A DNA stretch of 64,000 bases from Hyphomicrobiales bacterium (GTDB lineage Bacteria > Pseudomonadota > Alphaproteobacteria > Rhizobiales > Rhizobiaceae): assembly GCA_900466875.1 (NCBI GenBank), contig UBNQ01000023.1:62001-126000 (forward strand), given 5' to 3'. Below the pieces are notes generated by a model that did no database searches, was not told the origin of the DNA, and was given only the letters and a program-made list of their open reading frames with translations. Positions 1 through 64,000 of this stretch are shown piece by piece. Numbering within the stretch: the stretch's first letter is position 1; every line of letters starts with the position of its first letter. Made by a program: the position numbers and the translations under genes.

Positions 1-563
1 TTGGCCAGGAGCGGCGTCACGAAATCACGCACGCCCGCGCTTGCGGCAGGTGTGCTGGCCGATCCGGAATGACCCGGTTCAGCGACAGGCGTTTCCGCCG
101 CCGGTCCCGTGCCGTTGCCGCTCTCTTCCTCGGACGGTGCCGAAGGTCCGGCCGATACGGGCTGTTCGCCGGTGATCTCGTCGGCCGATCCATCACTCTC
201 TGTTGCCGGAGCCGGCTCTGCCGCATCCGTTTCATCGACAGGTTGGGACGCGCTGTTTTCCGGCGCAGCATCCATGTCAGTCTCTGCAGCAACTTCACCT
301 TCGACCGGTCCGTTGACCGGCCCATCGGCGGGCTTTTCCGTGCTCGTCTCAGCGGGCGGCGTGGGGCCATAGGTGCCGTCGTCGGTTTCTTCCGGCGTGT
401 AGGTTTCGGCAGTGTCGGGCTGATTGCCGTTGGCGGGTGCTGCCGCGTGGTTGTTGCCCGTGGTCGTGTCGTCCTTTGCCGCACCGGTGGAACCGGACGA
501 CGGCGATGTTTGGCTCGGCGCGTTTGACTGGCTGCCGCCACCGAAAATACCTTCGATAAGCAA
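1..563 (-). CDS. Acidic, low-complexity Ala/Pro/Thr/Glu-rich protein, N-terminal part only (cut by window edge)
   Basis: I found this frame by reading the minus strand; it stays open from a TTG codon at 563-561 to the window edge, about 187 codons. A GGAG sits six bases upstream of the TTG, and an in-frame TGA lies a little further upstream, so TTG is the likely start. The product starts MLIEGIFGGGSQSNAPS and then runs through a region very rich in Ala, Pro, Thr, Glu, Asp, Ser and Gly with almost no hydrophobic stretches, ending in the window at VRDFVTPLLA. Its acidic, disordered composition and the return to ordinary sequence at the end suggest a linker or tail before a folded domain outside the window. 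I see no signal peptide and no recognised family. The alternative frames have basic, Arg-rich translations typical of shadows. Confidence 0.55.
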   Translation of the reverse strand, partial: MLIEGIFGGGSQSNAPSQTSPSSGSTGAAKDDTTTGNNHAAAPANGNQPDTAETYTPEETDDGTYGPTPPAETSTEKPADGPVNGPVEGEVAAETDMDAAPENSASQPVDETDAAEPAPATESDGSADEITGEQPVSAGPSAPSEEESGNGTGPAAETPVAEPGHSGSASTPAASAGVRDFVTPLLA

Positions 564-794
564 TGTTTTCTCCGCTGTTGACGAATGTGGCGCGGCCTGT
601 AGCAGCCGTGGATTGAGGCCGGGTCAATGCGCGAATGACAAATAAAATCAATGTTTAAGCATCTGAAAATATGATTGAATGATAGGTTTCTCACGTTGAT
701 GAAAACAGTCGCGAAGGCTTGGCGCCGCCATCTTTTGGCCGGGTCCCGCATGTCTATCCAAATGCGCGAATCGAATGCATGGAGTTGATCTGTC

Positions 795-1613
795 GTGACC
801 TCTGGAACGCTCTCTTTTTTCGCGCTTTTCAGCGCTGCCGTCGCGTCAATGGCGGCTCCGGCCGTTGCTGCCGAACCGGTGCATTGCACCGTTATTCTCG
901 ATATCGAGACCGGCAAGCCCATCCACCGGCAGGGCGAATGCGATCACGCCATTTACCCGCAATCGACCTTCAAGCTGCCGCTGGCGATGATGGGCTATGA
1001 CAAGGGTATTCTTGTGGATGAGCACAATCCCCGCTGGGCCTATCAGGCGAAGTTCAAGCGCTCTGAGCGGGAGCAGAAGGCGACCGACCCGACCATATGG
1101 GAAAAGGATTCGATCGTCTGGTATTCCCAGGAGATCACCCGTCGCCTCGGAAAGCAGGCTTTCGCCGATTACATCCGTCGCTTCGATTACGGCAATCGCG
1201 ATGTTTCCGGTGGACCGGGCGGCACCGATGGCCTGACGGAATCCTGGCTGAGTTCGTCGCTGAAAATCTCGCCCGATCAGCAGGTGGACTTTCTGCGGCG
1301 CTTCATGACCGGCAAGCTGCCGATCTCGACAAAGGCCGTGACGATGACGCAGGCGATCGTGCCGAGCTTCAGTGCCGCAGATGGCTGGACAATCCACGGA
1401 AAGACGGGCGCCGGCTCCGTTCGAAACGGCCAGGGAAAGCTCGATGGCAGTCGCCCGGTCGGCTGGTTCGTAGGCTGGGCGCAGAAGGGAGACCGCAAGG
1501 TCGTCTTCGCGCGTTTGCTGGTGGACAACAAGCGCCATGCAGACAAGCCGATCAGCTTTACCGTGCGTGACGGGCTGATCGCGGATCTGCCGAAACTGAC
1601 CTCTAACCGTTGA
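795..1613 (+). CDS. Class D (OXA-type) beta-lactamase
   Basis: Periplasmic serine beta-lactamase that hydrolyses penicillins and related beta-lactams. The 272-residue product starts with GTG at 795; an in-frame TGA at 786-788 excludes a longer frame, and GGAG at 781-784 can serve as the ribosome site. Residues 1-26 form a Sec signal peptide ending AVAA. All class D landmarks are visible: the nucleophile motif STFK at 57-60 (Ser57, carboxylated Lys60), SIV at 106-108, YGN at 132-134, Trp151, KTG at 203-205 and GWFVGW near 227. Length is normal for OXA enzymes. No regulator gene adjoins it, and neighbours are unrelated, so it is probably a resident chromosomal gene. It could also be an OXA-like penicillin-binding protein homologue, but the complete motif set favours a true beta-lactamase. 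Confidence 0.9.
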   Translation: MTSGTLSFFALFSAAVASMAAPAVAAEPVHCTVILDIETGKPIHRQGECDHAIYPQSTFKLPLAMMGYDKGILVDEHNPRWAYQAKFKRSEREQKATDPTIWEKDSIVWYSQEITRRLGKQAFADYIRRFDYGNRDVSGGPGGTDGLTESWLSSSLKISPDQQVDFLRRFMTGKLPISTKAVTMTQAIVPSFSAADGWTIHGKTGAGSVRNGQGKLDGSRPVGWFVGWAQKGDRKVVFARLLVDNKRHADKPISFTVRDGLIADLPKLTSNR

Positions 1614-1620
1614 TAAGACA

Positions 1621-1649
1621 GCGAGCCGGATCGTGTCGACCCGGCTCGC
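1621..1649. terminator. Perfect 9-bp hairpin between convergent genes
   Basis: GCGAGCCGG at 1621-1629 pairs exactly with CCGGCTCGC at 1641-1649. It sits 8 bases past the beta-lactamase stop codon and before the convergent ATPase gene. There is no U-run on either strand, so it is a weak terminator candidate or an RNA 3'-end stabiliser. Confidence 0.35.
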
Positions 1650-1756
1650 ACATCGTGTCTGTTGCGCAAAAATGTGCCGCTGTTTTGCGACAAAGACATG
1701 CGATCAACTATGAAACTGAAAGCGTTTGGAGCGTACTCGACGGATCGCGACGCGCT

Positions 1757-2458
1757 TTAGAACCGGACTCCGCTTTCGTTGAGGAAGCAGGTTTTGTCGA
1801 ACGCGGCCAGATTGATCGGATTGGGCAACCGCACATCCTCCAGCGTCGGAAACGGCTTCTGCTGCGGATCATAGGTCCGGCTGATCTGCGAGACGAAGAC
1901 GATGATCAGGCCTTTTGCTTTTGCAAAGGCCTGCAGCGCGGAAATCTGCTGGTCGAGGGGCGGGGTGGAGCGCCGCTGATCCAGCAATTGCAGGTAATCG
2001 ACCACCACCATTGTTCCGGGCGCAGCGCAAGCCAGCCGTTTCTCGATGTACTCGGCGCTGATACGGTCCGAGCAATCGGGGACGAACAGGTCGCGATAGT
2101 CCGCCAGTCCCGTGCCAAGCCTCTTGAACCGGTTGGCTATCTGCGCCTCGGTATATTCAAGCGTGAAGAAGAAAGCGCGTCTGCCGGCCTTCATCGCTTC
2201 CACAGCCAGTTCCAGCGCCATCAGCGTCTTGCCGAGCCCGGGTCTGGCGCCGATCAGCAGCAGATCGCCGTTTTTCAGCTGCTCATAGAGCGCCTTGGCG
2301 GGAGAGGTCGCAGCATGACGGGCCGCAAGCAGGCTCCAGCTTTCGCAGCCTTCGTGTCTTGCAATGCGGTCAAGCGCAGTGGTGAGGGGAATGGATTGTT
2401 CACGCGACAGGGCTTTGGCCTTGCGCTTCAGATGATAGATCGGCGCAGTGAGTTTCAT
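1757..2458 (-). CDS. Short DnaB-type RecA-fold ATPase
   Basis: A 233-residue P-loop ATPase resembling the C-terminal motor domain of replicative helicase DnaB. It has a Walker A motif GARPGLGKT at 70-78, a glutamate-bearing strand (FFFTLEYTE, 97-104) matching DnaB motif H1a, a Walker B region VVVDYLQLL at 151-159, and the sensor segment IIVFVSQISR at 185-194. The usual DnaB N-terminal collar domain is missing and replaced by about 50 basic residues; the C-terminus ends soon after the last core strand. At half the length of DnaB it cannot be the replicative helicase; a DNA-repair, plasmid-type or regulatory role is possible. It reads convergently with the beta-lactamase gene and stands alone. 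Family fold is clear; function is not. Confidence 0.8.
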   Translation of the reverse strand: MKLTAPIYHLKRKAKALSREQSIPLTTALDRIARHEGCESWSLLAARHAATSPAKALYEQLKNGDLLLIGARPGLGKTLMALELAVEAMKAGRRAFFFTLEYTEAQIANRFKRLGTGLADYRDLFVPDCSDRISAEYIEKRLACAAPGTMVVVDYLQLLDQRRSTPPLDQQISALQAFAKAKGLIIVFVSQISRTYDPQQKPFPTLEDVRLPNPINLAAFDKTCFLNESGVRF

Positions 2459-2616
2459 CGATGAAACCTCCTGATGCGAGCATACTTCGCAAACCCTCCT
2501 TGTGCGCCTGCCCGGACAGTCGGTTCAAAACGTGGATGGCCCCGTATGAAATCTACTTTCCCGATCGGAGGGGGGAGGCGTGGGCTGCGCCGGAATCAGA
2601 TGATAGCTGAAACCCG

Positions 2617-2826
2617 TCAGATCCGGAAGCGGCGCGACGCCCAGACGATCACCACACCGAGCAACACTGCCAGCAGCCCCCAGAAGATCCAGGGTGTTTG
2701 ATCTATCATGAAGCTGGAGCGCGGATAGGGAAAGACGCCCGTGCCCTGGCCGATCCAGACAAGACCGATCACACCGACGAGAAAGCCGAAAATTCCGGCG
2801 ATAAGCCTGACCAAGCGCATTGCCAT
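2617..2826 (-). CDS. Small two-helix inner-membrane protein
   Basis: A 69-residue protein with two hydrophobic helices (about 5-25 and 46-64) separated by a short loop containing GTGVFPYPRSSFMI, and a basic C-terminus (RRFRI). Such conserved Gly/Pro/aromatic loops are common in small rhizobial membrane proteins; I do not recognise a named family. The start ATG at 2826 follows a GGAGG-like sequence (GGAGGAT in the minus direction). It precedes the ATPase gene on the same strand by about 160 bases, so the two may be co-transcribed, but nothing connects them functionally. Confidence 0.75.
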   Translation of the reverse strand: MAMRLVRLIAGIFGFLVGVIGLVWIGQGTGVFPYPRSSFMIDQTPWIFWGLLAVLLGVVIVWASRRFRI

Positions 2827-2845
2827 CCTCCTCCGCCGTCATCGT

Positions 2846-2915
2846 TAGAGCAATTCCAGCAAAAGTGGGAACCGGTTTTGCGTCCGGAATTGCGGTGAAA
2901 CAAAGAGATAGAGCA
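2846..2915. repeat. Rhizobial intergenic palindromic repeat
   Basis: The stretch starts AGAGCAATTCC and contains CAATTCC at 2851-2857 mirrored by GGAATTG at 2886-2892, followed by the AACAAAGAGATAGAGC-type tail at 2900-2915. I recognise this as one of the short dispersed palindromes found in many Rhizobiales intergenic regions. It lies upstream of the small membrane protein and downstream of the dehydrogenase terminator. Confidence 0.6.
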
Positions 2916-3024
2916 GTTTCGCGTTTCGAAGAAAGGCGGAAGCGCTTTGGGGGCAAGATATGGCGCAAACCGCAGTCCTCAATGCCGGCGGCATATGCGG
3001 AACCGGAAAACAGGTCCGCCGAAT

Positions 3025-3053
3025 TAAAAAAGGCCCGGCTTGCGGCCGGGCCT
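3025..3053 (-). terminator. Rho-independent terminator of the SDR gene
   Basis: GGCCCGGC (3032-3039) pairs with GCCGGGCC (3045-3052) around a five-base loop. In the minus direction the stem is followed by a run of six or more U residues (A-run at 3026-3031). It begins nine bases past the stop codon of the minus-strand dehydrogenase. Confidence 0.85.
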
Positions 3054-3061
3054 TGGGATCG

Positions 3062-3850
3062 TCAGAGCGACTTTGCCGCGCCGCCGTCGACGCGCAGCAT
3101 CGTGCCGGTGATGTAGCTGGCCGGCTCCGAGCAGAGGAAGGCGCCTGCCGCACCGAATTCCTCCACCGTGCCGAGGCGGCCGGCCGGAATGGTCTTCACC
3201 GAGGCTTCGCGGACCTCTTCCATGCTCTTGCCGAGCCGCTTGGCATTGGCGCCATCCAGCTCCTCGATCCGGTCCGTCAGGATGCGGCCGGGAAGCAGCA
3301 TGTTGGCGGTAATGCCGGAGCCGGCCACTTCGCTCGCAAGCGTCTTGTTCCAGCCGACCAGCGCACCGCGCAATGTGTTGGAAAGCGCCAGGTTCGCGAT
3401 AGGCTCGATGACGCCCGACGAGGCGACCGTCAGGATACGGCCCCAGCCCTGTTCCTTCATCTGCGGCAGCAGCGCGTTGGTCAGCGCAATCACCCGCAGC
3501 ACCATCGACTGGAAGAAGGTGTCGAGCTTGTCGACACTCATGTCCTGCGCGCCGCCGGGCGTCGGGCCTCCCGTATTGTTGACGAGGATATCGATGCCGC
3601 CGAGCTTTTCCCTGACGGCTTCGATCATGCTGTTGACGAAGTTCTCGTCGGCAAGATCCCCCCAGACCCATTCGGCCTTGCCCTTACCGGCGGCGTTGAT
3701 CGTTTTGCAGTTCTCGGCAAGCTTGTCGCCCGACCGTCCCACCAGGAGAACATTGACGCCTTCATTGGCCAGTGCCGTGGCGATGCCGAGGCCCAAGCCG
3801 CGCGACGAGGCCAGCACCAGGGCTCGTTTTCCCGAAATTCCCAGATCCAT
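3062..3850 (-). CDS. SDR-family oxidoreductase with a degenerate active site
   Basis: A 262-residue Rossmann-fold protein of the short-chain dehydrogenase/reductase superfamily, close to the group annotated as 3-oxoacyl-ACP-reductase-like. The nucleotide-binding loop reads ASSRGLGLG (14-22) instead of the canonical TGxxxGIG, NNTG is at 91-94, and the active-site serine pair is at 144-145. The expected YxxxK catalytic motif is changed to S157-xxx-R161, so both the proton-donating Tyr and the Lys are missing. A known SDR subgroup (BKR_SDR-like) lacks the perfect cofactor motif and catalytic tetrad, so this is likely a natural family feature and not a sequencing error. Substrate is unknown. It is followed by a strong terminator and stands alone. 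Confidence 0.85.
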   Translation of the reverse strand: MDLGISGKRALVLASSRGLGLGIATALANEGVNVLLVGRSGDKLAENCKTINAAGKGKAEWVWGDLADENFVNSMIEAVREKLGGIDILVNNTGGPTPGGAQDMSVDKLDTFFQSMVLRVIALTNALLPQMKEQGWGRILTVASSGVIEPIANLALSNTLRGALVGWNKTLASEVAGSGITANMLLPGRILTDRIEELDGANAKRLGKSMEEVREASVKTIPAGRLGTVEEFGAAGAFLCSEPASYITGTMLRVDGGAAKSL

Positions 3851-4247
3851 TCCGTTCTCCTGTGGCGATGTTGTCTGTGGAAGCGGTTATAATGGCCGGT
3901 GCTCACATTGGAAGCCTGATCAGGCCATGAACCAGCTTGAGCGCGTGCAAAGGTTTGGGGGTGGCTTTAGGACGCAATCGCCAAAGAGGGCTTGGCTTGC
4001 GGCCCGGTTTGACTTTACGGATGTCGATATCGAAGAAAGGTTGCAGGTCGTCAGGTTGTATGACAACAAAAGCGAGGAGATTTGCAAGGAACTTTGACGT
4101 TGACGTAAACGTTATTTATCCTGCAGGTATGGGAGTGGGTCTTCTCGTCAGGTTGGTTGGTGTCGTATCTCGGCTCGACAACAATCTTGGCATTTGCCAA
4201 GGAGTAATGCGACAAAAGGGGATCCCGCCAAGGCGGAGGCATTTGGA
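3851..4247. other. Intergenic region between divergent SDR and ETF-QO genes
   Basis: This stretch of about 400 bases carries no convincing gene. Open frames here are short or are extensions of antisense frames. It must hold the promoters of both divergent genes; the only specific site I can support is the palindrome at 4094-4114, described separately. Confidence 0.6.
4094..4114 (+). promoter_or_regulatory. LiuR-like (MerR-family) operator upstream of ETF-QO
   Basis: The sequence TTGACGTTGACGTAAACGTT contains three ACGT cores at 4097, 4103 and 4109, spaced six bases apart, in a near-palindrome. It closely matches the operator reported for LiuR, the MerR-type regulator of branched-chain amino acid degradation in proteobacteria, whose regulon often includes electron transfer flavoprotein genes. 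It is about 133 bases before the ETF-QO start. The match is from memory of the consensus. Confidence 0.6.
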
Positions 4248-5912
4248 ATGAGTGAAGAGATGGAACGTCCCGAACGGGAATCGATGGAATTCGACGTGGT
4301 AATCGTTGGCGCTGGTCCTGCCGGCCTGTCCGCGGCAATCCGGCTGAAGCAGATCAACCCCGATCTGACCGTGGTCGTGCTGGAAAAGGGCGCGGAAGTC
4401 GGCGCTCATATCCTCTCCGGTGCGGTGGTCGATCCGGTTGGCATCGATGCGTTGTTGCCCGGCTGGCAGGAAGAGGACGGTCATCCGTTCAAGACCAGGG
4501 TCACCGACGACCAGTTCCTGTTCCTGGGCCCTGCCGGCTCCATCCGCCTGCCCAACTTCGCCATGCCGCCGCTGATGAACAATCACGGAAAATATATCGT
4601 TTCCCTCGGCAATGTCTGTCGGTGGCTTGCGGGGAAGGCGGAAGAGCTCGGCGTCGAGATCTATCCCGGCTTTGCCGCGAGCGAAGTGCTGTATGACGAC
4701 GCGGGCAATGTGATCGGTGTCGCGACAGGCGACATGGGCATCGAGAAAAACGGCGAGCCCGGCCCCAACTATACCCGCGGCATGGAACTGCTGGGCAAAT
4801 ACACGCTGATCGGCGAGGGCGTGCGCGGGTCGCTGGCCAAGCAGCTGATCCAGAAGTTTGGCCTGTCGAAGGACCGCGACGTCCAGAAGTTCGGCATCGG
4901 CATCAAGGAGCTCTGGGAAGTAAAACCGGAAAAACACCGCCAGGGCCTCGTGCAGCACTCCTTCGGCTGGCCACTCGACATGAAGACCGGCGGCGGTTCC
5001 TTCCTCTATCACCTGGAAGACAATCTCGTCGCCGTCGGCTTCGTCCTGCATCTCAATTACAAGAACCCCTATCTCTACCCGTTCGAGGAATTCCAGCGGT
5101 TCAAGACCCATCCGGCAATCAAGGACACGTTCGAGGGCGCCAAGCGCCTCTCCTATGGCGCCCGTGCGATCACCGAGGGCGGGTATCAGTCGGTGCCGAA
5201 ACTGTCCTTCCCGGGCGGTGCGCTGATCGGCTGCTCGGCCGGTTTCGTCAACGTGCCGCGCATCAAGGGCAGCCATAATGCCGTGTTGTCCGGTATTCTG
5301 GCCGCAGACAAGATCGCAGCCGCGATCGCGGACGGCCGTGCCAATGACGAGCCGATCGAGATCGAGAACGAATGGCGCGATGGCCCGATCGGCACGGATC
5401 TGAAGCGGGTTCGCAACGTCAAGCCGCTCTGGTCGAAGTTCGGCACGCTGATCGGCATCCCGCTTGGCGGGCTGGACATGTGGACCAACCAGTTGTTCGG
5501 CTTCTCGCTGTTCGGCACGCTGAAGCACGGCAAGACCGACGCGGAAAGCCTGGAGCCGGCGGCAAAGCACAAGAAGATAAACTATCCGAAGCCGGATGGC
5601 GTGCTGACCTTCGACCGTCTGTCTTCGGTCTTCCTGTCCAGCACCAACCACGAGGAGGACCAGCCGGTCCATCTTCAGGTGAAGGACATGCAGCTGCAGA
5701 AGCGCTCCGAGCACGATGTCTTTGCCGGTCCGTCGACGCGTTACTGTCCGGCGGGCGTCTACGAGTGGGTCGAGAAGGAGGGCGAGGAGGTTTACGTCAT
5801 CAACGCGCAGAACTGCGTCCACTGCAAGACCTGCGATATCAAGGACCCCAACCAGAACATCAACTGGGTGCCCCCGCAGGGTGGTGAAGGGCCGGTCTAT
5901 CCGAATATGTGA
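4248..5912 (+). CDS. Electron transfer flavoprotein-ubiquinone oxidoreductase (ETF-QO)
   Basis: Inner-membrane-associated flavoprotein that passes electrons from reduced ETF (fed by acyl-CoA and branched-chain acyl-CoA dehydrogenases) to ubiquinone. I chose ATG 4248, with GGAGG about ten bases upstream; it gives 554 residues, the usual length, while an upstream GTG/ATG would add 18 unrelated residues. The FAD dinucleotide motif GAGPAGLSAA is at 21-30. The C-terminal 4Fe-4S cluster ligands are visible as Cys500 and Cys523-x2-Cys526-x2-Cys529 followed by DIKDP. The central region has the ubiquinone-binding and amphipathic stretch typical of the family. Upstream lies a LiuR-like operator, which fits induction during branched-chain amino acid or fatty acid catabolism. 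etfA/etfB are not in the window. Confidence 0.96.
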   Translation: MSEEMERPERESMEFDVVIVGAGPAGLSAAIRLKQINPDLTVVVLEKGAEVGAHILSGAVVDPVGIDALLPGWQEEDGHPFKTRVTDDQFLFLGPAGSIRLPNFAMPPLMNNHGKYIVSLGNVCRWLAGKAEELGVEIYPGFAASEVLYDDAGNVIGVATGDMGIEKNGEPGPNYTRGMELLGKYTLIGEGVRGSLAKQLIQKFGLSKDRDVQKFGIGIKELWEVKPEKHRQGLVQHSFGWPLDMKTGGGSFLYHLEDNLVAVGFVLHLNYKNPYLYPFEEFQRFKTHPAIKDTFEGAKRLSYGARAITEGGYQSVPKLSFPGGALIGCSAGFVNVPRIKGSHNAVLSGILAADKIAAAIADGRANDEPIEIENEWRDGPIGTDLKRVRNVKPLWSKFGTLIGIPLGGLDMWTNQLFGFSLFGTLKHGKTDAESLEPAAKHKKINYPKPDGVLTFDRLSSVFLSSTNHEEDQPVHLQVKDMQLQKRSEHDVFAGPSTRYCPAGVYEWVEKEGEEVYVINAQNCVHCKTCDIKDPNQNINWVPPQGGEGPVYPNM

Positions 5913-6159
5913 TGTGTTCGCCGGCCTTTGCGAGTAATTCTCGCGCAATGGATGGCAGGCGGCGGAATGTGAGCTGCCGTTTGCCAATTTACTCAGGCAG
6001 ATGTTGGCGGGTGATGAAAAGGCCTTGGTAAGCCTGTCGTCATTCTTATATCTGATCACATCTGACTGATGACCTATCTCTTTCGTGTTGTTCGAAAGAA
6101 GAATAGATATGGTTCCGGATAGGCAATCGAAGTCTTTTGCGCCAACAGGTCGGCATGTG

Positions 6160-6900
6160 ATGAGCAACAGGAAAACAGTCTTCGGCACCACCTCCGTGAT
6201 CGGAGCTTTCAAGGCCTGCGGTTTGATCGCCGCGATTGCGATCATGTCAGCCTTCTTCGGCGCGAGCGAAGCGGCCGCAGTCGATTGCCGCGCCTATCCC
6301 ACGCCCGGCGTAGACTGGAGCAACTGCAAGAAGCGTCTGCTCATGCTCGACAACAGCAATTTCGAGGGAGCCAATCTCTCGGGTGCCGATTTCAGCATGA
6401 CCGATCTCAGCCGCACGAACATCAAGAATGCGAATTTCAGCAAGACGATGCTGGTCCGCGCCTCGCTCGCGCAGTCCCACGCGGAAAACGCCAATTTCGA
6501 GCGTGCAGAGGGCTATCGCAGCAATCTCTCCGGCATTTCCGCTTCCGGCGCAAATTTCGTGTCCGCGGAAATGCAGCGGTCGAATTTTTCCGATGCCGAC
6601 CTCACCAATGTCGATTTCACCAAGGCCGAACTGGGCCGCGCAGTGTTCTACAAGGCGAAGCTCGCCAACACCCGCTTCGCGCTGGTCAACCTCTCGCGCT
6701 CGACCTTCCACAATGTGGATATCAGCGGGCCGGTGGATTTCACCAACGCCTTCCTTTTCCTCACCCGGATCGAAGGTGTGGACCTGTCGAAGGCCACGGG
6801 GCTTGAACAGGACCAGGTTGCACTCGCTTGCGGCGATGACAAGACGGTTTTGCCTGCGGGCCTGCAGAAGCCGGACAAGTGGCCCTGCGAAGACGAGTGA
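6160..6900 (+). CDS. Exported pentapeptide-repeat protein
   Basis: The product has an N-terminal signal peptide (hydrophobic core about residues 20-35, ending SEAAA) followed by a right-handed pentapeptide-repeat beta-helix. Repeats of the A(N/D)(F/L)xx type start at about residue 65 (NFEGANLSGADFSMTDLS) and run to about 195. Two Cys pairs flank the repeats (VDCRAYP...NCKK near the start; ALACGDD...WPCEDE at the end), consistent with disulfides in the periplasm. The start is uncertain: ATG 6160 puts the signal sequence nearest the N-terminus (246 residues), but in-frame starts at 6109 and 6085 exist. Most studied pentapeptide proteins are cytosolic, so the export signal is notable. Function unknown; it precedes an L,D-transpeptidase gene by 112 bases. 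Confidence 0.85.
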   Translation: MSNRKTVFGTTSVIGAFKACGLIAAIAIMSAFFGASEAAAVDCRAYPTPGVDWSNCKKRLLMLDNSNFEGANLSGADFSMTDLSRTNIKNANFSKTMLVRASLAQSHAENANFERAEGYRSNLSGISASGANFVSAEMQRSNFSDADLTNVDFTKAELGRAVFYKAKLANTRFALVNLSRSTFHNVDISGPVDFTNAFLFLTRIEGVDLSKATGLEQDQVALACGDDKTVLPAGLQKPDKWPCEDE

Positions 6901-7012
6901 CATCAAACACGATTGTTACCGGCCGGGACATTGGTGACACACGTTTTTAGCGAAGCGTTAACCATAACCTCCTTAGCTTGCGTCATCTTTTCGACGCATC
7001 AAGGACACGTTC

Positions 7013-7624
7013 ATGCCGATTTCTCGCCGCGGCCTTCTGGCTGGCTTGCCGCTTCTGCTGGCCGGTTGCGCATCGACCTATAACGAACAGCAGAACTATG
7101 CTGCCGTGCCGGACGAGGAGTTTCCTCTCCACCGCGTACCGATTGACAAGATCAAGCCCGAACTGCGCCGCCAGCAGGTTGCCTTCTCCGGAAACTATGC
7201 GCCGGGCACCGTTGTTGTCGATACGCCCGCACGGCGTGCCTATTATGTTCTCGGCGGCGGCCAGGCGATCCGTTACGGCGTCGGCGTCGGTCGCGCCGGC
7301 ATGGCTCTTTCCGGTAATGCCTATGTCGGACGCAAGGCCGAATGGCCGTCCTGGACGCCAACCGCCAACATGCAGCGCCGCGAGGAGCGTTACCGCAAGC
7401 TCGCAGGCGGCCTGCCGGGAGGCCCCAACAACCCGCTCGGCGCGCGCGCCATGTATCTCTATCGCAACGGCAACGACACGCTGTTCCGCCTGCACGGCAC
7501 CAACCAGCCGGAATCGATCGGCCACGCCATGTCGAGCGGCTGCATCCGCATGATGAACCACGACGTGATCGACCTCTACAACCGCGTCCAGGTCGGCGCC
7601 AAGGTTTTCGTTATCCAGGCCTGA
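7013..7624 (+). CDS. L,D-transpeptidase (YkuD family) lipoprotein
   Basis: Periplasmic enzyme that makes 3-3 peptidoglycan crosslinks or anchors proteins to peptidoglycan. The 203-residue product has a short basic N-terminus, a hydrophobic core and a lipobox LLAGC with the lipidated Cys at 19; the preceding SRRGLLAG could also allow Tat routing. The YkuD signature is complete: His161 in the LHGTN segment and SSGCIRM at 174-180 with catalytic Cys177 and Arg179. Rhizobiales rely strongly on L,D-transpeptidases for polar growth and typically carry many paralogues, so a precise subfamily cannot be given. A strong terminator follows. Confidence 0.94.
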   Translation: MPISRRGLLAGLPLLLAGCASTYNEQQNYAAVPDEEFPLHRVPIDKIKPELRRQQVAFSGNYAPGTVVVDTPARRAYYVLGGGQAIRYGVGVGRAGMALSGNAYVGRKAEWPSWTPTANMQRREERYRKLAGGLPGGPNNPLGARAMYLYRNGNDTLFRLHGTNQPESIGHAMSSGCIRMMNHDVIDLYNRVQVGAKVFVIQA

Positions 7625-7649
7625 GGCCGGACGATCCGCCTTTGACCAA

Positions 7650-7686
7650 GCCCGCCGCGTCGATCGCGGCGGGCATTTGCTTTTGT
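7650..7686 (+). terminator. Rho-independent terminator of the L,D-transpeptidase gene
   Basis: GCCCGCCGCG (7650-7659) pairs perfectly with CGCGGCGGGC (7665-7674) around a five-base loop, followed by ATTTGCTTTTG. It sits between convergent genes, so it may act in both directions, but the U-rich side favours the plus strand. Confidence 0.8.
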
Positions 7687-7694
7687 CGTCAGGT

Positions 7695-8111
7695 TCAGCG
7701 CGATTTCCAGGCCACCACCATCAGGCCGCCGATGACGGTGATGTGCTCCATCACCACATAGAATTCCAATGTCCTGAACGGTTCTTCCATCGTCCAGAAG
7801 TTATGCACGAGCGGGATCGTCAGCGCCGTGAACACGCCGAGCGCTCCGGCGCCGAGCCATGTCCAGCGGTTGAGGATGACAAACAGCGAACCACCGATCT
7901 GGGTGATGATCGTCGCGATGTTGAAGGCGGTCGCGGGCTCCAGCCCGAAATGCGCCATCTCCGCAACTCCGCCGTTGAAGTCGATAAGCTTCGACAGGCC
8001 GCTTGCCCAGAATGCGAATGTCAGAAGTATGCGTGCGAGGTAGCCGAACCAGCTCGAACTGGTCAGCACCCCGACCGGATTGCCGAATGATGAAGTCTGT
8101 GATGTAGCCAT
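7695..8111 (-). CDS. DoxX-family inner-membrane protein
   Basis: A 138-residue protein with four predicted transmembrane helices and the DoxX hallmark in its first membrane segment (LARILLTFAFWASGLSKL). I chose the ATG at 8111 because GGGGGAC lies just upstream; an upstream ATG at 8138 adds nine non-conserved residues. Members of the DoxX superfamily are small membrane proteins associated with thiosulfate:quinone oxidoreductase, or with oxidative-stress complexes in actinobacteria, but most are uncharacterised. The gene is convergent with the L,D-transpeptidase and lies downstream of a dehydrogenase gene on the same strand, separated by about 90 bases. Confidence 0.85.
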   Translation of the reverse strand: MATSQTSSFGNPVGVLTSSSWFGYLARILLTFAFWASGLSKLIDFNGGVAEMAHFGLEPATAFNIATIITQIGGSLFVILNRWTWLGAGALGVFTALTIPLVHNFWTMEEPFRTLEFYVVMEHITVIGGLMVVAWKSR

Positions 8112-8203
8112 GATGTCCCCCATAGGCTTGCGGGACAATCATAGCGGGAAATTTGCGGTTTGATAAGTATGCCGATGAGGCTGCTTACCCACCGCTCTCG
8201 GCT

Positions 8204-9220
8204 TTAGAAGCCGGACAGCACAAGCTTGCCGCGGGTCTTGCCGCTTTCGATCAACGCGTGTGCGGCCATGAGGTTTTTTGCGTTGATCGGCCCCAGCACA
8301 TCGGACAGCGTCGTCTTGATCTTTCCGGCATCCACCAGTTCCGCCACCTGGGTCAGAAGCTTGTGCTGTTCGATCATGTCCGCGGTCTGGAAGACCGGCC
8401 GGGCGAACATCGTCTCCCAGTGGATCGACAGCGCCTTGCGCTTGAACTGGCGCACGTCGACCGGCTCCTTCGGGTCGTCGATCAGCCCAAGCCGGCCCTG
8501 CGGCGCGATGAGTTCCAGAATGTCGCCGATATGCTGCGAGGTCTCCGTGATCGAAAAGACGAAGGCCGGTGCGCCGATCGCCAGATCCGCAATCTGTTTG
8601 GCAAGCGGCTTGGAATGATCGAGCATGTGATGCGCGCCGAGCTGCCTGATCCAGTCCTGGGTTTCAGGCCGCGATCCGGTTGCGATCACGGTGACGTCGG
8701 AAAGCTCGCGCAAGAGCTGGATGGCGATCGAGCCGACACCGCCGGCCCCGCCGATCAGCAGCACCGCATTCCAGGCGCTCGCCACCTTGTCCTGAACGCG
8801 CATTCGGTGAAACAGCGTCTCGTAGGCGGTGATTGCCGTGAGCGGCAGTGCCGCCGCCTGTTCAAAACTCAGCGTCTTCGGTTTTGCGCCGACGATCCGC
8901 TCGTCGACCAGATGGAGTTCGGCATTGGTTCCCTGCCGGTTGATCGCACCGGCATAATAGACCTCGTCGCCCGGCTTGAAGAGCTTGACGTCCGGGCCGA
9001 CCGCCTTGACCACACCGGCTGCGTCGTAACCGAGGACCTTGTACTGGCCGGGTTCGAGAACCGCGTTCCTGCGGGTTTTGGTATCGACGGGATTGACCGA
9101 AATCGCCTTGATCTCGACAAGCAGATCGCGGCCCTTGGCCTCCGGCATCGGCAGGTCGATGTCGAGGAGTGCAGTCTCGGACGAAATCGGCTGGTTCTGG
9201 TTGAAGCCCACGGCGCGCAT
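8204..9220 (-). CDS. Zinc-type alcohol dehydrogenase-like / quinone oxidoreductase (MDR superfamily)
   Basis: A 338-residue medium-chain dehydrogenase/reductase. The N-terminal GroES-like domain (1-125) has the start VGFNQNQPI and SVNPVDTKTRR typical of the family named zinc-binding alcohol dehydrogenase family 1, and the Rossmann domain carries the NADPH-binding GGAGGVGSIAIQL loop at about 157-169. The cysteine and histidine ligands of the catalytic zinc of true alcohol dehydrogenases are not present in the expected places, so it probably acts as an NADPH-dependent quinone or enone reductase. It is transcribed alone or with the MFS gene upstream on the same strand; no substrate clue is available. 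Confidence 0.88.
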   Translation of the reverse strand: MRAVGFNQNQPISSETALLDIDLPMPEAKGRDLLVEIKAISVNPVDTKTRRNAVLEPGQYKVLGYDAAGVVKAVGPDVKLFKPGDEVYYAGAINRQGTNAELHLVDERIVGAKPKTLSFEQAAALPLTAITAYETLFHRMRVQDKVASAWNAVLLIGGAGGVGSIAIQLLRELSDVTVIATGSRPETQDWIRQLGAHHMLDHSKPLAKQIADLAIGAPAFVFSITETSQHIGDILELIAPQGRLGLIDDPKEPVDVRQFKRKALSIHWETMFARPVFQTADMIEQHKLLTQVAELVDAGKIKTTLSDVLGPINAKNLMAAHALIESGKTRGKLVLSGF

Positions 9221-9284
9221 CGATCATCTCCCTTGCTGTTTTCGGGAAAAGATGGCGCGAAGCTGGTCCGGGCGCAAGGAGCGA

Positions 9285-9315
9285 TGGGCCGCACCTGGTA
9301 CGGCCCACTTTTTTC
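9285..9315 (+). terminator. Hairpin plus U-run facing the plus strand
   Basis: TGGGCCG (9285-9291) pairs with CGGCCCA (9301-9307), followed directly by C and six T on the plus strand. Both flanking genes run on the minus strand, so the U-run faces the wrong way for them. It may still slow the end of the MFS transcript as a simple hairpin. See findings. Confidence 0.5.
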
Positions 9316-10539
9316 TCAGACGTGACCGGTCTTGCGCTCAAGCCAGACCGATACGAAGAACACGCCAAGCCCGAACAGCGAGAGGACCGCGCCGACATAG
9401 CCGGTTGCGGCATAACCCCAACCCCAGGCGATGACGAGACCGCCGAGTGCCGCGCCGAGCGCATTGGCGATATTGAAGGCCGAGTGATTGGAGGCGGCCG
9501 CCAGCGTCTGTGCGTCGGCCGCGACATCCATCAACCGTGTCTGCAGCGCGGGACCGGGGGCAAAACCGCAGCCGACCAGAAAGACAGTGATGTAGAGTAC
9601 GATCGGGTAGTGGGCGAAATTCGCGAAGATCAGCATCACCACGATATAGAACACCATCGACCAGCCGATCGTGCCCTTCAGCGAGATATCGGCAAGCCGG
9701 GACCCGACGATATTGCCGACATTCATGCCGATGCCGAACAGCGCCAGGACGACCGCAACCATGCCGACCGGCAGGCCGGCCGTTTCGGTCGTCGTCGAGG
9801 CGATGTAGCTGAACACCGAGAACATGCCGCCGAAGCCGACCGCCGCGATGCCGAGCGTCAGCCAGACCTGCGGCTTGGCGAATGCGCTGAGTTCGCGCAG
9901 GATGCTCGCGCCTTCCTGCACCTTGTCCTTCGGCTTGAAATACCAGACGAGCGCGACCGTCAGTGCACCGATGCCGCCGACCAGATAGAAGGCCGCGCGC
10001 CAGGAAAGCATCTGTCCCATGAAGGTTGCAAGCGGTGTGCCGAGCAGCGTTGCGATCGTCAGCCCGAGCATGATACGGCCCACGGCGCGCGCGCGTTTGT
10101 TCGGCGGCACCATGGACGCGGCCACCAGCGACGCGACACCGAAATAGGCGCCATGGGGCAGGCCGGTGAGGAACCGCAGGAAGGTGAAACTCCAGAAATC
10201 CGGCGCCATCGCCGACAGGATATTGCCGGCGGCAAAGACGCCCATCAACCAGAGAAGCAGCGTGCGGCGCGGCACCCGGGCCGAAAGAACCGCGATGATC
10301 GGCGCACCGACGACGACGCCGAGCGCATAGGCGCTGATCACGTAACCCGCCATCGGGATGCTGACTTCGAAGGTCTTTGCCACATCCGGCAAAAGGCCCA
10401 TGATGACGAATTCGCCGGTGCCAATGCCGAAGCCGCCCACCGCAAGGGCGAACGTGATCAGCAGGACGGCGACCGGAGAAAGAGTGTGAGGCTCGGACGC
10501 AGAGCGTGCCGCATCCATGGAATGTACGCTGTCGGTCAT
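9316..10539 (-). CDS. MFS transporter, AraJ/YdhP-type drug or sugar efflux family
   Basis: A 407-residue major facilitator with twelve predicted helices and a short cytosolic N-terminus. The loop between helices 2 and 3 reads LSARVPRRTLLLW, matching the MFS G-x3-D-R-x-G-R-R loop in degenerate form; the family marker GTGEFVIMGLLPDVA (near 41-55) is characteristic of the AraJ/SotB/YdhP (DHA1) group of exporters. Substrates in this group include arabinose, purine nucleosides and drugs and cannot be deduced here. No regulator adjoins it; the 264-base region upstream is shared with the divergent lipid kinase gene and shows no clear operator. Confidence 0.88.
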   Translation of the reverse strand: MTDSVHSMDAARSASEPHTLSPVAVLLITFALAVGGFGIGTGEFVIMGLLPDVAKTFEVSIPMAGYVISAYALGVVVGAPIIAVLSARVPRRTLLLWLMGVFAAGNILSAMAPDFWSFTFLRFLTGLPHGAYFGVASLVAASMVPPNKRARAVGRIMLGLTIATLLGTPLATFMGQMLSWRAAFYLVGGIGALTVALVWYFKPKDKVQEGASILRELSAFAKPQVWLTLGIAAVGFGGMFSVFSYIASTTTETAGLPVGMVAVVLALFGIGMNVGNIVGSRLADISLKGTIGWSMVFYIVVMLIFANFAHYPIVLYITVFLVGCGFAPGPALQTRLMDVAADAQTLAAASNHSAFNIANALGAALGGLVIAWGWGYAATGYVGAVLSLFGLGVFFVSVWLERKTGHV

Positions 10540-10803
10540 GATACCGGATCTGTTTTTGAATGATGGCGGACAGGGTGGTGCCTGTCGGATCGTCCCAAGG
10601 CGGCCAGGCAGCCGGCCTCTGACGCGAACCTAGCATGTCGTTGTGCACTGCGGTAGAAAAACATTGGATTTCGTCAAATTTTCATACGGGAACGGCATCT
10701 CTTCTGCTCATAGCGCCGTGTCTTGCACTTGATAAGCCTGGCTGTCGCAACCATTTGCTGATCCACCCGTTATCACGCCGCCTCATTTCAAATCAGGTAT
10801 TTC

Positions 10804-11742
10804 ATGAACCTCTATGCAGTCTTCAACCGCGACGGCGGGACGTTTCGAACGACAGACATGGACGCCTATTGCGCCCATGCGCTGAGGGCGTTCGAAGGCG
10901 CAGGGCATGAGATCGAATGCCATGTCGTTTCCGGCGACAAGGTTGTCGAGACGATGGAAAAGGCGGCCTCGCTTTCCGGCGTCGATGGACTGATCGCCGG
11001 CGGTGGCGACGGCACGATTTCCGCTGCCTCCTCGATTGCCTGGAAGAGCGGCATCGCGCTTGGCATCGTTCCGGCCGGCACGATGAACCTGTTTGCCCGC
11101 TCGCTGAAGATCCCGCTGGATATCTGGGAGGCCATCGACGTTCTTTCCCACTCGCATGTCCGCGATGTCGATATCGCCAGCGCCAATGGCCGAAGCTTCG
11201 TCCACCAGTTTTCCGCCGGCCTGCATGCCCGCATGGTGCGTTACCGCAATTCCATGACGTTTGCGTCGAGGCTCGGAAAAATCCGCGCCAGCACCCGCGC
11301 CGCCATCGGCGTCATGCTCAACCCGCCGGAATTCGAAGTCGAATTTACCGCAGAGGGCAAGAGTGGCGTGCGCCGGGTATCGGCAATTTCGGTATCCAAC
11401 AACGAGTTCGGCACCGATGCGCTGATGTATGCCGATGACGTCACGCAAGGCCATCTCGGTTTCTACATCGCCGATCCGCTGACGCCGGCCGGCGTGGCGA
11501 AACTCACGCTCGATATCCTGCGCGGCCGCCTGAAGGACAACGAATCGGTGACGGCGATGACCGTCACCGAGCTGGAACTGCATTTCCCCCGCCACCGCAA
11601 GGATGTCCGCTGCGTCATCGACGGCGAGCTGCTGCCGATGGAACGCGATATCCTGCTGAAAATCCATGCGGGCGAACTGAAGGTTCTCGTCGATCAGCTT
11701 CCGCAGAAGGACATCGGGGAGCAGAGCGGCAGCGGCATCTGA
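10804..11742 (+). CDS. Diacylglycerol/lipid kinase-family protein (DAGK catalytic domain)
   Basis: A 312-residue soluble kinase of the DAGK_cat (YegS/sphingosine kinase-like) family that phosphorylates a lipid hydroxyl using ATP. The nucleotide-binding motif GGGDGT is at 66-71 and the following PAGTMN motif at 90-95; the C-terminal beta-sandwich has the conserved VIDGEL(L) stretch around 278-283, where substrate contacts are made. Length matches bacterial members. It reads convergently with the MscS channel, with only 7 bases between stop codons. The actual lipid (diacylglycerol, ceramide or another) cannot be told from sequence. Confidence 0.88.
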   Translation: MNLYAVFNRDGGTFRTTDMDAYCAHALRAFEGAGHEIECHVVSGDKVVETMEKAASLSGVDGLIAGGGDGTISAASSIAWKSGIALGIVPAGTMNLFARSLKIPLDIWEAIDVLSHSHVRDVDIASANGRSFVHQFSAGLHARMVRYRNSMTFASRLGKIRASTRAAIGVMLNPPEFEVEFTAEGKSGVRRVSAISVSNNEFGTDALMYADDVTQGHLGFYIADPLTPAGVAKLTLDILRGRLKDNESVTAMTVTELELHFPRHRKDVRCVIDGELLPMERDILLKIHAGELKVLVDQLPQKDIGEQSGSGI

Positions 11743-11749
11743 ACCGGTA

Positions 11750-14110
11750 TCAGGCAGATGCGACCGGCGCGAGCGGCGGAAGCATCGTCGCGGCCGCCGC
11801 ATCGTCATGGATCGTGTCGCCGCGCGACCTCACCGTCACCGCATTGGAGGCGAATTCCAGCCCTGCCGCCTTGCAGGACGAGATCAGCCTCTTGATCGCC
11901 TCGCGCTTGATGATGCTCGGATTGCCCGGCAGCGAGGTGAACTTGAAGCGCACCACGATCGAGGTCTCGGTAATATCCTGAATGCCCTGCATCTTCAGCG
12001 GCACGAGGAAATCCGCGCCGAATTCCGGATCGTCGAGCATTGAGATGCCGACCTTCTTGGCCGTCTTGCGGATCAGTTCGGGATCGCTGTCCCGCTCGAA
12101 CTTCAGCTGGAACTTGATCGTGCCCCAGTCGCGGCTGTAATTGCTGACCGAGCTGATCTGCCCGAAAGGAACCGTGTGAACCGGGCCATTGTGATGGCGC
12201 AGCCGAACCGAGCGGATGGCGATCTGTTCCACCGTGCCCTGCTGGCTGCCGGTGCTGATATATTCGCCGATGCGAAAAGCATCTTCGGCGATGAAGAAGA
12301 TGCCGGAGACGATATCCTTCACCAGCGCCTGCGAGCCGAAGGACAAAGCCAGACCCAGCACGCCGAAACCGGCAAGCAGCGGCGCAACGTTGACGCCAAG
12401 CGCGCTCAGCACAACCAGCGCCCCGACGGCCAGCACGGCTCCGAGCGCCAGATTGCGCACCACCGGCATCGCCGTCGACAGCCGGCTGGTCTGGCGTTTT
12501 TCGTTCTGGTCTTCGTGCCCCGGCAGCATGATGGCGGGCGAGGGGGCAAGCGCTTCCGAATAACGCCAGATGAAACTCGCCACCGCCCAGCTTGCCACGA
12601 TCGCAAGGCTCAACCGTTCGAGCCAGAGGATCCAGCCCGTCGCATCCGCCGCCTGTCCGCCCATGAAGGGTGACCAGATGGCCGTGATGAGATGCAAGCC
12701 ACCGATCCAGACCGCCCCGGCGCACAGCACTCTCAGGCTTGCCAGAAGCGAGGATGCGAGGCCCGCGCCGTGAACCCGTTCATGATGCCGGGTGATATCG
12801 TCGACGAGCGCATGCGCCCCGAGCGCCAGGATCGGCAGCGCCAGCAGGGCCATCTGCGTCGTACCGGCGGCAAAGATCCAGCGGGCGCTGTTCGGCGTTC
12901 CGGCAAACAGCACGCAGATCAGCCACAGCGCCAGCGCCGTGACGACGTAGAATTCCGGCAAGAGATTTCCCGCCGCCCGGCGCACGATGCCGGGATTATG
13001 GCTGATGAAGGCATCGCGGATATCGTTGCGCCCGCCGATGAACCAGACGAGTTTCAACAGCGTCAGCAGCGTATTGCCGGTCAGGAACCAGCCGTCGATG
13101 ACCAGCCTGTCTATCCCGATACTGTCGGCAAGGCGCGCCATCTCGGCCAGCGCCGCGCTGATCAGCCCATAGGTCACCAGCATGCGGAAGTGCCATTGCG
13201 GTCTGCGGATCGGCACGAGGCTGCGCCCGTCGCGGTTTTTCTTGAACAACAGCCGGGCAAGCGACACATAAAGCGACGCGACGATGACAGCGGTGACGAT
13301 GCCCCGCACCATCTGCGCCGTGGCTTCCCCCGGTGTCCCGATGAGGTCGAGGGCAAACCGCGCTGCCATGAGGAAAAACGCGATCGAGGCGAGATCGCCG
13401 ATCATCCGCTTCAGGCTCTGCCCGATGATACCGGTAACCCGCAAAGCCTGTGGGGTCTCGCGAGTGATGACGCCTGCGATCAGCCGCCGCAGGATGAGCG
13501 TCGCTGCCGCCGCGGCTGCGATCGTGGCAAGGGCGAGAACCAGCACACGCCCATGGCTGCTGCCTTCCTCGGTAAGCTTGTCGTCGGCCATCACCATCGC
13601 CGTGGGCAGGCTGCCGACACCGGCAAGCGCGGTTGTCGCGCCGCGCATGAAGGCCGCCGAAAACTGGCTCCACTTCGCCATGCCCATATCGGTCGCCATC
13701 ATTTCAGGCGTCGGGGTCATCGGCGCGGGAGCGGAAGCCGGAGCCTGAGTTGGTGGCGGCGCAGCGGCTGCGTTCGCAGATGTAGGTGTCGCCGGTGGTT
13801 GGGAAGCAGGCACGGCACCGTTCGTTGCGGCGGCCGCGTTATCGGTTGGCGTCGGGCCGGATACGACGGCAGCCGGTTGTGCGGCGATTGTGCCTCCCGA
13901 TGAGGTCGCCGTTGCCTGCCCGACTTCGATCGCCACGGCCCGACCGCTTCGTGTCGCAAAATCGAGAATCTGCTCGACATCGGCAGTGCTCTGGCCGGGA
14001 TGGACGATGATCTTGAGCGGTATGTCGTCAGCTCTGGAAATACTGCCAGAGGCGACAGTGAAGACGAGAGCGATAAAGGCGGTGCGAAGAAATGCGAAAA
14101 TCATGTCCAT
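11750..14110 (-). CDS. Large mechanosensitive channel of the MscS family
   Basis: A 786-residue membrane protein with a signal peptide (residues 1-27, ending SRA), a periplasmic region that includes a Pro/Ala/Thr-rich low-complexity linker (about 90-150), about eleven hydrophobic helices, and a C-terminal MscS core. The pore helix region GFGVLGLALSFGSQALVKDIVSGIFF and the beta-domain follow in order, with the usual EDAFRIGEYI entrance to the soluble vestibule. Such large MscS-like proteins (YbdG/MscK size class) open on osmotic downshock. I chose ATG 14110 because it gives a compact signal peptide; an ATG at 14161 would add 17 residues before it. A possible second start lies two codons later at 14104. 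Confidence 0.88.
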   Translation of the reverse strand: MDMIFAFLRTAFIALVFTVASGSISRADDIPLKIIVHPGQSTADVEQILDFATRSGRAVAIEVGQATATSSGGTIAAQPAAVVSGPTPTDNAAAATNGAVPASQPPATPTSANAAAAPPPTQAPASAPAPMTPTPEMMATDMGMAKWSQFSAAFMRGATTALAGVGSLPTAMVMADDKLTEEGSSHGRVLVLALATIAAAAAATLILRRLIAGVITRETPQALRVTGIIGQSLKRMIGDLASIAFFLMAARFALDLIGTPGEATAQMVRGIVTAVIVASLYVSLARLLFKKNRDGRSLVPIRRPQWHFRMLVTYGLISAALAEMARLADSIGIDRLVIDGWFLTGNTLLTLLKLVWFIGGRNDIRDAFISHNPGIVRRAAGNLLPEFYVVTALALWLICVLFAGTPNSARWIFAAGTTQMALLALPILALGAHALVDDITRHHERVHGAGLASSLLASLRVLCAGAVWIGGLHLITAIWSPFMGGQAADATGWILWLERLSLAIVASWAVASFIWRYSEALAPSPAIMLPGHEDQNEKRQTSRLSTAMPVVRNLALGAVLAVGALVVLSALGVNVAPLLAGFGVLGLALSFGSQALVKDIVSGIFFIAEDAFRIGEYISTGSQQGTVEQIAIRSVRLRHHNGPVHTVPFGQISSVSNYSRDWGTIKFQLKFERDSDPELIRKTAKKVGISMLDDPEFGADFLVPLKMQGIQDITETSIVVRFKFTSLPGNPSIIKREAIKRLISSCKAAGLEFASNAVTVRSRGDTIHDDAAAATMLPPLAPVASA

Positions 14111-14230
14111 GGCCAACGTCCCCAACGACGCTGTCGCCTTCCGTACAGACCGGTGCGACAATCCGTACCTGCAATGTATATCAGCAAGATCGGCTCAGGC
14201 GAATGGGGTGGCTGATCGATTGATCGCCCC

Positions 14231-15562
14231 TCAAATCCTCGGCAGATAGGTCTGGTAATCGAAGTCGCTGACCGTGCGCAGGTAGGTGATCGCCTCCTTG
14301 CGCTTCGTATCGCCATAGAGCTTCTGGTAGCGTGCGCCGAAGACATCGCGGATAAACGGCGAGGCGGAAAAGTCCTCGACTGCTGTCAGGAAATCATGCG
14401 TCAGGTGTTTTGTGCCTTCAGGCGGCTCCTGGCCGGGCTCTGTCGGCAGGCCCGGATCAAGCGTTTCTTCAAGCCCCATCAGCATGCCGCCGAGAATGGC
14501 GGTTAAGAGCAGGTAGGGATTGGCGTCGGCACCCGCGACCCGGTGTTCGACACGCGCCGCAGGTCCCGAGGCATCGGGGATGCGCACGGCCGTGCCGCGA
14601 TGGCCGAGGCCCCAGTCGATATCCACCGGCGCAAACGACCCCGGCTGGAAACGGCGGTAGGAATTGGCAAACGGTGCAAAGATCAGCTGCGCATCGCGCA
14701 TCGTCTTCAGCATGCCAGCCGTGACGGACCTCAGCTTCACCGGATCGCTGCCCTTGGCGTCGAGAATGTTGTTGCCGTCACGGTCGATGATGCTGGCATG
14801 CACATGCAGGCCGGAACCTGCCTGATCGCCATAGGGTTTTGCCATGCAGGTGGATTTCAGCCCATGTTTTCGCGCCGCCTGTTCGGCAATGCGCTTGAGA
14901 TAGATGCAGTCGTCGGCGGCCGCCAGCGCATCGGCCCGATGCAGAAGATTGATCTCGAACTGGCCGGGGCCGAATTCGGCGGTCGTCGCATCGGCCGGGA
15001 TATCCTGCAGCTTCGCCCATGAGCGCACCGTCTGCAGATAATCGTCCAGCGCATCGACGGCGCCCATGTCGTAAAGCTGGAACCCGTTCGGCTGATCCCG
15101 ATACATCAGCTTTGCCGGCGGGCGCGGGCGGCCGGTCTCGCGCCAGTCGTCCTGCATCACATAGAATTCCAGTTCCGTCGCCACGACCGGCGTCAGCCCG
15201 TGCGCGTCAAAACGCTTGAGCAGACCGGCAAGGATCGCACGCGGATCCATGAAGCTCGGTGAACCGTCCATCTCGTGCATGGTCGCCAGAACCTGCGTGG
15301 AACCTTCCGGCCCCCAGGGCATCGGTGCCGCGCTGCGCTTGTCGGGAATGCATTGCCCGTCGGGATCGCCGATGGAGAGCGACAGGGCGGTAATATCGTC
15401 ATTGTCGTCGCCCCAGATATCCAGCGACTGGGTGGAGGAGGGCAGTCGCACGGCGCCGTCCCACACCTTCTTTTCCTTCGAGATCGGAATACGTTTGCCG
15501 CGCAGGTCCCCGTTCATGCCGACGAGCAGGATTTCGATATGGGGCTCAATGCGATCGGTCAT
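14231..15562 (-). CDS. Glutamine synthetase-family protein, gamma-glutamylpolyamine synthetase-like
   Basis: A 443-residue enzyme of the glutamine synthetase superfamily. The N-terminal beta-grasp domain (about 8-100) is followed by the catalytic domain with metal ligands visible in TELEFYVM (Glu130, Glu132), EFGPGQFEIN (near 195-205) and GSGLHVHASI (near 248-257). Length and the VGMNGDLRGKRIP start resemble PuuA-type gamma-glutamylputrescine synthetases and relatives acting on amines, and differ from the 470-residue GlnA with its adenylylation loop. The adjacent divergent gene is a class III aminotransferase, a pairing common in polyamine catabolic loci. The true amine substrate is an inference; GlnT/GlnIII-type activities are the alternative. 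Confidence 0.85.
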   Translation of the reverse strand: MTDRIEPHIEILLVGMNGDLRGKRIPISKEKKVWDGAVRLPSSTQSLDIWGDDNDDITALSLSIGDPDGQCIPDKRSAAPMPWGPEGSTQVLATMHEMDGSPSFMDPRAILAGLLKRFDAHGLTPVVATELEFYVMQDDWRETGRPRPPAKLMYRDQPNGFQLYDMGAVDALDDYLQTVRSWAKLQDIPADATTAEFGPGQFEINLLHRADALAAADDCIYLKRIAEQAARKHGLKSTCMAKPYGDQAGSGLHVHASIIDRDGNNILDAKGSDPVKLRSVTAGMLKTMRDAQLIFAPFANSYRRFQPGSFAPVDIDWGLGHRGTAVRIPDASGPAARVEHRVAGADANPYLLLTAILGGMLMGLEETLDPGLPTEPGQEPPEGTKHLTHDFLTAVEDFSASPFIRDVFGARYQKLYGDTKRKEAITYLRTVSDFDYQTYLPRI

Positions 15563-15641
15563 GAAGCGTCATCTCTAAGGTTGCGGAACCTCGTTCGTAA
15601 CCGATAAGAATTGACCGCACAATCTTCAGGAGAGCGACGCG

Positions 15642-17024
15642 ATGAACGACAAGCCGGCCATTTCCAATCTCCCCGTTTCCAATCTTGCCGCCATCGATGC
15701 AGCCCATCATCTCCATCCCTTCTCCGACATGAAGGAGCTCAACGCCAAGGGCACGCGCATCATCGAACGCGCCGAGGGTGTCCACATCTTCGATTCGACA
15801 GGCAAGAAATATCTCGATGCCTTTGCCGGCCTCTGGTGCGTCAATGTCGGTTATGGCCGCAAGTCGATTGCCGAAGCGGCCTACAGGCAGATGCAGGAAC
15901 TGCCCTATTACAACACCTTCTTCGGCACCACGACGCCGCCCGCTACGCTGCTTGCCCAAAAAATCGCCTCGAAGACCGGTGGCAAGATGACCCACGTCTT
16001 CTTCACCAATTCCGGCTCGGAAGCCACAGACACCTGGTTCCGCATCGCCCGCGTCTACTGGAAGGCGCTGGGCAAGCCGGAGAAGACGCAGGTGATTGCC
16101 CGCAAGAACGCCTATCACGGCTCCACCGTCGCCGGTGCCTCGCTCGGCGGCATGAAGCATATGCATGAACAGGGCAACCTGCCGATCGAGGGCGTCCATC
16201 ATATCGGCCAGCCTTATTGGTATGCCGATGGCGGCGATCTTTCTCCCGCCGAATTCGGCCTGAAAATGGCCCGTGAGCTGGAGACCAAGATCAACGAACT
16301 GGGCGAAGATCGCGTGGCCGCCTTTGTCGCCGAGCCGATCCAGGGTGCCGGTGGCGTCATCATCCCGCCGGACACCTACTGGCCGGAAATTGCCCGCATC
16401 TGCAAGGCCCGCAACATTTTGCTGATCTCGGACGAAGTCATCTGCGGTTTCGGCCGCCTGGGCTCATGGTTCGGCTACCAGCATTTTGGCGTGGAACCGG
16501 ATCTGGCGCCGATCGCCAAGGGCCTGTCCTCCGGTTACCTGCCGATCGGCGGCGTGCTGGTGTCGGATCGCGTCGCAGAGGTGATGGTCAACGAATTCGG
16601 CGATTTCGCCCACGGCTACACCTATTCCGGCCATCCTGTGGCAGCGGCCGCAGCGCTGGAAAACCTGCGGATCATCGAGGAAGAGGGATTGGTCGAGCGC
16701 GTCCGTGACGATATCGGGCCGTATTTCGCCGCCGCCTGGAAAAGCCTTGAGGATCACGATGTCGTCGGCCAGGCGGAAAACGTAGGCCTGATCGGCGGGT
16801 TGCAGCTTGCGGCAGATAAATCCACCCGCCGCCGTTATGCAAAACCCGACGATATCGGTTCGCTGGTGCGCAATCACTGCGTCGAGAACGGCCTGATCAT
16901 GCGCGCCACCGGCGACCGCATGCTGGCCTCGCCGGCGCTGACGATCAGCCGTTCGGAGGTCGATGAAGTGGTCGAAAAGCTCCGTGCTGCGCTCGATCAC
17001 CTGCGCGACACGGTGAAGGAATAG
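15642..17024 (+). CDS. Class III PLP aminotransferase, putrescine/polyamine:pyruvate type
   Basis: A 460-residue omega-transaminase. The PLP Schiff-base lysine is Lys293 in IAKGLSSGYLP, the pyridine-contacting Asp is Asp264 in ISDEVICGFGR, and the cofactor phosphate loop NSGSEATD is at 123-130. The wide-substrate subgroup that includes SpuC (putrescine-pyruvate) and beta-alanine-pyruvate transaminases shows the same SDEVICGFGRLGSWFG segment. It is divergent from a PuuA-like gene with 79 bases between starts, so one operator could control both. A ribosome site AGGAGAG precedes the ATG at a good distance. The polyamine assignment is by context; beta-alanine or taurine remain possible. Confidence 0.9.
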   Translation: MNDKPAISNLPVSNLAAIDAAHHLHPFSDMKELNAKGTRIIERAEGVHIFDSTGKKYLDAFAGLWCVNVGYGRKSIAEAAYRQMQELPYYNTFFGTTTPPATLLAQKIASKTGGKMTHVFFTNSGSEATDTWFRIARVYWKALGKPEKTQVIARKNAYHGSTVAGASLGGMKHMHEQGNLPIEGVHHIGQPYWYADGGDLSPAEFGLKMARELETKINELGEDRVAAFVAEPIQGAGGVIIPPDTYWPEIARICKARNILLISDEVICGFGRLGSWFGYQHFGVEPDLAPIAKGLSSGYLPIGGVLVSDRVAEVMVNEFGDFAHGYTYSGHPVAAAAALENLRIIEEEGLVERVRDDIGPYFAAAWKSLEDHDVVGQAENVGLIGGLQLAADKSTRRRYAKPDDIGSLVRNHCVENGLIMRATGDRMLASPALTISRSEVDEVVEKLRAALDHLRDTVKE

Positions 17025-17031
17025 ATCTCGC

Positions 17032-18588
17032 TTACCTCTTGAGATCCATCACTGCGTAGCCGAAGCGATACTGATCCGTCGGACGACCCCATTGATAGGG
17101 ATAGCCCACGATCGCGACATCCTGAGGCTTCGTGGTAATCCCTTGCTCGAGCAGATATGCGGAGTACTGCTTGTCGAAGGCGATGGGCATGCTGCCGTCC
17201 TTGGTGCGCCAGACGAAGACGATCCGGTCGAATTCCGCAAGCGGCCGGTTCTTCATCGAAGGCGGCGGTGGTTCCACGGCGACCGGCAGGCTGGGCAGGT
17301 TGAAGTGCAGGTTGCCCGCAAGCTGCCTGTCCGAAGCGACGACGACCGTGTTGGCGCCCGATGCCTTTTCCGCAACCGTCCTGGAAAGGGCGGCAAACGG
17401 AATGTTGACGTAACCGTAATTGCCGTTGATCCGGCCCATATTGGCGCGAACCGCCAGCGCGGTCGGGATCAGCAGCATGATGATGATCGCCACGCCCCAT
17501 AGTCGCTTGAGGCTCACCTCGACCGGGATTTTGGCGGCATCCACCTTCAGTGCAAGGTAGAGCGGCGTTGCCAGAAGAAGCGGTGTCAGCCAGCGGTCGC
17601 GAACGTTTTCAAAGCCTGCAAACAGGATCATCAGCACGATCAGCCCGAGCGACAGGACCAGAATGCGGCCGACAAGACGCGTCCACCGGCTTCTGGCGCG
17701 CATGATGGCCTTGATGTATTCGCGATAGACGGCCGCAAAGATGATCGCGGTGAGCGCCACGAAACTGAAGAAACCGATGGTCAGCGAACCAAGACCGCTG
17801 GCGATTCCTCCAATCAGCCCCGCATCGTCACCGGCAAGCTTTTTCAATGTGCCCTGGCTTGCATCGTTGAAATTGTCGAGAAGCCACAGGGCATGGGGCG
17901 TTACGATCGCCAGCGCAAGGATTGCCGCCGGCAGCAGTTTCCACGAAAGCACCGTGCGGCGCATCTCGCGATCCATCAGCACGGCCAGCCCGGCTGCGAT
18001 CGGCAGAACGGCGAAATTGTATTTGGTGATGCCACCGATGCCGGTGGCGATGCCGAAGATCAGGAAGGCGAGCAGTGACGGCCTGGAGATGACCCGGAGC
18101 AGGGCATAAAGGAAGAAGGATGCGCCGAAGATGGCGGCGACGGTATGGGACAGATCGCGCTGCGCCTCGAACGAGATCTGCGGAACGGTCAGCAGTCCGA
18201 GTGCCGCGATCACCGCAAGCCGCTTGTCTTCCAGCACCTGCCGTGCCGCGAGATAATAGAACATGTAGGAGAGGAAGAGCATCAGCCCTTTCAGCCCCGA
18301 AAGCGTCACGATCGAGATGCCGAAAATCTTGATCGCGCCATGCTGCAGCCAGTTATAGAAAGGCGGCTGCGCCCCGTAACCCGGCAGAAGCCACTGGGAG
18401 ACATAGACCTGTTCGGCCTCGTCCAGTTCCAATCCATGCGGAATAATGAAGCGCACGACGACCTGGACAATGAAATAGGCGGCAAGAACGAGTGCAAGCG
18501 TCTGTCCGGCACCGAGCCGGTCGGCGACAGCCGGCATGGCTTGGGCGCGTCGTGGAGAGGAAATTTTCGGCAAGCTTATCTCCGGCAT
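17032..18588 (-). CDS. GT39-type (ArnT/RgtA-like) membrane glycosyltransferase
   Basis: A 518-residue GT-C enzyme that uses a polyprenyl-phosphate sugar on the periplasmic side. It has about eleven to twelve hydrophobic helices after a cytosolic N-terminus, and the catalytic acidic pair in the first periplasmic loop is visible as DEAEQ (Asp56, Glu57). The next segment SQWLLPGYGAQPPFYNW is shared almost exactly with the neighbouring gene, so the two are tandem paralogues. The soluble C-terminal domain (about 390-518) is typical of the family. It lies 17 bases after that paralogue in an apparent operand of three genes with a GT2 transferase. In Rhizobium, close relatives (RgtA/B/C) add galacturonic acid to the LPS core; that role here is an inference. 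Confidence 0.88.
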   Translation of the reverse strand: MPEISLPKISSPRRAQAMPAVADRLGAGQTLALVLAAYFIVQVVVRFIIPHGLELDEAEQVYVSQWLLPGYGAQPPFYNWLQHGAIKIFGISIVTLSGLKGLMLFLSYMFYYLAARQVLEDKRLAVIAALGLLTVPQISFEAQRDLSHTVAAIFGASFFLYALLRVISRPSLLAFLIFGIATGIGGITKYNFAVLPIAAGLAVLMDREMRRTVLSWKLLPAAILALAIVTPHALWLLDNFNDASQGTLKKLAGDDAGLIGGIASGLGSLTIGFFSFVALTAIIFAAVYREYIKAIMRARSRWTRLVGRILVLSLGLIVLMILFAGFENVRDRWLTPLLLATPLYLALKVDAAKIPVEVSLKRLWGVAIIIMLLIPTALAVRANMGRINGNYGYVNIPFAALSRTVAEKASGANTVVVASDRQLAGNLHFNLPSLPVAVEPPPPSMKNRPLAEFDRIVFVWRTKDGSMPIAFDKQYSAYLLEQGITTKPQDVAIVGYPYQWGRPTDQYRFGYAVMDLKR

Positions 18589-18605
18589 TGGCCCCAGAGG
18601 GCCTC

Positions 18606-20123
18606 TTAGTCCTGATCCTGCGGATCCGCGATCCAGGCGTAGTTGAAGTGTTCCGTGTCGCGCCCGCCCGAATACGGGTAGGGAACCACCATCGTTTTGG
18701 TGACAAGAGCGGCAGAGTCAATGCCGTTTGCGCGCAGAAATCCGTCGAGTTCTGCTGGCAGCGCGCTTGTCTGCGCACTGTTCCAGATCACCAGCCCGCG
18801 GTTTTGCCCGGTGATGAAGGCGGCCGAGCGCCTGATGCCGGGTTGCGCCACCGGGATTTCCGGGGCGTTGATGCGCGCGGCGGCAGCCAGCGCCATACCA
18901 TCGGCGACGATGAAATTCGGACGACTGTCCGAACCGGCGTCTGCAAGCACCTGGCGAACGAAAGGGACCGAAGGAAAGCTGTCCTTCTGGTAGCGCCCGT
19001 GAAATGGTGCAAGCATGTTGCCGGCGGTCAGGTAAAGCAGGAAACCAAACGCGAGCAGCGAGGTTGGCACGGCAAGAACCGCGACTGCCTGCGGACGCCG
19101 TACGAAACCGCCCGCGGCCTCGATCTTCAGACAGAGATAAAGCGGCAGGATCAGAAGGAAGGGGGACAGCCATTTCTGGCTGATCGTCGTTGCTCCCATG
19201 CCGAAGGAAATCAGGCCGACGATCAACAGGCACAGCAGGAACATACGGCCGGTCACCCGCGTCCAGAGCGTCTCCGTCCGCCAACAGGCCCAGACTTCGC
19301 GACCGAAGGCAATTGCCAGGAAAGCGATCACCGGCAGGGCGCCTTCTACGGCAGCGCCGATCAGGGATGTGATGCCGTCGAGGCGGTCAACGATAAAATG
19401 CCCAGTTGGATCGTCCCGCATCTCGTCGATCGTGTCTGCGGTGGCCGTGTCGATATTGCCGAGGAACCACAATGCATGCGGCAGACAGATGAGCGCCGCA
19501 ACCGTGATCGTCGCGATCATCCGGCGATCGAACAGGCGGCGGCGCAGCTCCGCTTCCGGCAGAATGGCAAGGATTGCCGCAATCGGCACGACGACGAAAT
19601 TGTATTTCGAAATCAGACCTATGCCGATCGCAAGCCCGGTCAGCGCATAACGCCAGAGTGCCGGATGCTTCAACGCACCGAGAAAACCGTAGAGAAACAG
19701 CGAGACGCAGAACAGCAGGGCCACCGCATGGCTGAGGTCGCGTTGTGACAGCACCGCAACGGCCGGCAGCGCCAGCACGCCGAGCATGGCGGCAGCCGCG
19801 ACCTCTTTGCGGTCGCTGATCTGCCTGGCCGCCAGGCCGACGAAGAGACAACAGAGAAACAGAAGGCTGTTCTTCAGCACCGTCAGCGCGAAGATCGAAG
19901 GGCCGATCAGGTGGATGACGCCGTATTGAAGCCAGTTGTAGAAGGGCGGCTGGCGCCCGTAACCCAGCAGCAGATACTGCGACATGACGATCTGCTCGGC
20001 TTCGTCGGCCTGCAGGCCTTCGGTGCGCAATACCCGCAATACGATCGCGACCAGACAATAGGCCGCGATCAGCCAGAGCACGCGCTCCGGCTTCAGTGTC
20101 AGGGCGTCACGCAGCCGGCGCAT
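18606..20123 (-). CDS. GT39-type (ArnT/RgtA-like) membrane glycosyltransferase, tandem paralogue
   Basis: A 505-residue GT-C glycosyltransferase, paralogous to its downstream neighbour. The acidic pair in the first periplasmic loop is Asp40-Glu41 in ADEAEQIVMSQYLL, followed by GYGRQPPFYNWLQYG. About ten helices are visible, with a smaller C-terminal soluble domain. The start ATG at 20123 lies inside the 3' end of the GT2 gene (17 bases of overlap), with GAGAGG upstream, so translation is probably coupled. Together the three genes would make and use a polyprenyl-linked sugar. RgtA-type galacturonosyltransferases or ArnT-type aminoarabinose transferases of lipid A are the main options; the RgtE-like partner favours the former. 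Confidence 0.88.
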   Translation of the reverse strand: MRRLRDALTLKPERVLWLIAAYCLVAIVLRVLRTEGLQADEAEQIVMSQYLLLGYGRQPPFYNWLQYGVIHLIGPSIFALTVLKNSLLFLCCLFVGLAARQISDRKEVAAAAMLGVLALPAVAVLSQRDLSHAVALLFCVSLFLYGFLGALKHPALWRYALTGLAIGIGLISKYNFVVVPIAAILAILPEAELRRRLFDRRMIATITVAALICLPHALWFLGNIDTATADTIDEMRDDPTGHFIVDRLDGITSLIGAAVEGALPVIAFLAIAFGREVWACWRTETLWTRVTGRMFLLCLLIVGLISFGMGATTISQKWLSPFLLILPLYLCLKIEAAGGFVRRPQAVAVLAVPTSLLAFGFLLYLTAGNMLAPFHGRYQKDSFPSVPFVRQVLADAGSDSRPNFIVADGMALAAAARINAPEIPVAQPGIRRSAAFITGQNRGLVIWNSAQTSALPAELDGFLRANGIDSAALVTKTMVVPYPYSGGRDTEHFNYAWIADPQDQD

Positions 20124-21126
20124 CGGTCTGATAGACCTCTCTGACGATATAGCTGAGCGCCGTATCCTCGCGGTAATAGGTGCGCGCGATCATTTCGGCC
20201 AGAATGCCGGTCGTGATCATCTGTACGGCCGACAGGAAGAGCATGACGCCGATCAGAAACAGTGGCCGGGTGCCGATATCGTTGCCCATGATGAACTTGT
20301 CGATGAACAGGTAGAAGAGGATCAGCGCCGAGATGCCCCCCAGGCCGAGGCCCAGCGAACCGAAGAAATGCCCCGGCCGCGCCTTGAAGCGCATGAAGAA
20401 CATCACTGACAGAAGATCGAGGATGACCCGGAAAGTGCGGGAAATGCCGTATTTGGAAACGCCGTGCTGGCGGGCATGGTGTGTCACCGGCATTTCGCCG
20501 ATCCGCGAGCTCGGCACGACGCCGGCGACCCAGGCGGGGATGAAGCGGTGCATCTCACCCATCAGCTTCACCTGCTTGATCACCGCCGAGCGGTATATCT
20601 TCAGCGAACAGCCGTAGTCGTGAAGGCGCACACCGGTGATGCGGCCGATCAGTCGGTTGGCGATGAAGGACGGCACTTTGCGCAGGAACAGGCCATCCTG
20701 GCGGTTCTGGCGCCAGCCGACGAGCAGGTCGAGTTCGCGGCGCTCGAGCTCCGCGACCATGTGGGGAATGTCCTTGGGATCGTTCTGCAGGTCGCCGTCA
20801 AGCGTGGCGATCAGCCGGCCCTCGGCCTGGTTGATGCCGGCCTGCATGGCGGCCGTCTGGCCGAAATTGCGTTGCAGCGCGACGATCTTGAGATCGAGAC
20901 CCGGGCGGTTCAACGCTGTTCGCGCGTTGGTGATCGTCGCATCCGTGCTGCCGTCATCGACGAGGATCAGCTCCCAACTGGCGGGGTAGCCGGCCATGGA
21001 GGTTACGATACGCTCGATCAGCGGGTTGACGCTTTCCTCTTCGTTGAAAAGCGGCACGACCAGCGACAGTTCGATCGGATTGGGCGTCTCGACGAGGCGG
21101 GTGACCGACTCTGCTGTTGTACCCAC
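20107..21126 (-). CDS. Polyprenyl-phosphate glycosyltransferase (GT2, RgtE/ArnC/GtrB-like)
   Basis: A 339-residue family 2 glycosyltransferase that moves a sugar from its nucleotide form to undecaprenyl or dodecaprenyl phosphate on the cytosolic face. The nucleotide-binding VDDGSTD is at 56-62 and the metal-binding DGDLQND (DxD) at 110-116; a conserved HHARQHGVSKYG segment follows near 220-230. Two C-terminal helices (about 258-280 and 293-320) anchor it, as in GtrB and ArnC. It is the first gene of the three-gene minus-strand operon, overlapping the next gene, and thus likely supplies the lipid-linked donor to the two GT39 enzymes. The sugar is not identified; galacturonate is suggested by the rhizobial context. 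Confidence 0.9.
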   Translation of the reverse strand: MGTTAESVTRLVETPNPIELSLVVPLFNEEESVNPLIERIVTSMAGYPASWELILVDDGSTDATITNARTALNRPGLDLKIVALQRNFGQTAAMQAGINQAEGRLIATLDGDLQNDPKDIPHMVAELERRELDLLVGWRQNRQDGLFLRKVPSFIANRLIGRITGVRLHDYGCSLKIYRSAVIKQVKLMGEMHRFIPAWVAGVVPSSRIGEMPVTHHARQHGVSKYGISRTFRVILDLLSVMFFMRFKARPGHFFGSLGLGLGGISALILFYLFIDKFIMGNDIGTRPLFLIGVMLFLSAVQMITTGILAEMIARTYYREDTALSYIVREVYQTDAPAA

Positions 21127-21225
21127 TGTGGGTTTCTCCTAGAAGTGCGGGCTTGAACGGACGGCGCGTCACGGCGCAGCATCCTCGCATAGACCCGGGT
21201 TTATCGCATTGAGGCCACCTACTAT

Positions 21226-22182
21226 ATGAAGAATTATTGCGTTGCCAGCCAGAGAGCGTGGATAATTCGTAACGCAATGACGCTGCTGACACTCGCGATC
21301 GTTGTCTTTTATGCGCTATTCATCCAGTGGATCTGGGGCTGGCAGAGCGTTCTGGCTTTATGGGAAAGCGCCGGCATCGGTTCGGCGCTGATCGCTCTGG
21401 CGGCATTGCTCGGCACCTACGTCCTGCGCACCTGGCGCATCTACGACTATTTCCCGGCCGAGACCGGCGGTCATTTCGGCACGCTGCTGCGTCTCACCCA
21501 GGTGCATAATCTGCTCAACATCATGCTTCCTTTCCGCTCCGGCGAGGCGAGTTTTCCGCTCTTGATGAAACGCGAATTCGACCTGTCGCTCGCACGCAGC
21601 ACGGCCGCACTGTTCGTCATGCGGCTTTTCGACCTGCATGCCCTTCTCGCCGCAGCCGGTATCGGCCTGATTCTGCAGCACCGGACGGTCTGGGCCTGGG
21701 CGCTCTGGTTTGCCTTTCTCATCCTGCCGATTGCAGGTTTTGCCCTGCGTCGCATCGGCCTGGAGCTTGCGGCAAGAATCCTGCCCGCAAAGGCCGGCAA
21801 GCTTCTGACGGAAGTCGAGGCCGGTCTTCCGGTCGGTGCCGCAGCCTTCGCCCGCGCCTGGGGTGCGACGCTGATCAACTGGTTCACCAAGATCGCGGTT
21901 CTGGCCTGGGTGCTCGGCCTGCTTGGCGGTCTGTCGATCGCCCAGGGTTTTGGCGGCGCGCTCGGTGGCGAACTCTCTTCCGTCCTGCCGGTCCATGCTC
22001 CCGCCGGCGTCGGAACCTATCCCGCCGGCATAAGCGCCGGCGCCATCGCCTTTGGTGCGCCAGCCACGGGGCCGGCTCTGGAAGAGCTCGGTCAGGCGGC
22101 CGTCAACACCCACCTCCTCGTCATCGTCTCCTCGCTGATCGGCACGGCGCTATCGCTGTTTGTGGCGAGGGGAAAGGGGTAG
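21226..22182 (+). CDS. UPF0104/lysylphosphatidylglycerol synthase-type membrane protein
   Basis: A 318-residue multi-helix membrane protein of the UPF0104 (LPG_synthase_TM) superfamily, which has been proposed to flip or move polyprenyl or phospholipid head groups. About eight helices are visible; conserved family residues appear in the HNLLNIMLPFRSGEASFPLLMKR region (near 91-115) and in VHAPAGVGTYPAG (near 255-270). The ATG at 21226 has a poor ribosome site; an in-frame ATG at 21277 would still keep all helices. It is divergent from the GT2-GT39 operon with about 100 bases between starts, so a role in the same lipid-linked sugar pathway is plausible but unproven. A second member of this superfamily is at 39886. 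Confidence 0.85.
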   Translation: MKNYCVASQRAWIIRNAMTLLTLAIVVFYALFIQWIWGWQSVLALWESAGIGSALIALAALLGTYVLRTWRIYDYFPAETGGHFGTLLRLTQVHNLLNIMLPFRSGEASFPLLMKREFDLSLARSTAALFVMRLFDLHALLAAAGIGLILQHRTVWAWALWFAFLILPIAGFALRRIGLELAARILPAKAGKLLTEVEAGLPVGAAAFARAWGATLINWFTKIAVLAWVLGLLGGLSIAQGFGGALGGELSSVLPVHAPAGVGTYPAGISAGAIAFGAPATGPALEELGQAAVNTHLLVIVSSLIGTALSLFVARGKG

Positions 22183-22187
22183 GTTAT

Positions 22188-22586
22188 CTACTGTGCCTGG
22201 ATCAGCGTTAGTCCGAGATGTTCGGCCATTGGCCTGAAATCCTTGTCTTTCTGCAGCAGGCTGTAACCGTGTTCTATGCAAAAAGTGCCGATGATGAGGT
22301 CGGGCGTCTTGCTGACTGTCCTGCCGTGCTCCCGCAGGATCCGGTAATTGCGCGCCGCCTTGACAGCAAGATCGGGTGAAAGCATCGCAACGACTTGATA
22401 TCTTCCGAGCGCTTTGCGGATATTCGCAGCGTTCCGATCGCTCCGTGCGCCACGAAGGATCTCAAGCAAGACGATGTCTCCGAGGATTATGTCATCATAA
22501 TCGTCGATTTTATCCAGTTCTCGGGTTTCCGGCGTATCGAAGTCATGCAGTCTTGAAATCCAGACGGAACTGTCGACCACGATCAT
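22188..22586 (-). CDS. vapC: VapC toxin, PIN-domain ribonuclease
   Basis: A 132-residue PIN-domain endoribonuclease. The acidic metal site is complete: Asp5 (VVDSSVW), Glu42 (LLEILRG), Asp96 (TPDLIIG) and Asp114/Asp116 (KDKDF). It is the downstream member of a type II toxin-antitoxin pair: its start ATG overlaps the stop of the vapB gene by four bases (ATGA). Typical VapC enzymes cut tRNA or rRNA when the antitoxin is lost. The convergent UPF0104 gene ends five bases away. The specific RNA target is not known. Confidence 0.93.
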   Translation of the reverse strand: MIVVDSSVWISRLHDFDTPETRELDKIDDYDDIILGDIVLLEILRGARSDRNAANIRKALGRYQVVAMLSPDLAVKAARNYRILREHGRTVSKTPDLIIGTFCIEHGYSLLQKDKDFRPMAEHLGLTLIQAQ

Positions 22587-22822
22587 TCGGCAGCATCTTG
22601 TTTATCCGGCAACAAGGGCGCATCGGGGTCTATGTCTCGGCGCATCTCATCCAGATCGCCTTCCCAGCCAAGCCCGCGCAATTCTTCCCAGGCCTTCTTA
22701 CGGCCGAGATGGCGCACGAAATGCTCAAGCGCGGCTTCGACAACGGCTTTCTTGGTCTTGAGGCCACTCAGTTCCAGTGCATCAGTCACCAGCGTCTCAT
22801 CGATATCGATATTGGTACGCAT
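22583..22822 (-). CDS. vapB: VapB-type antitoxin of the vapBC pair
   Basis: A 79-residue antitoxin of the type II (VapB/DUF2191) family. The N-terminal half MRTNIDIDETLVTDALELSG forms the DNA-binding ribbon-helix-helix-like segment, and the C-terminal half (about 45-79), which includes a GLGWEGDLDEMR stretch with conserved Trp, is the usual toxin-embracing tail. It is the first gene of the pair and overlaps vapC by ATGA. The upstream region to 22881 shows no clear inverted repeat, in contrast to the neighbouring antitoxin gene. It is a paralogue of the gene at 22882-23163, sharing the N-terminal MRTNI and GLxTKKAxV segments. Confidence 0.9.
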   Translation of the reverse strand: MRTNIDIDETLVTDALELSGLKTKKAVVEAALEHFVRHLGRKKAWEELRGLGWEGDLDEMRRDIDPDAPLLPDKQDAAE

Positions 22823-22881
22823 GCATAACGGCCTAATTTGTTGAGTTCAGAATTATAAGCCAAATGAAGACGGCGACAAAG

Positions 22882-23163
22882 TCATTGTTTGTCGCGTCCC
22901 TCGCGCATCAACGTCTCCGATGGCGTATGATCTCTGTCGCGGGTCAGTGCGCGGAACTCGGCTGAAAGTGTCTCCAAGGTCGGGCGACCATACTCCGTGT
23001 TGTCCCAGCCGATACCTTCGAGATTATCGATTGCGCGCAACTGTTTCTGGATTCGCACGAAGTCTCGGAGTGCCTGATCGACGGCGGCTTTCTTGGTTGG
23101 CAAGCCACCGAGTTCCATGGCTTCGGCGATCAGGTCGTCATCCAATTCGATATTGGTACGCAT
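22882..23163 (-). CDS. Solo VapB-type antitoxin
   Basis: A 93-residue protein homologous to the antitoxin of the downstream pair (MRTNIELDDDLIAEAMELGG at the N-terminus, KKAAVDQALRDFV after it, and a GIGWDNTEYG segment like the GLGWEGDL of its neighbour). No toxin gene follows it: the next gene downstream is the separate vapB. It has its own promoter region, with a perfect 17-bp inverted repeat starting four bases before its start codon. It is either an orphan antitoxin whose toxin was lost, or an accessory antitoxin. The C-terminal tail (DRDHTPSETLMREGRD) is longer than that of the paired VapB. Confidence 0.82.
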   Translation of the reverse strand: MRTNIELDDDLIAEAMELGGLPTKKAAVDQALRDFVRIQKQLRAIDNLEGIGWDNTEYGRPTLETLSAEFRALTRDRDHTPSETLMREGRDKQ

Positions 23164-23166
23164 GTC

Positions 23167-23210
23167 AGCCTCATGGTGTATGAATTGATGAAATCATACA
23201 CCATGAGGCT
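23167..23210. promoter_or_regulatory. Perfect 17-bp inverted repeat upstream of the solo antitoxin
   Basis: AGCCTCATGGTGTATGA at 23167-23183 is mirrored without mismatch at 23194-23210, with a 10-base spacer. It begins four bases upstream of the antitoxin start codon (23163) and ends 14 bases before the stop of the AMP nucleosidase gene. The GTGTAT...ATACAC core resembles operators of VapB-type autorepressors. It has no U-run, so a terminator role for amn is less likely. Confidence 0.75.
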
Positions 23211-23223
23211 GAAGCCGGCAATG

Positions 23224-24726
23224 TCACTGGAACGCCGTCTCGTAGAAGCTTCTGAGCTTGCGCGAATGCAGCGCCTCGGTCGGCATGGCGGCGAGTTTCT
23301 GGACCGCGCGGATGCCGATCTGCAGATGCTGGCTGACCTGTGTGCGATAAAAGGCCGTTGCCATGCCCGGCAGCTTCAGTTCGCCATGCAGCGGCCGGTC
23401 GGAAACGCACAGCAGTGTCCCGTAAGGCACGCGGAAGCGGAACCCGTTGGCGGCGATCGTTGCCGATTCCATATCGAGCGCGATGGCGCGCGACTGCGAC
23501 AGCCGCTTCACCGGCCCGCGCTGGTCGCGCAGTTCCCAGTTGCGGTTGTCGATGGTCGCGACCGTGCCGGTGCGCATGATCCGCTTCAGTTCGAAGCCTT
23601 CATAACCGGTCACTTCCTCGACGGCGCTTTCCAGCGCCTGCTGCACTTCCGCCAGCGCCGGGATCGGCACCCAGACCGGAAGGTCGTCGTCCAGCACGTG
23701 GTCTTCGCGGACATAGGCATGGGCGAGCACATAATCGCCAAGACGCTGGCTGTTGCGCAGACCGGCGCAATGGCCGACCATCAGCCAGGCATGCGGGCGC
23801 AGCACGGCGATATGGTCGGTCGCCGTTTTCGCATTGGACGGGCCGACCCCGATATTGACGAGCGTGATGCCCGAATGGTCGTCCTTCTTCAGGTGATAGG
23901 CCGGCATCTGCGGCATGCGGGTGATCGGTGTCGTCTCGGGCGCGTCCTTGCCGGCAAGCGTCACGACATTCCCGGGCTCGACGAAGGCGGTATAGCCGTC
24001 ACCGCCTTCCGCCATCAGCTTGCGGGCCCAGGCGGCGAATTCGTCGATATAGAACTGGTAGTTGGTGAACAGCACGAAGTTCTGGAAATGCTCCGCACCC
24101 GTCGCCGTGTAGTGGCTCAGCCGCGCAAGCGAATAATCGATGCGCTGTGCGGTAAACGGTGCGAGCGGTGCGGGTTCTCCCGCAGGCGCCTCGTATTCGC
24201 CATTGGCGATCAGGTCGTCGGTATTGTTGAGATCCGGCGTGTCGAACAGGTCGCGCATCGGGATATCGGCCATCGCATTGCCGGCCGACGCTTCCACATG
24301 CGCGCCTTCACCGAAGGCGAAATGCAGCGGGATCGGCGTCGTTGATTCCGATACGGTGACCGGGATGCCGTGGTTGCGCATCAACAGGTCGAGCTGCTCG
24401 ATCAGGTAGTGGCGGAACAGCCTTGGCCGCGTCACGGTCGTCGTATAGATGCCCGGTGCTGCGACATGCCCGTAGGAAAGCCGTGAATCGGCGTGACCGA
24501 ACGAGGTCGTTTCGATCGACACCTGCGGATAGCAGGCGCGATAACGGCCGGTAATGCTGTCGCCTCTGGCAAGCGCTCCAAAACCGTCGATCAGGAATTT
24601 CGTGTTGCGCTCATAAAGCGCGGTCAGGGCATCGACTGCCGCTTCGGCATTATCGAACACCTGCGGTTCCACCGCGCTCGGGCTGATGAAGGAAAGGGGG
24701 GAAAGGGAAGAGATTCGTGTGTTCAT
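23224..24726 (-). CDS. amn: AMP nucleosidase
   Basis: Cytosolic enzyme that splits AMP into adenine and ribose 5-phosphate and thus helps control adenylate levels. The 500-residue product has the N-terminal Amn-specific domain (about 1-190) with the MNTRISSLSPLSF start, and the C-terminal nucleoside-phosphorylase fold (about 230-490), which includes VNIGVGPSNAKTATDHIAVLRP and the acidic catalytic segment ALDMESATIAANGFRFRVPYGTLLCVSD. Length agrees with Rhizobiales AMP nucleosidases. No riboswitch or operator is obvious upstream; the inverted repeat downstream of it belongs to the antitoxin promoter. Confidence 0.95.
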   Translation of the reverse strand: MNTRISSLSPLSFISPSAVEPQVFDNAEAAVDALTALYERNTKFLIDGFGALARGDSITGRYRACYPQVSIETTSFGHADSRLSYGHVAAPGIYTTTVTRPRLFRHYLIEQLDLLMRNHGIPVTVSESTTPIPLHFAFGEGAHVEASAGNAMADIPMRDLFDTPDLNNTDDLIANGEYEAPAGEPAPLAPFTAQRIDYSLARLSHYTATGAEHFQNFVLFTNYQFYIDEFAAWARKLMAEGGDGYTAFVEPGNVVTLAGKDAPETTPITRMPQMPAYHLKKDDHSGITLVNIGVGPSNAKTATDHIAVLRPHAWLMVGHCAGLRNSQRLGDYVLAHAYVREDHVLDDDLPVWVPIPALAEVQQALESAVEEVTGYEGFELKRIMRTGTVATIDNRNWELRDQRGPVKRLSQSRAIALDMESATIAANGFRFRVPYGTLLCVSDRPLHGELKLPGMATAFYRTQVSQHLQIGIRAVQKLAAMPTEALHSRKLRSFYETAFQ

Positions 24727-24808
24727 GAGTTATTATAGAGACAACTCCATGACAATCAAACGGCGATCCTCATCCCGCTTTCCCTGATAGCGCTTCTCCG
24801 ACGCCGGT

Positions 24809-24979
24809 TCAGAGCGTGGCGACACACTCGCCGCTGTCGGCATAGACGCACAGGCTGCCGGTGCTGATGTTGAAACCCAGCGGGCGCTTGGACGGATGGG
24901 TGGCAAGAGCGGCGAAGGACAAGGCGAAGATCGTCATCATCAGGGTAAGAATGGTCAGGCGGCGTGCGATGGTCGTCAT
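24809..24979 (-). CDS. 56-residue exported peptide of unknown function
   Basis: A short frame found on the minus strand: ATG at 24979-24977, stop TGA at 24811-24809. GGAG lies ten bases upstream. The product starts MTTIARRLTILTLMMTIFAL and has a basic n-region, a hydrophobic core (9-25) and a likely cleavage or anchor point near ALA-T; the remaining about 30 residues contain two cysteines (SLCVYADSGECVATL) that could form a disulfide. The signal peptide and the Cys pair argue that this is real and not random. No known family. It lies between amn and a DUF2147 gene, on the same strand. Confidence 0.6.
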   Translation of the reverse strand: MTTIARRLTILTLMMTIFALSFAALATHPSKRPLGFNISTGSLCVYADSGECVATL

Positions 24980-25121
24980 GATCCCGGCTCCGATTGTGAC
25001 CAGGCTTGCTTGGTTCCTGGCCGAATGGGGGCAGAATAAAGGCGTGCTCCTGTATGCAGGCTGAGAACCTGCTTCATCTGGCGTTCAGGGTGATTAACGG
25101 ACGCAGCCTGTATGGGCAAAG

Positions 25122-25146
25122 AAAAAGCCGGCACTGACTGCCGGCT
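25122..25146 (-). terminator. Rho-independent terminator of the DUF2147 gene
   Basis: AGCCGGCA (25126-25133) pairs with TGCCGGCT (25139-25146) around a five-base loop, and in the minus direction the stem runs into TTTTTC. It follows the DUF2147 stop codon at 25171. Confidence 0.85.
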
Positions 25147-25170
25147 TCAGGTGGAAAGAAACGCCGAGCC

Positions 25171-25509
25171 TTAAAGCCGCGTCCAAGTCTGCGACTTGCA
25201 CAATACCTTCAGCACACAGCCCTTCATCTTCAGCGCATTGCCGGCCACCGAGCCGGATCCGGCATAGGTCTTGTCGTTTTCGGGATCGGTAATCTCGCCG
25301 GAATAGGCGTCGCCGGTGCCCGACATTCTGCCGATCTGCTTGCCGGCATGTTTGCCCGTCTTCAGCGTCACGCAGTAGGCAGATCCGCATTTGCCGATCT
25401 CGGCGGTTGCGCCGCTCTGAGTTTTCCAGTTCCCCTCGATCGGTTCGGCCGCCTGGCCTGTCGCGGCACTCACCAGCAATGCCGCAGCCACGGCAAAAAT
25501 CTTCAGCAT
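25171..25509 (-). CDS. DUF2147-family exported protein
   Basis: A 112-residue protein with a clear Sec signal peptide (MLKIFAVAAALLVSAATGQAA) and a DUF2147 domain, a small beta-rich extracytoplasmic fold marked by EGNWKTQSG near the start and by the K-C-x-V-L-C-K-S-Q-T-W-T-R ending. Four cysteines (two in CGSAYC and two in CVLKVLC) may form disulfides. ATG 25509 is preceded by GAGGAGGGATC and excludes an 18-residue non-conserved N-terminal extension at 25563. Function of the family is unknown. A palindrome at 25587-25606 upstream may be a repressor site, and a terminator follows. Confidence 0.85.
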   Translation of the reverse strand: MLKIFAVAAALLVSAATGQAAEPIEGNWKTQSGATAEIGKCGSAYCVTLKTGKHAGKQIGRMSGTGDAYSGEITDPENDKTYAGSGSVAGNALKMKGCVLKVLCKSQTWTRL

Positions 25510-26009
25510 GAGATCCCTCCTCAGATCGTCATTTGTCCCGAATCTCGCCAGCCCTCCAGCCATCGAGATCCATTGCCTAAATTAGCTTACCTGTACGTAA
25601 AGGTAAAGTTGTGGGCATCGACAAAACGCCTGCTTTTCCAACGCCGCGCTCATCGACATCGGCCGCATATTTTCCGTCCGTATAAAAATGCAAGCGCTAA
25701 ACATGCTGAACAAAGGGTTTCGATCGAAATCCTAACGCTTTGTAAACAGAAGCGAAAAACCCTTAACACGCAGGCATTGTAGTACTTAACGAAAACTCAA
25801 ATTTACGAAGCATTTGAACTTTGTTTTCCGCAAGTTAAGCATTCTTTTTAGTCGGATTTTTGAACCTTGGGATCATATTGGTCTCATCAAACGAGCGGGA
25901 AAAACCGCCACCCTGATGGATTAACAAAGCCGCATAAGACGGTGATCCGGAAGGGAGTGATGAACAGGGCAGAAGAATAAACCAGGTCTTTAAACAGGGA
26001 TCAAAACCG
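25510..26009. other. Long AT-rich intergenic region before the Sel1 gene
   Basis: Five hundred bases hold no convincing gene. The part from about 25690 to 25880 is strikingly AT-rich against the rest of the window, with runs such as AAACTCAAATTTACG, and is a good place for a promoter or a protein-binding site. A 6-bp inverted repeat is at 25587-25606. I see no clear ncRNA or terminator. Confidence 0.55.
25587..25606. promoter_or_regulatory. Palindromic operator candidate upstream of the DUF2147 gene
   Basis: TTACCT at 25587-25592 and AGGTAA at 25601-25606 form a perfect inverted repeat with an eight-base GTACGTAA spacer, giving overlapping TTAC...GTAA half-sites. This is the general look of TetR-family operators. 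It is 78-97 bases upstream of the DUF2147 start. Confidence 0.4.
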
Positions 26010-26276
26010 ATGGCACGCTTTGAAATTTCGACGACTGAAATGGCCACCATGGGTGGCGATGCCCGCGCGGAAGTCTTCTGCGACATGGGATTGATGTATG
26101 CAACGGGCCGCGGGGTCGAGATCGACCTCGTGTCCGCCCACAAATGGCTGAACATCGCCGCCATCAAGGGCTCCGACCGCGCCGCCGAACTGCGCGCCGA
26201 TCTGGCTCCGCAGATGACCAAGATGCAGCTTGCCGAAGCGCTGCGCGCCGCTCGCGAATGGATGACTGTGCACTGA
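26010..26276 (+). CDS. Short Sel1-repeat-like protein
   Basis: An 88-residue cytosolic protein with one Sel1-type helical repeat: DMGLMYATGRGVEIDLVSAHKWLNIAAIKGSDRAAELR (about 25-63) shows the Ala/Gly pattern and conserved Trp of the family, with a further helix LAEALRAAREWM at the end. Sel1 repeats mediate protein-protein contacts. Such single-repeat small proteins are conserved in Rhizobium and relatives. It follows an unusually AT-rich upstream region of about 500 bases, which suggests a strong or regulated promoter. Partner and role are unknown. Confidence 0.82.
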   Translation: MARFEISTTEMATMGGDARAEVFCDMGLMYATGRGVEIDLVSAHKWLNIAAIKGSDRAAELRADLAPQMTKMQLAEALRAAREWMTVH

Positions 26277-26425
26277 GCGCCGATCACGACGGATTTTCAT
26301 CGCCCCGCGAGAGGGCGGCGAGATAAAAGAGAACAGGGATGGCGCGTCCGCTTCGGATGACGCGAGAATTTCTACCGCGACCGGCAGAAACAAGGCCGGC
26401 GCGGTTTCTGCATATCGCGATATGA

Positions 26426-26860
26426 TCAGTCCTTCCGGTCGAAGGTCTTGCGAGCCTCGTGAACGGCGTCGTGGTTCTCCACCGCCCAGATCCACACATT
26501 GCAGAAGGCGGCGCCCAGCGTCAGGCCGAGCGGTGAAAGCCGGTACTCCACCTTCGGCGGCACCGAAGGGTAGAGCGTGCGAATGACCAGTCCGTCGCGC
26601 TCCATCCGGCGCAGCGTCTGGGTCAGCATCTTCTGGCTGATGCCTTCCACATGCCGCGCAAGTTCCGAAAATCGCAGCGTTCCCTCATCCCACAGCGTGT
26701 CGAGGATGACCACCGTCCACTTGTCGGCAAAGCCCGAAATCATCTCCCGCACCATGTCTTCGACGCCGGGCGGTACATTTTTCGGGTAATCGCGCGCCTT
26801 GTAGGATTGCGCACGAAAAAGTTCCTCGGTCGTGAACACGGATTCGTTCGGTTTTCCCAT
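26426..26860 (-). CDS. HxlR-family transcriptional regulator
   Basis: A 144-residue winged-helix regulator of the HxlR family. The HxlR core is complete: GFADKWTVVILDTLWDEGTLRFSELARHVEGISQKMLTQTLRRMERDGLV spans the DNA-binding helix (SQKMLTQTLRRME, about 74-86) and wing, followed by the dimerisation helix. An N-terminal extension of about 30 residues precedes the domain. It is divergent from a Tat-exported SDR gene and shares with it a 241-base region that contains a pair of direct repeats (26873-26900), so it likely represses or activates that gene. HxlR proteins usually sense quinones, aldehydes or redox state by Cys; here only one Cys is visible, in the C-terminal part. Confidence 0.92.
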   Translation of the reverse strand: MGKPNESVFTTEELFRAQSYKARDYPKNVPPGVEDMVREMISGFADKWTVVILDTLWDEGTLRFSELARHVEGISQKMLTQTLRRMERDGLVIRTLYPSVPPKVEYRLSPLGLTLGAAFCNVWIWAVENHDAVHEARKTFDRKD

Positions 26861-26872
26861 TTCTTTCTCACA

Positions 26873-26900
26873 GGTGCCTACGGTACTTTTGGGTGCCTAC
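26873..26900. promoter_or_regulatory. Direct-repeat operator candidate for the HxlR regulator
   Basis: Two exact copies of GGTGCCTAC occur at 26873-26881 and 26892-26900, starting 19 bases apart, which is about two helical turns. They lie 13-40 bases upstream of the regulator start, on the side facing the divergent SDR gene. Confidence 0.55.
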
Positions 26901-27101
26901 TTTCAAAAAGAGAGTTAGTCAACAACTGTGGCCCCGTACCGCCGATCGCGATCCGCGCATGGCGGTGCCGAAAGCCGCATCGTCAGGTGACGATAAGGCG
27001 ATGTCTGAAATGCAGGCGTGACGAACCGGGAAAGCAGTTTCCCGCAACGCTCCCGGCTGCCCTGAAAACACTGGCTCTCGAAGCAACTAGGAAAACTCTT
27101 C

Positions 27102-27959
27102 ATGGACGATAATTCCAAAAAGTCGGTACTCTCGCGCAGGACTGTCCTGTCTGCAGCCGCAATTGCCCCGGCTGTCGTCGCGGCTGCCGCCGCCGGTGCC
27201 GGCACCGCGCAGGCACAACAGTTCAAGACGGCCGACAAGGTGGCGATCGTCACCGGCTCCTCGCGGGGTATCGGCGCGGCAACCGCCAAACGCCTCGCTG
27301 CCGATGGTTTCAAGGTCGTCGTCAATTGCTGGGTCAATCATGATCTCGCCACCGCTGTCGTGCAGGACATCGAAAAAGCCGGTGGTCAGGCCGTATGGGA
27401 ACAGGCGGATATCCGCGAACCGACGGCGGTACGCCGCCTGTTCGATGTCGCTGAGCGTGAATTTGGCGGTGTCGATGTGGCCGTCGCCAATGCCGGTGTG
27501 ATGAGTCTCGCACCGTTTCGCGACATGACGGACGAGGACTTCGACACGATGGTGGATACAAACGTCAAGGGAAGCTTCAACACGCTGCGCGAAGCGGCCC
27601 GCCGCCTGCGTGACGGTGGCCGCATCATCGCCACTTCGTCGAGCATCGTGCAGCTTCGCTCGCCGACCTACGGGCCTTATGCGGCGAGCAAGGGATCGAT
27701 GGAAATCTACGCCAGCATTCTAGCCAAGGAACTGGCGGGGAGAAAAATCTCCGTCAATGCGATCGCGCCCGGCCTCGTCGCGACCTCGCTCTTCCTCGAC
27801 GGCAAGACGGACGAGCAGGTTGCCGGCTTTGCCCAGCGCACGCCCCATGGCCGGATCGGCGAACCGGAGGATATCGCCGCCATGGTTGCCTTCCTCTGCA
27901 GCCCGGATGGCTGGTGGGTCAACGGCCAGACGCTCTATGCCAATGGCGGCGTCATCTGA
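27102..27959 (+). CDS. Tat-exported SDR-family oxidoreductase
   Basis: A 285-residue short-chain dehydrogenase with a classical active site: cofactor loop TGSSRGIGAA, NAG motif VANAGVM, catalytic Ser in ATSSSIVQL and the YxxxK motif YAASKGSM. Unusually, it starts with a twin-arginine signal: SRRTVLSAAAIAPAVVAAAAAGAGTAQA (about 11-38), with LSRRTVLSA fitting the RR motif and AQA as a cleavage site. This implies a folded enzyme with bound cofactor is exported. It is divergent from the HxlR regulator gene, which probably controls it. Substrate unknown. Alternatively the signal could be a relic or serve as a membrane anchor. Confidence 0.88.
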   Translation: MDDNSKKSVLSRRTVLSAAAIAPAVVAAAAAGAGTAQAQQFKTADKVAIVTGSSRGIGAATAKRLAADGFKVVVNCWVNHDLATAVVQDIEKAGGQAVWEQADIREPTAVRRLFDVAEREFGGVDVAVANAGVMSLAPFRDMTDEDFDTMVDTNVKGSFNTLREAARRLRDGGRIIATSSSIVQLRSPTYGPYAASKGSMEIYASILAKELAGRKISVNAIAPGLVATSLFLDGKTDEQVAGFAQRTPHGRIGEPEDIAAMVAFLCSPDGWWVNGQTLYANGGVI

Positions 27960-27988
27960 TATCGGCCACTGCAGGTAGAGAAATGAAG

Positions 27989-28020
27989 AGGCCGGGTGCT
28001 TTCGCGCCCGGCCTTTGTTG
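27989..28020 (+). terminator. Rho-independent terminator between convergent genes
   Basis: AGGCCGGG (27989-27996) pairs with CCCGGCCT (28007-28014) around a ten-base loop, followed on the plus strand by TTGTTG. It lies between the SDR and the convergent aminotransferase gene and can serve both. Confidence 0.75.
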
Positions 28021-29142
28021 TTAAAGAGACTTGAGGACCAGAGGCAGGGCCTCTTCCAGCAGTTTCATCTCCGGTTCCGGACCGGCGCTGATGCGGATGC
28101 AGCGGTTGAGCGGTTCCACGCCCGGCATGCGGATGAACACGCCGTGGCTCAGCAGGCCGTCGACGATGGCCCGCGCATAGGTCGCATCCCGCCCGCAATC
28201 GACCGTGACGAAATTGGTGGCGGAAGCGAGCGCCTGCAGACCATTGGTGGTCGCGATCGCCGCGATCCGCTCGCGCGATGCCTTGATCTCGCCGACCACC
28301 GCGTCGAGATAGGCCTGGTCCTTCAACGCCGCGATGGCGCCGGCGACCGCGACCCTGTTCATGCCGAAATGGTTGCGGATCTTGTCGAAGGCCTTCGCCG
28401 TTCCTTCCGTCGTGATCGCATAACCGACGCGCGCGCCGGCCATTCCGTAAGCCTTGGAGAAGGTGCGGGTGCGCACGACATTCGGCAGGTCGATCAATGC
28501 CTCGATCGAGGGAAATGCGCTGGCCGGGCCGGTCTCGCAATAGGCCTCGTCGAGCACGAGCAGTGTTGTTTCCGGCAGTGCCCTTGCGAAAGCCGCGACC
28601 TCATCGGCCTCCCACCAGCTGCCCATCGGATTGTCCGGATTGGCAAAGTAGACGAGCGGCGCATTTTCCCGGCGCACGGCGTCGAGCAACCCGTTCAGGT
28701 CCTCGCGGTCGTTCACGTAAGGAACGGTGACCAGTCGGCCGCCGAACCCGGCAACATGGAAATTGAAGGTGGGATACCCGCCGAAGGAATTCACCACCGG
28801 CATTACCTCGCCGGCTGCCGGGTCGATGACGAGACGGACGATCTGGCCGAGCAGGCTGTCGACGCCTTCGCCGATCGCCAGGTTTTCCGGCCGGCATTTC
28901 AGATGTGCGGCAAGCGCAACCTTAAGCTCGAAATTTTCCGGATCCGCATATTTCCAGATCCCCGTTGCGGCCTCCGTCATGGCGGCAAGCACCGAAGGCG
29001 CTGGGCCGAAACCGTTTTCATTGGCGCCAATGCGCGCCTTGACGGCAGAGCCGCTCTTTCGCTCCAGCGCTTCCGGGCCGACGAAGGGCACGGTTGAGGG
29101 CAGGGAATCGATCAGCGGGGTGAAACGGGAAAATGCGGGCAT
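28021..29142 (-). CDS. Histidinol-phosphate/aromatic aminotransferase-family protein
   Basis: A 373-residue fold-type I PLP enzyme of the HisC subfamily. The Schiff-base lysine is Lys230 in RTFSKAYGMAG, the pyridine Asp is Asp198 with Tyr201 in LVLDEAYCE, and N-terminal ARIGANENGFGPAPSV resembles the ELxxNENPxGP motif of histidinol-phosphate aminotransferases. I chose ATG 29142, because upstream residues from 29199 lack family similarity. No his genes are adjacent, so it could be one of several HisC paralogues that act on aromatic amino acids (phenylalanine, tyrosine) or on other phosphorylated substrates. Monocistronic, ending at the shared terminator. Confidence 0.88.
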   Translation of the reverse strand: MPAFSRFTPLIDSLPSTVPFVGPEALERKSGSAVKARIGANENGFGPAPSVLAAMTEAATGIWKYADPENFELKVALAAHLKCRPENLAIGEGVDSLLGQIVRLVIDPAAGEVMPVVNSFGGYPTFNFHVAGFGGRLVTVPYVNDREDLNGLLDAVRRENAPLVYFANPDNPMGSWWEADEVAAFARALPETTLLVLDEAYCETGPASAFPSIEALIDLPNVVRTRTFSKAYGMAGARVGYAITTEGTAKAFDKIRNHFGMNRVAVAGAIAALKDQAYLDAVVGEIKASRERIAAIATTNGLQALASATNFVTVDCGRDATYARAIVDGLLSHGVFIRMPGVEPLNRCIRISAGPEPEMKLLEEALPLVLKSL

Positions 29143-29354
29143 GACAGATAAGTCCGGTTGAAAACCGGGACACAATAGAAAGCTTTCGCCATCGCGCAAG
29201 GGCAGGCAGCCCCTTCGCTGTCCTCGGTCGCATTCGTTTTCGCGTCAGCATGATACTGCAGCAGTTGCTGCAGTCATGGGTGGAGGAGCAAGAAATATGC
29301 AACTTTAGTAATTTGAGAAGCCTGTAGTCAATTATTCGCAGGCATGCTGCGCCA

Positions 29355-29636
29355 ATGATCAAGTTTCCCGTTGTCGTCATCGCGGCCGCATCGGCGAGTT
29401 TTCTCGCAACGGGCGGTCATTCGGTTTTCTTGCGCGCAGGAAAATATGTCGAGGCGTCCGTCAGCCCGTCCTGCCGCATCAAGGGCAATATTTCGATGAA
29501 TGGCGGCGAGCGGATTTATCATCTGCCCGGCCAGGTCTTTTACGAGGAAACGAGAATCCGCCCCGAATTCGGAGAGCGATGGTTCTGCACCGGAACCGAC
29601 GCCCGTGCGGCCGGATGGCGAAAGGCGCGGCGGTAG
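29355..29636 (+). CDS. Small exported sunset-domain protein
   Basis: A 93-residue protein with an N-terminal hydrophobic segment (VVVIAAASASFLATGG, residues 6-21) and a sunset-type domain, the short module seen at the C-terminus of some nucleases: CRIKGNISMNGGERIYHLPGQ, then FYEETRI, and finally RWFCTGTDARAAGWRKARR. The two cysteines (40 and about 78) flank the fold. The same module is present in rhizobial succinoglycan protein ExoI. Here it stands alone, without a nuclease domain. Role unknown; the export signal suggests it acts in the periplasm or is membrane-anchored. The gene is downstream of the divergent aminotransferase start. Confidence 0.82.
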   Translation: MIKFPVVVIAAASASFLATGGHSVFLRAGKYVEASVSPSCRIKGNISMNGGERIYHLPGQVFYEETRIRPEFGERWFCTGTDARAAGWRKARR

Positions 29637-29694
29637 AACGAGGCCAGGAGCAAATCCTGCCGTCTCCGCTCACCCGTCTCCAAAGGAATGCGCC

Positions 29695-30051
29695 TCAGTG
29701 GCTCGTCTCGAAACTCAGCCGAATGACGTGGTGGAGGAATTCGGGGTTGATCAGCATGTTGAAACCGACCGTCACCTTCTCCTCTTCACGCGCCATGACC
29801 GTGCAGCCGATCTCGTCGCGGATGCCGAGGATGGCGAGGAAGAAATGGGACGGCACCGGAATATGCGGTGTGACCTCGAGTTCGGCCCCCTGCAGAGACA
29901 TCGTGCGGATCAGGCAGCGTATGCTGGTTTTGGTGCTCAGGTGATGTTCGACCAGCACGATCTTGCCCGGGCGGTCGATGCTGAACTTTTCAAAGACACG
30001 GCGCAGGCCTGCCGGTTCCTGAGTTTCGGTCCCGTCCATCAATGGGGCCAT
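29695..30051 (-). CDS. PilZ-like single-domain protein
   Basis: A 118-residue protein that looks like a PilZ-type beta-barrel: RRVFEKFSIDRPGKIVL opens the fold and TMSLQGAELEVTPHIPVPSHFFLAILG resembles the S-xx-G-A-xx-x motif of PilZ domains; the C-terminal MINPEFLHHVIRLSF is an added helix. The RxxxR c-di-GMP motif is not clean, so nucleotide binding is uncertain. Many such small proteins in Rhizobium are annotated PilZ. It is convergent with the sunset-domain gene. Confidence in the family is moderate, in c-di-GMP binding low. Confidence 0.75.
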   Translation of the reverse strand: MAPLMDGTETQEPAGLRRVFEKFSIDRPGKIVLVEHHLSTKTSIRCLIRTMSLQGAELEVTPHIPVPSHFFLAILGIRDEIGCTVMAREEEKVTVGFNMLINPEFLHHVIRLSFETSH

Positions 30052-30277
30052 GGTGTCCTCCTTGTCCTCTCCACGAATATGATTTTATTCCTGTAATTCT
30101 GATGCATTCTAAAGTTGATTGGTAAATTTTTCTCGATCTGAGGTGTCTGCGCTCGCCCCATTTCCGCGCACTGGACACAATGTCGCGTTGTTGACGGCCA
30201 GACGTCGCGACGTTACCCCTTTGTCGCTGTCTCAGGTGCTATGCCTTGGGTGGTGTAAGAGGAATGGAGTAGGCATC

Positions 30278-31495
30278 GTGACAGGCAGGCTGGTGATCGT
30301 CGGGGCGGGGCAGGCGGGCTTTGCGCTTGCAGCAAAACTGCGGGCATTGAAGGATACGCGGCCCATCACGATGATCGGCGCCGAAGAGGTTCATCCCTAT
30401 CAGAGACCACCGCTTTCAAAAAAGTATCTGCTCGGCGAGATGAGTTTCGATCGCCTGACCTTCCGTCCGGACAGCTGGTTTGCCGAAAACGACGTGGACG
30501 TCCGGCTCTCGACTTATGTCGAGGAGATCGATCGGGAGAAAAAGACTGTCCGCATGCAGGACGGCTCGACGCTCGAATACAAAAACCTGGCCCTGACGAC
30601 CGGCTCCAGCCCGCGCACCTTACCCGCCAGCATCGGCGGCGAGCTGCAGGGCGTCTATACGGTGCGCGACAAGCGCGATGCGGACCGGCTGGCGGACGAG
30701 ATGAAGGCAGGCCGCCGCCTGCTGATCATCGGTGGCGGTTATATCGGGCTGGAGGCGGCGGCTGTCGCCCGTCATCTGGGGCTGGAAGTGACGCTGATCG
30801 AGATGGCCGATCGTATTCTCGCCCGTGTCGCCTCGAAAGAGACCGCAGACATCATGCGCGCGATCCACGATGAGCGCGGTGTGGTGATTCGCGAAAAGAC
30901 CGGCCTGACCCGCCTGATCGGCGAGGATGACAAGCTGCGCGCCGCGGAACTGTCCGATGGCTCGGTCATCGACGTGGATTTCGTCATCGTCGGCATCGGC
31001 GTCACGCCTAATGACCGGCTGGCGCAGGATTGCGGCCTCGATGTCGGCAACGGCATCATCGTCGACGAGTTTGCTCGCACCTCCGACCCGTCGATCTTCG
31101 CCATGGGCGATTGCGCCCTGTTGCCGTGGGAAGAGGGGCGCATTCGCCTCGAATCGGTACAGAACGCCGTCGACCAGGCCGAATCGGTTGCCGCAACACT
31201 TGCCGGCGGCATCGAACCTTATGTGCCGAAACCCTGGTTCTGGTCCGACCAGTATGATGTGAAGCTGCAGATCGCCGGTTTCAACCAGGGTTATGACGAG
31301 ACGCTGGTGCGCCAAGGCGCCCGCGAGGGAGCGGTTTCTGTCTGGTATTTCCGCCATGGAAAGCTGGTCGCCGTGGATGCCGTCAATGATGCAAAGGCCT
31401 ATGTGACGGGCAAGAAGATGCTGGAGACCGGAGTAAATCCGGACAAGGCGCAGCTCGCCGACCCGGCCACGGACCTCAAGCTCTTGCTGTCCTGA
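30278..31495 (+). CDS. FAD-dependent ferredoxin reductase (rhodocoxin/putidaredoxin reductase type)
   Basis: A 405-residue NAD(P)H:ferredoxin reductase of the pyridine-nucleotide-disulfide oxidoreductase superfamily. I chose GTG 30278, with GGAG eight bases upstream; upstream codons to 30119 do not resemble the family. The FAD site GAGQAG is at 9-14, the NAD site GGGYIGLEAA near 152, the FAD-binding AMGDCA near 277, and RLESVQNAVDQAESVA near 295, all diagnostic for the group including ThcD, CamA and BphA4. No ferredoxin or cytochrome P450 gene adjoins it, so its electron acceptor is not in the window. It is followed 58 bases later by an aldolase gene on the same strand. Confidence 0.9.
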   Translation: MTGRLVIVGAGQAGFALAAKLRALKDTRPITMIGAEEVHPYQRPPLSKKYLLGEMSFDRLTFRPDSWFAENDVDVRLSTYVEEIDREKKTVRMQDGSTLEYKNLALTTGSSPRTLPASIGGELQGVYTVRDKRDADRLADEMKAGRRLLIIGGGYIGLEAAAVARHLGLEVTLIEMADRILARVASKETADIMRAIHDERGVVIREKTGLTRLIGEDDKLRAAELSDGSVIDVDFVIVGIGVTPNDRLAQDCGLDVGNGIIVDEFARTSDPSIFAMGDCALLPWEEGRIRLESVQNAVDQAESVAATLAGGIEPYVPKPWFWSDQYDVKLQIAGFNQGYDETLVRQGAREGAVSVWYFRHGKLVAVDAVNDAKAYVTGKKMLETGVNPDKAQLADPATDLKLLLS

Positions 31496-31552
31496 TTCTA
31501 TCAGGCCCGTATCGCGGGCCAAAATTCGCACTTAAAAGGCATAGGAGGAGAA

Positions 31553-32353
31553 ATGCCCGTCCCGACGAATGACTTCAAAGCTGCGATCAGTGCCGGCCGC
31601 CAGCAGATCGGCCTCTGGCTGAACACCGGCGAGGCGCTGCCGGCCGAGATTGCCGCAAGTGCGGGCTTCGACTGGCTCGTCATCGATTCGGAACACGGAC
31701 CCAACGATCTGCGCAGTATCATCGCCCAGTTGCGGGCGCTTGCGCCCTTTGCGGTCGAGCCGGTCGTGCGGCCGCCGTCGGGAGAGACCTGGTTCATCAA
31801 GCAATTGCTCGATGCCGGCGCACGAACGCTGCTGATTCCCATGGTTGATTCGCCCGAACAGGCGAAAGCGCTGGTAGAGGCGGTGCGTTATCCGCCGCAC
31901 GGAACGCGAGGACTGGGTGCTGCCGTCGCCCGTGCTTCGGGTTTTAATGCCATTCCCGATTATGCGCAGACGGCCGGTGACCAGATCTGCCTGCTCGTGC
32001 AGGCCGAAACCAGGCTTGCGATCGACAATATAGAGGCGATTGCCGCGGTGGACGGCGTTGATGGCGTCTTTGTCGGCCCGGCGGACCTTTCAGCGGATCT
32101 GGGATATCTCGGGCGTATCGAAGCGTCCGAAGTGCAGGAGGTGATCGAATCGGCGATCGGCCGAATCATCGCGACGGGAAAACCCGCGGGAATCCTGACC
32201 TTCAACGAAACCCTCAATCGTCGTTACATTGACCTCGGCGCGAACTTTGTCGCCGTCGGTGCGGACGTGACGGAACTTGCAGCGACACTGAAGGCGCTCG
32301 CCGGTCGTTACGGGCGTGGCCCGGGCGCCGGTCCCGCAAGTTCAGGCTATTGA
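31553..32353 (+). CDS. HpcH/HpaI-type class II pyruvate aldolase
   Basis: A 266-residue aldolase that splits a 2-keto-3-deoxy-sugar acid or 4-hydroxy-2-oxoheptanedioate into pyruvate and an aldehyde. The family signature is clear: VIDSEHGPND with His48, followed by VVRPPSGETWFIKQLLDAGARTLLIPMVDS, ETRLAIDNIEAIAAVDGVDGVFVGPADLSADLG and a C-terminal GITDIxxx-like segment (LTFNETLNRRYIDLG). GGAGG is seven bases before the ATG. Length is the usual 250-270. It may be co-transcribed with the reductase gene, though 58 bases and a small hairpin separate them. Substrate remains open. Confidence 0.9.
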   Translation: MPVPTNDFKAAISAGRQQIGLWLNTGEALPAEIAASAGFDWLVIDSEHGPNDLRSIIAQLRALAPFAVEPVVRPPSGETWFIKQLLDAGARTLLIPMVDSPEQAKALVEAVRYPPHGTRGLGAAVARASGFNAIPDYAQTAGDQICLLVQAETRLAIDNIEAIAAVDGVDGVFVGPADLSADLGYLGRIEASEVQEVIESAIGRIIATGKPAGILTFNETLNRRYIDLGANFVAVGADVTELAATLKALAGRYGRGPGAGPASSGY

Positions 32354-32465
32354 AGGGCATTGGGCCGAAATAATGCCGCGGCTGGGCGTCATCCCCAGCC
32401 TGCGACACCTCTTTTTGCTAAAAGACCTTGCATTCGGAATTTATCCGCAATAATCAGGCCGGACC

Positions 32466-32556
32466 GGAGAGGTGGCCGAGTGGTCGAAGGCGCTCCCCTG
32501 CTAAGGGAGTATACGTCAAAAGCGTATCGTGGGTTCGAATCCCATCCTCTCCGCCA
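32466..32556 (+). tRNA. tRNA-Ser(GCT)
   Basis: The acceptor stem GGAGAGG (32466-32472) pairs with CCTCTCC (32546-32552), followed by discriminator G and an encoded CCA at 32554-32556. The anticodon stem CTCCC/GGGAG surrounds loop CTGCTAA, giving anticodon GCT, which reads AGC and AGU. A long variable arm (TATACGTCAAAAGCGTATC) and the T-arm GGGTTCGAATCCC complete a class II serine tRNA. Confidence 0.97.
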
Positions 32557-32954
32557 TGAACCTTCATGAAATCGCTAGCTCATTAGCTGCCGCGCAAAAA
32601 GCGCTGCGCGATGGCTGTCTGTTGCCCGATCGCAACGCCTTGTCGCGCCAATACATTCCAGCCCGATCCTTTGTTAACCTACTGTCACGAAACTGTTTTC
32701 TTAACGAAAACTAAATTTTTACCGATCCCCGGGTGCGGTTTTGTGTCCTTTCGGCAACATGGTTTTGTGAAGCGGCTTTGAAACTCGCCTCTGTCCCCAG
32801 TTCGCCATTGCACAGCTCACGGCTATTTGTATTTTCAACTCCGAAGCGCGGCGGTGGTTCGTCAGCTTTCAAACACGGGGATGGGCCCAAGGAATTTTTG
32901 TCCTTCGGTAAATCAAGACCTAGACCCATACGTAACTTTGACTGGAGGTCAAAA
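32557..32954. other. Region between tRNA-Ser and the first porin gene
   Basis: This 398-base stretch holds no gene I can support; a frame open from 32733 is just a read-through into the porin gene. It contains AT-rich promoter-like sequence at 32680-32720 (GTTAACCTACTG and CTTAACGAAAACTAAAT) and a long likely 5' leader for the porin mRNA, where antisense small-RNA control is common in enterobacterial porin genes. Confidence 0.5.
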
Positions 32955-34058
32955 ATGAACATCAAGAGCCTTCTTCTCGGCTCCGCTGCTGCCCTCGCAG
33001 CAGTTTCTGGCGCACAGGCTGCCGACGCAATCGTGGCTGCTGAGCCTGAGCCGATGGAATACGTTCGCGTTTGCGACGCTTTCGGCACCGGCTACTTCTA
33101 CATCCCGGGCACGGAAACCTGCCTCAAGATCGGTGGTTACGTTCGTTTCCAGGTTGACGGTCGTTCGGACTTTGATCTGACCGGCGCACAGGGCGGTTAC
33201 CGCACCAACACCCGTGGCCAGGTTGCTGTCGAAGCAAAGAACGACACCGAATTCGGTACGCTCGCTTCCAAGATCACGCTTCGCGCCAACAACAACAGCT
33301 CGAACAACAGCTTCTACCTGGAAGAAACCTACTTCCAGCTCGGCGGTCTCCGCGTTGGTCAGTTCTACAACTACTTCGATAACGGCCTTCCGGGCGAAAC
33401 CGTCCTTTCCGACGGCGGTCCTGGTGCAGGTGGCTTCGGCTTCGCTGGCGACACCCTGAACAACTCTGTTCGTTACACCTACGACGCAGGTTCGTTCTCG
33501 GTTTACGGTCAGGTTGATGCCTTCAACTCGGAAGCTGGTTGGAAGACCGACAACGTTGTTATCGGCGTCGACCCGATCACCGGCGAAGACATCACCACGG
33601 ATACCCGTGACGAGCTTGGCATCAACGGCGTCATCACCGGCAAGTTCGGTGGCGTAACGGTCGACTTCTTCGCTGGTTACGACTTCGACACCGAAGAAGC
33701 TGCCTTCGCTTCCACGCTGACGGCTGCTATCGGCCCGGGTTCGCTCGGCGTCTTCGCTGCCTACTCGACTGGTGCTAACGGCTACTACGACTTCGCTGAG
33801 TGGACGATCGGCGCAGAATACGCCATCAAGGTTTCCGACAAGCTCTCGATCGCTCCTGGCGCTCAGTACTGGGACAACATTGCTGTTGTTGACGGCGACT
33901 TCGACGGTGGTGACGCATGGCGCGTTGGTGTAACGGCTGATTACAAGATCACCAGCAACCTCACCACGAAGGCCACCATCAACTACACCGACGTTGACAA
34001 CGGTGCAGACTCTGCTGACCGTTGGGACGGTTTCCTCCGTCTGCAGCGTTCTTTCTAA
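32955..34058 (+). CDS. ropA: RopA-type outer-membrane porin (first of tandem pair)
   Basis: A 367-residue beta-barrel porin of the Porin_2 family typical of Rhizobiales. The Sec signal MNIKSLLLGSAAALAAVSGAQA is followed by DAIVAAEPEPMEYVRVC; the short N-terminal loop between two cysteines (VCDAFGTGYFYIPGTETCLK) is the hallmark of RopA/Omp proteins. Strands alternate with aspartate-, glycine- and asparagine-rich loops, and the C-terminus ends in the outer-membrane insertion signal DGFLRLQRSF. GGAGG precedes the ATG. Codon use is strongly biased to a few codons, as in highly expressed genes. A strong terminator follows, and a close paralogue lies 284 bases downstream. Confidence 0.95.
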   Translation: MNIKSLLLGSAAALAAVSGAQAADAIVAAEPEPMEYVRVCDAFGTGYFYIPGTETCLKIGGYVRFQVDGRSDFDLTGAQGGYRTNTRGQVAVEAKNDTEFGTLASKITLRANNNSSNNSFYLEETYFQLGGLRVGQFYNYFDNGLPGETVLSDGGPGAGGFGFAGDTLNNSVRYTYDAGSFSVYGQVDAFNSEAGWKTDNVVIGVDPITGEDITTDTRDELGINGVITGKFGGVTVDFFAGYDFDTEEAAFASTLTAAIGPGSLGVFAAYSTGANGYYDFAEWTIGAEYAIKVSDKLSIAPGAQYWDNIAVVDGDFDGGDAWRVGVTADYKITSNLTTKATINYTDVDNGADSADRWDGFLRLQRSF

Positions 34059-34080
34059 TCTGATCTTTCAGATATGAGCG

Positions 34081-34113
34081 AAAAGCCCGGCCATGTGCCG
34101 GGCTTTTTGTTTT
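34081..34113 (+). terminator. Rho-independent terminator of the first porin gene
   Basis: AAAAGCCCGGC pairs with GCCGGGCTTTTT around CATGT, followed by GTTTTG. The first 27 bases are identical to the terminator after the second porin gene. Confidence 0.92.
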
Positions 34114-34341
34114 GTGATGATTCGTGGGGAGTCGCCAGGTTGCCGCAGAGATTAGCGTGTGAACATGCACGGAGAGGAGGTCGGCAATCCGGTTCTCTCG
34201 TCAAATTTGTGACATATTAGTAACGTGGCGACCGTAAGTGCCTGATTGCCACCCGCCATAGATGTGGAAATGCTTGTAGACCCCCACCGTCGGACTGTAG
34301 CTTGATGAATGTAAAGCCTAGAGTTGACCGGGGAACCCCAA

Positions 34342-35418
34342 ATGAAAATCACGAGCCTTCTCATCGCATCGACCGCGGCGCTTGCAAGCGTCACCGTTGC
34401 TCAGGCTGCCGACGCAATCGTCGCTGCCGAACCGGAACCGATGGAATATGTTCGCGTATGCGACGCTTTCGGCACTGGCTACTTCTACATTCCGGGCACC
34501 GAAACCTGCCTCAAGATCGGCGGCTATGTCCGCGTACAGGTTGACGCTCGTAGCAGCGACGACTTCGGCGGCGAAAGCGGCTACCGCACTAACACTCGAG
34601 GTCACCTGACCCTCGATGCCAAGTCTGATACCGAATACGGTACACTGGCCTCGGTTATCACGCTGGAAGCAAACACCAACGATCCGGACAACGGCACCGA
34701 CTTCTTCCTCGATGAGACCTTCATCGAGCTCGGCGGCCTTCGCGTCGGTTACTTCTACAACTACTTCGATACCGGCCTTCCGGGCGAAACCGTACTTGCT
34801 GACTCGGCTCCGTTCGGCAACGGCGGCTTCGGCGGCGACACCCTCAACAACGGTATTCGCTACACCTACGACGCCGGTGCTTTCTCCGTCTACGGTCAGG
34901 TCGATGCATTCGACTCGCAGGACGGCTGGAAGGACGACGTCCCGGGAACCGGTCGTGGCCAGGATGAAATCGGCATCAACGGCGTCATCACCGGCAAGTT
35001 CGGTGGCGTAACGCTCGACTTCTTCGCCGGTTACGACTTCGACCGCGAAAATGCAGCTCTCGCTTCCACGCTGACTGCTGCCATCGGCCCGGGTTCGCTC
35101 GGCGTCTTCGCAGCTTACTCCTTCGGTGAAAACCGTTACTTCGATGCTTCCGAATGGACCATCGGTGCGGAATATGCGTTCGCCGTTTCCGACAAGTTCT
35201 CCATCGCTCCCGGCATCCAGTACTGGGATAACGTCGTTCTCGACGCTGATGGCGACTTCGACGGCGGCAATGCTTGGCGCGTTGGCGTTACGGCCGACTA
35301 CAAGATCACCACGGGTCTCTCCGCCAAGGCAACCGTCAACTACACCGATGTTGACGCTGACGCACTCGGCGATGCTGACCGTTGGGACGGCTTCCTGCGT
35401 CTGCAGCGCTCGTTCTAA
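34342..35418 (+). CDS. RopA-type outer-membrane porin (second of tandem pair)
   Basis: A 358-residue porin, about as long as its upstream paralogue. Signal peptide MKITSLLIASTAALASVTVAQA; the DAIVAAEPEPMEYVRVC block, the Cys-Cys loop and the LQRSF end are identical or nearly so, while the extracellular loops differ (for example a shorter loop where the first porin has NVVIGVDPITGEDITTD). ATG 34342 is chosen because the next start upstream adds residues before the signal peptide. Loop divergence with core conservation is usual for paralogous porins under phage or antibody pressure. It ends in an identical terminator. Confidence 0.94.
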   Translation: MKITSLLIASTAALASVTVAQAADAIVAAEPEPMEYVRVCDAFGTGYFYIPGTETCLKIGGYVRVQVDARSSDDFGGESGYRTNTRGHLTLDAKSDTEYGTLASVITLEANTNDPDNGTDFFLDETFIELGGLRVGYFYNYFDTGLPGETVLADSAPFGNGGFGGDTLNNGIRYTYDAGAFSVYGQVDAFDSQDGWKDDVPGTGRGQDEIGINGVITGKFGGVTLDFFAGYDFDRENAALASTLTAAIGPGSLGVFAAYSFGENRYFDASEWTIGAEYAFAVSDKFSIAPGIQYWDNVVLDADGDFDGGNAWRVGVTADYKITTGLSAKATVNYTDVDADALGDADRWDGFLRLQRSF

Positions 35419-35756
35419 TCCGCTTCTCGGATCTGATTTGAAAAGCCCGGCCATGTGCCGGGCTTTTCTCGTTTGAGCTACAGTTCTGGATCTCCCGTGA
35501 TCCGCTCACAGCTGTAAGGCGCAAGTGGAGGGGAGGGCAGCATGCGAACGCTTCCGCGACGATGCTTGTCTTCGACTGTTTGAAAATTTCCATTCAAGCG
35601 CGGTTCGGAGGCATTGGAAGACTAGGATCGCTTGAGAGCTACGCGGCATCTTTGGCACATTTCCAAGGCCAGCCTCCGCTCGCCAAAGCGGCAAGACGCC
35701 AGAATGTTCTAAACGCGATTATCCTGTATCGCCGTCTTCCGGAAACTGCCGGGCGC
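35419..35756. other. Intergenic region between porin and lytic transglycosylase genes
   Basis: After the terminator at 35441-35467 I see no gene or clear RNA in this 338-base stretch. Both flanking genes end here (convergent), so no promoter is required. Confidence 0.6.
35441..35467 (+). terminator. Rho-independent terminator of the second porin gene
   Basis: The same 27-base hairpin as after the first porin (AAAAGCCCGGC...GCCGGGCTTTT, loop CATGT), followed by CTCGTTTG. Confidence 0.92.
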
Positions 35757-37877
35757 TTACTGCCGTCCGAACCTGAGATCGGCGGCAATATCCGCGTTCT
35801 GCCCCAGCCGGGTCTTGTAGACCTGATAGTTCTCCAGCACGCGCTGCACATAGTTTCGCGTTTCGGGGAAGGGGATGCGCTCCACCCAGTCGATCACCTC
35901 GTCGAGGGATTTGCCGCGCGGGTCGCCGTAACGTGCGATCCATTCCGGCACCCGCTTCGGCCCGGCATTATAGGCGATGAAGGTCAGCACATAGGAGCCG
36001 CCGAAGGCGTCTATCTGCTCGCCGAGATAATGGGCGCCGAGCGTCGCGTTGTAACCGGCGTCGCTGGTCAGCCTGTCGGCTTTGAAACTCAGGCCGTGCC
36101 GCTTGGCCACACCCTGCGCTGTGCCGGGCAGAAGCTGCAGCAGGCCGCGGGCATTGGCGGGGGAAACGGCTGCCGGGTTGAAGGCGCTTTCCTGCCGCGC
36201 GATCGAATAGGCAAGTGCCTTGCCGGAGCCGGCGATATTGGCGCCGGCCGGAATGACGCCGATCGGATAGGCAAGCGCCGCTACATCCACGCCGCGGGAA
36301 AAGGCGGATTTGCCGATCCGCAACGACAGCGCATGGTCGCCCTGCGCTTCGGCACGCGCCGTCAGCAGCGAAAGTTCGCCGGGACTGTCGATCTGTTCTC
36401 CAAGTGCCGCATAAAGTGCCGCCGCGCGCCGGTCATGGCCAACGGCATCGAGCCGCGCGATGGCGCGAACCACGTCGCGGGATGCGAAACGCTCGCGGTC
36501 CTGCGCGGTGGGCGAGGGGTAGCTCACATCGAGCACCGACTTGCCGAGCTTTGCCGCAGCCAGTTGTCCATAGAAGGTGCCGGAATAACGGGCCGCCTGT
36601 TCGTAGAAGTTACGCGCCTGTCCCGGTCCACCGGCCTCCGCCGAACGACCGAGCCAGTAGAGGGCCCGCGAGGCCGACAGCGGCCGGCTCGAGGCGTCGA
36701 GAATCTTGCGGAAATGCGTCTCCGCTGCGGTCGGGTCCTGAAGCGCTCTCAGCGCGTACCAGCCGGCATGGAATTCCGCATCGGCCCGGTCGACCGTTGA
36801 CTGGGCCACATGATCGGCGACCAGCCTGTAGGCGGTACGGAACTGTCCAAGGTCGGCGAGCCCGCGGGAAACGATGCGCTGTTCGTTCCACCATTCCGTC
36901 GGATAGACGAGCTTGGCCGGATCCCGCGGCACCCGCTCAAGCAGCCTTGCCGCCTCGGCATAATCGTTCTGCCGCCTTGCATATTCGATCCTGACGAAAA
37001 GATAGGCGGGATCGCTCGCCCAGGAGCCGGCAACCGAACTGATCAGGGCGCCGGCATTCCTGGCGTTGTTCGCAACGGCGACCCATGCGTTGTAAAGCGA
37101 CTGGGCATTGCCGAGGCCGGAGAAGCGCTTCGCCTGTGCCGTACGGCCGCGATACATGAGATAGTCCATGCGCGTCTTGTGGTCGGCAGCGGTAAACAGC
37201 CTGCCGAACTCGCCGAGCACCTTGTCCTCGGTCGCGGTATCCAGTGTTTCAGAGGACCAGAGCCCACGCAGGATGCGGGTGGCATCGGTCGTTTTCCCGC
37301 TCGCCACTTGCGCGCGGGCTAGGATCATCGCGCCTTCCGGCGTTTGCGGCCGCGCATTGCCCATGGCCGAAAGCACCGCTGCAGCAGGCGGGTTTTCCCG
37401 GTAGAGCGCACGCTCTTCCCGTTCACGCAGCCCGCCAAGCCCCGGCCAGCCGGTCAGCTCGCGCGAGGCTGCGGAAATTTCGCGATAGGGCACGTCACGC
37501 ATTCCGGAACTGGCGATCGCCCAGGTCAGGATTCGCCGGTCAAGCGAGCCTGAAGGAAGGCTGTCGCGCACGGCAAGCGCGCGAAAAGCATCATTGTCGG
37601 AAAGCGCATCCAGGCCGGTCTTGAGGGCTGAGGAGGCGAGCGGCCGGTCAAGCCTTGGAATGGAGCCGGTAATCTCGGGAACCGGCATCGCCGTCGGCGT
37701 GGGCAAAGCCCGTGGGGCTGTCTGCGAGCCGGGTTGCCTTGGCAAGGGCAGGTTCACGGGCGCATCCGGCCGGGCAAAGGGCAGGGGCACGATGCCGCTA
37801 CCGCTTTGCGCGAGCACAAGGCTCGATATGCTGGCTGCACCCAATCCCAAGGTGAGGATCAGAGCGGGCTTCTTCAT
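35757..37877 (-). CDS. slt: Soluble lytic murein transglycosylase (Slt70-type)
   Basis: A 706-residue periplasmic enzyme that cleaves peptidoglycan glycan strands with formation of 1,6-anhydro-muramic acid. A signal peptide (MKKPALILTLGLGAASISSLVLA) and a Pro-rich linker (about 30-75) precede a long alpha-superhelical domain of short repeats (about 80-530), as in Slt70, and the C-terminal goose-lysozyme-like SLT domain: catalytic Glu in ARQESAFNP (about residue 562), then ARGLLQLLPGTA, and FIAYNAGPKRV. Length fits the family. It is convergent with the porin gene, and monocistronic. Assigned as slt by architecture; other family-1 transglycosylases share the same domain order. Confidence 0.92.
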   Translation of the reverse strand: MKKPALILTLGLGAASISSLVLAQSGSGIVPLPFARPDAPVNLPLPRQPGSQTAPRALPTPTAMPVPEITGSIPRLDRPLASSALKTGLDALSDNDAFRALAVRDSLPSGSLDRRILTWAIASSGMRDVPYREISAASRELTGWPGLGGLREREERALYRENPPAAAVLSAMGNARPQTPEGAMILARAQVASGKTTDATRILRGLWSSETLDTATEDKVLGEFGRLFTAADHKTRMDYLMYRGRTAQAKRFSGLGNAQSLYNAWVAVANNARNAGALISSVAGSWASDPAYLFVRIEYARRQNDYAEAARLLERVPRDPAKLVYPTEWWNEQRIVSRGLADLGQFRTAYRLVADHVAQSTVDRADAEFHAGWYALRALQDPTAAETHFRKILDASSRPLSASRALYWLGRSAEAGGPGQARNFYEQAARYSGTFYGQLAAAKLGKSVLDVSYPSPTAQDRERFASRDVVRAIARLDAVGHDRRAAALYAALGEQIDSPGELSLLTARAEAQGDHALSLRIGKSAFSRGVDVAALAYPIGVIPAGANIAGSGKALAYSIARQESAFNPAAVSPANARGLLQLLPGTAQGVAKRHGLSFKADRLTSDAGYNATLGAHYLGEQIDAFGGSYVLTFIAYNAGPKRVPEWIARYGDPRGKSLDEVIDWVERIPFPETRNYVQRVLENYQVYKTRLGQNADIAADLRFGRQ

Positions 37878-38094
37878 CCGGTAACTCGCGAAAAAAATAT
37901 ATACCCCCGTCGGGTTCTTCCATTAGGCTCCGGCAGCATTAACGAAACCTTACCGCAGCCTCTAAAATAAGCATCTGCGAACGATCAGAATCGCGTGAGC
38001 TTTGCGCTTGTCGGCGATCTGCCTCCGCTTTATGGTGCGCCACCTTAGTTGTTGATTACGGCCGAAGCGTGGACTTTGGTCATGGGAGTTTTGC

Positions 38095-38979
38095 ATGTTC
38101 AAGGGATCGATCCCCGCGCTCGTAACGCCGTTCACCACTGGCGGGGATGTCGATGAAAAAGCGTTTGCCGCCCATGTCGAGTGGCAGATAGAGGAGGGGA
38201 GCTCCGGCCTCGTTCCGGTCGGCACGACCGGTGAATCGCCGACCCTTTCTCATGACGAGCACAAGCGTGTGGTCGAACTCTGTGTCCAGGTGGCAGCCGG
38301 GCGCGTACCGGTCATTGCCGGTGCCGGCTCCAACAATACGACCGAAGCGATCGAGCTGGCCCAGCACGCCGAACAGGCCGGCGCCGATGCCCTGCTGGTG
38401 GTCACGCCCTATTACAACAAGCCGACCCAGAAGGGCCTCGTCGCCCATTTTTCCGCAATCGCCGAAGCGGTCTCCCTGCCGATCTTCATCTATAACATTC
38501 CGGGCCGATCGGTGATCGACATGATGCCGGAAACCATGGGCAAGCTTGCCAGGGCGCACGGCAATATCGTCGGCGTCAAGGATGCGACCGGCAGGATCGA
38601 GCGCGTTTCCGAACAGCGGATAAGCTGCGGCACTGAGTTCGTCCAGCTCTCGGGCGAAGACGCGACGGCGCTCGGTTTCAACGCCCATGGCGGCATAGGC
38701 TGCATTTCCGTCACCGCCAATGTCGCGCCACGCCTTTGTGCCGAATTCCAGGCGGCAACGCTTGCCGGAGACTACAGAAAAGCCCTCGAATATCAGGATC
38801 GTCTGATGCCGCTGCACAAGGCGATCTTCCTGGAGCCGGGTCTCTGTGGCGCCAAATACGGACTGAACAGGCTGCGCGGCATGGAGCGCAAGGTGCGCTC
38901 GCCCCTCGTGTCGGCACTTGAGCCGGCAACGGAAGAAGCAATCGATGCCGCTTTGCGTCATGCAGGCCTTTTGAACTGA
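38095..38979 (+). CDS. dapA: 4-hydroxy-tetrahydrodipicolinate synthase
   Basis: First committed enzyme of lysine and diaminopimelate synthesis; condenses pyruvate with aspartate semialdehyde. The 294-residue TIM-barrel has all active-site residues: Schiff-base Lys162 in GVKDATG, Tyr133 in FIYNIPGRS, Thr44/Thr45 in GTTGES, and Tyr107 in TPYYNKP. Start ATG 38095 is preceded by GGGAG. It is the first gene of the dapA-smpB block, the same order as in other Rhizobiaceae. It feeds diaminopimelate to peptidoglycan, thus linking to several wall genes in the window. Confidence 0.97.
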
Positions 38980-39149
38980 AGGTTGGCATCAGGCCTCAAG
39001 GCTTCAGTTGACGCATTAGCTTCACATTCGGCCCTGGCCGCATTATATGAAGGATCGAACCTCGCTCATCGCTTTTGGGCGAGGTTCTTCTTTTGCCGGG
39101 CCGATCCCGGCATACGCGGAAATGCTCTAAGCGGAATGGAATTCGTCAG

Positions 39150-39626
39150 ATGGCCCCCAAAGGCAGCCAGCGCGTGGTGAACAAGGTCGTTGCGGAAAAC
39201 CGCAAAGCCCGCTTCAATTATGAAATCCTCGATACCTACGAGGCTGGCATCATGCTGACTGGCACCGAGGTCAAGTCTCTGCGCGAAGGCAAGGCCAATA
39301 TCGCCGAATCCTATGCATCGGATGAAGGCAATGAAATCTGGCTGATCAACAGCCACCTTCCGGAATATCTGCAGGCCAACCGCTTCAATCACGAGCCGCG
39401 CCGGCGGCGCAAGCTGCTGCTGTCGAAGCGCGAGATCAATCGCCTGCGCACCGGCATCAACCGCGAAGGCATGACGCTCGTTCCGCTGAAGATCTATTTC
39501 AACGAAAAGGGCAGGGCCAAGCTCGAACTGGCGCTCGCCAAGGGCAAGAAACTGCACGACAAGCGCGAGACCGAGAAGGAACGCGACTGGAACCGCCAGA
39601 AGTCCAGGTTGCTGAAGGGCGGCTGA
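39150..39626 (+). CDS. smpB: SsrA (tmRNA)-binding protein
   Basis: Binds tmRNA and delivers it to stalled ribosomes for trans-translation. The 158-residue product has the family start [21 protein letters not shown], the core [19 protein letters not shown] and [16 protein letters not shown], which contain the RNA-binding surface, and a basic C-terminal tail. ATG 39150 is chosen over an upstream in-frame ATG (39075), as it gives the usual length and the typical MAPKG start. tmRNA itself (ssrA) is not seen in the window; in alphaproteobacteria it is a two-piece permuted RNA. Confidence 0.96.
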
Positions 39627-39752
39627 GGCTGACCGGGAAACGGCATTCGGCGCTTGGATCTCTGCCCCCAACCCAGAGCGCTGCTTGCTGCGCTCTACCG
39701 CTCCTAGTAAACGGGGACGTGCCCAAAACTTGGCGAGGATAGGGCGGCCTAT

Positions 39753-39803
39753 GTCCTTCTCCCTGTAGGCGGGGAACGGGCCGGCAGGCGGATGAGGGGC
39801 TGA
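39753..39803. repeat. Rhizobial dispersed repeat remnant
   Basis: The stretch CCTTCTCCCTGTAGGCGGGG followed by a GGCCGGCAGGCGGATGAGGGGC-like tail at 39782-39803 resembles the dispersed palindromic intergenic element seen in many rhizobial genomes, in which CTTCTCCCC...GGGGAGAAGG lies next to CCGGCAGGCGGATGAGGG. The inner palindrome here is imperfect, so this copy is decayed. Confidence 0.45.
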
Positions 39804-39885
39804 CACGGATACCAAGGTCGACCTCCACCGGAACCAAACCTCGTCCCCCATCGTTCTCCCGCACATTCATGCGGGCAGGCGGACG

Positions 39886-40854
39886 ATGACGAAGAAGAAG
39901 TTTTTCACCTACGCGATGCTGGCCATAGGCTTCGGCCTTGCAGCCTGGCTTCTTTATCAGGTTTTTCGCGAGCACTCGCCCTCGGAAATCCTCCAGTCCG
40001 TCCGCGACATCCCGGCAACCAATCTGGCACTTGCGCTGCTGTTTGCGTTTGCATCCTATCTCTGCCTCACCGGCTTCGACTGGTGCGGCGTGCGGTATGT
40101 GAAGAACGACCTGCCTTATCCGAAAATCGCGCTCGCGTCCTTCATTGCGCTATCGATCGGCCAGAGCGTCGGCATGTCGGGCCTCAGCAGTGGCGCGCTG
40201 CGTTATCGCTATTATGCCCATTGGGGCATGACCACCGAGGATGTGGCGAAGATCGTGCTGCTCTCTGGCGTCACCGTTGGCCTGGGCATGGCCGTTCTCG
40301 CCGGCATCGTCATGGTAATCAATCCGCAGGATGCCGCCGCAGTACTTCGATTGAAGGAGGAGGTCGTCATTGCGATCGGCGCGGGCTGCCTTGTCGCAAC
40401 AGCGCTCTATGTGGCGTTGGCCGCATTTCTTCGCACGCCTCTTAAAATCCGCAGCTGGACCTTCCAGATGCCCACCTGGAAGATCGCTGTGGCGCAGGTA
40501 ATGATCGGCACGATCAACTTCGCCTTCGTTTCCGCCTGCCTTCGCGAGGTCATGGCGGCGGGCGCCGATGTCAGTTATCTGAAGGCCGCGACCGCCTTCG
40601 TCCTCGCCAACGTCGCGATCCTCATCACCCATGCGCCGGGTGGGCTCGGCGTTCTGGAAGCGACGGTTCGCCATGTCATGGGCGATCAGGCCTCGATCGG
40701 CTCTTTGGTCGCCTTCCGGGTGATCTACTTCTTCATCCCGCTTTTCATCGGCCTGCCACTCTCGCTTATCGTCGAGGCGATATTCCGGGCAAGGAAATCA
40801 CGAAACCCGGAAAATGAGACAAACCACGCGTCGATTGCCGCCAAGCCTGCCTGA
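39886..40854 (+). CDS. UPF0104/lysylphosphatidylglycerol synthase-type membrane protein
   Basis: A 322-residue integral membrane protein with eight to nine predicted helices, of the same superfamily as the protein at 21226 (LPG synthetase membrane domain without the aminoacyl transferase part). Recognisable family features are the paired SIGQSVGMSGLSSGALRYRYYAHWG segment (near 85-110) and THAPGGLGVLEATV (near 247-260). It lacks a C-terminal catalytic domain, so it is not an LPG synthase itself. Its proposed role is lipid or polyprenyl translocation. It follows smpB by 260 bases on the same strand and converges with an NYN nuclease gene. Confidence 0.85.
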   Translation: MTKKKFFTYAMLAIGFGLAAWLLYQVFREHSPSEILQSVRDIPATNLALALLFAFASYLCLTGFDWCGVRYVKNDLPYPKIALASFIALSIGQSVGMSGLSSGALRYRYYAHWGMTTEDVAKIVLLSGVTVGLGMAVLAGIVMVINPQDAAAVLRLKEEVVIAIGAGCLVATALYVALAAFLRTPLKIRSWTFQMPTWKIAVAQVMIGTINFAFVSACLREVMAAGADVSYLKAATAFVLANVAILITHAPGGLGVLEATVRHVMGDQASIGSLVAFRVIYFFIPLFIGLPLSLIVEAIFRARKSRNPENETNHASIAAKPA

Positions 40855-40874
40855 CCGAATTTTCCGGATGTGAG

Positions 40875-40898
40875 AAAGGCGCTGTTTCCAGCGCCTTC
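40875..40898. terminator. Bidirectional hairpin between convergent genes
   Basis: AAGGCGCTG (40876-40884) pairs with CAGCGCCTT (40889-40897) around TTTC, with A/T-rich flanks on both sides. It lies between the UPF0104 gene and the NYN gene and can terminate both. Confidence 0.7.
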
Positions 40899-40921
40899 AA
40901 CAGATTTCATGGGCAGATCGA

Positions 40922-41497
40922 TCAGGCATCAGCCGGCTCGGTGGGTTCCGTCGGACGTGCCGCTCGTTCGCTCGGGTCTCGGCCGACTTCCGCCTTGAGC
41001 GTCATCAGGTCGATGAAGTGATCGGCCTGTCGGCGCAGGTCGTCGGCGATCATCGGCGGCTGGGTCTGCATCGTGGAGACGACGGATACCTTTCGGCCAC
41101 GACGCTGCAGCGCTTCAACGAGATTGGTGAAGTCGCCGTCACCGGAGAAGATCACCAGGTGATCGACGGTTTCCGACTGCTCCATCGCGTCGATGGCCAG
41201 CTCGATATCCATATTGCCTTTGATCTTGCGGCGGCCCAGCGAGTCGGTGAATTCCTTCGCAGGCTTCGTCACGACCTTGTAGCCGTTATAGTCCAGCCAG
41301 TCGATCAGCGGACGGATGGAGGAATATTCCTGGTCCTCGATGAGCGCCGTGTAGTAATAGGCGCGAAGCAGATAGCCGCGCTTCTGGAAAGCCTTCAGAA
41401 GCTTGCGATAGTCTATATCGAAGCCGAGGCTTTTAGATGCGGCGTACAAATTTGCGCCATCGATAAAGAGAGCAATTTTCTCTCTCGGGTCAAACAT
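40922..41497 (-). CDS. NYN-domain (LabA/DUF88) ribonuclease-like protein
   Basis: A 191-residue PIN-like NYN-domain protein. Acidic metal residues are in place: Asp13 (FIDGANLY), Asp97 and Asp103 (GNMDIELAIDA), and Asp120/Asp122 (FSGDGDF). The C-terminus (about 165-191) is a disordered Pro/Glu/Arg tail. ATG 41497 gives the family's usual start MFDPREKIALFIDGAN; an upstream ATG at 41542 adds an unrelated 15 residues. Such genes are found near rpoZ in Rhizobiales. The NYN fold is a nuclease fold, and LabA/YgiM-like relatives are proposed RNA-processing proteins, but the target here is not known. It is divergent from rpoZ. Confidence 0.88.
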   Translation of the reverse strand: MFDPREKIALFIDGANLYAASKSLGFDIDYRKLLKAFQKRGYLLRAYYYTALIEDQEYSSIRPLIDWLDYNGYKVVTKPAKEFTDSLGRRKIKGNMDIELAIDAMEQSETVDHLVIFSGDGDFTNLVEALQRRGRKVSVVSTMQTQPPMIADDLRRQADHFIDLMTLKAEVGRDPSERAARPTEPTEPADA

Positions 41498-41966
41498 ATG
41501 TCTCCATCCCTTTTTTTGCCCGCCTTGCGGGAGTATCGGCAAAACGAAAAGTTGTACCGACGATACTGGAATAATTCTCTTACATTACGAACTATTCATA
41601 TATCTGTCATTTATGGTACGATTCGCAATATTCCAAGCACGTATTGATTGAATATAATCCTCCTGCCCAAGCACTTTAGTCGAATGTCCCAAGCACGGAC
41701 CATTCAACCATGAGTTCTTGGACGCAGCCTTACCCGGATTGGTATCCGGATAAACAGGTGAACCTCACCCGTTTCCTCGGCGGCAAGCCTTGACAGAGAT
41801 CACTCCATCACTGGTTTTGCGTCTTCGAACAGGGCGTTTTCTCCTCAGTAAACGCCCCTTAACTCACGACTAAGATGGTCCTGGGTTAGGAAAAACTTGA
41901 ATTTCCCGTCCGATAGCTGTATCGGGCGTATCAATTCCGGAAATCCAGGACCGCAAAGGACAGGCA
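41498..41966. other. Hairpin-rich intergenic region between NYN gene and rpoZ; candidate ncRNA or leader
   Basis: No protein gene is supported in these 469 bases. Several perfect small hairpins line up on the plus strand: CCGGAT-TGGT-ATCCGG at 41734-41749, GGTGA-ACC-TCACC just after, and GGGCGTTT...AAACGCCC around 41834-41859 followed by CTT. A -35-like TTGACA is at 41790-41795. They may form the leader of the rpoZ mRNA or an independent small RNA. I could not fit 6S RNA or tmRNA to this stretch. Confidence 0.4.
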
Positions 41967-42371
41967 ATGGCCCGCGTCACAGTAGAAGATTGCATTGACA
42001 AAGTCGACAACCGTTTCGAGCTGGTTCTGCTCGCAAGCCATCGCGCCCGCCAGATTTCGCAGGGCGCCTCGATCACCATCGATCGCGACAATGACAAGAA
42101 CCCGGTCGTCGCCCTGCGCGAAATCGCCGACGAGACCCTGTCTCCCGACGACCTGAAGGAAGACCTGATCCATTCGCTGCAGAAGCATGTCGAAATCGAC
42201 GAGCCCGAGCCCGATCCGGCAGCCCTCATCGCCGCCGGCGGCGTGTCGGTCGCATCCGATGCGGAAGACGAAGATGTCGCCGAAACAGTCAATTTCGACC
42301 AGATGTCGGAAGAAGAACTGCTGGCCGGCATCGAAGGTCTGGTTCCGCCGGAAAAGAGCGACGATTACTGA
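41967..42371 (+). CDS. rpoZ: RNA polymerase omega subunit
   Basis: A 134-residue subunit that helps assemble and stabilise RNA polymerase and contacts (p)ppGpp in many bacteria. The conserved N-terminal block [34 protein letters not shown] is complete, with the [16 protein letters not shown] segment after it. The acidic tail (about 90-134) is long, as in Rhizobiales. It is 219 bases before the (p)ppGpp enzyme gene, the rpoZ-relA/spoT order conserved in most alphaproteobacteria. A 9-bp inverted repeat follows its stop codon (42384-42417) without a U-run. Confidence 0.97.
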
Positions 42372-42589
42372 TTGGCATAAGTCGGCCAAGCGGATTTCAG
42401 TTGATATTCGCTTGGCCCTGATGACCCGGCCGGATTATTTACTCCGATCGGAATGATAGTGCGCTGCGGCAAGGTATCGTTCATCCTATCGCCCTAATCT
42501 GGTTGTCTCAATTATGATGGCTGCGCTAACCGAAGGTTGGCGCGCCATTTTCTTTTGTCGTGCACGAGGGTCGAAAGGCATATCCGGGG

Positions 42590-44848
42590 ATGATGAGGCA
42601 ATACGAGCTCGTTGAGCGGGTGCAGAAATACAAGCCCGACGCCAATGAAGCTCTTCTCAACAAGGCCTATGTTTACGCCATGCAGAAGCATGGCCAGCAG
42701 AAGCGTGCTTCCGGCGATCCCTATATCTCTCATCCGCTCGAAGTTGCGGCCATCCTCACCGACATGCATCTCGACGAGTCGACCATCGCGGTGGCGCTCC
42801 TCCACGATACGATCGAGGACACGACGGCGACCCGCGCCGAAATCGACGAATTGTTCGGCGAGGATATCGGCCGTCTCGTCGAGGGACTGACCAAGCTGAA
42901 GCGCCTCGACCTCGTGTCGAAAAAGGCCAAGCAGGCCGAAAACCTGCGCAAGCTGCTGCTCGCCATTTCCGACGACGTGCGCGTGCTCCTCGTCAAGCTC
43001 GCCGATCGCCTGCACAACATGCGCACGCTCGATCACATGAAGGCCGAGCAGAAGGCACGCATTTCCGAAGAGACGATGGAAATCTATGCGCCGCTCGCCG
43101 GTCGCATGGGTATGCAGGACATGCGCGACGAGCTGGAGGACCTGTCCTTCCAGTACATCAACCCGGAAGCCTACGAGACCGTCACGCAGCGCCTGGCGGA
43201 CCTGTCTGCCCGCAACGAAGGCCTGATCAAGAAGATCGAGGACGAGCTGCGCGAACTTCTGGTCGCCAACGGCCTGAACGGCACCTTCGTCAAGGGACGG
43301 CAGAAGAAGCCCTATTCGGTCTTCCGCAAGATGCAGTCCAAGTCGCTCTCCTTCGAACAGCTGTCGGATGTCTACGGTTTCCGCATCATCGTCGATGACA
43401 TTGCCTGCTGCTACAAGGCGCTCGGCATCGTCCACACCCGCTGGCGCGTCGTTCCCGGCCGGTTCAAGGATTATATCTCCAATCCCAAGCAGAACGACTA
43501 CCGCTCGATCCACACGACGATCGTCGGCCCGTCGCGCCAGCGTATCGAGCTGCAGATCCGCACCCAGCTGATGCAGGAAATCGCCGAATACGGCATCGCC
43601 GCGCATACGCTCTACAAGGACGGCCAGTCCGTTGCGGGCAGGGGGCCTGCCAAGGGCGATGAACTTCTGCCGAAGGAGAGTAATGCCTATTCCTGGCTGC
43701 GCCACACGATCGAATCGCTTGCCGAAGGCGACAACCCGGAAGAGTTCCTCGAACACACCAAACTCGAACTGTTTCAGGATCAGGTCTTCTGCTTCACGCC
43801 CAAGGGCAAGCTGATCGCGCTGCCGCGCGGCGCAACCCCGATCGATTTCGCCTATGCAGTCCACACCAATATCGGTGACACCACCGTCGGCGCCAAGATC
43901 AACGGCCGCATCATGCCGCTGGTCACGCGCCTCAACAATGGCGACGAGGTGGAGATCATCCGTTCCGGCGTTCAGGTGCCGCCGGCTGCCTGGGAAGAGA
44001 TCGTCGTCACCGGCAAGGCGCGCTCGGCCATCCGCCGCGCCACCCGAATGGCGATCCGCAAGCAATATGCCGGCCTCGGCCACCGTATTCTGGAGCGCAC
44101 CTTCGAGCGCGCCGGAAAGGTATTTTCCCGCGAGGCGCTGAAGCCCGCTCTGCACCGGCTGGCCCAGAAGGATGTCGAGGACACGATCGCCTCCGTCGGC
44201 CGCGGCGAACTCTCCTCGCTCGACGTTCTGCGCGCCGTCTTCCCGGACTACAAGGACGAACGCGTCACGGTAAAGCCGTCTGCTGACGAAGGCTGGTTCA
44301 ACGTGCCGAGTGGCTCGGGCATGATGTTCAAGCTTCCGGCCCGCTCGCAAACCGACCTGGAAAATGCCCAGGCCGCCGGACTTGTCGCCACGCTTCTCCC
44401 GATCCGTGGCCTGTCGTCCAACACCCAGGTGCGTTTCGCCCCGAGCGGCGCCGTCCCGGGCGATCGCATCGTCGGCATCATGGATGCGGGCAAGAGCAAG
44501 GGCATCACCATCTACCCGATCCAGGCGCCGGCGCTGCAGAAATTCGATGACGAGCCGGAACGTTGGATTGATGTCCGCTGGGATCTGGACGAGGCCAACA
44601 AATCGCGCTTCCCGGCAAAGCTCGCGGTCAACACGATCAACGAGCCGGGCACGCTTGCGACCGTTGCAAAGACGATCGGCGCTCTGGACATCAACATCCG
44701 CACGCTAGCCATGGGCTCAAATCGCGCCGACGATTTCTCCGAGCTCTCCATGGAAGTGGAAGTCTGGGACCTGCGCCAGCTGAACCAGCTGTTGTCCCAG
44801 CTGAAGGAGTTGGACTGCGTGGCGAATTTGAAGCGGATTTACGATTGA
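42590..44848 (+). CDS. rsh: Bifunctional (p)ppGpp synthetase/hydrolase
   Basis: Makes and degrades the stringent-response alarmone. The 752-residue product has the HD hydrolase domain with His48, His72-Asp73 and Glu76-Asp77 (HDTIEDT), so the hydrolase site is intact; a synthetase domain around 250-330 (YGFRIIVDD, FKDYISNPKQNDYRSIHTT, RIELQIRT); TGS near 398-460 (VFCFTPKGKLIALPRG, IDFAYAVHTNIGD); a helical region; and a C-terminal ACT domain (678-752). ATG 42590 gives the usual MMRQYELVERVQKYKP start; a GTG at 42560 would add ten residues. A terminator follows. Rhizobia carry one such long RSH enzyme (also called rel or relA). It is next to rpoZ. Confidence 0.97.
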   Translation: MMRQYELVERVQKYKPDANEALLNKAYVYAMQKHGQQKRASGDPYISHPLEVAAILTDMHLDESTIAVALLHDTIEDTTATRAEIDELFGEDIGRLVEGLTKLKRLDLVSKKAKQAENLRKLLLAISDDVRVLLVKLADRLHNMRTLDHMKAEQKARISEETMEIYAPLAGRMGMQDMRDELEDLSFQYINPEAYETVTQRLADLSARNEGLIKKIEDELRELLVANGLNGTFVKGRQKKPYSVFRKMQSKSLSFEQLSDVYGFRIIVDDIACCYKALGIVHTRWRVVPGRFKDYISNPKQNDYRSIHTTIVGPSRQRIELQIRTQLMQEIAEYGIAAHTLYKDGQSVAGRGPAKGDELLPKESNAYSWLRHTIESLAEGDNPEEFLEHTKLELFQDQVFCFTPKGKLIALPRGATPIDFAYAVHTNIGDTTVGAKINGRIMPLVTRLNNGDEVEIIRSGVQVPPAAWEEIVVTGKARSAIRRATRMAIRKQYAGLGHRILERTFERAGKVFSREALKPALHRLAQKDVEDTIASVGRGELSSLDVLRAVFPDYKDERVTVKPSADEGWFNVPSGSGMMFKLPARSQTDLENAQAAGLVATLLPIRGLSSNTQVRFAPSGAVPGDRIVGIMDAGKSKGITIYPIQAPALQKFDDEPERWIDVRWDLDEANKSRFPAKLAVNTINEPGTLATVAKTIGALDINIRTLAMGSNRADDFSELSMEVEVWDLRQLNQLLSQLKELDCVANLKRIYD

Positions 44849-44868
44849 GTGCGCTGGGATAGGCAGCT

Positions 44869-44897
44869 AGCGGTCATGTTTGATGTGACCGCTTTTG
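44869..44897 (+). terminator. Rho-independent terminator of rsh
   Basis: AGCGGTCA (44869-44876) pairs with TGACCGCT (44886-44893) around a nine-base loop, followed by TTTGG on the plus strand. Confidence 0.7.
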
Positions 44898-44929
44898 GTT
44901 CGAAGCGGCCATTCCCTAAGCAACTGAAA

Positions 44930-45670
44930 TCAGGTTTGCTTCGTCGCGCCAAGGAGAAGAACGGGTGGGCGGCGAAGGTTGATTGACAACGAAGGCCTTT
45001 CAGTCAAAGCCTGTTCGGTTGGCTTGGGCTCTTTAAAGTGATCGAGACGGAACCCTGCGTTTAGCAGCACGCTGACGTATGTCTCAGTCGTTCGATGGTA
45101 CTTCAGGACATCATCCACAAACCACGTTGTTTGTCTAATCCCTTCATCTTGATACCTGTCAAGTGGCCAATTGGTTGGCAGACCATCCTCGTCACGAAGC
45201 CAGCCAATCGGGTTTGCTGTGCAGCTAGGGTGCTCAACGGAGAAGATAAACTTTCCACCTGCCGTGAGGGAGCCGTAAACGATGTTCACCACCGCTTTGT
45301 AATCTTCTACGTAATGAAGGGCCATCGAAGAGACAATTAAATCAAAGCCTTCGCTAGAAGGTCTGTATCCCTCTATCGAATGGCAAATGTAATCGATTGA
45401 GGCATCATCGGTCAGCTTTCGCGCCTCGGAAATCATGTTCTGCGACACATCCAGCGCGACCACTGAATTTGCCCCAATCGATCGGGCATGTCGCGCGAAG
45501 TCGCCGAAACCGCAGCCTAGATCAAGTATCCGTGCACCCGCCAGGTCTGGCAGCAGTTCGCGCAGAGCAGGCATTTCCAAGGCGCCATTAAGCCCCGTGT
45601 CAGCTTGCCGGAGATTCTTGTAGCCTTCGAAAAAAATCGGTTCGTCATAGATGTTCTGCGGCATGGGCAC
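44930..45670 (-). CDS. Class I SAM-dependent methyltransferase
   Basis: A 246-residue methyltransferase of the UbiE/MPMT type. The SAM-binding glycine motif is ARILDLGCGFGDFARHA (about 45-61), the acidic motif II ALDVSQNMISEA is at 73-84, and FDLIVSSMALHYV (about 107-119) is motif post-II. The C-terminal part (about 160-246) has a variable substrate cap. The gene is convergent with rsh. The region looks AT-richer than its neighbours, with less codon bias, which suggests lateral acquisition. Substrate unknown; small molecules are most likely. An alternative start at 45664 changes little. Confidence 0.85.
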   Translation of the reverse strand: MPMPQNIYDEPIFFEGYKNLRQADTGLNGALEMPALRELLPDLAGARILDLGCGFGDFARHARSIGANSVVALDVSQNMISEARKLTDDASIDYICHSIEGYRPSSEGFDLIVSSMALHYVEDYKAVVNIVYGSLTAGGKFIFSVEHPSCTANPIGWLRDEDGLPTNWPLDRYQDEGIRQTTWFVDDVLKYHRTTETYVSVLLNAGFRLDHFKEPKPTEQALTERPSLSINLRRPPVLLLGATKQT

Positions 45671-45775
45671 CGATAAATGTTTGGTTACGAAATAATGTCT
45701 CGTTAGTCCCGTGCGATGACAGTTCTATGACCGCTATTGCGGCAAAGCTGCTGTCCTATCCAGCACAGAGAAATG

Positions 45776-45798
45776 AAAAAGGGCGCCCATGGCGCCCC
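45776..45798 (-). terminator. Rho-independent terminator of uppP
   Basis: GGGCGCC (45781-45787) pairs with GGCGCCC (45791-45797) around a three-base loop, with AAAAA upstream on the plus strand, read as a U-run on the minus strand. It ends the uppP transcript. Confidence 0.8.
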
Positions 45799-45824
45799 AA
45801 ATCATCGAAAACATGGCCTGCCGC

Positions 45825-46658
45825 TCAGATCGGGCTGACATAGCCGAACCCGAGCAGTCCCAGCAGCAGCACCCCGAGTGCCACGCGATACCAGACGAAG
45901 GGCATGTAGCTCTTGGTGGAGACGAGTTTCAGGAACCAGACGATCACGGCGTAACCGACGACGAAGGCGATCAGAGTTGCAAGCGCGGTCGGGCCAGCGG
46001 CAACAGCGGTCTCTTCGCCCATCGTCTTGAACAGCTGGTAGAAGCCCGATCCGAACACCGCGGGAACGGCGAGCAGGAACGAGTAACGGGCCGCCGCTTC
46101 ACGCGTATAGCCCATCAGCAGGCCGGCGGTGATCGTGCCGCCAGAGCGCGACACGCCGGGTATCAGTGCCATCGCCTGCGCGAAACCGAAGATGATGCCG
46201 TCGCGCCAGATGAGTTGCTTCAGCGCATATTTCTTCTTGCCGATCCGGTCGGCAACGCCGAGGATCAGGCCGAAGGCGATGAGCATGACGGCGGTGATAT
46301 ACATGTTTCGCAGGCCGTGCTCGATCTGGTCCTTGAAGGCGAGCCCGAGAATGATGATCGGCAGCGAGCCGATGATGATCAGCCAGCCCATGCGGGCCGC
46401 ATCCTTGTCGTATTCGCCGATCCTGAACACCTGGCGCAGCCAGGCGGTGGCGATATTGATGATGTCCTTCCAGAAATAGACGAGAACCGCCGTTTCCGTG
46501 CCAAGCTGGGTGATGGCCGTGAATGCCGCGCCGGGATCGGTCCCCGATGGCAGGAATTCGCCGAGGATGCGCAGATGCGCACTGGAAGAAACCGGCAGGA
46601 ATTCGGTCAATCCCTGGACAAGTCCGAGGATGGCGGCATCAGTCCAACTCACGCTCAT
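45825..46658 (-). CDS. uppP: Undecaprenyl-diphosphatase (BacA/UppP family)
   Basis: Integral membrane phosphatase that recycles undecaprenyl diphosphate, the carrier for peptidoglycan and lipid-linked sugars; overexpression gives bacitracin resistance. The 277-residue product has eight helices and both signature motifs: [14 protein letters not shown] (15-28) with the catalytic acidic and Ser residues, and [18 protein letters not shown] (about 162-180). It supplies undecaprenyl phosphate that the glycosylation cluster at 17-21 kb would use. It is preceded by 283 bases without a gene and is followed by a terminator. Position in the rsh-acpS interval looks like an insertion; see findings. Confidence 0.95.
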
Positions 46659-46883
46659 GGCAGCTCCGAAGGTTGGGGATAGGCTTCACGGATAAGACAG
46701 GATTTCCGGGGAGGGCTGGAAACAGTCTTTGCATAGGTCTGGCAGCTTGCGATCGTCAAGCTGCAAAGCTTGGAACCGCTCAATGTGACAATTCTACGGT
46801 ACTCGACGCATGTCTCAAACATATCACGGGTATGCCAAGCGCTGCGGGCGCAAATCCGATCGCCAGCCTGCCCCCGATCACTT

Positions 46884-46916
46884 ACGAAAAACGGGCCGGA
46901 TTGCTCCGGCCCGTTT
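46884..46916 (-). terminator. Rho-independent terminator of the SMP-30 gene
   Basis: A perfect 12-bp stem AAACGGGCCGGA (46889-46900)/TCCGGCCCGTTT (46905-46916) with loop TTGC, followed on the minus strand by UUUUU-C (A-run at 46887-46891). Confidence 0.9.
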
Positions 46917-46941
46917 CCTGATACACCATGCTGTCCGATAA

Positions 46942-47985
46942 TCAGACGGCGCCGCGGGTCTCGACATAAAGCGCATAGACCGAGTGGCTGGACGCCATAT
47001 AGAGGCGGTTCTTTTTCTTGCCGCCGAAGACCAGGTTCGGGCACCGTTCAGGCAGCTTGATGAAGCCGATTGCCTTGCCGTCCTTGTTGAACACCTTCAC
47101 GCCGTTCAACTCTTCCGGCCTGGCACCGGCCGCACCTGACGAACCCCAGCCGCACCACAGATTGCCGTCGACGTCGACCTTGAAGCCGTCAAGGCCGCCA
47201 TTGTCGTCGGCGGTGATCAGCGCCTTCTTGTTGGAAACGGTCTTGCCGTCCTTGGATACGTCGTAGGACCAGACGATGCGGTAAGGCTGTGCACGGCCTT
47301 CAACGACATAGAGCTTCTTCTCGTCTTCGGAAAAGGCAATGCCGTTCGGGCCCTTCAGTTCGTCGGTGATGAGCGACAACTCGCCTTCTGCAGAGATGCG
47401 ATAAACGGAATGCGGCAGTTCCGGATCGGCTTTTTCGCCTTCCCACATGCCGGAAATGCCGAATGGCGGGTCGGTGAACCACAGCGAGCCGTCCGACTTG
47501 CAGACGATGTCGTTCGGCGAATTCAGCTTCTTGCCCTTGTAGTTATCGGCAAGAACCGTGATCGAACCGTCTTGCTCCGTACGAGTGACGCGACGGGTCA
47601 GGTGCTCGCAGGCAATCAGGCGACCCTGAAGATCGCGGCAATGGCCGTTGGCATAGTTCGAGTTGGCGTCGAACACGCTCCAGGTCTCGTTCGTTTCATC
47701 GAACTTCATGACGCGATTGTTCGGGATATCGCTGACCAGCAGATACTTGCCGTCACTGAAATAGACCGGGCCTTCCAGCCAGCGTGCGCCGGTGGCGACC
47801 TGTTCCAGCGAGGCGCTTGCGACGCGGTATTTTGCAAAGCTCGGGTCGAGAACCTGAATGGCCGGATCGGGATAGATCGGGGAGGGGGTGAAACCGATTG
47901 CCTGCGCGGAGGCGATCTTTGTGGTGACGGCGGTTGCTGCTACGGCAGCACCGAATGTCATGAGGTTGCGGCGGCTAAGATCCAC
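46942..47985 (-). CDS. Tat-exported SMP-30/gluconolactonase-type protein
   Basis: A 347-residue six-bladed beta-propeller of the SMP-30/gluconolactonase/LRE-like group, which usually hydrolyses sugar lactones. The N-terminus MDLSRRNLMTFGAAVAATAVTTKIASAQA is a clear twin-arginine signal (SRRNLM), with cleavage at AQA. Metal-coordinating and propeller motifs are seen in EGPVYFSDGKYLLVSDIPNNRVMKF, NSPNDIVCKSDGSLWFTDPPFG and NGIAFSEDEKKLYVVEG. The fold holds Ca2+ or Zn2+. The lactone substrate is unknown; several sugar acids would fit. Monocistronic, with a strong terminator; located between uppP and the chemoreceptors. Confidence 0.9.
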   Translation of the reverse strand: MDLSRRNLMTFGAAVAATAVTTKIASAQAIGFTPSPIYPDPAIQVLDPSFAKYRVASASLEQVATGARWLEGPVYFSDGKYLLVSDIPNNRVMKFDETNETWSVFDANSNYANGHCRDLQGRLIACEHLTRRVTRTEQDGSITVLADNYKGKKLNSPNDIVCKSDGSLWFTDPPFGISGMWEGEKADPELPHSVYRISAEGELSLITDELKGPNGIAFSEDEKKLYVVEGRAQPYRIVWSYDVSKDGKTVSNKKALITADDNGGLDGFKVDVDGNLWCGWGSSGAAGARPEELNGVKVFNKDGKAIGFIKLPERCPNLVFGGKKKNRLYMASSHSVYALYVETRGAV

Positions 47986-48367
47986 GGGAAAAGTCCTTCG
48001 ATAATAGTCGTTGATTTCATATCAATCTGCCCGCTTGCGGGAGGCGGCAATCATCGCCTTCGCGCCGTGTTAGCCTCGCGACATTGTGCACCGCAATATA
48101 AATTTGAGATGTTCTCCCCCCATGATTAAGGAGGGATGAAGGGATCTTTGAGCGCAGTTCGCCCTCGAATCTTCCCGTTTGTCAAAAACTATAACGCAAT
48201 GCAGCAAATGTAAGATTTTTTTATGAAAGTCGCCCTAGGGTGCGGCAAGGACACGTGATCGCCTTGCCGATCCCCCACGCGCATGATGCGCGCCGTCAAA
48301 GACGGTTCCTGAATTTTCTCCTCTTTCCCCGAATGCGTGTTTTCAGTTTTCCTGAGAAGGTCCCCCC
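47986..48367. other. Upstream region of the first chemoreceptor gene
   Basis: There is no gene in these 382 bases. The part from about 48210 to 48290 shares a promoter-like block with the region before the second chemoreceptor: TAAGATTTTTTTAT at 48211, CTAGGG at 48235 and the palindrome CGCGCATGATGCGCG at 48278. The upstream part also holds the promoter of the divergent SMP-30 gene. Confidence 0.6.
48278..48292. promoter_or_regulatory. Palindrome upstream of the first chemoreceptor
   Basis: CGCGCAT-G-ATGCGCG is a perfect 7-bp inverted repeat around one central base, 76 bases before the start codon. It recurs with one mismatch before the second chemoreceptor at 50536-50550, at nearly the same distance (70 and 73 bases) from a shared TAAGATTTT box. 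Confidence 0.6.
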
Positions 48368-50290
48368 ATGCTCAAGAACTTAAAGATCAAGACCAAGTTT
48401 TTGATGGCGATTGCCATCCTTGGCGTCATTTCGCTTGCCGGTCTGTTGTTCGTTACCCAGCGTTTTAGCGCCGCAAACCAATCCTATTCGAATTTCTTGC
48501 ATAACGAGAGCACGGCTGCGACCTTTGTTCCGCGTGGTGCCGCCGGCATGTGGACGGCAACGACCTGGCTCAGCCGCGCCCTGGCGCAGGATCCCCAGTC
48601 CGCCGCCTTTAAGGATCTTTCCGAGCGTTTCGGCAAGGAAATCACCGGTGCGCGCGCCCGTCTGGCGCAGGTGCCCGGCCTTGTTCCGAGCCGTCAGGCT
48701 GCAACCGACGAGTTGCTGGCAGGTGCGGACAAGCTGAAGGCCATCGGTGACGATCTGCTGAAGGCTCACGTCGACGGTGATGTAGCCAGGGTCAACACTC
48801 TGGAAGCCGATCTCGACAAGGCCATCGTCGAACTATCGCCGAAGTTCGGCGCAAGCAACGGTGCCATGGCAGACCTGATCAAGAACGGCGGCGATACGCT
48901 GTCGGCCGAAGTGTCCTCGACCATCCAGTTCGCCATCATCGGCATGCTGATCGGCATTGCCGTTGCCATCGTTCTCGCGCTGACGATTGCCCAGAAGGGC
49001 ATCACCGCTCCAATGGCTCTCCTGCGTGAACGCATGGCGTCGCTCGCAGCCGGCGAGACCCGCTCTGAAGTCGATGGCCTAGACCGCAAGGACGAAATCG
49101 GCCAGATGGCTGAAGCGGTTGAAATCTTCCGCCATAACGCCCTTGAGCGCACACGCCTTGAACAGGAAGCCGATGACAATCGCAGCCTGTCCGAGAAGGA
49201 GCGCATCGAGCGCGAAGCCGCCAAGGCCCGCGAAGCCACCGACGTCAAGTTTGCTGTCGACAATATCGCCCAGGCGCTGAGCCAGCTGTCTGACGGCAAC
49301 GTCTCCTATCGCATCGAACAGCCGTTCACGGCAGCACTCGATGGCGTCCGCAATGACTTCAACGCCTCGGCGTCCAAGCTTCAGGCGGCTCTTGAACAGG
49401 TTGCTGAAAACGCTCGCAGCATCGAAGCCGGTTCGGCCGAGATCAAGTCGGCAGCAGACGATCTTGCCAAGCGCACCGAACAGCAGGCAGCTTCGGTGGA
49501 AGAAACCGCCGCCGCTCTGGAAGAAATCACCACCACGGTGAAGGATGCCGCTCGCCGTGCCACGGAAGCCGGCAATCTGGTGGCCCGCACCCGACAGGGC
49601 GCGGAAAAGTCCGGCGAAGTCGTACAAAAGGCCGTCCAGGCGATGGAAGCGATCGAAAAGTCGTCCGGCGAGATCGGCAACATCATCGGCGTCATCGATG
49701 ACATAGCCTTCCAGACGAACCTCCTGGCCCTGAACGCGGGTGTCGAGGCTGCACGCGCCGGTGAAGCTGGCAAGGGTTTTGCGGTCGTCGCCCAGGAAGT
49801 GCGCGAACTGGCTCAACGTTCGGCCAACGCCGCCAAGGAAATCAAGACGCTGATCAATGCGTCGAACGAGCAGGTCCAGAACGGCGTGCATCTCGTCGGC
49901 GAAACCGGCAAGGCGCTGCACACGATCGTCTCGGAAGTCCAGGAGATCAACCGCAACGTCAACGCGATCGTTGAGAGCGCGCAGGAGCAGTCTTCGGGCC
50001 TGCAGCAGATCAACACCGCGGTCAACACGATGGACCAGGACACGCAGAAGAACGCTGCCATGGTGGAAGAGCAGACGGCGGCAAGTCACGGTCTCGCTCG
50101 CGACGCCGCCTCGCTTAACGCGCTTCTCGCCCAGTTCAAGCTGTCGGTTCAGACCTACAAGTCGACCGTTCGCGCAGTTCGGGCAAACGAAACGCCTGCC
50201 GCTTCGCCGGCGCGCGCTCTAAGCCGCAAGCTGGCCGGCGCCTTTTCCGGCAATGCCGCGGTCAAGAACGAGAGCTGGGAAGAGTTTTAA
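48368..50290 (+). CDS. Methyl-accepting chemotaxis protein (first of tandem pair)
   Basis: A 640-residue chemoreceptor. TM1 is at about 11-30, a helical periplasmic sensor at 31-186, TM2 at 187-208, HAMP at about 210-262, a second HAMP-like segment ([24 protein letters not shown], about 297-320), and the MA signalling domain, whose hairpin tip has [32 protein letters not shown] near 435-466. The C-terminal tail ends ESWEEF, a likely CheR/CheB docking pentapeptide (WEEF type). The sensor is unlike named classes; ligand unknown. It is the first of two paralogues, and its upstream region is partly duplicated before the second. No che genes adjoin it. Confidence 0.94.
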
Positions 50291-50358
50291 GCCCGGTTCT
50301 CCCTGATTGCCCTAGGCCGTCTAAGTCTTGAGACGGCAGGTCGATTTCGCGAAATGTA

Positions 50359-50391
50359 AAAGGGCCGCAGGCATCATGTCTGCGGCCCTTT
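50359..50391 (+). terminator. Rho-independent terminator of the first chemoreceptor gene
   Basis: AAAGGGCCGCAG (50359-50370) pairs with CTGCGGCCCTTT (50380-50391), a 12-bp stem with loop GCATCATGT, followed by CGTTTC. Confidence 0.85.
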
Positions 50392-50535
50392 CGTTTCAGG
50401 TCTTGTTGAGAGCGAAAAGTAAAATGCGACATTTTGTCGTAAATTTCTCGGAAGTCGATACAACGTAAGATTTTATTATAAGGCTCGGTTCTAGGGTTCT
50501 CCTCGGGACATTCGAGATACCCCCTTGCTCTCAAG

Positions 50536-50550
50536 CGCGCATGATGTGCG
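50536..50550. promoter_or_regulatory. Palindrome upstream of the second chemoreceptor
   Basis: CGCGCATGATGTGCG, one mismatch from the perfect palindrome at 48278-48292, 194 bases before the start codon of the second receptor and 70 bases beyond the TAAGATTTT box. Confidence 0.55.
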
Positions 50551-50743
50551 CCGCCTCTTCCATGTCGAATGGTCGGACGGCTCCTGTTTGACTGGCTCTT
50601 TCGTCGGGAGCCTGCACTGCTGTGCCCGGCGTCATCTTCGTGACGCTCTGCGCCGCAGCAAATAGACTTGCGCATCCTGCCTCCGAGAGCCAGCCCGGCT
50701 TTCGGCACGATGTGTTGAGTTCATCGTGTTGTGGAGGTATCCG

Positions 50744-52687
50744 ATGCTCAAGAACCTGAAAATCAAGACCAAATTTCTGATGGCAATTGCCATCCTGAAC
50801 CTTATTTCGCTGGCAGGTTTGGTGTTCGCTGTTGAACGCTTCTATACAGCCAACAATACCTATTTCAGCTTCCTCCAGAACGAGAGCAACGCCGCGACCT
50901 TCGGTCCGCGCGGTGCTGCCGGCATGTGGACGGCGATTAACTGGCTCAATCGCACCGTCGATCAGGACCCGCAATCCGACAAGTTCACGGAGTTTGCAGC
51001 CCGTTTCAGCAATGAAATGACCGGTGCGCGTGCCCGTCTGGCGCAGATCCCCGCCATGGTGCCGAGCCGCACGGCCGCGATCAATGAGCTTCTCGCAGGT
51101 TTCGACGACGTCAAGACGGTCGGCGGTCAGATGATCACCGCCCATGCCACCGGTGACAAGGCCCAGTTTGATGCCATGTCCGCCCGCATGGAGCAGTTGA
51201 CCCTCGATCTGTCGGCCAAATCCGGGGCCAACAACGCCGCCATGACCGATCTCATCAAGAATGGCGCAGACGCGTTGTCCGCTGAGGTTACCTCAAACAT
51301 CATCTTTGCCGTTGTCGGCATGCTGGTCGGCAACTTCATCGCCATTGGCATTGCGCTGGTCATCGCCCAGAAAGGCATCACCACTCCGATGGCACGCCTG
51401 CGCGAACGGATGTCCTCGCTTGCTGATGGAGATACCCAAGCCGAAATTGACGGTCTCGACCGGAAGGATGAGATCGGCCGGATGGCGGAAGCCGTTGCCG
51501 TTTTCCGTGATAATGCTCTCGAACGTCAGCGTCTCGAACAGGAAGCGGAAGACAATCGTAGCCTGTCGGAAAAAGAACGTATCGAACGCGAAGCCACCAA
51601 GGCGCGAGAAGCCGCGGATGTCACCTTCGCCGTCGACAATCTGGCACAGGCGCTGAGCCAGCTGTCGGATGGCAATGTCTCCTACCGTATCGAGCAGCCG
51701 TTCACGACAGCGCTCGATGGCGTCCGCAACGACTTCAACGCCTCGGCTTCCAAGCTGCAGGGTGCGCTGGAGCAGGTTGCCGAAAACGCCCGCAGCATCG
51801 AAGCCGGATCGGCCGAAATCCGCTCGGCTGCCGACGATCTCGCCAAGCGCACCGAACAGCAGGCCGCTTCCGTCGAGGAAACCGCCGCAGCCCTGGAAGA
51901 GATCACTACGACGGTGAAGGATGCCGCCCGTCGCGCGACCGAAGCCGGCTCTCTGGTTACCCGCACCCGTCAGGGCGCGGAAAAGTCCGGTGAGGTTGTC
52001 CACAACGCCGTCAAGGCGATGGAAGCCATCGAAAAGTCCTCGGGCGAGATCGGCAACATTATCGGCGTCATCGACGATATCGCCTTCCAGACGAACCTCT
52101 TGGCTTTGAATGCCGGTGTCGAGGCCGCACGTGCCGGTGAAGCCGGCAAGGGTTTTGCCGTCGTCGCCCAGGAAGTCCGCGAACTGGCCCAGCGGTCGGC
52201 AAATGCCGCCAAGGAGATCAAGACGCTGATCACCGCTTCCAACCATCAGGTGCAGAACGGCGTGCATCTTGTCGGCGAGACCGGCAAGGCACTGGAAACG
52301 ATCGTCGGTGAAGTGCAGGAGATCAACCGGCACGTCACCGCCATCGTTGAAAGCGCGCAGGAACAGTCATCGGGCCTGCAGCAGATCAACACCGCGGTCA
52401 ACACGATGGACCAGGACACGCAGAAGAACGCCGCCATGGTGGAAGAGCAGACGGCGGCAAGCCATGGTCTTGCCCGTGATGTCGCTTCCCTCAACGCCCT
52501 GCTTGGTCAGTTCAAGCTGGCAGGCGTAACCGTGGAGCGCTCGCTGACCCAGCCTCAGAAACCGCTGCGCACCGCCCAGGCGGATGAAGCTCCCGCTGTC
52601 TCGCCGGCGCGCGCGCTTGGCCGCAGGTTGGCCGGTGCCTTCTCCGGCAATGCAGCGGTCAAGAACGACAACTGGGAAGAGTTCTGA
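50744..52687 (+). CDS. Methyl-accepting chemotaxis protein (second of tandem pair)
   Basis: A 647-residue chemoreceptor, paralogue of the preceding gene. ATG 50744, with GGAGG ten bases upstream, gives the same [18 protein letters not shown] start; an upstream in-frame ATG (50726) lacks that site. TM1, sensor, TM2, HAMP, second HAMP-like segment and MA domain follow in the same order, and the MA half is almost identical in sequence to the first receptor, while the sensor has diverged. The C-terminus ends DNWEEF, a docking pentapeptide closer to the classical NWETF. The tandem copy with diverged sensor suggests different ligands on a common output. Confidence 0.94.
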   Translation: MLKNLKIKTKFLMAIAILNLISLAGLVFAVERFYTANNTYFSFLQNESNAATFGPRGAAGMWTAINWLNRTVDQDPQSDKFTEFAARFSNEMTGARARLAQIPAMVPSRTAAINELLAGFDDVKTVGGQMITAHATGDKAQFDAMSARMEQLTLDLSAKSGANNAAMTDLIKNGADALSAEVTSNIIFAVVGMLVGNFIAIGIALVIAQKGITTPMARLRERMSSLADGDTQAEIDGLDRKDEIGRMAEAVAVFRDNALERQRLEQEAEDNRSLSEKERIEREATKAREAADVTFAVDNLAQALSQLSDGNVSYRIEQPFTTALDGVRNDFNASASKLQGALEQVAENARSIEAGSAEIRSAADDLAKRTEQQAASVEETAAALEEITTTVKDAARRATEAGSLVTRTRQGAEKSGEVVHNAVKAMEAIEKSSGEIGNIIGVIDDIAFQTNLLALNAGVEAARAGEAGKGFAVVAQEVRELAQRSANAAKEIKTLITASNHQVQNGVHLVGETGKALETIVGEVQEINRHVTAIVESAQEQSSGLQQINTAVNTMDQDTQKNAAMVEEQTAASHGLARDVASLNALLGQFKLAGVTVERSLTQPQKPLRTAQADEAPAVSPARALGRRLAGAFSGNAAVKNDNWEEF

Positions 52688-52743
52688 TCCCGGATTGAGA
52701 TGCGGCAGGGAGTAATCACCCTTGCCTGCGACGATATGTCCAG

Positions 52744-52778
52744 CCGCGGAGGCTCGCCGGCCTCCGCGGTTCTTTTTT
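52744..52778 (+). terminator. Rho-independent terminator of the second chemoreceptor gene
   Basis: CCGCGGAGGC (52744-52753) pairs with GCCTCCGCGG (52760-52769) in a perfect 10-bp stem, followed by TTCTTTTTTG. Confidence 0.93.
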
Positions 52779-52952
52779 GAGCATCATCGCCAAATCGTGC
52801 CCATTTCTACCGGCCATGTCACCAATTTGACGGCAATCAATGTCGCTGCCATGCGTTGGGAGCAGGTCTGTATCGCTATGCTGGCGTTGGTAAAACAGAT
52901 CGCGAGATCGTATTTTAGCAGTAGCAAAGTAACTGGAACGAAAGACAAGACC

Positions 52953-53108
52953 ATGTTTGACACCGTACGCAAGTTTGCACGCGCTCTCCGCGTTCCTTCG
53001 CATCAGGATCGCGAAATGGCATACCTCAACGAATCCCGCGACCGTATCGACCTCGAATACCGCATGCGCCAGGTCGATCGTGGCCTGTTCCGCAGGTCTG
53101 GTTTCTAA
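52953..53108 (+). CDS. DUF3563-family miniprotein
   Basis: A 51-residue basic protein starting MFDTVRKFARALRVPSHQDREM and ending DRGLFRRSGF. The family is well represented in Rhizobiales and is of unknown function; it has no signal or membrane segment. ATG 52953 is preceded by AAGA-rich sequence, not a strong ribosome site. It has an uninterrupted frame upstream (from 52722) that is not conserved. It is likely cytosolic. Its position downstream of a chemoreceptor is probably incidental, because a terminator separates them. Confidence 0.8.
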   Translation: MFDTVRKFARALRVPSHQDREMAYLNESRDRIDLEYRMRQVDRGLFRRSGF

Positions 53109-53344
53109 ACGCTGGCCTTTTCTGCACATGCACGAAGTGCCATCGGTGACTTGCCTTTGGCACTCGGGACGGTGAGGGGAGAATGCCTCGCCGGGGATCA
53201 GGCTCTCGATTTGCGTGTTGGTAACCGCCGGCCATCGATGATCATCCCGAAAATCGACACGATTATTGGCTTTCGCTATAGTATCGTTTGATAATGTAGC
53301 CAGTGAGGCCGGCCCTGTCCGGATCGATTGGACAGGTTGACCAG

Positions 53345-53920
53345 ATGCCGTTTCGCCGCCGTACTCCTCTTTCATTGCGTCAGAGGCTTTTTGGGATGCT
53401 TGTCCCGAAGAGAGGTTTTCGCCGTGTGCTCGGCTATTATCGTCTCAAGGTCATGCGGATCGGTGGTTCGCCCCATGCGGTTGCAGCCGGCGTTGCCGTC
53501 GGCGTACTGAGCGCCTGGACACCCTTTCTTGGTTTCCACGTCCTTTTCGCCATCCCGATTGCCTGGCTTTTCGGCGGCAGCATGATTGCTGCGGCCATCG
53601 GCACCACATTCGCAAATCCGCTGACCTGTCCGATCATCTGGCCGCTCACCTGGGAAGTCGGCCGGTTCATGCTCGGCGCGGAACCGTCTTCGCGCCACAT
53701 CGATCTCGAGGCACTGTTCGCCAATCTCGATATTTCGCAGCTCTGGCGTCCGGTACTGGAGCCCATGCTGGTCGGCGCGCTGCCGCTCGGCATGCTCTGC
53801 GCGCTTTTCTTCTACGCCGTTACCTATCTTGCCGTGCGCAGTTTCCGCAATCGTCGCGTCAGCCGCTTGACGGAAAGGGCAAGAGTGCTCAAGTCAGCCG
53901 AAAACGGTTCAGCAGTTTAG
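53345..53920 (+). CDS. DUF2062-family membrane protein
   Basis: A 191-residue protein with three or four predicted helices and the DUF2062 core: [66 protein letters not shown]. Basic N-terminus [14 protein letters not shown] chose ATG 53345, as an upstream ATG at 53303 adds 14 unrelated residues. In rhizobial genomes this gene is commonly just upstream of acpS, as here (17 bases between stop and start). It may be co-transcribed with acpS, lepB, rnc and era. Function unknown; some relatives are fused to glycosyltransferases. Confidence 0.85.
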
Positions 53921-53937
53921 GCGACAGGATTGGCTTG

Positions 53938-54342
53938 ATGATTATCGGCATGGGGAGCGACCTCATAGACATAAGGCGCGTAGAAAAATCCATCGAACGG
54001 TTCGGCGAGCGTTTCACCCATCGCTGTTTCACCGACATCGAGCGGGCCAAGTCTGAACGCCGCAAGAACCGTGCGGAATCCTATGCAAAGCGTTTCGCCG
54101 CCAAGGAGGCCTGTTCCAAGGCGCTTGGCACGGGTCTGGCCAATGGTGTGTTCTGGAAGGACATGGGCGTCGTCAACCTGCCGGGCGGCAAACCGACCAT
54201 GGTTCTGACCGGCGGTGCCGGCGAACGGCTGGCGGAACTGATCCCGGCCGGCCACGAACCCGTCATCCACATCACCATCACCGACGAATATCCGTATGCA
54301 CAGGCCTTCGTCATCATCGAGGCGCGTCCGTTATCCACCTGA
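53938..54342 (+). CDS. acpS: Holo-[acyl-carrier-protein] synthase
   Basis: Transfers 4'-phosphopantetheine from CoA to acyl carrier protein, activating it for fatty-acid synthesis. The 134-residue product has [26 protein letters not shown] at the N-terminus with the metal-binding Asp (GSDLIDI), then the catalytic-helix motif [17 protein letters not shown]. Length is as expected for the trimeric AcpS. ATG 53938 is used; a TTG codon just before it would add one residue. It is the second gene in the DUF2062-acpS-lepB-rnc-era series. Confidence 0.96.
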
Positions 54343-54455
54343 TGGCGATGCAGCACACCTTCGATGAAGGATATGTAATCTCACCACCATTGCCGCGGCA
54401 TGGCTAAGCGTTTAGACAGTTCAGCCACTCGCCCCGAGATAGAAAGATTTTTGAC

Positions 54456-55205
54456 GTGTCCGATAAAGCCGAGACGAAGCAGCCGAATGCCCTTTGGGAA
54501 AACATCAAGGTCATTATCCAGGCCCTGCTGCTTGCCATGGTCATCCGTACGGTTCTGTTCCAGCCCTTCACCATCCCGTCCGGCTCGATGATGCCGACTT
54601 TGCTCGTCGGTGACTACATCTTCGTCAACAAGTTCGCCTACGGTTATTCGAAATATTCGCTGCCCTTCTCGCCGGATCTTTTCGATGGTCGCGTTCTGCA
54701 ATTCAGCGAGCCCAAGCGCGGCGACGTCATCGTCTTCCGCCTGCCGCAGCAGCCGGAAATCGACTACATCAAGCGTCTGATCGGCCTGCCGGGCGACAAG
54801 GTCCAGATGCGCGAAGGCATCCTCTATATCAACGGCCAGGCCGTGCCCAAGCAGGCTGACGGCAGCTTCACCTCGGATTATCGTCTTGATCCCGGCGCCA
54901 ACGTTCCGATTTTCCGCGAGACGCTCGACACCGGCAAGACCTTCGACACGCTCGACCAGATCCCCAATTCGCGCGGCGACAACACCCCTGAATTCATCGT
55001 TCCGGAAGGCCATTACTTCTTCATGGGCGACAACCGCGACAACTCGCTCGACAGCCGTTTCGACGTCGGTTTCGTTCCGGCCGAAAACCTGGTCGGCCGC
55101 GCCAGCGTCATCTTCTTCTCGCTCGGCAATGACACCTCGTTCCGCGAAATCTGGAAATGGCCGTCCAACATGCGCTGGGATCGTCTGTTCAAGGGCGTCA
55201 ACTGA
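54456..55205 (+). CDS. lepB: Signal peptidase I
   Basis: Membrane-bound protease that removes Sec signal peptides. The 249-residue product has one N-terminal anchor helix (about 15-35), catalytic Ser44 in PSGSMMPTL, catalytic Lys106 in YIKRLIGLPGD, and GDNRDNSLDSR near 195. The start is GTG at 54456. Its stop codon overlaps the start of rnc by one base (TGATG), so the two are translationally coupled. The acpS-lepB-rnc-era order is typical of alphaproteobacteria. It should process the many exported proteins predicted elsewhere in the window. Confidence 0.96.
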   Translation: MSDKAETKQPNALWENIKVIIQALLLAMVIRTVLFQPFTIPSGSMMPTLLVGDYIFVNKFAYGYSKYSLPFSPDLFDGRVLQFSEPKRGDVIVFRLPQQPEIDYIKRLIGLPGDKVQMREGILYINGQAVPKQADGSFTSDYRLDPGANVPIFRETLDTGKTFDTLDQIPNSRGDNTPEFIVPEGHYFFMGDNRDNSLDSRFDVGFVPAENLVGRASVIFFSLGNDTSFREIWKWPSNMRWDRLFKGVN

Positions 55206-55915
55206 TGAAGATGAAACCTTTGTCGGCGGAAGAAAGAGGCCAGCTGGAAACGGCGATCGGTCATGCCTTCGCCGACAAGCAGTGGCTTGACCGGGCGCTG
55301 ACCCATGCCAGCACCGGTACCGCCAAGAATGCCAATTACGAGCGTCTGGAGTTTCTGGGCGACCGCGTGCTCGGCCTGTGTGTCGCCGAACTTCTGTTCA
55401 CCACCTTCCGCGCTGCGGAAGAGGGGGAACTCTCGGTGCGCCTCAATCAGCTGGTCAGTGCCGAAAGCTGCGCCATCGTCGCCGATGAGCTGGAACTGCA
55501 CCGTTTCATCCGCACCGGCGCCGACGTGAAGAAGCTGACCGGCAAGCGCATGCTCAATGTTCGTGCCGACGTGGTGGAAAGCCTGATCGCCGCGCTCTAT
55601 CTTGATGGTGGGCTGGATGTTGCCCGCGCCTTCATCCTGCGTTACTGGCAGGACCGGGCGGAGAAGCCGGATGCAGCAAGGCGTGACGCCAAGACCGAGC
55701 TGCAGGAATGGGCGCATGCCAAATTCGGCACGACGCCGGCCTACAGGGTGGACGACCGCGCCGGACCGGATCATGATCCGCGTTTCACGGTGACGGTGGA
55801 AATCAAGGGCGTCGCGCCCGAAACCGGTACGGACCGGTCGAAACGGGCAGCCGAACAGGTTGCCGCAACGAAGCTCCTCGAACGCGAGGGCATCTGGCCG
55901 AAGAGCCAGGATTGA
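55205..55915 (+). CDS. rnc: Ribonuclease III
   Basis: Double-strand-specific endoribonuclease that processes rRNA and regulatory RNA. The 236-residue product has the catalytic motif NYERLEFLGDRVL at 44-56 (catalytic Asp53) and the later VRADVVESLIAALYLDGG (about 120-138) with catalytic Glu, then a C-terminal double-stranded RNA-binding domain (about 160-232). ATG 55205 overlaps the lepB stop codon. era follows 11 bases after its stop, so lepB, rnc and era form one unit. Confidence 0.97.
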   Translation: MKMKPLSAEERGQLETAIGHAFADKQWLDRALTHASTGTAKNANYERLEFLGDRVLGLCVAELLFTTFRAAEEGELSVRLNQLVSAESCAIVADELELHRFIRTGADVKKLTGKRMLNVRADVVESLIAALYLDGGLDVARAFILRYWQDRAEKPDAARRDAKTELQEWAHAKFGTTPAYRVDDRAGPDHDPRFTVTVEIKGVAPETGTDRSKRAAEQVAATKLLEREGIWPKSQD

Positions 55916-55925
55916 TTGGACCGAT

Positions 55926-56870
55926 ATGACCGAAGACCACAACATCGCCGGCGAAGAAAATGAAGCCTCTGCCGGCCCGACGCATTCCGGCTTTGTCGCC
56001 CTGATCGGCGCCACCAATGCCGGCAAGTCGACGCTGGTGAACCGGCTTGTCGGCGCCAAGGTCTCGATCGTCAGCCACAAGGTGCAGACGACGCGCGCCA
56101 TCGTGCGCGGCATCGCCATTCATAACAACGCCCAGATTGTCTTCATGGACACGCCCGGCATCTTCAAGCCGCGCCGCAGGCTCGACCGCGCCATGGTCAC
56201 GACTGCCTGGGGCGGCGCCAAGGATGCGGATGTCATCGCGCTTCTGATCGACAGCGAACGCGGCATCCGCGGCGATGCTGAAACCATTCTGGAAGGCCTC
56301 AAGGAGGTCCGCCAGCGCAAGATCCTGCTTTTGAACAAGATCGACCAGGTCAAGCGCGAGGACCTTCTGGCGCTCGCTGCAGCCGCCAACGAAAAGGTCG
56401 AGTTCGAAAGCACCTTCATGATTTCGGCCACGACCGGCTCCGGTTGCGACGACTTGATGGATTTTTTCGCCACGACCCTGCCGGAAGGTCCCTGGTATTA
56501 TCCGGAGGACCAGATCTCGGACTTGCCGATGCGCCAGCTCGCAGCCGAGATCACCCGCGAAAAGCTCTTCCTGCGCCTGCATCAGGAACTGCCCTACGCC
56601 TCTCACGTCGAGACGGAAAAGTGGGAAGAGCGCAAGGACGGTTCGGTTCGCATCGAACAGGTCATCTATGTCGAGCGCGAAAGCCAGAAGAAGATCGCAC
56701 TCGGCAAGAATGGGGAGGCGATCAAGGCGATTTCCACCGCATCCCGCAAGGAACTGTCCGAAATTCTCGAACAGCCGGTGCACCTCTTCCTGTTCGTCAA
56801 GGTCCGCGAAAACTGGGGCGACGATCCGGAACGCTTCCGCGAAATGGGGCTGGAATTTCCCAGAGGCTGA
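55926..56870 (+). CDS. era: GTPase Era
   Basis: Essential GTPase that binds 16S rRNA and helps 30S assembly. The 314-residue product has G1 GATNAGKST (28-36), G3 DTPG in MDTPGIF, G4 NKID, and a C-terminal KH domain (about 220-314) with the sequence IEQVIYVERESQKKIALGKNGEAIKAI. ATG 55926 is chosen; the longer frame from 55860 is not conserved. It is the last gene of the acpS-era unit before a PAS protein gene. Confidence 0.97.
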   Translation: MTEDHNIAGEENEASAGPTHSGFVALIGATNAGKSTLVNRLVGAKVSIVSHKVQTTRAIVRGIAIHNNAQIVFMDTPGIFKPRRRLDRAMVTTAWGGAKDADVIALLIDSERGIRGDAETILEGLKEVRQRKILLLNKIDQVKREDLLALAAAANEKVEFESTFMISATTGSGCDDLMDFFATTLPEGPWYYPEDQISDLPMRQLAAEITREKLFLRLHQELPYASHVETEKWEERKDGSVRIEQVIYVERESQKKIALGKNGEAIKAISTASRKELSEILEQPVHLFLFVKVRENWGDDPERFREMGLEFPRG

Positions 56871-57066
56871 TCGGCTTCAGGCTTGAGCTTGTTCATCGCA
56901 CCCTTGATTTCCATAGCCGGCGCCCAATCTGCATGGAAACGGTCCACAGCAAAACGTGATATATTGTAGATATATGCACAACTATGCGCGGTGAACTTGA
57001 CACGACGCAACTGTGGAACTTTGATCTGATTTGCCACCATGCTGATTCAGGCTGCTGGCAAAAGGG

Positions 57067-57615
57067 ATGGAAAAAAGTGCCACAAGGATTGCAAGCCGCA
57101 TGGCCACCAGCAAATACATGGGACGAGACAAAGGCGTGGATCTGAAGGACGCAGTTGGGTTCTTCAGCTGGGATCTCAACGAGAACAAGGTCTTCGCCGA
57201 CAGTGTTTTCGCCTATATCTATGGGATCCCCCCACATGAACTGGAGATCGGAGCTCCGATCGAGCAGGTCATCAAGTATGTCGCGGAGGACGACATGCAC
57301 CGTGTGGCCAAGGCATTGCACGAGACGATCGTCTCCGGCAAACCATGTTACCAGACGTATAGTATCCGTCATCCGACCGGAAAAAGCATCGTCGTGACAG
57401 GGCAGGGCCGCTGCCTGCGCAATGCCGAAGGAATGCCGTCTATCTATACCGGTCTTGTCACGGCAGAGGAAAACGGTGCTAAAGCGCCTGAAACGGATCC
57501 GTTGGCCTCACATTGCATCGAAGCGCTGAAACTTGCCAAGCGCCGCCGTCATGCTCTGGCCGAACGGTATCTGACATCCGCATTGGGAGCGCTCGGCCGC
57601 CGGGCCGACAACTGA
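57067..57615 (+). CDS. PAS-domain protein between era and recO
   Basis: A 182-residue cytosolic protein with one PAS-like domain (about 27-130): GFFSWDLNENKVFADSVFAYIYGIPPHELEIGAPIEQVIKYVAEDDMHRVAKALHETI, then a beta-strand region YQTYSIRHPTGKSIVVTGQGRCLRNAEG. The C-terminus is helical with many basic residues (KLAKRRRHALAERYL). There is no kinase or output domain, so it is a stand-alone sensor or partner of another protein. A start at 57100 is also possible. Upstream of it, GATATAT is repeated at 56957 and 56968. Family recognition is by the PAS core only. Confidence 0.82.
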   Translation: MEKSATRIASRMATSKYMGRDKGVDLKDAVGFFSWDLNENKVFADSVFAYIYGIPPHELEIGAPIEQVIKYVAEDDMHRVAKALHETIVSGKPCYQTYSIRHPTGKSIVVTGQGRCLRNAEGMPSIYTGLVTAEENGAKAPETDPLASHCIEALKLAKRRRHALAERYLTSALGALGRRADN

Positions 57616-57669
57616 TCACATCAAATCCAAGAGCGGCGACAGGCGATCGATCTGCCGCCGTTCTGGCCG

Positions 57670-58062
57670 TTATTTCTGTCGTGCCATCATCGCCTTGACT
57701 TCTTCGAAGCGGCGGCGATTTTCCGGCTCCTGTTCGCCCGGGCCGTAACAGGTCTTGGAAATGCAGAATCGAACAAGTCCGAAGGGTGGTGCCGCCTTGT
57801 CGAATTGGCAATCGATCTCGTTATTGTAATCGGTCGGCTTGGCATCCTCACGGGTCGAATAGGTCAGTCGCGCGCCGGGCGGGTCGAGTTCCGGGAAGGA
57901 TTGCACGATGCCGGTCTTGATCGACTGCACCAGCAGGAAATTCTTGGCGACGGAAACGCAAGCCTGTTCCAGCTGCGGTGACTGAGCCGCTGCCGGCGGT
58001 GCCTGAACAAGCCCGGCAAGGGCGGCGGATGCCGCAGCAGCCGCGAAAACGACGTGTCTCAT
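57670..58062 (-). CDS. Conserved exported protein of unknown function
   Basis: A 130-residue protein with a Sec signal peptide (MRHVVFAAAAASAALAGLVQAPPAAA, cleavage near AAA-Q) and a mature domain with four cysteines (QACVSV, IDCQFD, VRFCISK, TCYGPGE) and a Pro-rich middle. It is likely periplasmic and disulfide-bonded. Such proteins lie between era and recO in several rhizobia, but I do not recognise a named family. Convergent with the PAS gene. Confidence 0.8.
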   Translation of the reverse strand: MRHVVFAAAAASAALAGLVQAPPAAAQSPQLEQACVSVAKNFLLVQSIKTGIVQSFPELDPPGARLTYSTREDAKPTDYNNEIDCQFDKAAPPFGLVRFCISKTCYGPGEQEPENRRRFEEVKAMMARQK

Positions 58063-58240
58063 GGGAACTCCCTGACTGTGCTATTTATTGGCGGGAGAAT
58101 TCCGTTGCCTGGCAATTTGTTCCAGGGAAATGACAGCTGATCGCAGTTTCAGGTCGGCTGTTGCAAATTGGTGAAACCGATTCAATCTGAACGACTTATC
58201 AGGTAGAACTGAATCGGTTCGGAAAGGTCTTCAAGCATCG

Positions 58241-58996
58241 ATGCAGTGGCAGGACGAAGCGATCATCATCGGCGTCAAGCGGCATGGCGAAACCAGCGTC
58301 ATCGCCGAGCTGATGACGCGTGAGCGCGGCCGCCATCTGGGCCTCGTTCGCTCCGGCCGCTCGCGCTCCATGCAGCCGGTGCTGCAGCCGGGAAACCGCG
58401 TGGAGGCCGTCTGGCGCGCAAGGCTCGACGAGCATCTGGGGGAACTGAAGCTGGAGCCGGTTCGCCTGCGAGCCGCAAAGCTGATGGAGACAGCCACTGC
58501 CGTCTACGGCGTGCAGGCCATGGGCGCGCTGCTGCGCCTTCTGCCCGAACGCGATCCCCATCCACATCTCTTCGATGCGCTCGACGTCATTCTCGACACG
58601 ATGGACGATCCCGCCGATGCGGGCGAACTCTTCGTCCGCTTCGAGCTGGCGGTGCTCAACGACCTCGGTTACGGCCTCGATCTCACCGAATGTGCGGCAA
58701 CCGGCGTGCGGCAGAACCTCAAATATGTCTCGCCGAAAAGCGGCCGTGCCGTCTGTGGCGAAGCGGGGGCGCCCTATGCCGACCGGATGCTGTCGCTTCC
58801 CGCGTTTCTGGGTGAGGGGCCAAAACCCGCAGCCGACCGCGACAGCATGCTGGCAGCCTTCCGGTTGACCCAGTTCTTCCTTCATCGGCATGTTTATGAG
58901 CCGCGCGGCATCACTGCCGGCGACGCTCGTGAGGGCTTTGTGCAAGCGGCGCTGAAGGCGCTGTCCGCGCCTGACGCCGATCGTCAGGCCGGCTGA
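58241..58996 (+). CDS. recO: DNA repair protein RecO
   Basis: Mediator that loads RecA on SSB-coated DNA in the RecFOR pathway. The 251-residue product has the N-terminal OB fold ([42 protein letters not shown]) and the long helical domain (about 80-230); Cys residues of the zinc site are less clear than in Gram-positive proteins. GGAAAGG precedes the ATG. It is convergent with an MFS gene, with four bases between stop codons. The era-recO linkage is conserved in Rhizobiales; here two genes lie in between. Confidence 0.94.
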
Positions 58997-58999
58997 AGC

Positions 59000-60238
59000 C
59001 TATTCTGCTGGCTGGCTGACCAGCAGCCGGTCGACAGGTTTTTCCTGGATCGGCCAGTGCACGATTGCCGCAAAGATGCCGAGCACCACACCGAACCACC
59101 AGACCATGTTGTAGGAGCCGAGCTGGTCGTAGAGGGTGCCACCCATCCACACGCCAAGGAATGAACCGACCTGGTGTGACAGGAACACGAACCCGCCCAG
59201 CAGGCCGAGATGCCGGGTGCCGAACATGATGGCGACCAGCCCGTTCGTCGGTGGAACGGTGGAGAGCCACAACAGTCCCATGGCGATGGCGAAGATGATG
59301 ACCGAAAGCGGCGTTTGCGGCAGAAGCAGGAAGGCCGTCACGGCCACCGAGCGCGCCAGATAGATATAGGCGAGGAAATAAGGCTTCGAGTATCGCTGCC
59401 CGATCACGCCGGCTGACAGCGAACCGATGATATTGAAGAAACCGATCAGCGCCATGGCGATCACCGCATACCGGGCATCGATGCCGATATCGCGTAAGTA
59501 GGCCGGAAAATGCGCGGTGATGAAGGCGACCTGGAACCCGCAGACGAAGAAGCCGCTGGTGAGCAGCAGGTATCCCTTGTGAGCAAAGGCTTCTCTCAGC
59601 GCTTCGCCTGCCGTCTGCTTGAAAGCGGCCTGGGATTGCGTTCCCGAGCTTGAATTGCCGCGCAGCGGAATGGCGAGCAGCGGGATGGCCAGCATCATTG
59701 CAGCCATGATCACCAGGCTGTCCGACCAGCCATAGGTGGAGATCAGCGCCTGACTGAGCGGCGCAAACAGGAACATGCCGGCGGAACCCGCAGCCGTCCC
59801 GATACCGAAGGCAAGGGACCGCTGCTCCGGCGTCACGTTGCGGGCAAAGGCGGAAAGGATCGTGCCAAAGGATCCTGCGCCGACAGCCAGGCCCACCATC
59901 ACGCCACCGGAGAGATGCAGGATGCTTTCCGAATGGGCTGTCGACATCAGCGCCAGTCCCGCAGCGTAGAGCAGTCCTGAGAAGGTCAGAACCCGGCCTG
60001 TGCCCCATTTGTCGGCGATTGCGCCGAAGATCGGCTGGCCCAGCCCCCAGGCGAGGTTCTGGATCGCCATGGCCAGCCCGAAGGTCGAGCGGTCCCAACC
60101 GGTATCGGCCAGCATCGGCAACTGGAAGAATCCCATGGCCGAACGCGGCCCGAAGGTCAAAAGCGCAACGAGCGCGCCGGCAGAAATGATCAGCCAGGGC
60201 ATCGGCGCTCGAAGCGAGGGGCGCGCGACATCAGACAT
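59000..60238 (-). CDS. MFS transporter
   Basis: A 412-residue major facilitator with twelve predicted helices. It has the internal loop GAIADKWGTGRVLTFSGLL (about 63-81) in MFS position, then a long hydrophilic loop between helices 6 and 7 (about 190-215) which is rich in Ser and Gln. The start M at 60238 is chosen because an upstream ATG (60253) adds five residues outside the family. Relatives are often annotated as oxalate/formate- or monocarboxylate-type or unknown-specificity transporters; I cannot assign a substrate. Confidence 0.85.
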   Translation of the reverse strand: MSDVARPSLRAPMPWLIISAGALVALLTFGPRSAMGFFQLPMLADTGWDRSTFGLAMAIQNLAWGLGQPIFGAIADKWGTGRVLTFSGLLYAAGLALMSTAHSESILHLSGGVMVGLAVGAGSFGTILSAFARNVTPEQRSLAFGIGTAAGSAGMFLFAPLSQALISTYGWSDSLVIMAAMMLAIPLLAIPLRGNSSSGTQSQAAFKQTAGEALREAFAHKGYLLLTSGFFVCGFQVAFITAHFPAYLRDIGIDARYAVIAMALIGFFNIIGSLSAGVIGQRYSKPYFLAYIYLARSVAVTAFLLLPQTPLSVIIFAIAMGLLWLSTVPPTNGLVAIMFGTRHLGLLGGFVFLSHQVGSFLGVWMGGTLYDQLGSYNMVWWFGVVLGIFAAIVHWPIQEKPVDRLLVSQPAE

Positions 60239-60352
60239 GGGTGTCCTCCACAAATCGGAAGACGTTCATATACCTTCATCACGCATCGGTGAAACGACTT
60301 TTGCGCAGGGCATTCATCAGCTGAATTGATGAAGGCCAAGCCTTGATAAGAC

Positions 60353-61249
60353 CTAAAGCGAGCCCGGCGGCTGCACGGGTGGACGGCGCTTGCCGAGCTT
60401 CGCTTCGCGCAGGATGGTGAACAGGCCGGCCCCGATGACGATGACGCCGCCAGCAATCATGTTCCAGCTCATCATCTCTCCAAAGATGACCGTGCCGATG
60501 ATGCAGACGAGGACCGTCTGCAGGTAGAAGATCGGCTGCACCACGACCGCATCGAGCACGTCGAAGGCGCGGATGAGAAGGTAATGGCCGCTCATGCCGG
60601 TGATGCACAGAACCAGCATCCAGACCCAATAGTCTGGTGTGATCGTCGTCCAGTAGAACGGCCCGACCAGCGTGATCGCCGCCGCACCGGCAATCCCGGT
60701 ATAGAAGAAACTGGTATGCGACGTATCGGTCCGGCTCACCATGCGTGTCAGCACCGAATAGAGCGCGAACATCACGGTGCAGGCGACCGGCACGAAGATG
60801 CTGCTGTTGAAGGTCGCATGCGTCGGGTCGATGATCAGGAGAATGCCGAGGAAGCCGATGCCGATGGCGGTCCAGCGGCGCCAGCCCACCGTTTCGCCGA
60901 GCAATGGCACGGAAAGGCAGGCGACGACCAGCGGTCCTGCGGCGAAGATCGTGTGGGTCTGGGCAAGTCCCACATTGGCGAAGGAATAGATCGACACGAC
61001 GATCTGCACCACGAGAAGCGTACCCCTGAGGATCTGCAACAGGGGCCTGTTGCTCTTTGCCGTCTGCTTGACGCCGCCCGAATTGCGTGTCGCCAGCGCC
61101 AGTACGAAGACGGCGAAGAACCAGTAACGGATCATTGCGACGAAGACCGGCGGGTAGGCCTGCCCCAGATGTTTCGAAACGCCGTCCTGAACGGCGAAGA
61201 TCGAAACCGCTGTCAGCGCGAAGATGAGACCTTGGGTGCGTGGTGTCAT
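60353..61249 (-). CDS. EamA-family (DMT superfamily) transporter
   Basis: A 298-residue protein with ten predicted helices in two EamA repeats (about 1-140 and 150-290), as in the drug/metabolite transporter superfamily. VSIFAVQDGVSKHLGQAYPP opens the first repeat, and FDVLDAVVVQPIFYLQTVLVCIIGTVIFGEMMSWNMIAGGVIVIGAGL is the conserved last repeat. Transported compound not known. It runs on the same strand as the MFS gene, 115 bases upstream of it, so both may be on one transcript. Confidence 0.9.
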   Translation of the reverse strand: MTPRTQGLIFALTAVSIFAVQDGVSKHLGQAYPPVFVAMIRYWFFAVFVLALATRNSGGVKQTAKSNRPLLQILRGTLLVVQIVVSIYSFANVGLAQTHTIFAAGPLVVACLSVPLLGETVGWRRWTAIGIGFLGILLIIDPTHATFNSSIFVPVACTVMFALYSVLTRMVSRTDTSHTSFFYTGIAGAAAITLVGPFYWTTITPDYWVWMLVLCITGMSGHYLLIRAFDVLDAVVVQPIFYLQTVLVCIIGTVIFGEMMSWNMIAGGVIVIGAGLFTILREAKLGKRRPPVQPPGSL

Positions 61250-61437
61250 GAATGAGTGCTCTTTAGCGTTTTCCGGCCAGAAAGCGCTGATGACAACTCA
61301 AGGACCGAATCTTGATGTTTTTGGTTGAACTCGTTGTGACCGCCAGCATGCAGTGCCGACAACACACCATTGCGCATGGCTGCCATGCGTCAAGTTTTTC
61401 CCAACATCTGACGCAGCGGAGATGAGTGTAGCTGCAT

Positions 61438-62301
61438 TCAGGAACACTTTATTGGCGACATAGAGGACATCAGACCTGTGGCGTTTACCGGGATATACCG
61501 CGAGTTGCTTCGCTCACCTGTTTTTTGCCTCTGATAGGTTATTTCCTCCCACAGCCATTCCGCGCGCTCTCTCCGTTTAGCGGTCACGCAGAGCTTCACC
61601 GTTTCATAAGGCTCCACAAATGCATTGTCCTTCCACCGGCTGTCATTGTTCTTCATGAACCCGATCGCCTCCCGTGCGATCGTTCCCACATCCTTGGTGG
61701 ATATGGCCAGCTCTATGTTTTCGAACATGTAGTTGGTCTCGTTGTTGATAAGCCAGTTTCCTCCGCGCGCGACATAAACGTGTCCTTCGGGCCCTGGATT
61801 GAAGATCATCTCATCATCGGCCCTGATCTCGAAGGTTAACCACCGCGAAGAGGCGTTGACCAGCTCAGACGTATCCTTCTTGAGAGCGGCCTGTTGCTCA
61901 TGGATCTGCAGCATATCTTCGCGGATCAGACCAAGCGACGCCTGAAGCGAGCGCATTTCGGGAAACGCTTCGGCGAGATAGCCGGGCTGACCATCTTCCG
62001 CCGCCTTGGCTGTCATCTGGGAGGACACAAAAATTACGGCTGCCAGGAGGAGCGTCGTGTAGGCAAAGGGCTTTGTGGAGAAGTCGTCGCCGAGTTTCAC
62101 CCGTAACCATTCCTTCAGCATTCTATCGACGACGAAGCCATGCGGAAGCAAGCAAAACAAACCCAAAACGACAAGAACGATCGCGGTGTAAAGAGCAACA
62201 TCCGGTTTCTGCAAGAGGTCGGAGGTAGTTGTTATCAGCCCGGCCGCGCCGAGATAGCACGGTGTTGTGAATTTCTGAAATACTCGGATAGTTGAAAACA
62301 T
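61438..62301 (-). CDS. Membrane protein of unknown function with a periplasmic coiled segment
   Basis: A 287-residue protein with three hydrophobic helices (about 12-30, 35-55 and 78-95), then a charged helical region (SLQASLGLIREDMLQIHEQQAALKKDTSELVN, about 118-150) that may form a coiled coil, and a C-terminal domain of mixed beta-strands. I see no known family or motif. The region is less GC-rich than its neighbours and shows no family context, which points to horizontal acquisition. It is followed upstream by an intergenic gap with no visible promoter. Confidence 0.7.
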   Translation of the reverse strand: MFSTIRVFQKFTTPCYLGAAGLITTTSDLLQKPDVALYTAIVLVVLGLFCLLPHGFVVDRMLKEWLRVKLGDDFSTKPFAYTTLLLAAVIFVSSQMTAKAAEDGQPGYLAEAFPEMRSLQASLGLIREDMLQIHEQQAALKKDTSELVNASSRWLTFEIRADDEMIFNPGPEGHVYVARGGNWLINNETNYMFENIELAISTKDVGTIAREAIGFMKNNDSRWKDNAFVEPYETVKLCVTAKRRERAEWLWEEITYQRQKTGERSNSRYIPVNATGLMSSMSPIKCS

Positions 62302-62412
62302 GCGTCAATTTCCCTGCTTTGCGCGGGAAGTTAACATCCAGCCGCAAACACCCGGTTAGAAGACAGGGTTAAACTGATGTTTCTGGCAGTCGTTTTTGGG
62401 GGGACTCAAACG

Positions 62413-63264
62413 CTAGGCGCGCCGCTTGATCGCCCAGGCATCGCGCGTGCCGGTGATCGTCGCCGCGTCGCCGAGCTTTATCTCGCCTTCACCGCGCGGC
62501 ACCGCGTTCCAGCCGAACAGTGGTCCGGGCACACGCCGATCACCCGACATGCGGATGCGGCCCATCGCCGGGATCGGGCTCGGGCCTTCGCGCGAACCGC
62601 TCTGCTGGTCCTGCGTGGTCATGATGCAGCGGGCGCAGGGTTTGACGAAATCGAAGCGGATGCCGGAAATCTCGATCCCCTCCCAGTTATCCTCGGCCCA
62701 GGCTTCGTCCTGGTCGAGCACGATATTCGGCCGGAACCGATCCATACCGACCGAACCTTCGCCATGCTTGTCCATGTCGGCATTGAGAGCCGCCAGCGAT
62801 CCGGTCGTGGTAACGAGCACCTGATAACCATCCGCGAATGTGACCGGCGTATCCGGCCCCGCCCAGTCGGCGCTTGCGGTACGCTCAGCCTTCCCATCGA
62901 AAAACACCAGCTTCACCTCGCGGCCGAGCCATGTGGACAGGATCGCATTGGCGCCGTCATCGGCAACGGCGGCGCTCACGGGCGATTTCCACACCACGAC
63001 ATCCATGCGCCGCTCGGGCGAGGGAACGGCGACGAGGATTTCGCCCTTGCCCTCGACCGCAAAGCGGTAACCGACATCGCGCGGCTCCACCGCCACCTGC
63101 GCCAGTTCCTGCAACTCCCGCTGGGTGATGAACTGGCCGGACGGATCGACCACCATCATCTGCCGGTCGCCGGGAATCCCCGCTGCGGTGATCACCGCCT
63201 CGTCGAGCGTGATGCCGCGGCCGCTTTTCAAAGGGTAGAAATTCAGTTCCGCGACCTTCATCAT
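62413..63264 (-). CDS. MOSC-domain molybdenum-cofactor-binding-type protein
   Basis: A 283-residue protein with an N-terminal MOSC_N beta-barrel (about 1-110: MKVAELNFYPLKSGRGITLDEAVITAAGIPGDRQMMV) and a MOSC domain (about 125-280) with a conserved Cys in FVKPCARCIMTTQD, the position that holds Moco sulfur in mARC-type enzymes. Close relatives include YcbX, an enzyme that reduces N-hydroxylated bases. The ATG 63264 follows a TTGAGGAC sequence. The adjacent HD-hydrolase gene ends 21 bases away on the same strand, so the two are probably co-transcribed. Confidence 0.88.
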   Translation of the reverse strand: MMKVAELNFYPLKSGRGITLDEAVITAAGIPGDRQMMVVDPSGQFITQRELQELAQVAVEPRDVGYRFAVEGKGEILVAVPSPERRMDVVVWKSPVSAAVADDGANAILSTWLGREVKLVFFDGKAERTASADWAGPDTPVTFADGYQVLVTTTGSLAALNADMDKHGEGSVGMDRFRPNIVLDQDEAWAEDNWEGIEISGIRFDFVKPCARCIMTTQDQQSGSREGPSPIPAMGRIRMSGDRRVPGPLFGWNAVPRGEGEIKLGDAATITGTRDAWAIKRRA

Positions 63265-63284
63265 ATTGTCCTCAAATGTCGTCC

Positions 63285-63935
63285 CTAGATCTCGTCAAGG
63301 AACATGTCCCGTATCTGTTTCAGCCGCTCGTGCCGCTCGCCGGCCAGCGCCCGTCCGGTCTCGGTCTGGAAACCGTCGGCGAGCTTGAACAGCTTCACCT
63401 CGAAATGGTCGATGGCGAAGCTTTTGTCGTCCAGCGGGCGTTGCTTGGCAAGAGGGTCGACCGGATCATAAAGACCCGATGCCATGCGCCCGGCGATGTA
63501 AAAACAGCGTGCGGCCCCCACCATGCCGATCGCATCCAGCCGGTCGGCATCCTGCAGGATTTTCGCTTCCAGCGTTTCGGGCGGGATATTGGCGGAAAAC
63601 GAGTGGGTCGTGATCGCATGCGCCACGGCTTCCACTTTTGCCTTTTCCCATCCCATGCCGGCCAGAATGCCGCTCGCCTTTTTCGCCGCAAGCCGCGAGG
63701 CCTGCGCCCTCAGCGGCGAGTTCTTCTCGACAGAAACGCAGTCATGCAACAGCACGGCGGCGGCCAGTACGTCGCCGTCGCCGCCCTCCCTGGCATGAAT
63801 GCGCAGGGCATTGCGGAACACCCGCAGGATATGCGCGATATCATGGCTTCCGTCGTCGCTGTCGGTCGCGTGTAGAATGAGCTGCCGCGCAAGTTCTTCG
63901 TGAGGGGCAAACGCGGCGGCGAGGGACAGGGTCAT
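63285..63935 (-). CDS. HD-domain hydrolase
   Basis: A 216-residue metal-dependent phosphohydrolase of the HD superfamily (YedJ/HDIG-like type). The metal motif is seen in DGSHDIAHILRVF (His31), then VLLHDCVSVE (His64-Asp65), HAITTHSF and QDADRLDAIGMVGAAR with a further Asp. The start ATG at 63935 overlaps by four bases (ATGA) the stop codon of a gene that begins outside the window. The MOSC gene follows downstream. Substrate class is not known; a nucleotide or phosphate ester is most likely. Confidence 0.87.
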   Translation of the reverse strand: MTLSLAAAFAPHEELARQLILHATDSDDGSHDIAHILRVFRNALRIHAREGGDGDVLAAAVLLHDCVSVEKNSPLRAQASRLAAKKASGILAGMGWEKAKVEAVAHAITTHSFSANIPPETLEAKILQDADRLDAIGMVGAARCFYIAGRMASGLYDPVDPLAKQRPLDDKSFAIDHFEVKLFKLADGFQTETGRALAGERHERLKQIRDMFLDEI

Positions 63936-64000
63936 GCGGTGCTTTCCTTGGAATCAGTATCGGGCAAGTCGCTCTTCTTCACCAATATCCGCTGGTAGAA
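63932..64000 (-). CDS. C-terminal end of a gene running out of the window
   Basis: The minus-strand frame FYQRILVKKSDLPDTDSKESTA followed by TGA at 63934-63932 is open to the window edge. Its stop codon overlaps the start of the HD gene by four bases in the ATGA pattern, which is typical of translationally coupled genes. Only 22 residues are visible, with a basic then an acidic tail. Family cannot be identified. Confidence 0.5.
   Translation of the reverse strand, partial: FYQRILVKKSDLPDTDSKESTA

Follow-up and report, generated by a model that had tools for sequence, protein, structure and literature searches.

Which protein carries a polyprenyl-phosphate sugar across the membrane is the question raised by a four-gene locus in the window, the whole 64,000-nucleotide stretch of DNA analyzed here. 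For the rhizobial Rgt system we know of no published account with a proven flippase, and an EmrE-like protein has reportedly been proposed for its translocation step. The crossing of the inner membrane by polyprenyl-phosphate sugars is poorly understood, and several small candidates of the SMR or MATE type are said to lack direct flippase evidence in the portion of one source that deals with them (PMC11127046).

Organization of the Locus

An earlier note on this DNA had placed four open reading frames at positions 17032 to 22182, and all four were found there with Pfam families that agree, the best match of each protein scoring above its Pfam cut-off. The features of the locus are:

17032-18588, minus strand: GT39a, 518 aa, PMT_2 (PF13231, 64.7 bits); GT-C glycosyltransferase with an ArnT-like fold, predicted periplasmic transferase
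18606-20123, minus strand: GT39b, 505 aa, PMT_2 (PF13231, 57.9 bits); GT-C glycosyltransferase paralogous to GT39a
20107-21126, minus strand: GT2, 339 aa, Glycos_transf_2 (PF00535, 98 bits); RgtE/ArnC/GtrB-type polyprenyl-phosphate sugar transferase, probable RgtE ortholog
21127-21225, no strand: GT2/UPF0104 intergenic region, 99 bp, between divergent starts; presumed promoter region of both
21226-22182, plus strand: UPF0104, 318 aa, LPG_synthase_TM (PF03706, 61.2 bits); MprF flippase-domain fold in the model, candidate polyprenyl-phosphate sugar translocator

GT2, GT39b and GT39a are closely packed, with GT39b sharing 17 nt with GT2 and separated from GT39a by 17 nt by ORF coordinates, and UPF0104 diverges from this unit. 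The description of UPF0104 as divergent was right as to gene orientation, and the two GT39 enzymes, previously called paralogous, share 37% identity over ~500 aa.

Probable Correspondence to the Rhizobial rgtE Locus

In searches of PDB sequences the relatives of the GT2 family profile were ArnC (1.8e-58), sll0501 (6.4e-43), which we take to be GtrB, and DPMS (3e-16). R. phaseoli has a single match to the GT2 alignment at E<=1e-20, which makes this protein the only RgtE-class GT2 of that genome, and the window GT2 shares 77% identity with it. The R. phaseoli locus holding this gene runs UPF0104, then GT39-GT2-GT39-GT39, with UPF0104 likewise divergent, and three GT39s are also present in the loci of R. 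ecuadorense and R. chutanense. In R. leguminosarum rgtA, rgtB and rgtC are presumably RL1471, RL1469 and RL1468, respectively. RgtE is RL1470 in the same species (PMC7663294). Based on the uniqueness of the GT2 in R. phaseoli and on gene order, the window GT2 is probably the RgtE ortholog and its locus the probable counterpart of the rhizobial rgtE locus, such that the likeness to RgtE/RgtA-C first noticed from the sequence goes beyond analogy.

Both GT39 enzymes belong to the GT39/ArnT-like class by their PMT_2 matches, and they are the only proteins in the window genome matched either by PMT_2 at E<=0.001 or by the GT39 alignment at E<=1e-6. Sequence searches of the PDB with the GT39 profile (E up to 0.1) and the UPF0104 profile (E up to 1) returned no match, making fold searches necessary for both. 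The AlphaFold2 model of GT39a (pLDDT 87.7) had ArnT 5f15 as its best PDB match (Foldseek E 5.6e-9; VIA Z 27.2 over 422 residues), a GT-C fold observed directly on the model, and D56-E57 is invariant in 32 aligned GT39 sequences. In a GT39 tree with long branches and an unsettled deep fork, GT39a clusters with Neorhizobium alkalisoli and joins, at 91/91, the third R. phaseoli-group GT39. GT39b clusters with Neorhizobium and Ensifer GT39s and falls, at 99/99, to the side holding the first two GT39s of that group. At only 38-42% identity to their R. phaseoli counterparts, the window GT39s have diverged too far for the acceptor sites of RgtA, RgtB and RgtC to be transferred to them, and neither is assigned to one of these three.

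The divergence of the GT39s bears on whether the chemistry could be right with a sugar other than galacturonic acid, the GT39s decorating another acceptor. This would fit GT2s 54-64% identical to that of the window being found, by record title, in many Beta- and Gammaproteobacteria among the best 80 of 588 named matches. It is nevertheless rather unlikely, given the 77% identity to the probable RgtE of R. phaseoli and the similar order of genes there, and in the NCBIfam scan the window GT2 reached no equivalog cut-off for another sugar. Its best match there was the ArnC equivalog NF007986, at 184.4 bits far under the cut-off of 529. Together with ArnT as the best PDB match of GT39a, that match could suggest that the cluster is the lipid A aminoarabinose (Arn) pathway, a highly improbable reading considering the shortfall of the ArnC score, the lack of any NCBIfam match to GT39a or GT39b at E<=0.001 and the absence by Pfam of an Arn-type enzyme among the six flanking proteins scanned.

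Association of UPF0104 With One GT2 Subfamily

Across 121 genomes of the family, UPF0104 (at least 50% identity) and GT2 (at least 61%) occur in the same 22. All 21 strong family relatives of UPF0104 have the GT2 adjacent and at least one GT39 beside, an arrangement far above chance. The gene set and its conservation are direct observations. The GT39s of these relatives are 36-53% identical to those of the window and the GT2s 60-92%, the GT39s diverging fast with the UPF0104-GT2 pair as the constant part of the locus.

Since the named loci, the best 80 of 588 GT2 matches, were found by GT2, they carry no selection for UPF0104. The 27 close loci come from Rhizobium, Neorhizobium, Ensifer, Xaviernesmea and two "Rhizobiales bacterium" records, with the remaining 53 being distant. 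Among these best 80, UPF0104 was present at all 27 close loci (24 within 300 bp and three farther away with one GT39 between) and at 40 of the 53 distant loci (32 within 300 bp, six more within 2.5 kb and two farther). Five of the 27 close loci hold the UPF0104-GT2 pair with no GT39 beside it. UPF0104 is more faithful to the GT2 than the GT39s are, and a pair that outlives the GT39s, which are also less conserved than the GT2s, is as expected if UPF0104 handles the product of the GT2. In M. loti the UPF0104-adjacent locus (L128) encodes a PMT_2 enzyme that the GT39 alignment did not match at E<=1e-6. Another GT2 of M. loti (G122:C4) was considered as possibly the published rgtE-rgtF-lpxE cluster and rejected, having PgfS as its better NCBIfam match and a two-component system as its next genes.

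At the level of the phylum, window-type UPF0104 was detected at E<=1e-15 in 8 of 299 genomes, in each case near a GT2 scoring >450 bits (six within 125 bp, two ~1.85 kb away). GT2 itself was found at E<=1e-40 in 110 of the 299, and genomes whose GT2s fall below ~450 bits (424 down) gave no UPF0104 of this type at E<=1e-15, with at most seven first-look candidates scored in most genomes such that weak UPF0104 matches may be missed. This indicates that the link is to one GT2 subfamily rather than to all RgtE-like GT2s. A mirror-tree comparison gave a partial correlation of 0.56 (35 loci plus the window, no permutation control), which is no more than suggestive and does not count as main evidence.

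Conserved neighborhoods of this kind could also arise if UPF0104 were a bystander with an unrelated role in lipid transport, kept beside the rgt genes by old synteny. The AMP nucleosidase, class III aminotransferase and glutamine synthetase-like flanks are also conserved around many family loci, and UPF0104 was undetected at 13 of the 53 distant GT2 loci among the best 80 matches, ten of the 13 being flanked by 3 kb or more of sequence on each side. The core nevertheless persists where the flanks have changed, with the AMP nucleosidase missing from the fetched stretch of 8 of the 21 relatives (one of the eight ending at a contig edge), and 34 of the 40 distant UPF0104s in the same set of matches are co-directional upstream of the GT2 rather than divergent. 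Taken with the genome-for-genome agreement of UPF0104 and GT2 in the family, this renders a bystander quite improbable.

Fold and Pocket Residues of UPF0104

UPF0104 is a member of PF03706 by a score well over the Pfam cut-off of 33.4 bits, and with 318 aa and no further Pfam domain it lacks the C-terminal synthase domain of bifunctional MprF. Its AlphaFold2 model (pLDDT 89) was aligned with 997 chains, of which six MprF chains gave Z 13.2-14.8 over 249-262 residues and the next row 5.7. The top three Foldseek hits were likewise all MprF, the best at E 9.8e-3 and none reaching E<=0.001. On the model the fold is directly observed to be the MprF flippase-domain fold, clearly above unrelated membrane proteins. 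In profile comparison UPF0104 matched MprF strongly (97.8%) only with MprF placed inside a broad UPF0104 profile, the value for that MprF alone being 0.7%. The hhalign comparison of the UPF0104 alignment with single UPF0104/MprF proteins proved too weak for residue mapping, which was done instead with a profile built from 19 further PF03706 proteins.

The roles of the head-group and gate residues of RtMprF are taken from the relevant part of one study (PMC8131360). Conservation was assessed in 89 GT2-linked UPF0104s, 49 of them close, which include a few genomes twice (e.g., G029 and L086, which are one locus). K222 is present in all 89 and H296 in 86, the other three being gaps. The partner of K222 varies with the method, being D234 of RtMprF in the MAFFT alignment and S238 in the profile alignment, where N218 falls on D234, such that K222 can be assigned only to one helix turn, predicted to match the site of MprF for the cationic Lys-PG head group. 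N218 is kept in only 25 of the 40 distant UPF0104s. The correspondences of H296 to R304, P266 to E280 and H257 to H271 were the same in both alignments, and the E280-R304 gate ion pair of RtMprF is not kept, the window UPF0104 reading P266 and H296. Proline replaces the gate glutamate in 46 of the 49 close sequences; the distant ones have E in 37 of 40 and H in 38 of 40 at the gate positions. R68, R71, R104 and E107 show little or no variation among UPF0104s and are absent from the MprF of the window genome. An equivalence of H94 with N117 of RtMprF was seen in MAFFT only and was left unused.

As judged from these alignments, K222 and the change of the gate arginine to histidine could be suited to an anionic cargo. 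All 89 sequences also have D136, which the profile alignment places on F155, another head-group contact of RtMprF, and with this residue predicted to lie near, the head-group pocket is not simply basic. This counts against the argument from charge and lowered our confidence in the dedicated translocator proposed below from an even chance to slightly under one. The proposal of the earlier note that UPF0104 is a translocator candidate has been strengthened by its presence at the close and most of the distant loci among the best 80 matches and by the MprF flippase-domain fold, less firmly by the pocket residues.

Proposed Role in Periplasmic Glycosylation

Synthase and GT-C genes are encoded together at this locus, and UPF0104 is what we infer to be the flippase member of a three-component system. 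The GT2 would charge polyprenyl phosphate with a sugar, most likely galacturonic acid, at the cytosolic face. UPF0104, as an MprF-type flippase module free of the synthase domain, would carry the polyprenyl-phosphate sugar to the periplasmic leaflet, where GT39b and GT39a, as ArnT-like GT-C enzymes, would transfer it to two different sites, probably in the LPS core or lipid A. We regard this Rgt-type scheme as fairly probable overall, with the flipping, its direction, the substrate, the sugar and the acceptors being those parts that we infer.

In a different role within the same pathway, UPF0104 would return spent polyprenyl phosphate to the cytosolic leaflet or scramble lipids in general, and another protein, SMR- or DedA-like, would export the donor. 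P. aeruginosa MprF is described as a promiscuous scramblase in the relevant part of one report (PMC11980842), and conserved basic residues such as K222 would be equally suited to bare polyprenyl phosphate. The window genome has SMR-family (PF00893) matches, one of them over the Pfam cut-off, although neither lies on the contig of the window. Carrier recycling would moreover serve many pathways, leaving the tight pairing with one GT2 subfamily unexplained, and a recycling or scrambling role is considered unlikely.

More tentatively than the forward flippase role itself, and with marginally less than even confidence, it is proposed that the UPF0104 subfamily of Rhizobiaceae, Mesorhizobium and many Beta- and Gammaproteobacteria may be a dedicated translocator for the polyprenyl-phosphate sugars of one RgtE-class GT2 subfamily. 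The cation-selective pocket of MprF would have been rebuilt around the invariant lysine and histidine for anionic cargo, and UPF0104, rather than an EmrE-like protein, would be the flippase so far missing from the pathway that adds galacturonic acid to LPS. If true, the MprF lipid-transport domain would serve isoprenoid-linked sugars as well as amino-acylated phospholipids. UPF0104 is a strongly linked, structurally recognizable candidate with named residues in a genetically tractable Rhizobium pathway, which makes the step testable. RgtE (RL1470) is reported, in the part of the study that concerns it, to be important for root colonization (PMC11103875), such that its flippase would be expected to matter too.

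Comparison With Known Systems

The nearest known system is the dodecaprenyl-phosphate-GalA system, Rgt, of R. leguminosarum and R. etli, with which the window shares one GT2 and tandem ArnT-like GT39s, and in R. phaseoli a divergent UPF0104 beside the cluster; it differs in having two GT39s rather than three, and in their low identity to those of R. phaseoli. The ArnC-ArnEF-ArnT and GtrB-GtrA-Gtr systems, as partly described in PMC11127046 and PMC7389260, likewise place a membrane protein between a polyprenyl-phosphate sugar synthase and a GT-C transferase, but their translocator is of the small SMR, GtrA or MATE type, while the candidate in the window is of the MprF type. Bifunctional MprF/LpiA, a Lys-PG synthase-flippase, has the flippase-domain fold and an H-x-P-x-G-x-G loop also found in UPF0104. 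In contrast UPF0104 has no synthase domain, and the D234/S238 turn of RtMprF reads N218/K222, with R304 replaced by H296 and E280 by P266.

The P. aeruginosa GpgSDF system for glucosaminyl-PG also pairs enzymes for a sugar-lipid with a UPF0104 protein, the predicted flippase GpgF, although its cargo is a glycosylated phospholipid and not a polyprenyl-phosphate sugar, and no GT39 is among its three genes as far as the relevant part of the source describes them (PMC12713373). In archaeal AglD and arCOG00899 neighborhoods, UPF0104 is fused or adjacent to a GT2 near a PMT/STT3-like enzyme and a flippase role was predicted, the relevant part of that study having thereby already put in print the prediction that UPF0104/COG0392 proteins act as flippases in glycosylation (PMC5898192). 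Those neighborhoods serve N-glycosylation, whereas the window system is proteobacterial and probably directed to LPS.

Organization of the gene cluster

The cluster had been described in the earlier note as a GT2 enzyme with two tandem paralogous GT39 enzymes and a divergent UPF0104 membrane protein, and this is confirmed by the coordinates, the Pfam families and the 37% identity of GT39a and GT39b in pairwise comparison.

17032-18588, minus strand: GT39a, following GT39b after a 17-nt gap
18606-20123, minus strand: GT39b, overlapping GT2 by 17 nt
20107-21126, minus strand: GT2, first gene of the minus-strand run
21226-22182, plus strand: UPF0104 (PF03706), starting 99 bp from the GT2 gene
39886-40854, plus strand: second PF03706 protein, of another type with the motif HAPGGLG..E

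GT39a and GT39b are the only PMT_2 matches in the whole genome, while PF03706 is matched four times, by the two window proteins, at C44:228357 and by an MprF/LpiA-like protein of 880 aa. A VapBC toxin-antitoxin pair (22188-23163, minus strand), the VapC of which satisfies NF047959, lies between the UPF0104 and AMP nucleosidase genes, with a VapB match (49% identity) at the corresponding place in a same-genus locus (L033). A class D beta-lactamase gene is present at 795-1613 on the plus strand (NF000270, 327 bits against a cut-off of 280).

Conservation of the UPF0104-GT2 pair

UPF0104 was matched in 24 of 121 family genomes, two of them weakly and 22, including that of the window, at 50% identity or more, with the same 22 carrying GT2 at 61% identity or more. 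The next GT2 tier (41-43% identity) comprises four family genomes, two being those with the weak UPF0104 matches. At the fetched loci of all 21 strong relatives, GT2 and one to three GT39s adjoin UPF0104; an AMP nucleosidase gene lies within the fetched stretch in 13, and the core is still there in the other eight, one of which is cut by a contig end. Identity to the window proteins among family relatives is 60-92% for GT2 and 36-53% for the GT39s, the nearest named relatives being Neorhizobium (GT2 89-91%, UPF0104 76-81%, one sequence partial).

Named genomes were scanned with the GT2 alignment, such that loci were not chosen for UPF0104, and the best 80 of 588 loci were analyzed. UPF0104 was found in all 27 close loci among these 80 (L086-L112; Rhizobium, Neorhizobium, Ensifer, Xaviernesmea and two titled 'Rhizobiales bacterium'), within 300 bp in 24 and farther away with one GT39 between in three, with no GT39 near the pair in five (Rhizobium L094, L098, L100, L107 and L112). 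The other 53 of the best 80 carry mostly Beta- and Gammaproteobacterial titles, together with three Mesorhizobium and a planctomycete; UPF0104 was found in 40 (32 within 300 bp, six within 2.5 kb and two farther), upstream of GT2 in the same direction in 34, and was not detected in 13, of which 10 had at least 3 kb of sequence either side. The planctomycete, Neorhodopirellula (L144, 9863-12496), has a same-class GT2-GT39 pair with no UPF0104 detected nearby, suggesting inter-phylum transfer or an old origin for that pair. In Gammaproteobacterial L113 an ArnT-like enzyme and a PAP2 phosphatase lie downstream of UPF0104-GT2 (11026-13367), and Betaproteobacterial L125 has GT2, an ArnT-like enzyme and PAP2 at 10978-13108, with UPF0104 not detected; in both, the genes after GT2 resemble a dephosphorylate-then-glycosylate pair for lipid A.

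Across 299 phylum genomes, GT2 was matched in 110 (E<=1e-40) and UPF0104 of the window's type in eight (E<=1e-15), in every case near a GT2 scoring above 450 bits, at a distance of no more than 125 bp in six genomes and of about 1.85 kb in the other two. Where the GT2 of a genome in this set scored at most 424 bits, no such UPF0104 was detected at E<=1e-15, and the link is therefore to a GT2 subfamily rather than a general rule. Since the UPF0104-GT2 pairing is faithful while the GT39s turn over, it points to UPF0104 acting on the product of GT2.

Structural relationship to MprF

The closest solved relatives of GT2 are ArnC, sll0501 and dolichol-phosphate mannose synthase, and the predicted fold of GT39a is ArnT-like (Z 27.2 over 422 residues). 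For the UPF0104 model (pLDDT 89) the best fold match among 997 aligned chains was the MprF flippase domain, whose six entries scored Z 13.2-14.8 against 5.7 for the chain ranked after them; Foldseek also ranked MprF top, yet returned nothing at E<=0.001. In RtMprF, N117, D234, S238 and R304 are described as lining a cytosolic-side cavity surrounding the lysyl-phosphatidylglycerol head, with F155 touching the head, R304-E280 forming the barrier and the cavity being electronegative, which suits cationic heads (PMC8131360).

Residues were aligned for 49 close and 40 distant GT2-linked UPF0104s with the MprF and two other UPF0104s of this genome, and a second, profile-profile comparison was made (probability 97.8%, 315 columns). 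The resulting correspondences with RtMprF equate H257 with H271, P259 with P273, G261 with G275, P266 with E280 and H296 with R304. H296 is conserved as histidine in 86 of the 89 GT2-linked proteins (the other three have gaps there). The gate-position glutamate is retained in 37 of 40 distant proteins, and proline takes its place in 46 of the 49 close proteins. R68, R71, R104 and E107 show little or no variation among the GT2-linked proteins, and this genome's MprF has none of them. The window protein lacks the acid of the D234/S238 turn, on which falls K222, a lysine in 89/89. Because the RtMprF cavity suits cationic heads, this gained lysine, as placed by the alignments, would fit an anionic phosphate-uronate cargo. 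A simple charge inversion of the pocket seems less probable given D136, invariant in 89/89 and placed on F155 in the profile alignment.

Proposed pathway and comparison with known systems

Most likely, GT2 would make polyprenyl-phosphate-galacturonic acid in the cytosol, UPF0104 would flip it, and GT39a and GT39b would use it in the periplasm at two acceptor sites. Both points raised in the earlier note, the likeness to rhizobial RgtE/RgtA-C and the candidacy of UPF0104 as translocator, are supported and make up the best hypothesis, in which flipping by UPF0104 and the identity of the sugar are predictions. According to the earlier note, an EmrE-like protein had been proposed for this step in the known system; both SMR matches of the genome are on contigs other than that of the window, which counts mildly against such a partner.

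COG0392/UPF0104 proteins were predicted in 2015 by Makarova and colleagues to be flippases in glycosylation, on the basis of archaeal AglD and PMT/STT3 neighborhoods (PMC5898192). In Pseudomonas aeruginosa, GpgF is a predicted, unproven UPF0104 flippase for a glycophospholipid (PMC12713373) and MprF has been reported as a promiscuous scramblase (PMC11980842). A search of the open-licence literature in PubMed Central found no publication linking UPF0104 to Rgt. RgtE is RL1470 (PMC7663294), which is important in root colonization (PMC11103875).

Among the best 80 of 588 loci, those of R. phaseoli, R. ecuadorense and R. chutanense have UPF0104 beside GT39-GT2-GT39-GT39. In R. phaseoli and in R. 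ecuadorense the GT2 alignment matches just one protein of the genome at E<=1e-20; of the four GT39 matches in each, three belong to the locus, and the fourth is a weak match located elsewhere. In the window genome the GT2 alignment also finds a second protein, with a weak score (97.5 bits). The layout in these Rhizobium genomes fits the rgt gene order, which we take to be rgtA-rgtE-rgtB-rgtC with rgtD elsewhere. The window and R. phaseoli proteins are 77% (GT2) and 64% (UPF0104) identical, and the GT39 tree places GT39b on the same side as the first and second GT39s of R. phaseoli (99/99); the grouping of GT39a with the third is less certain (91/91).
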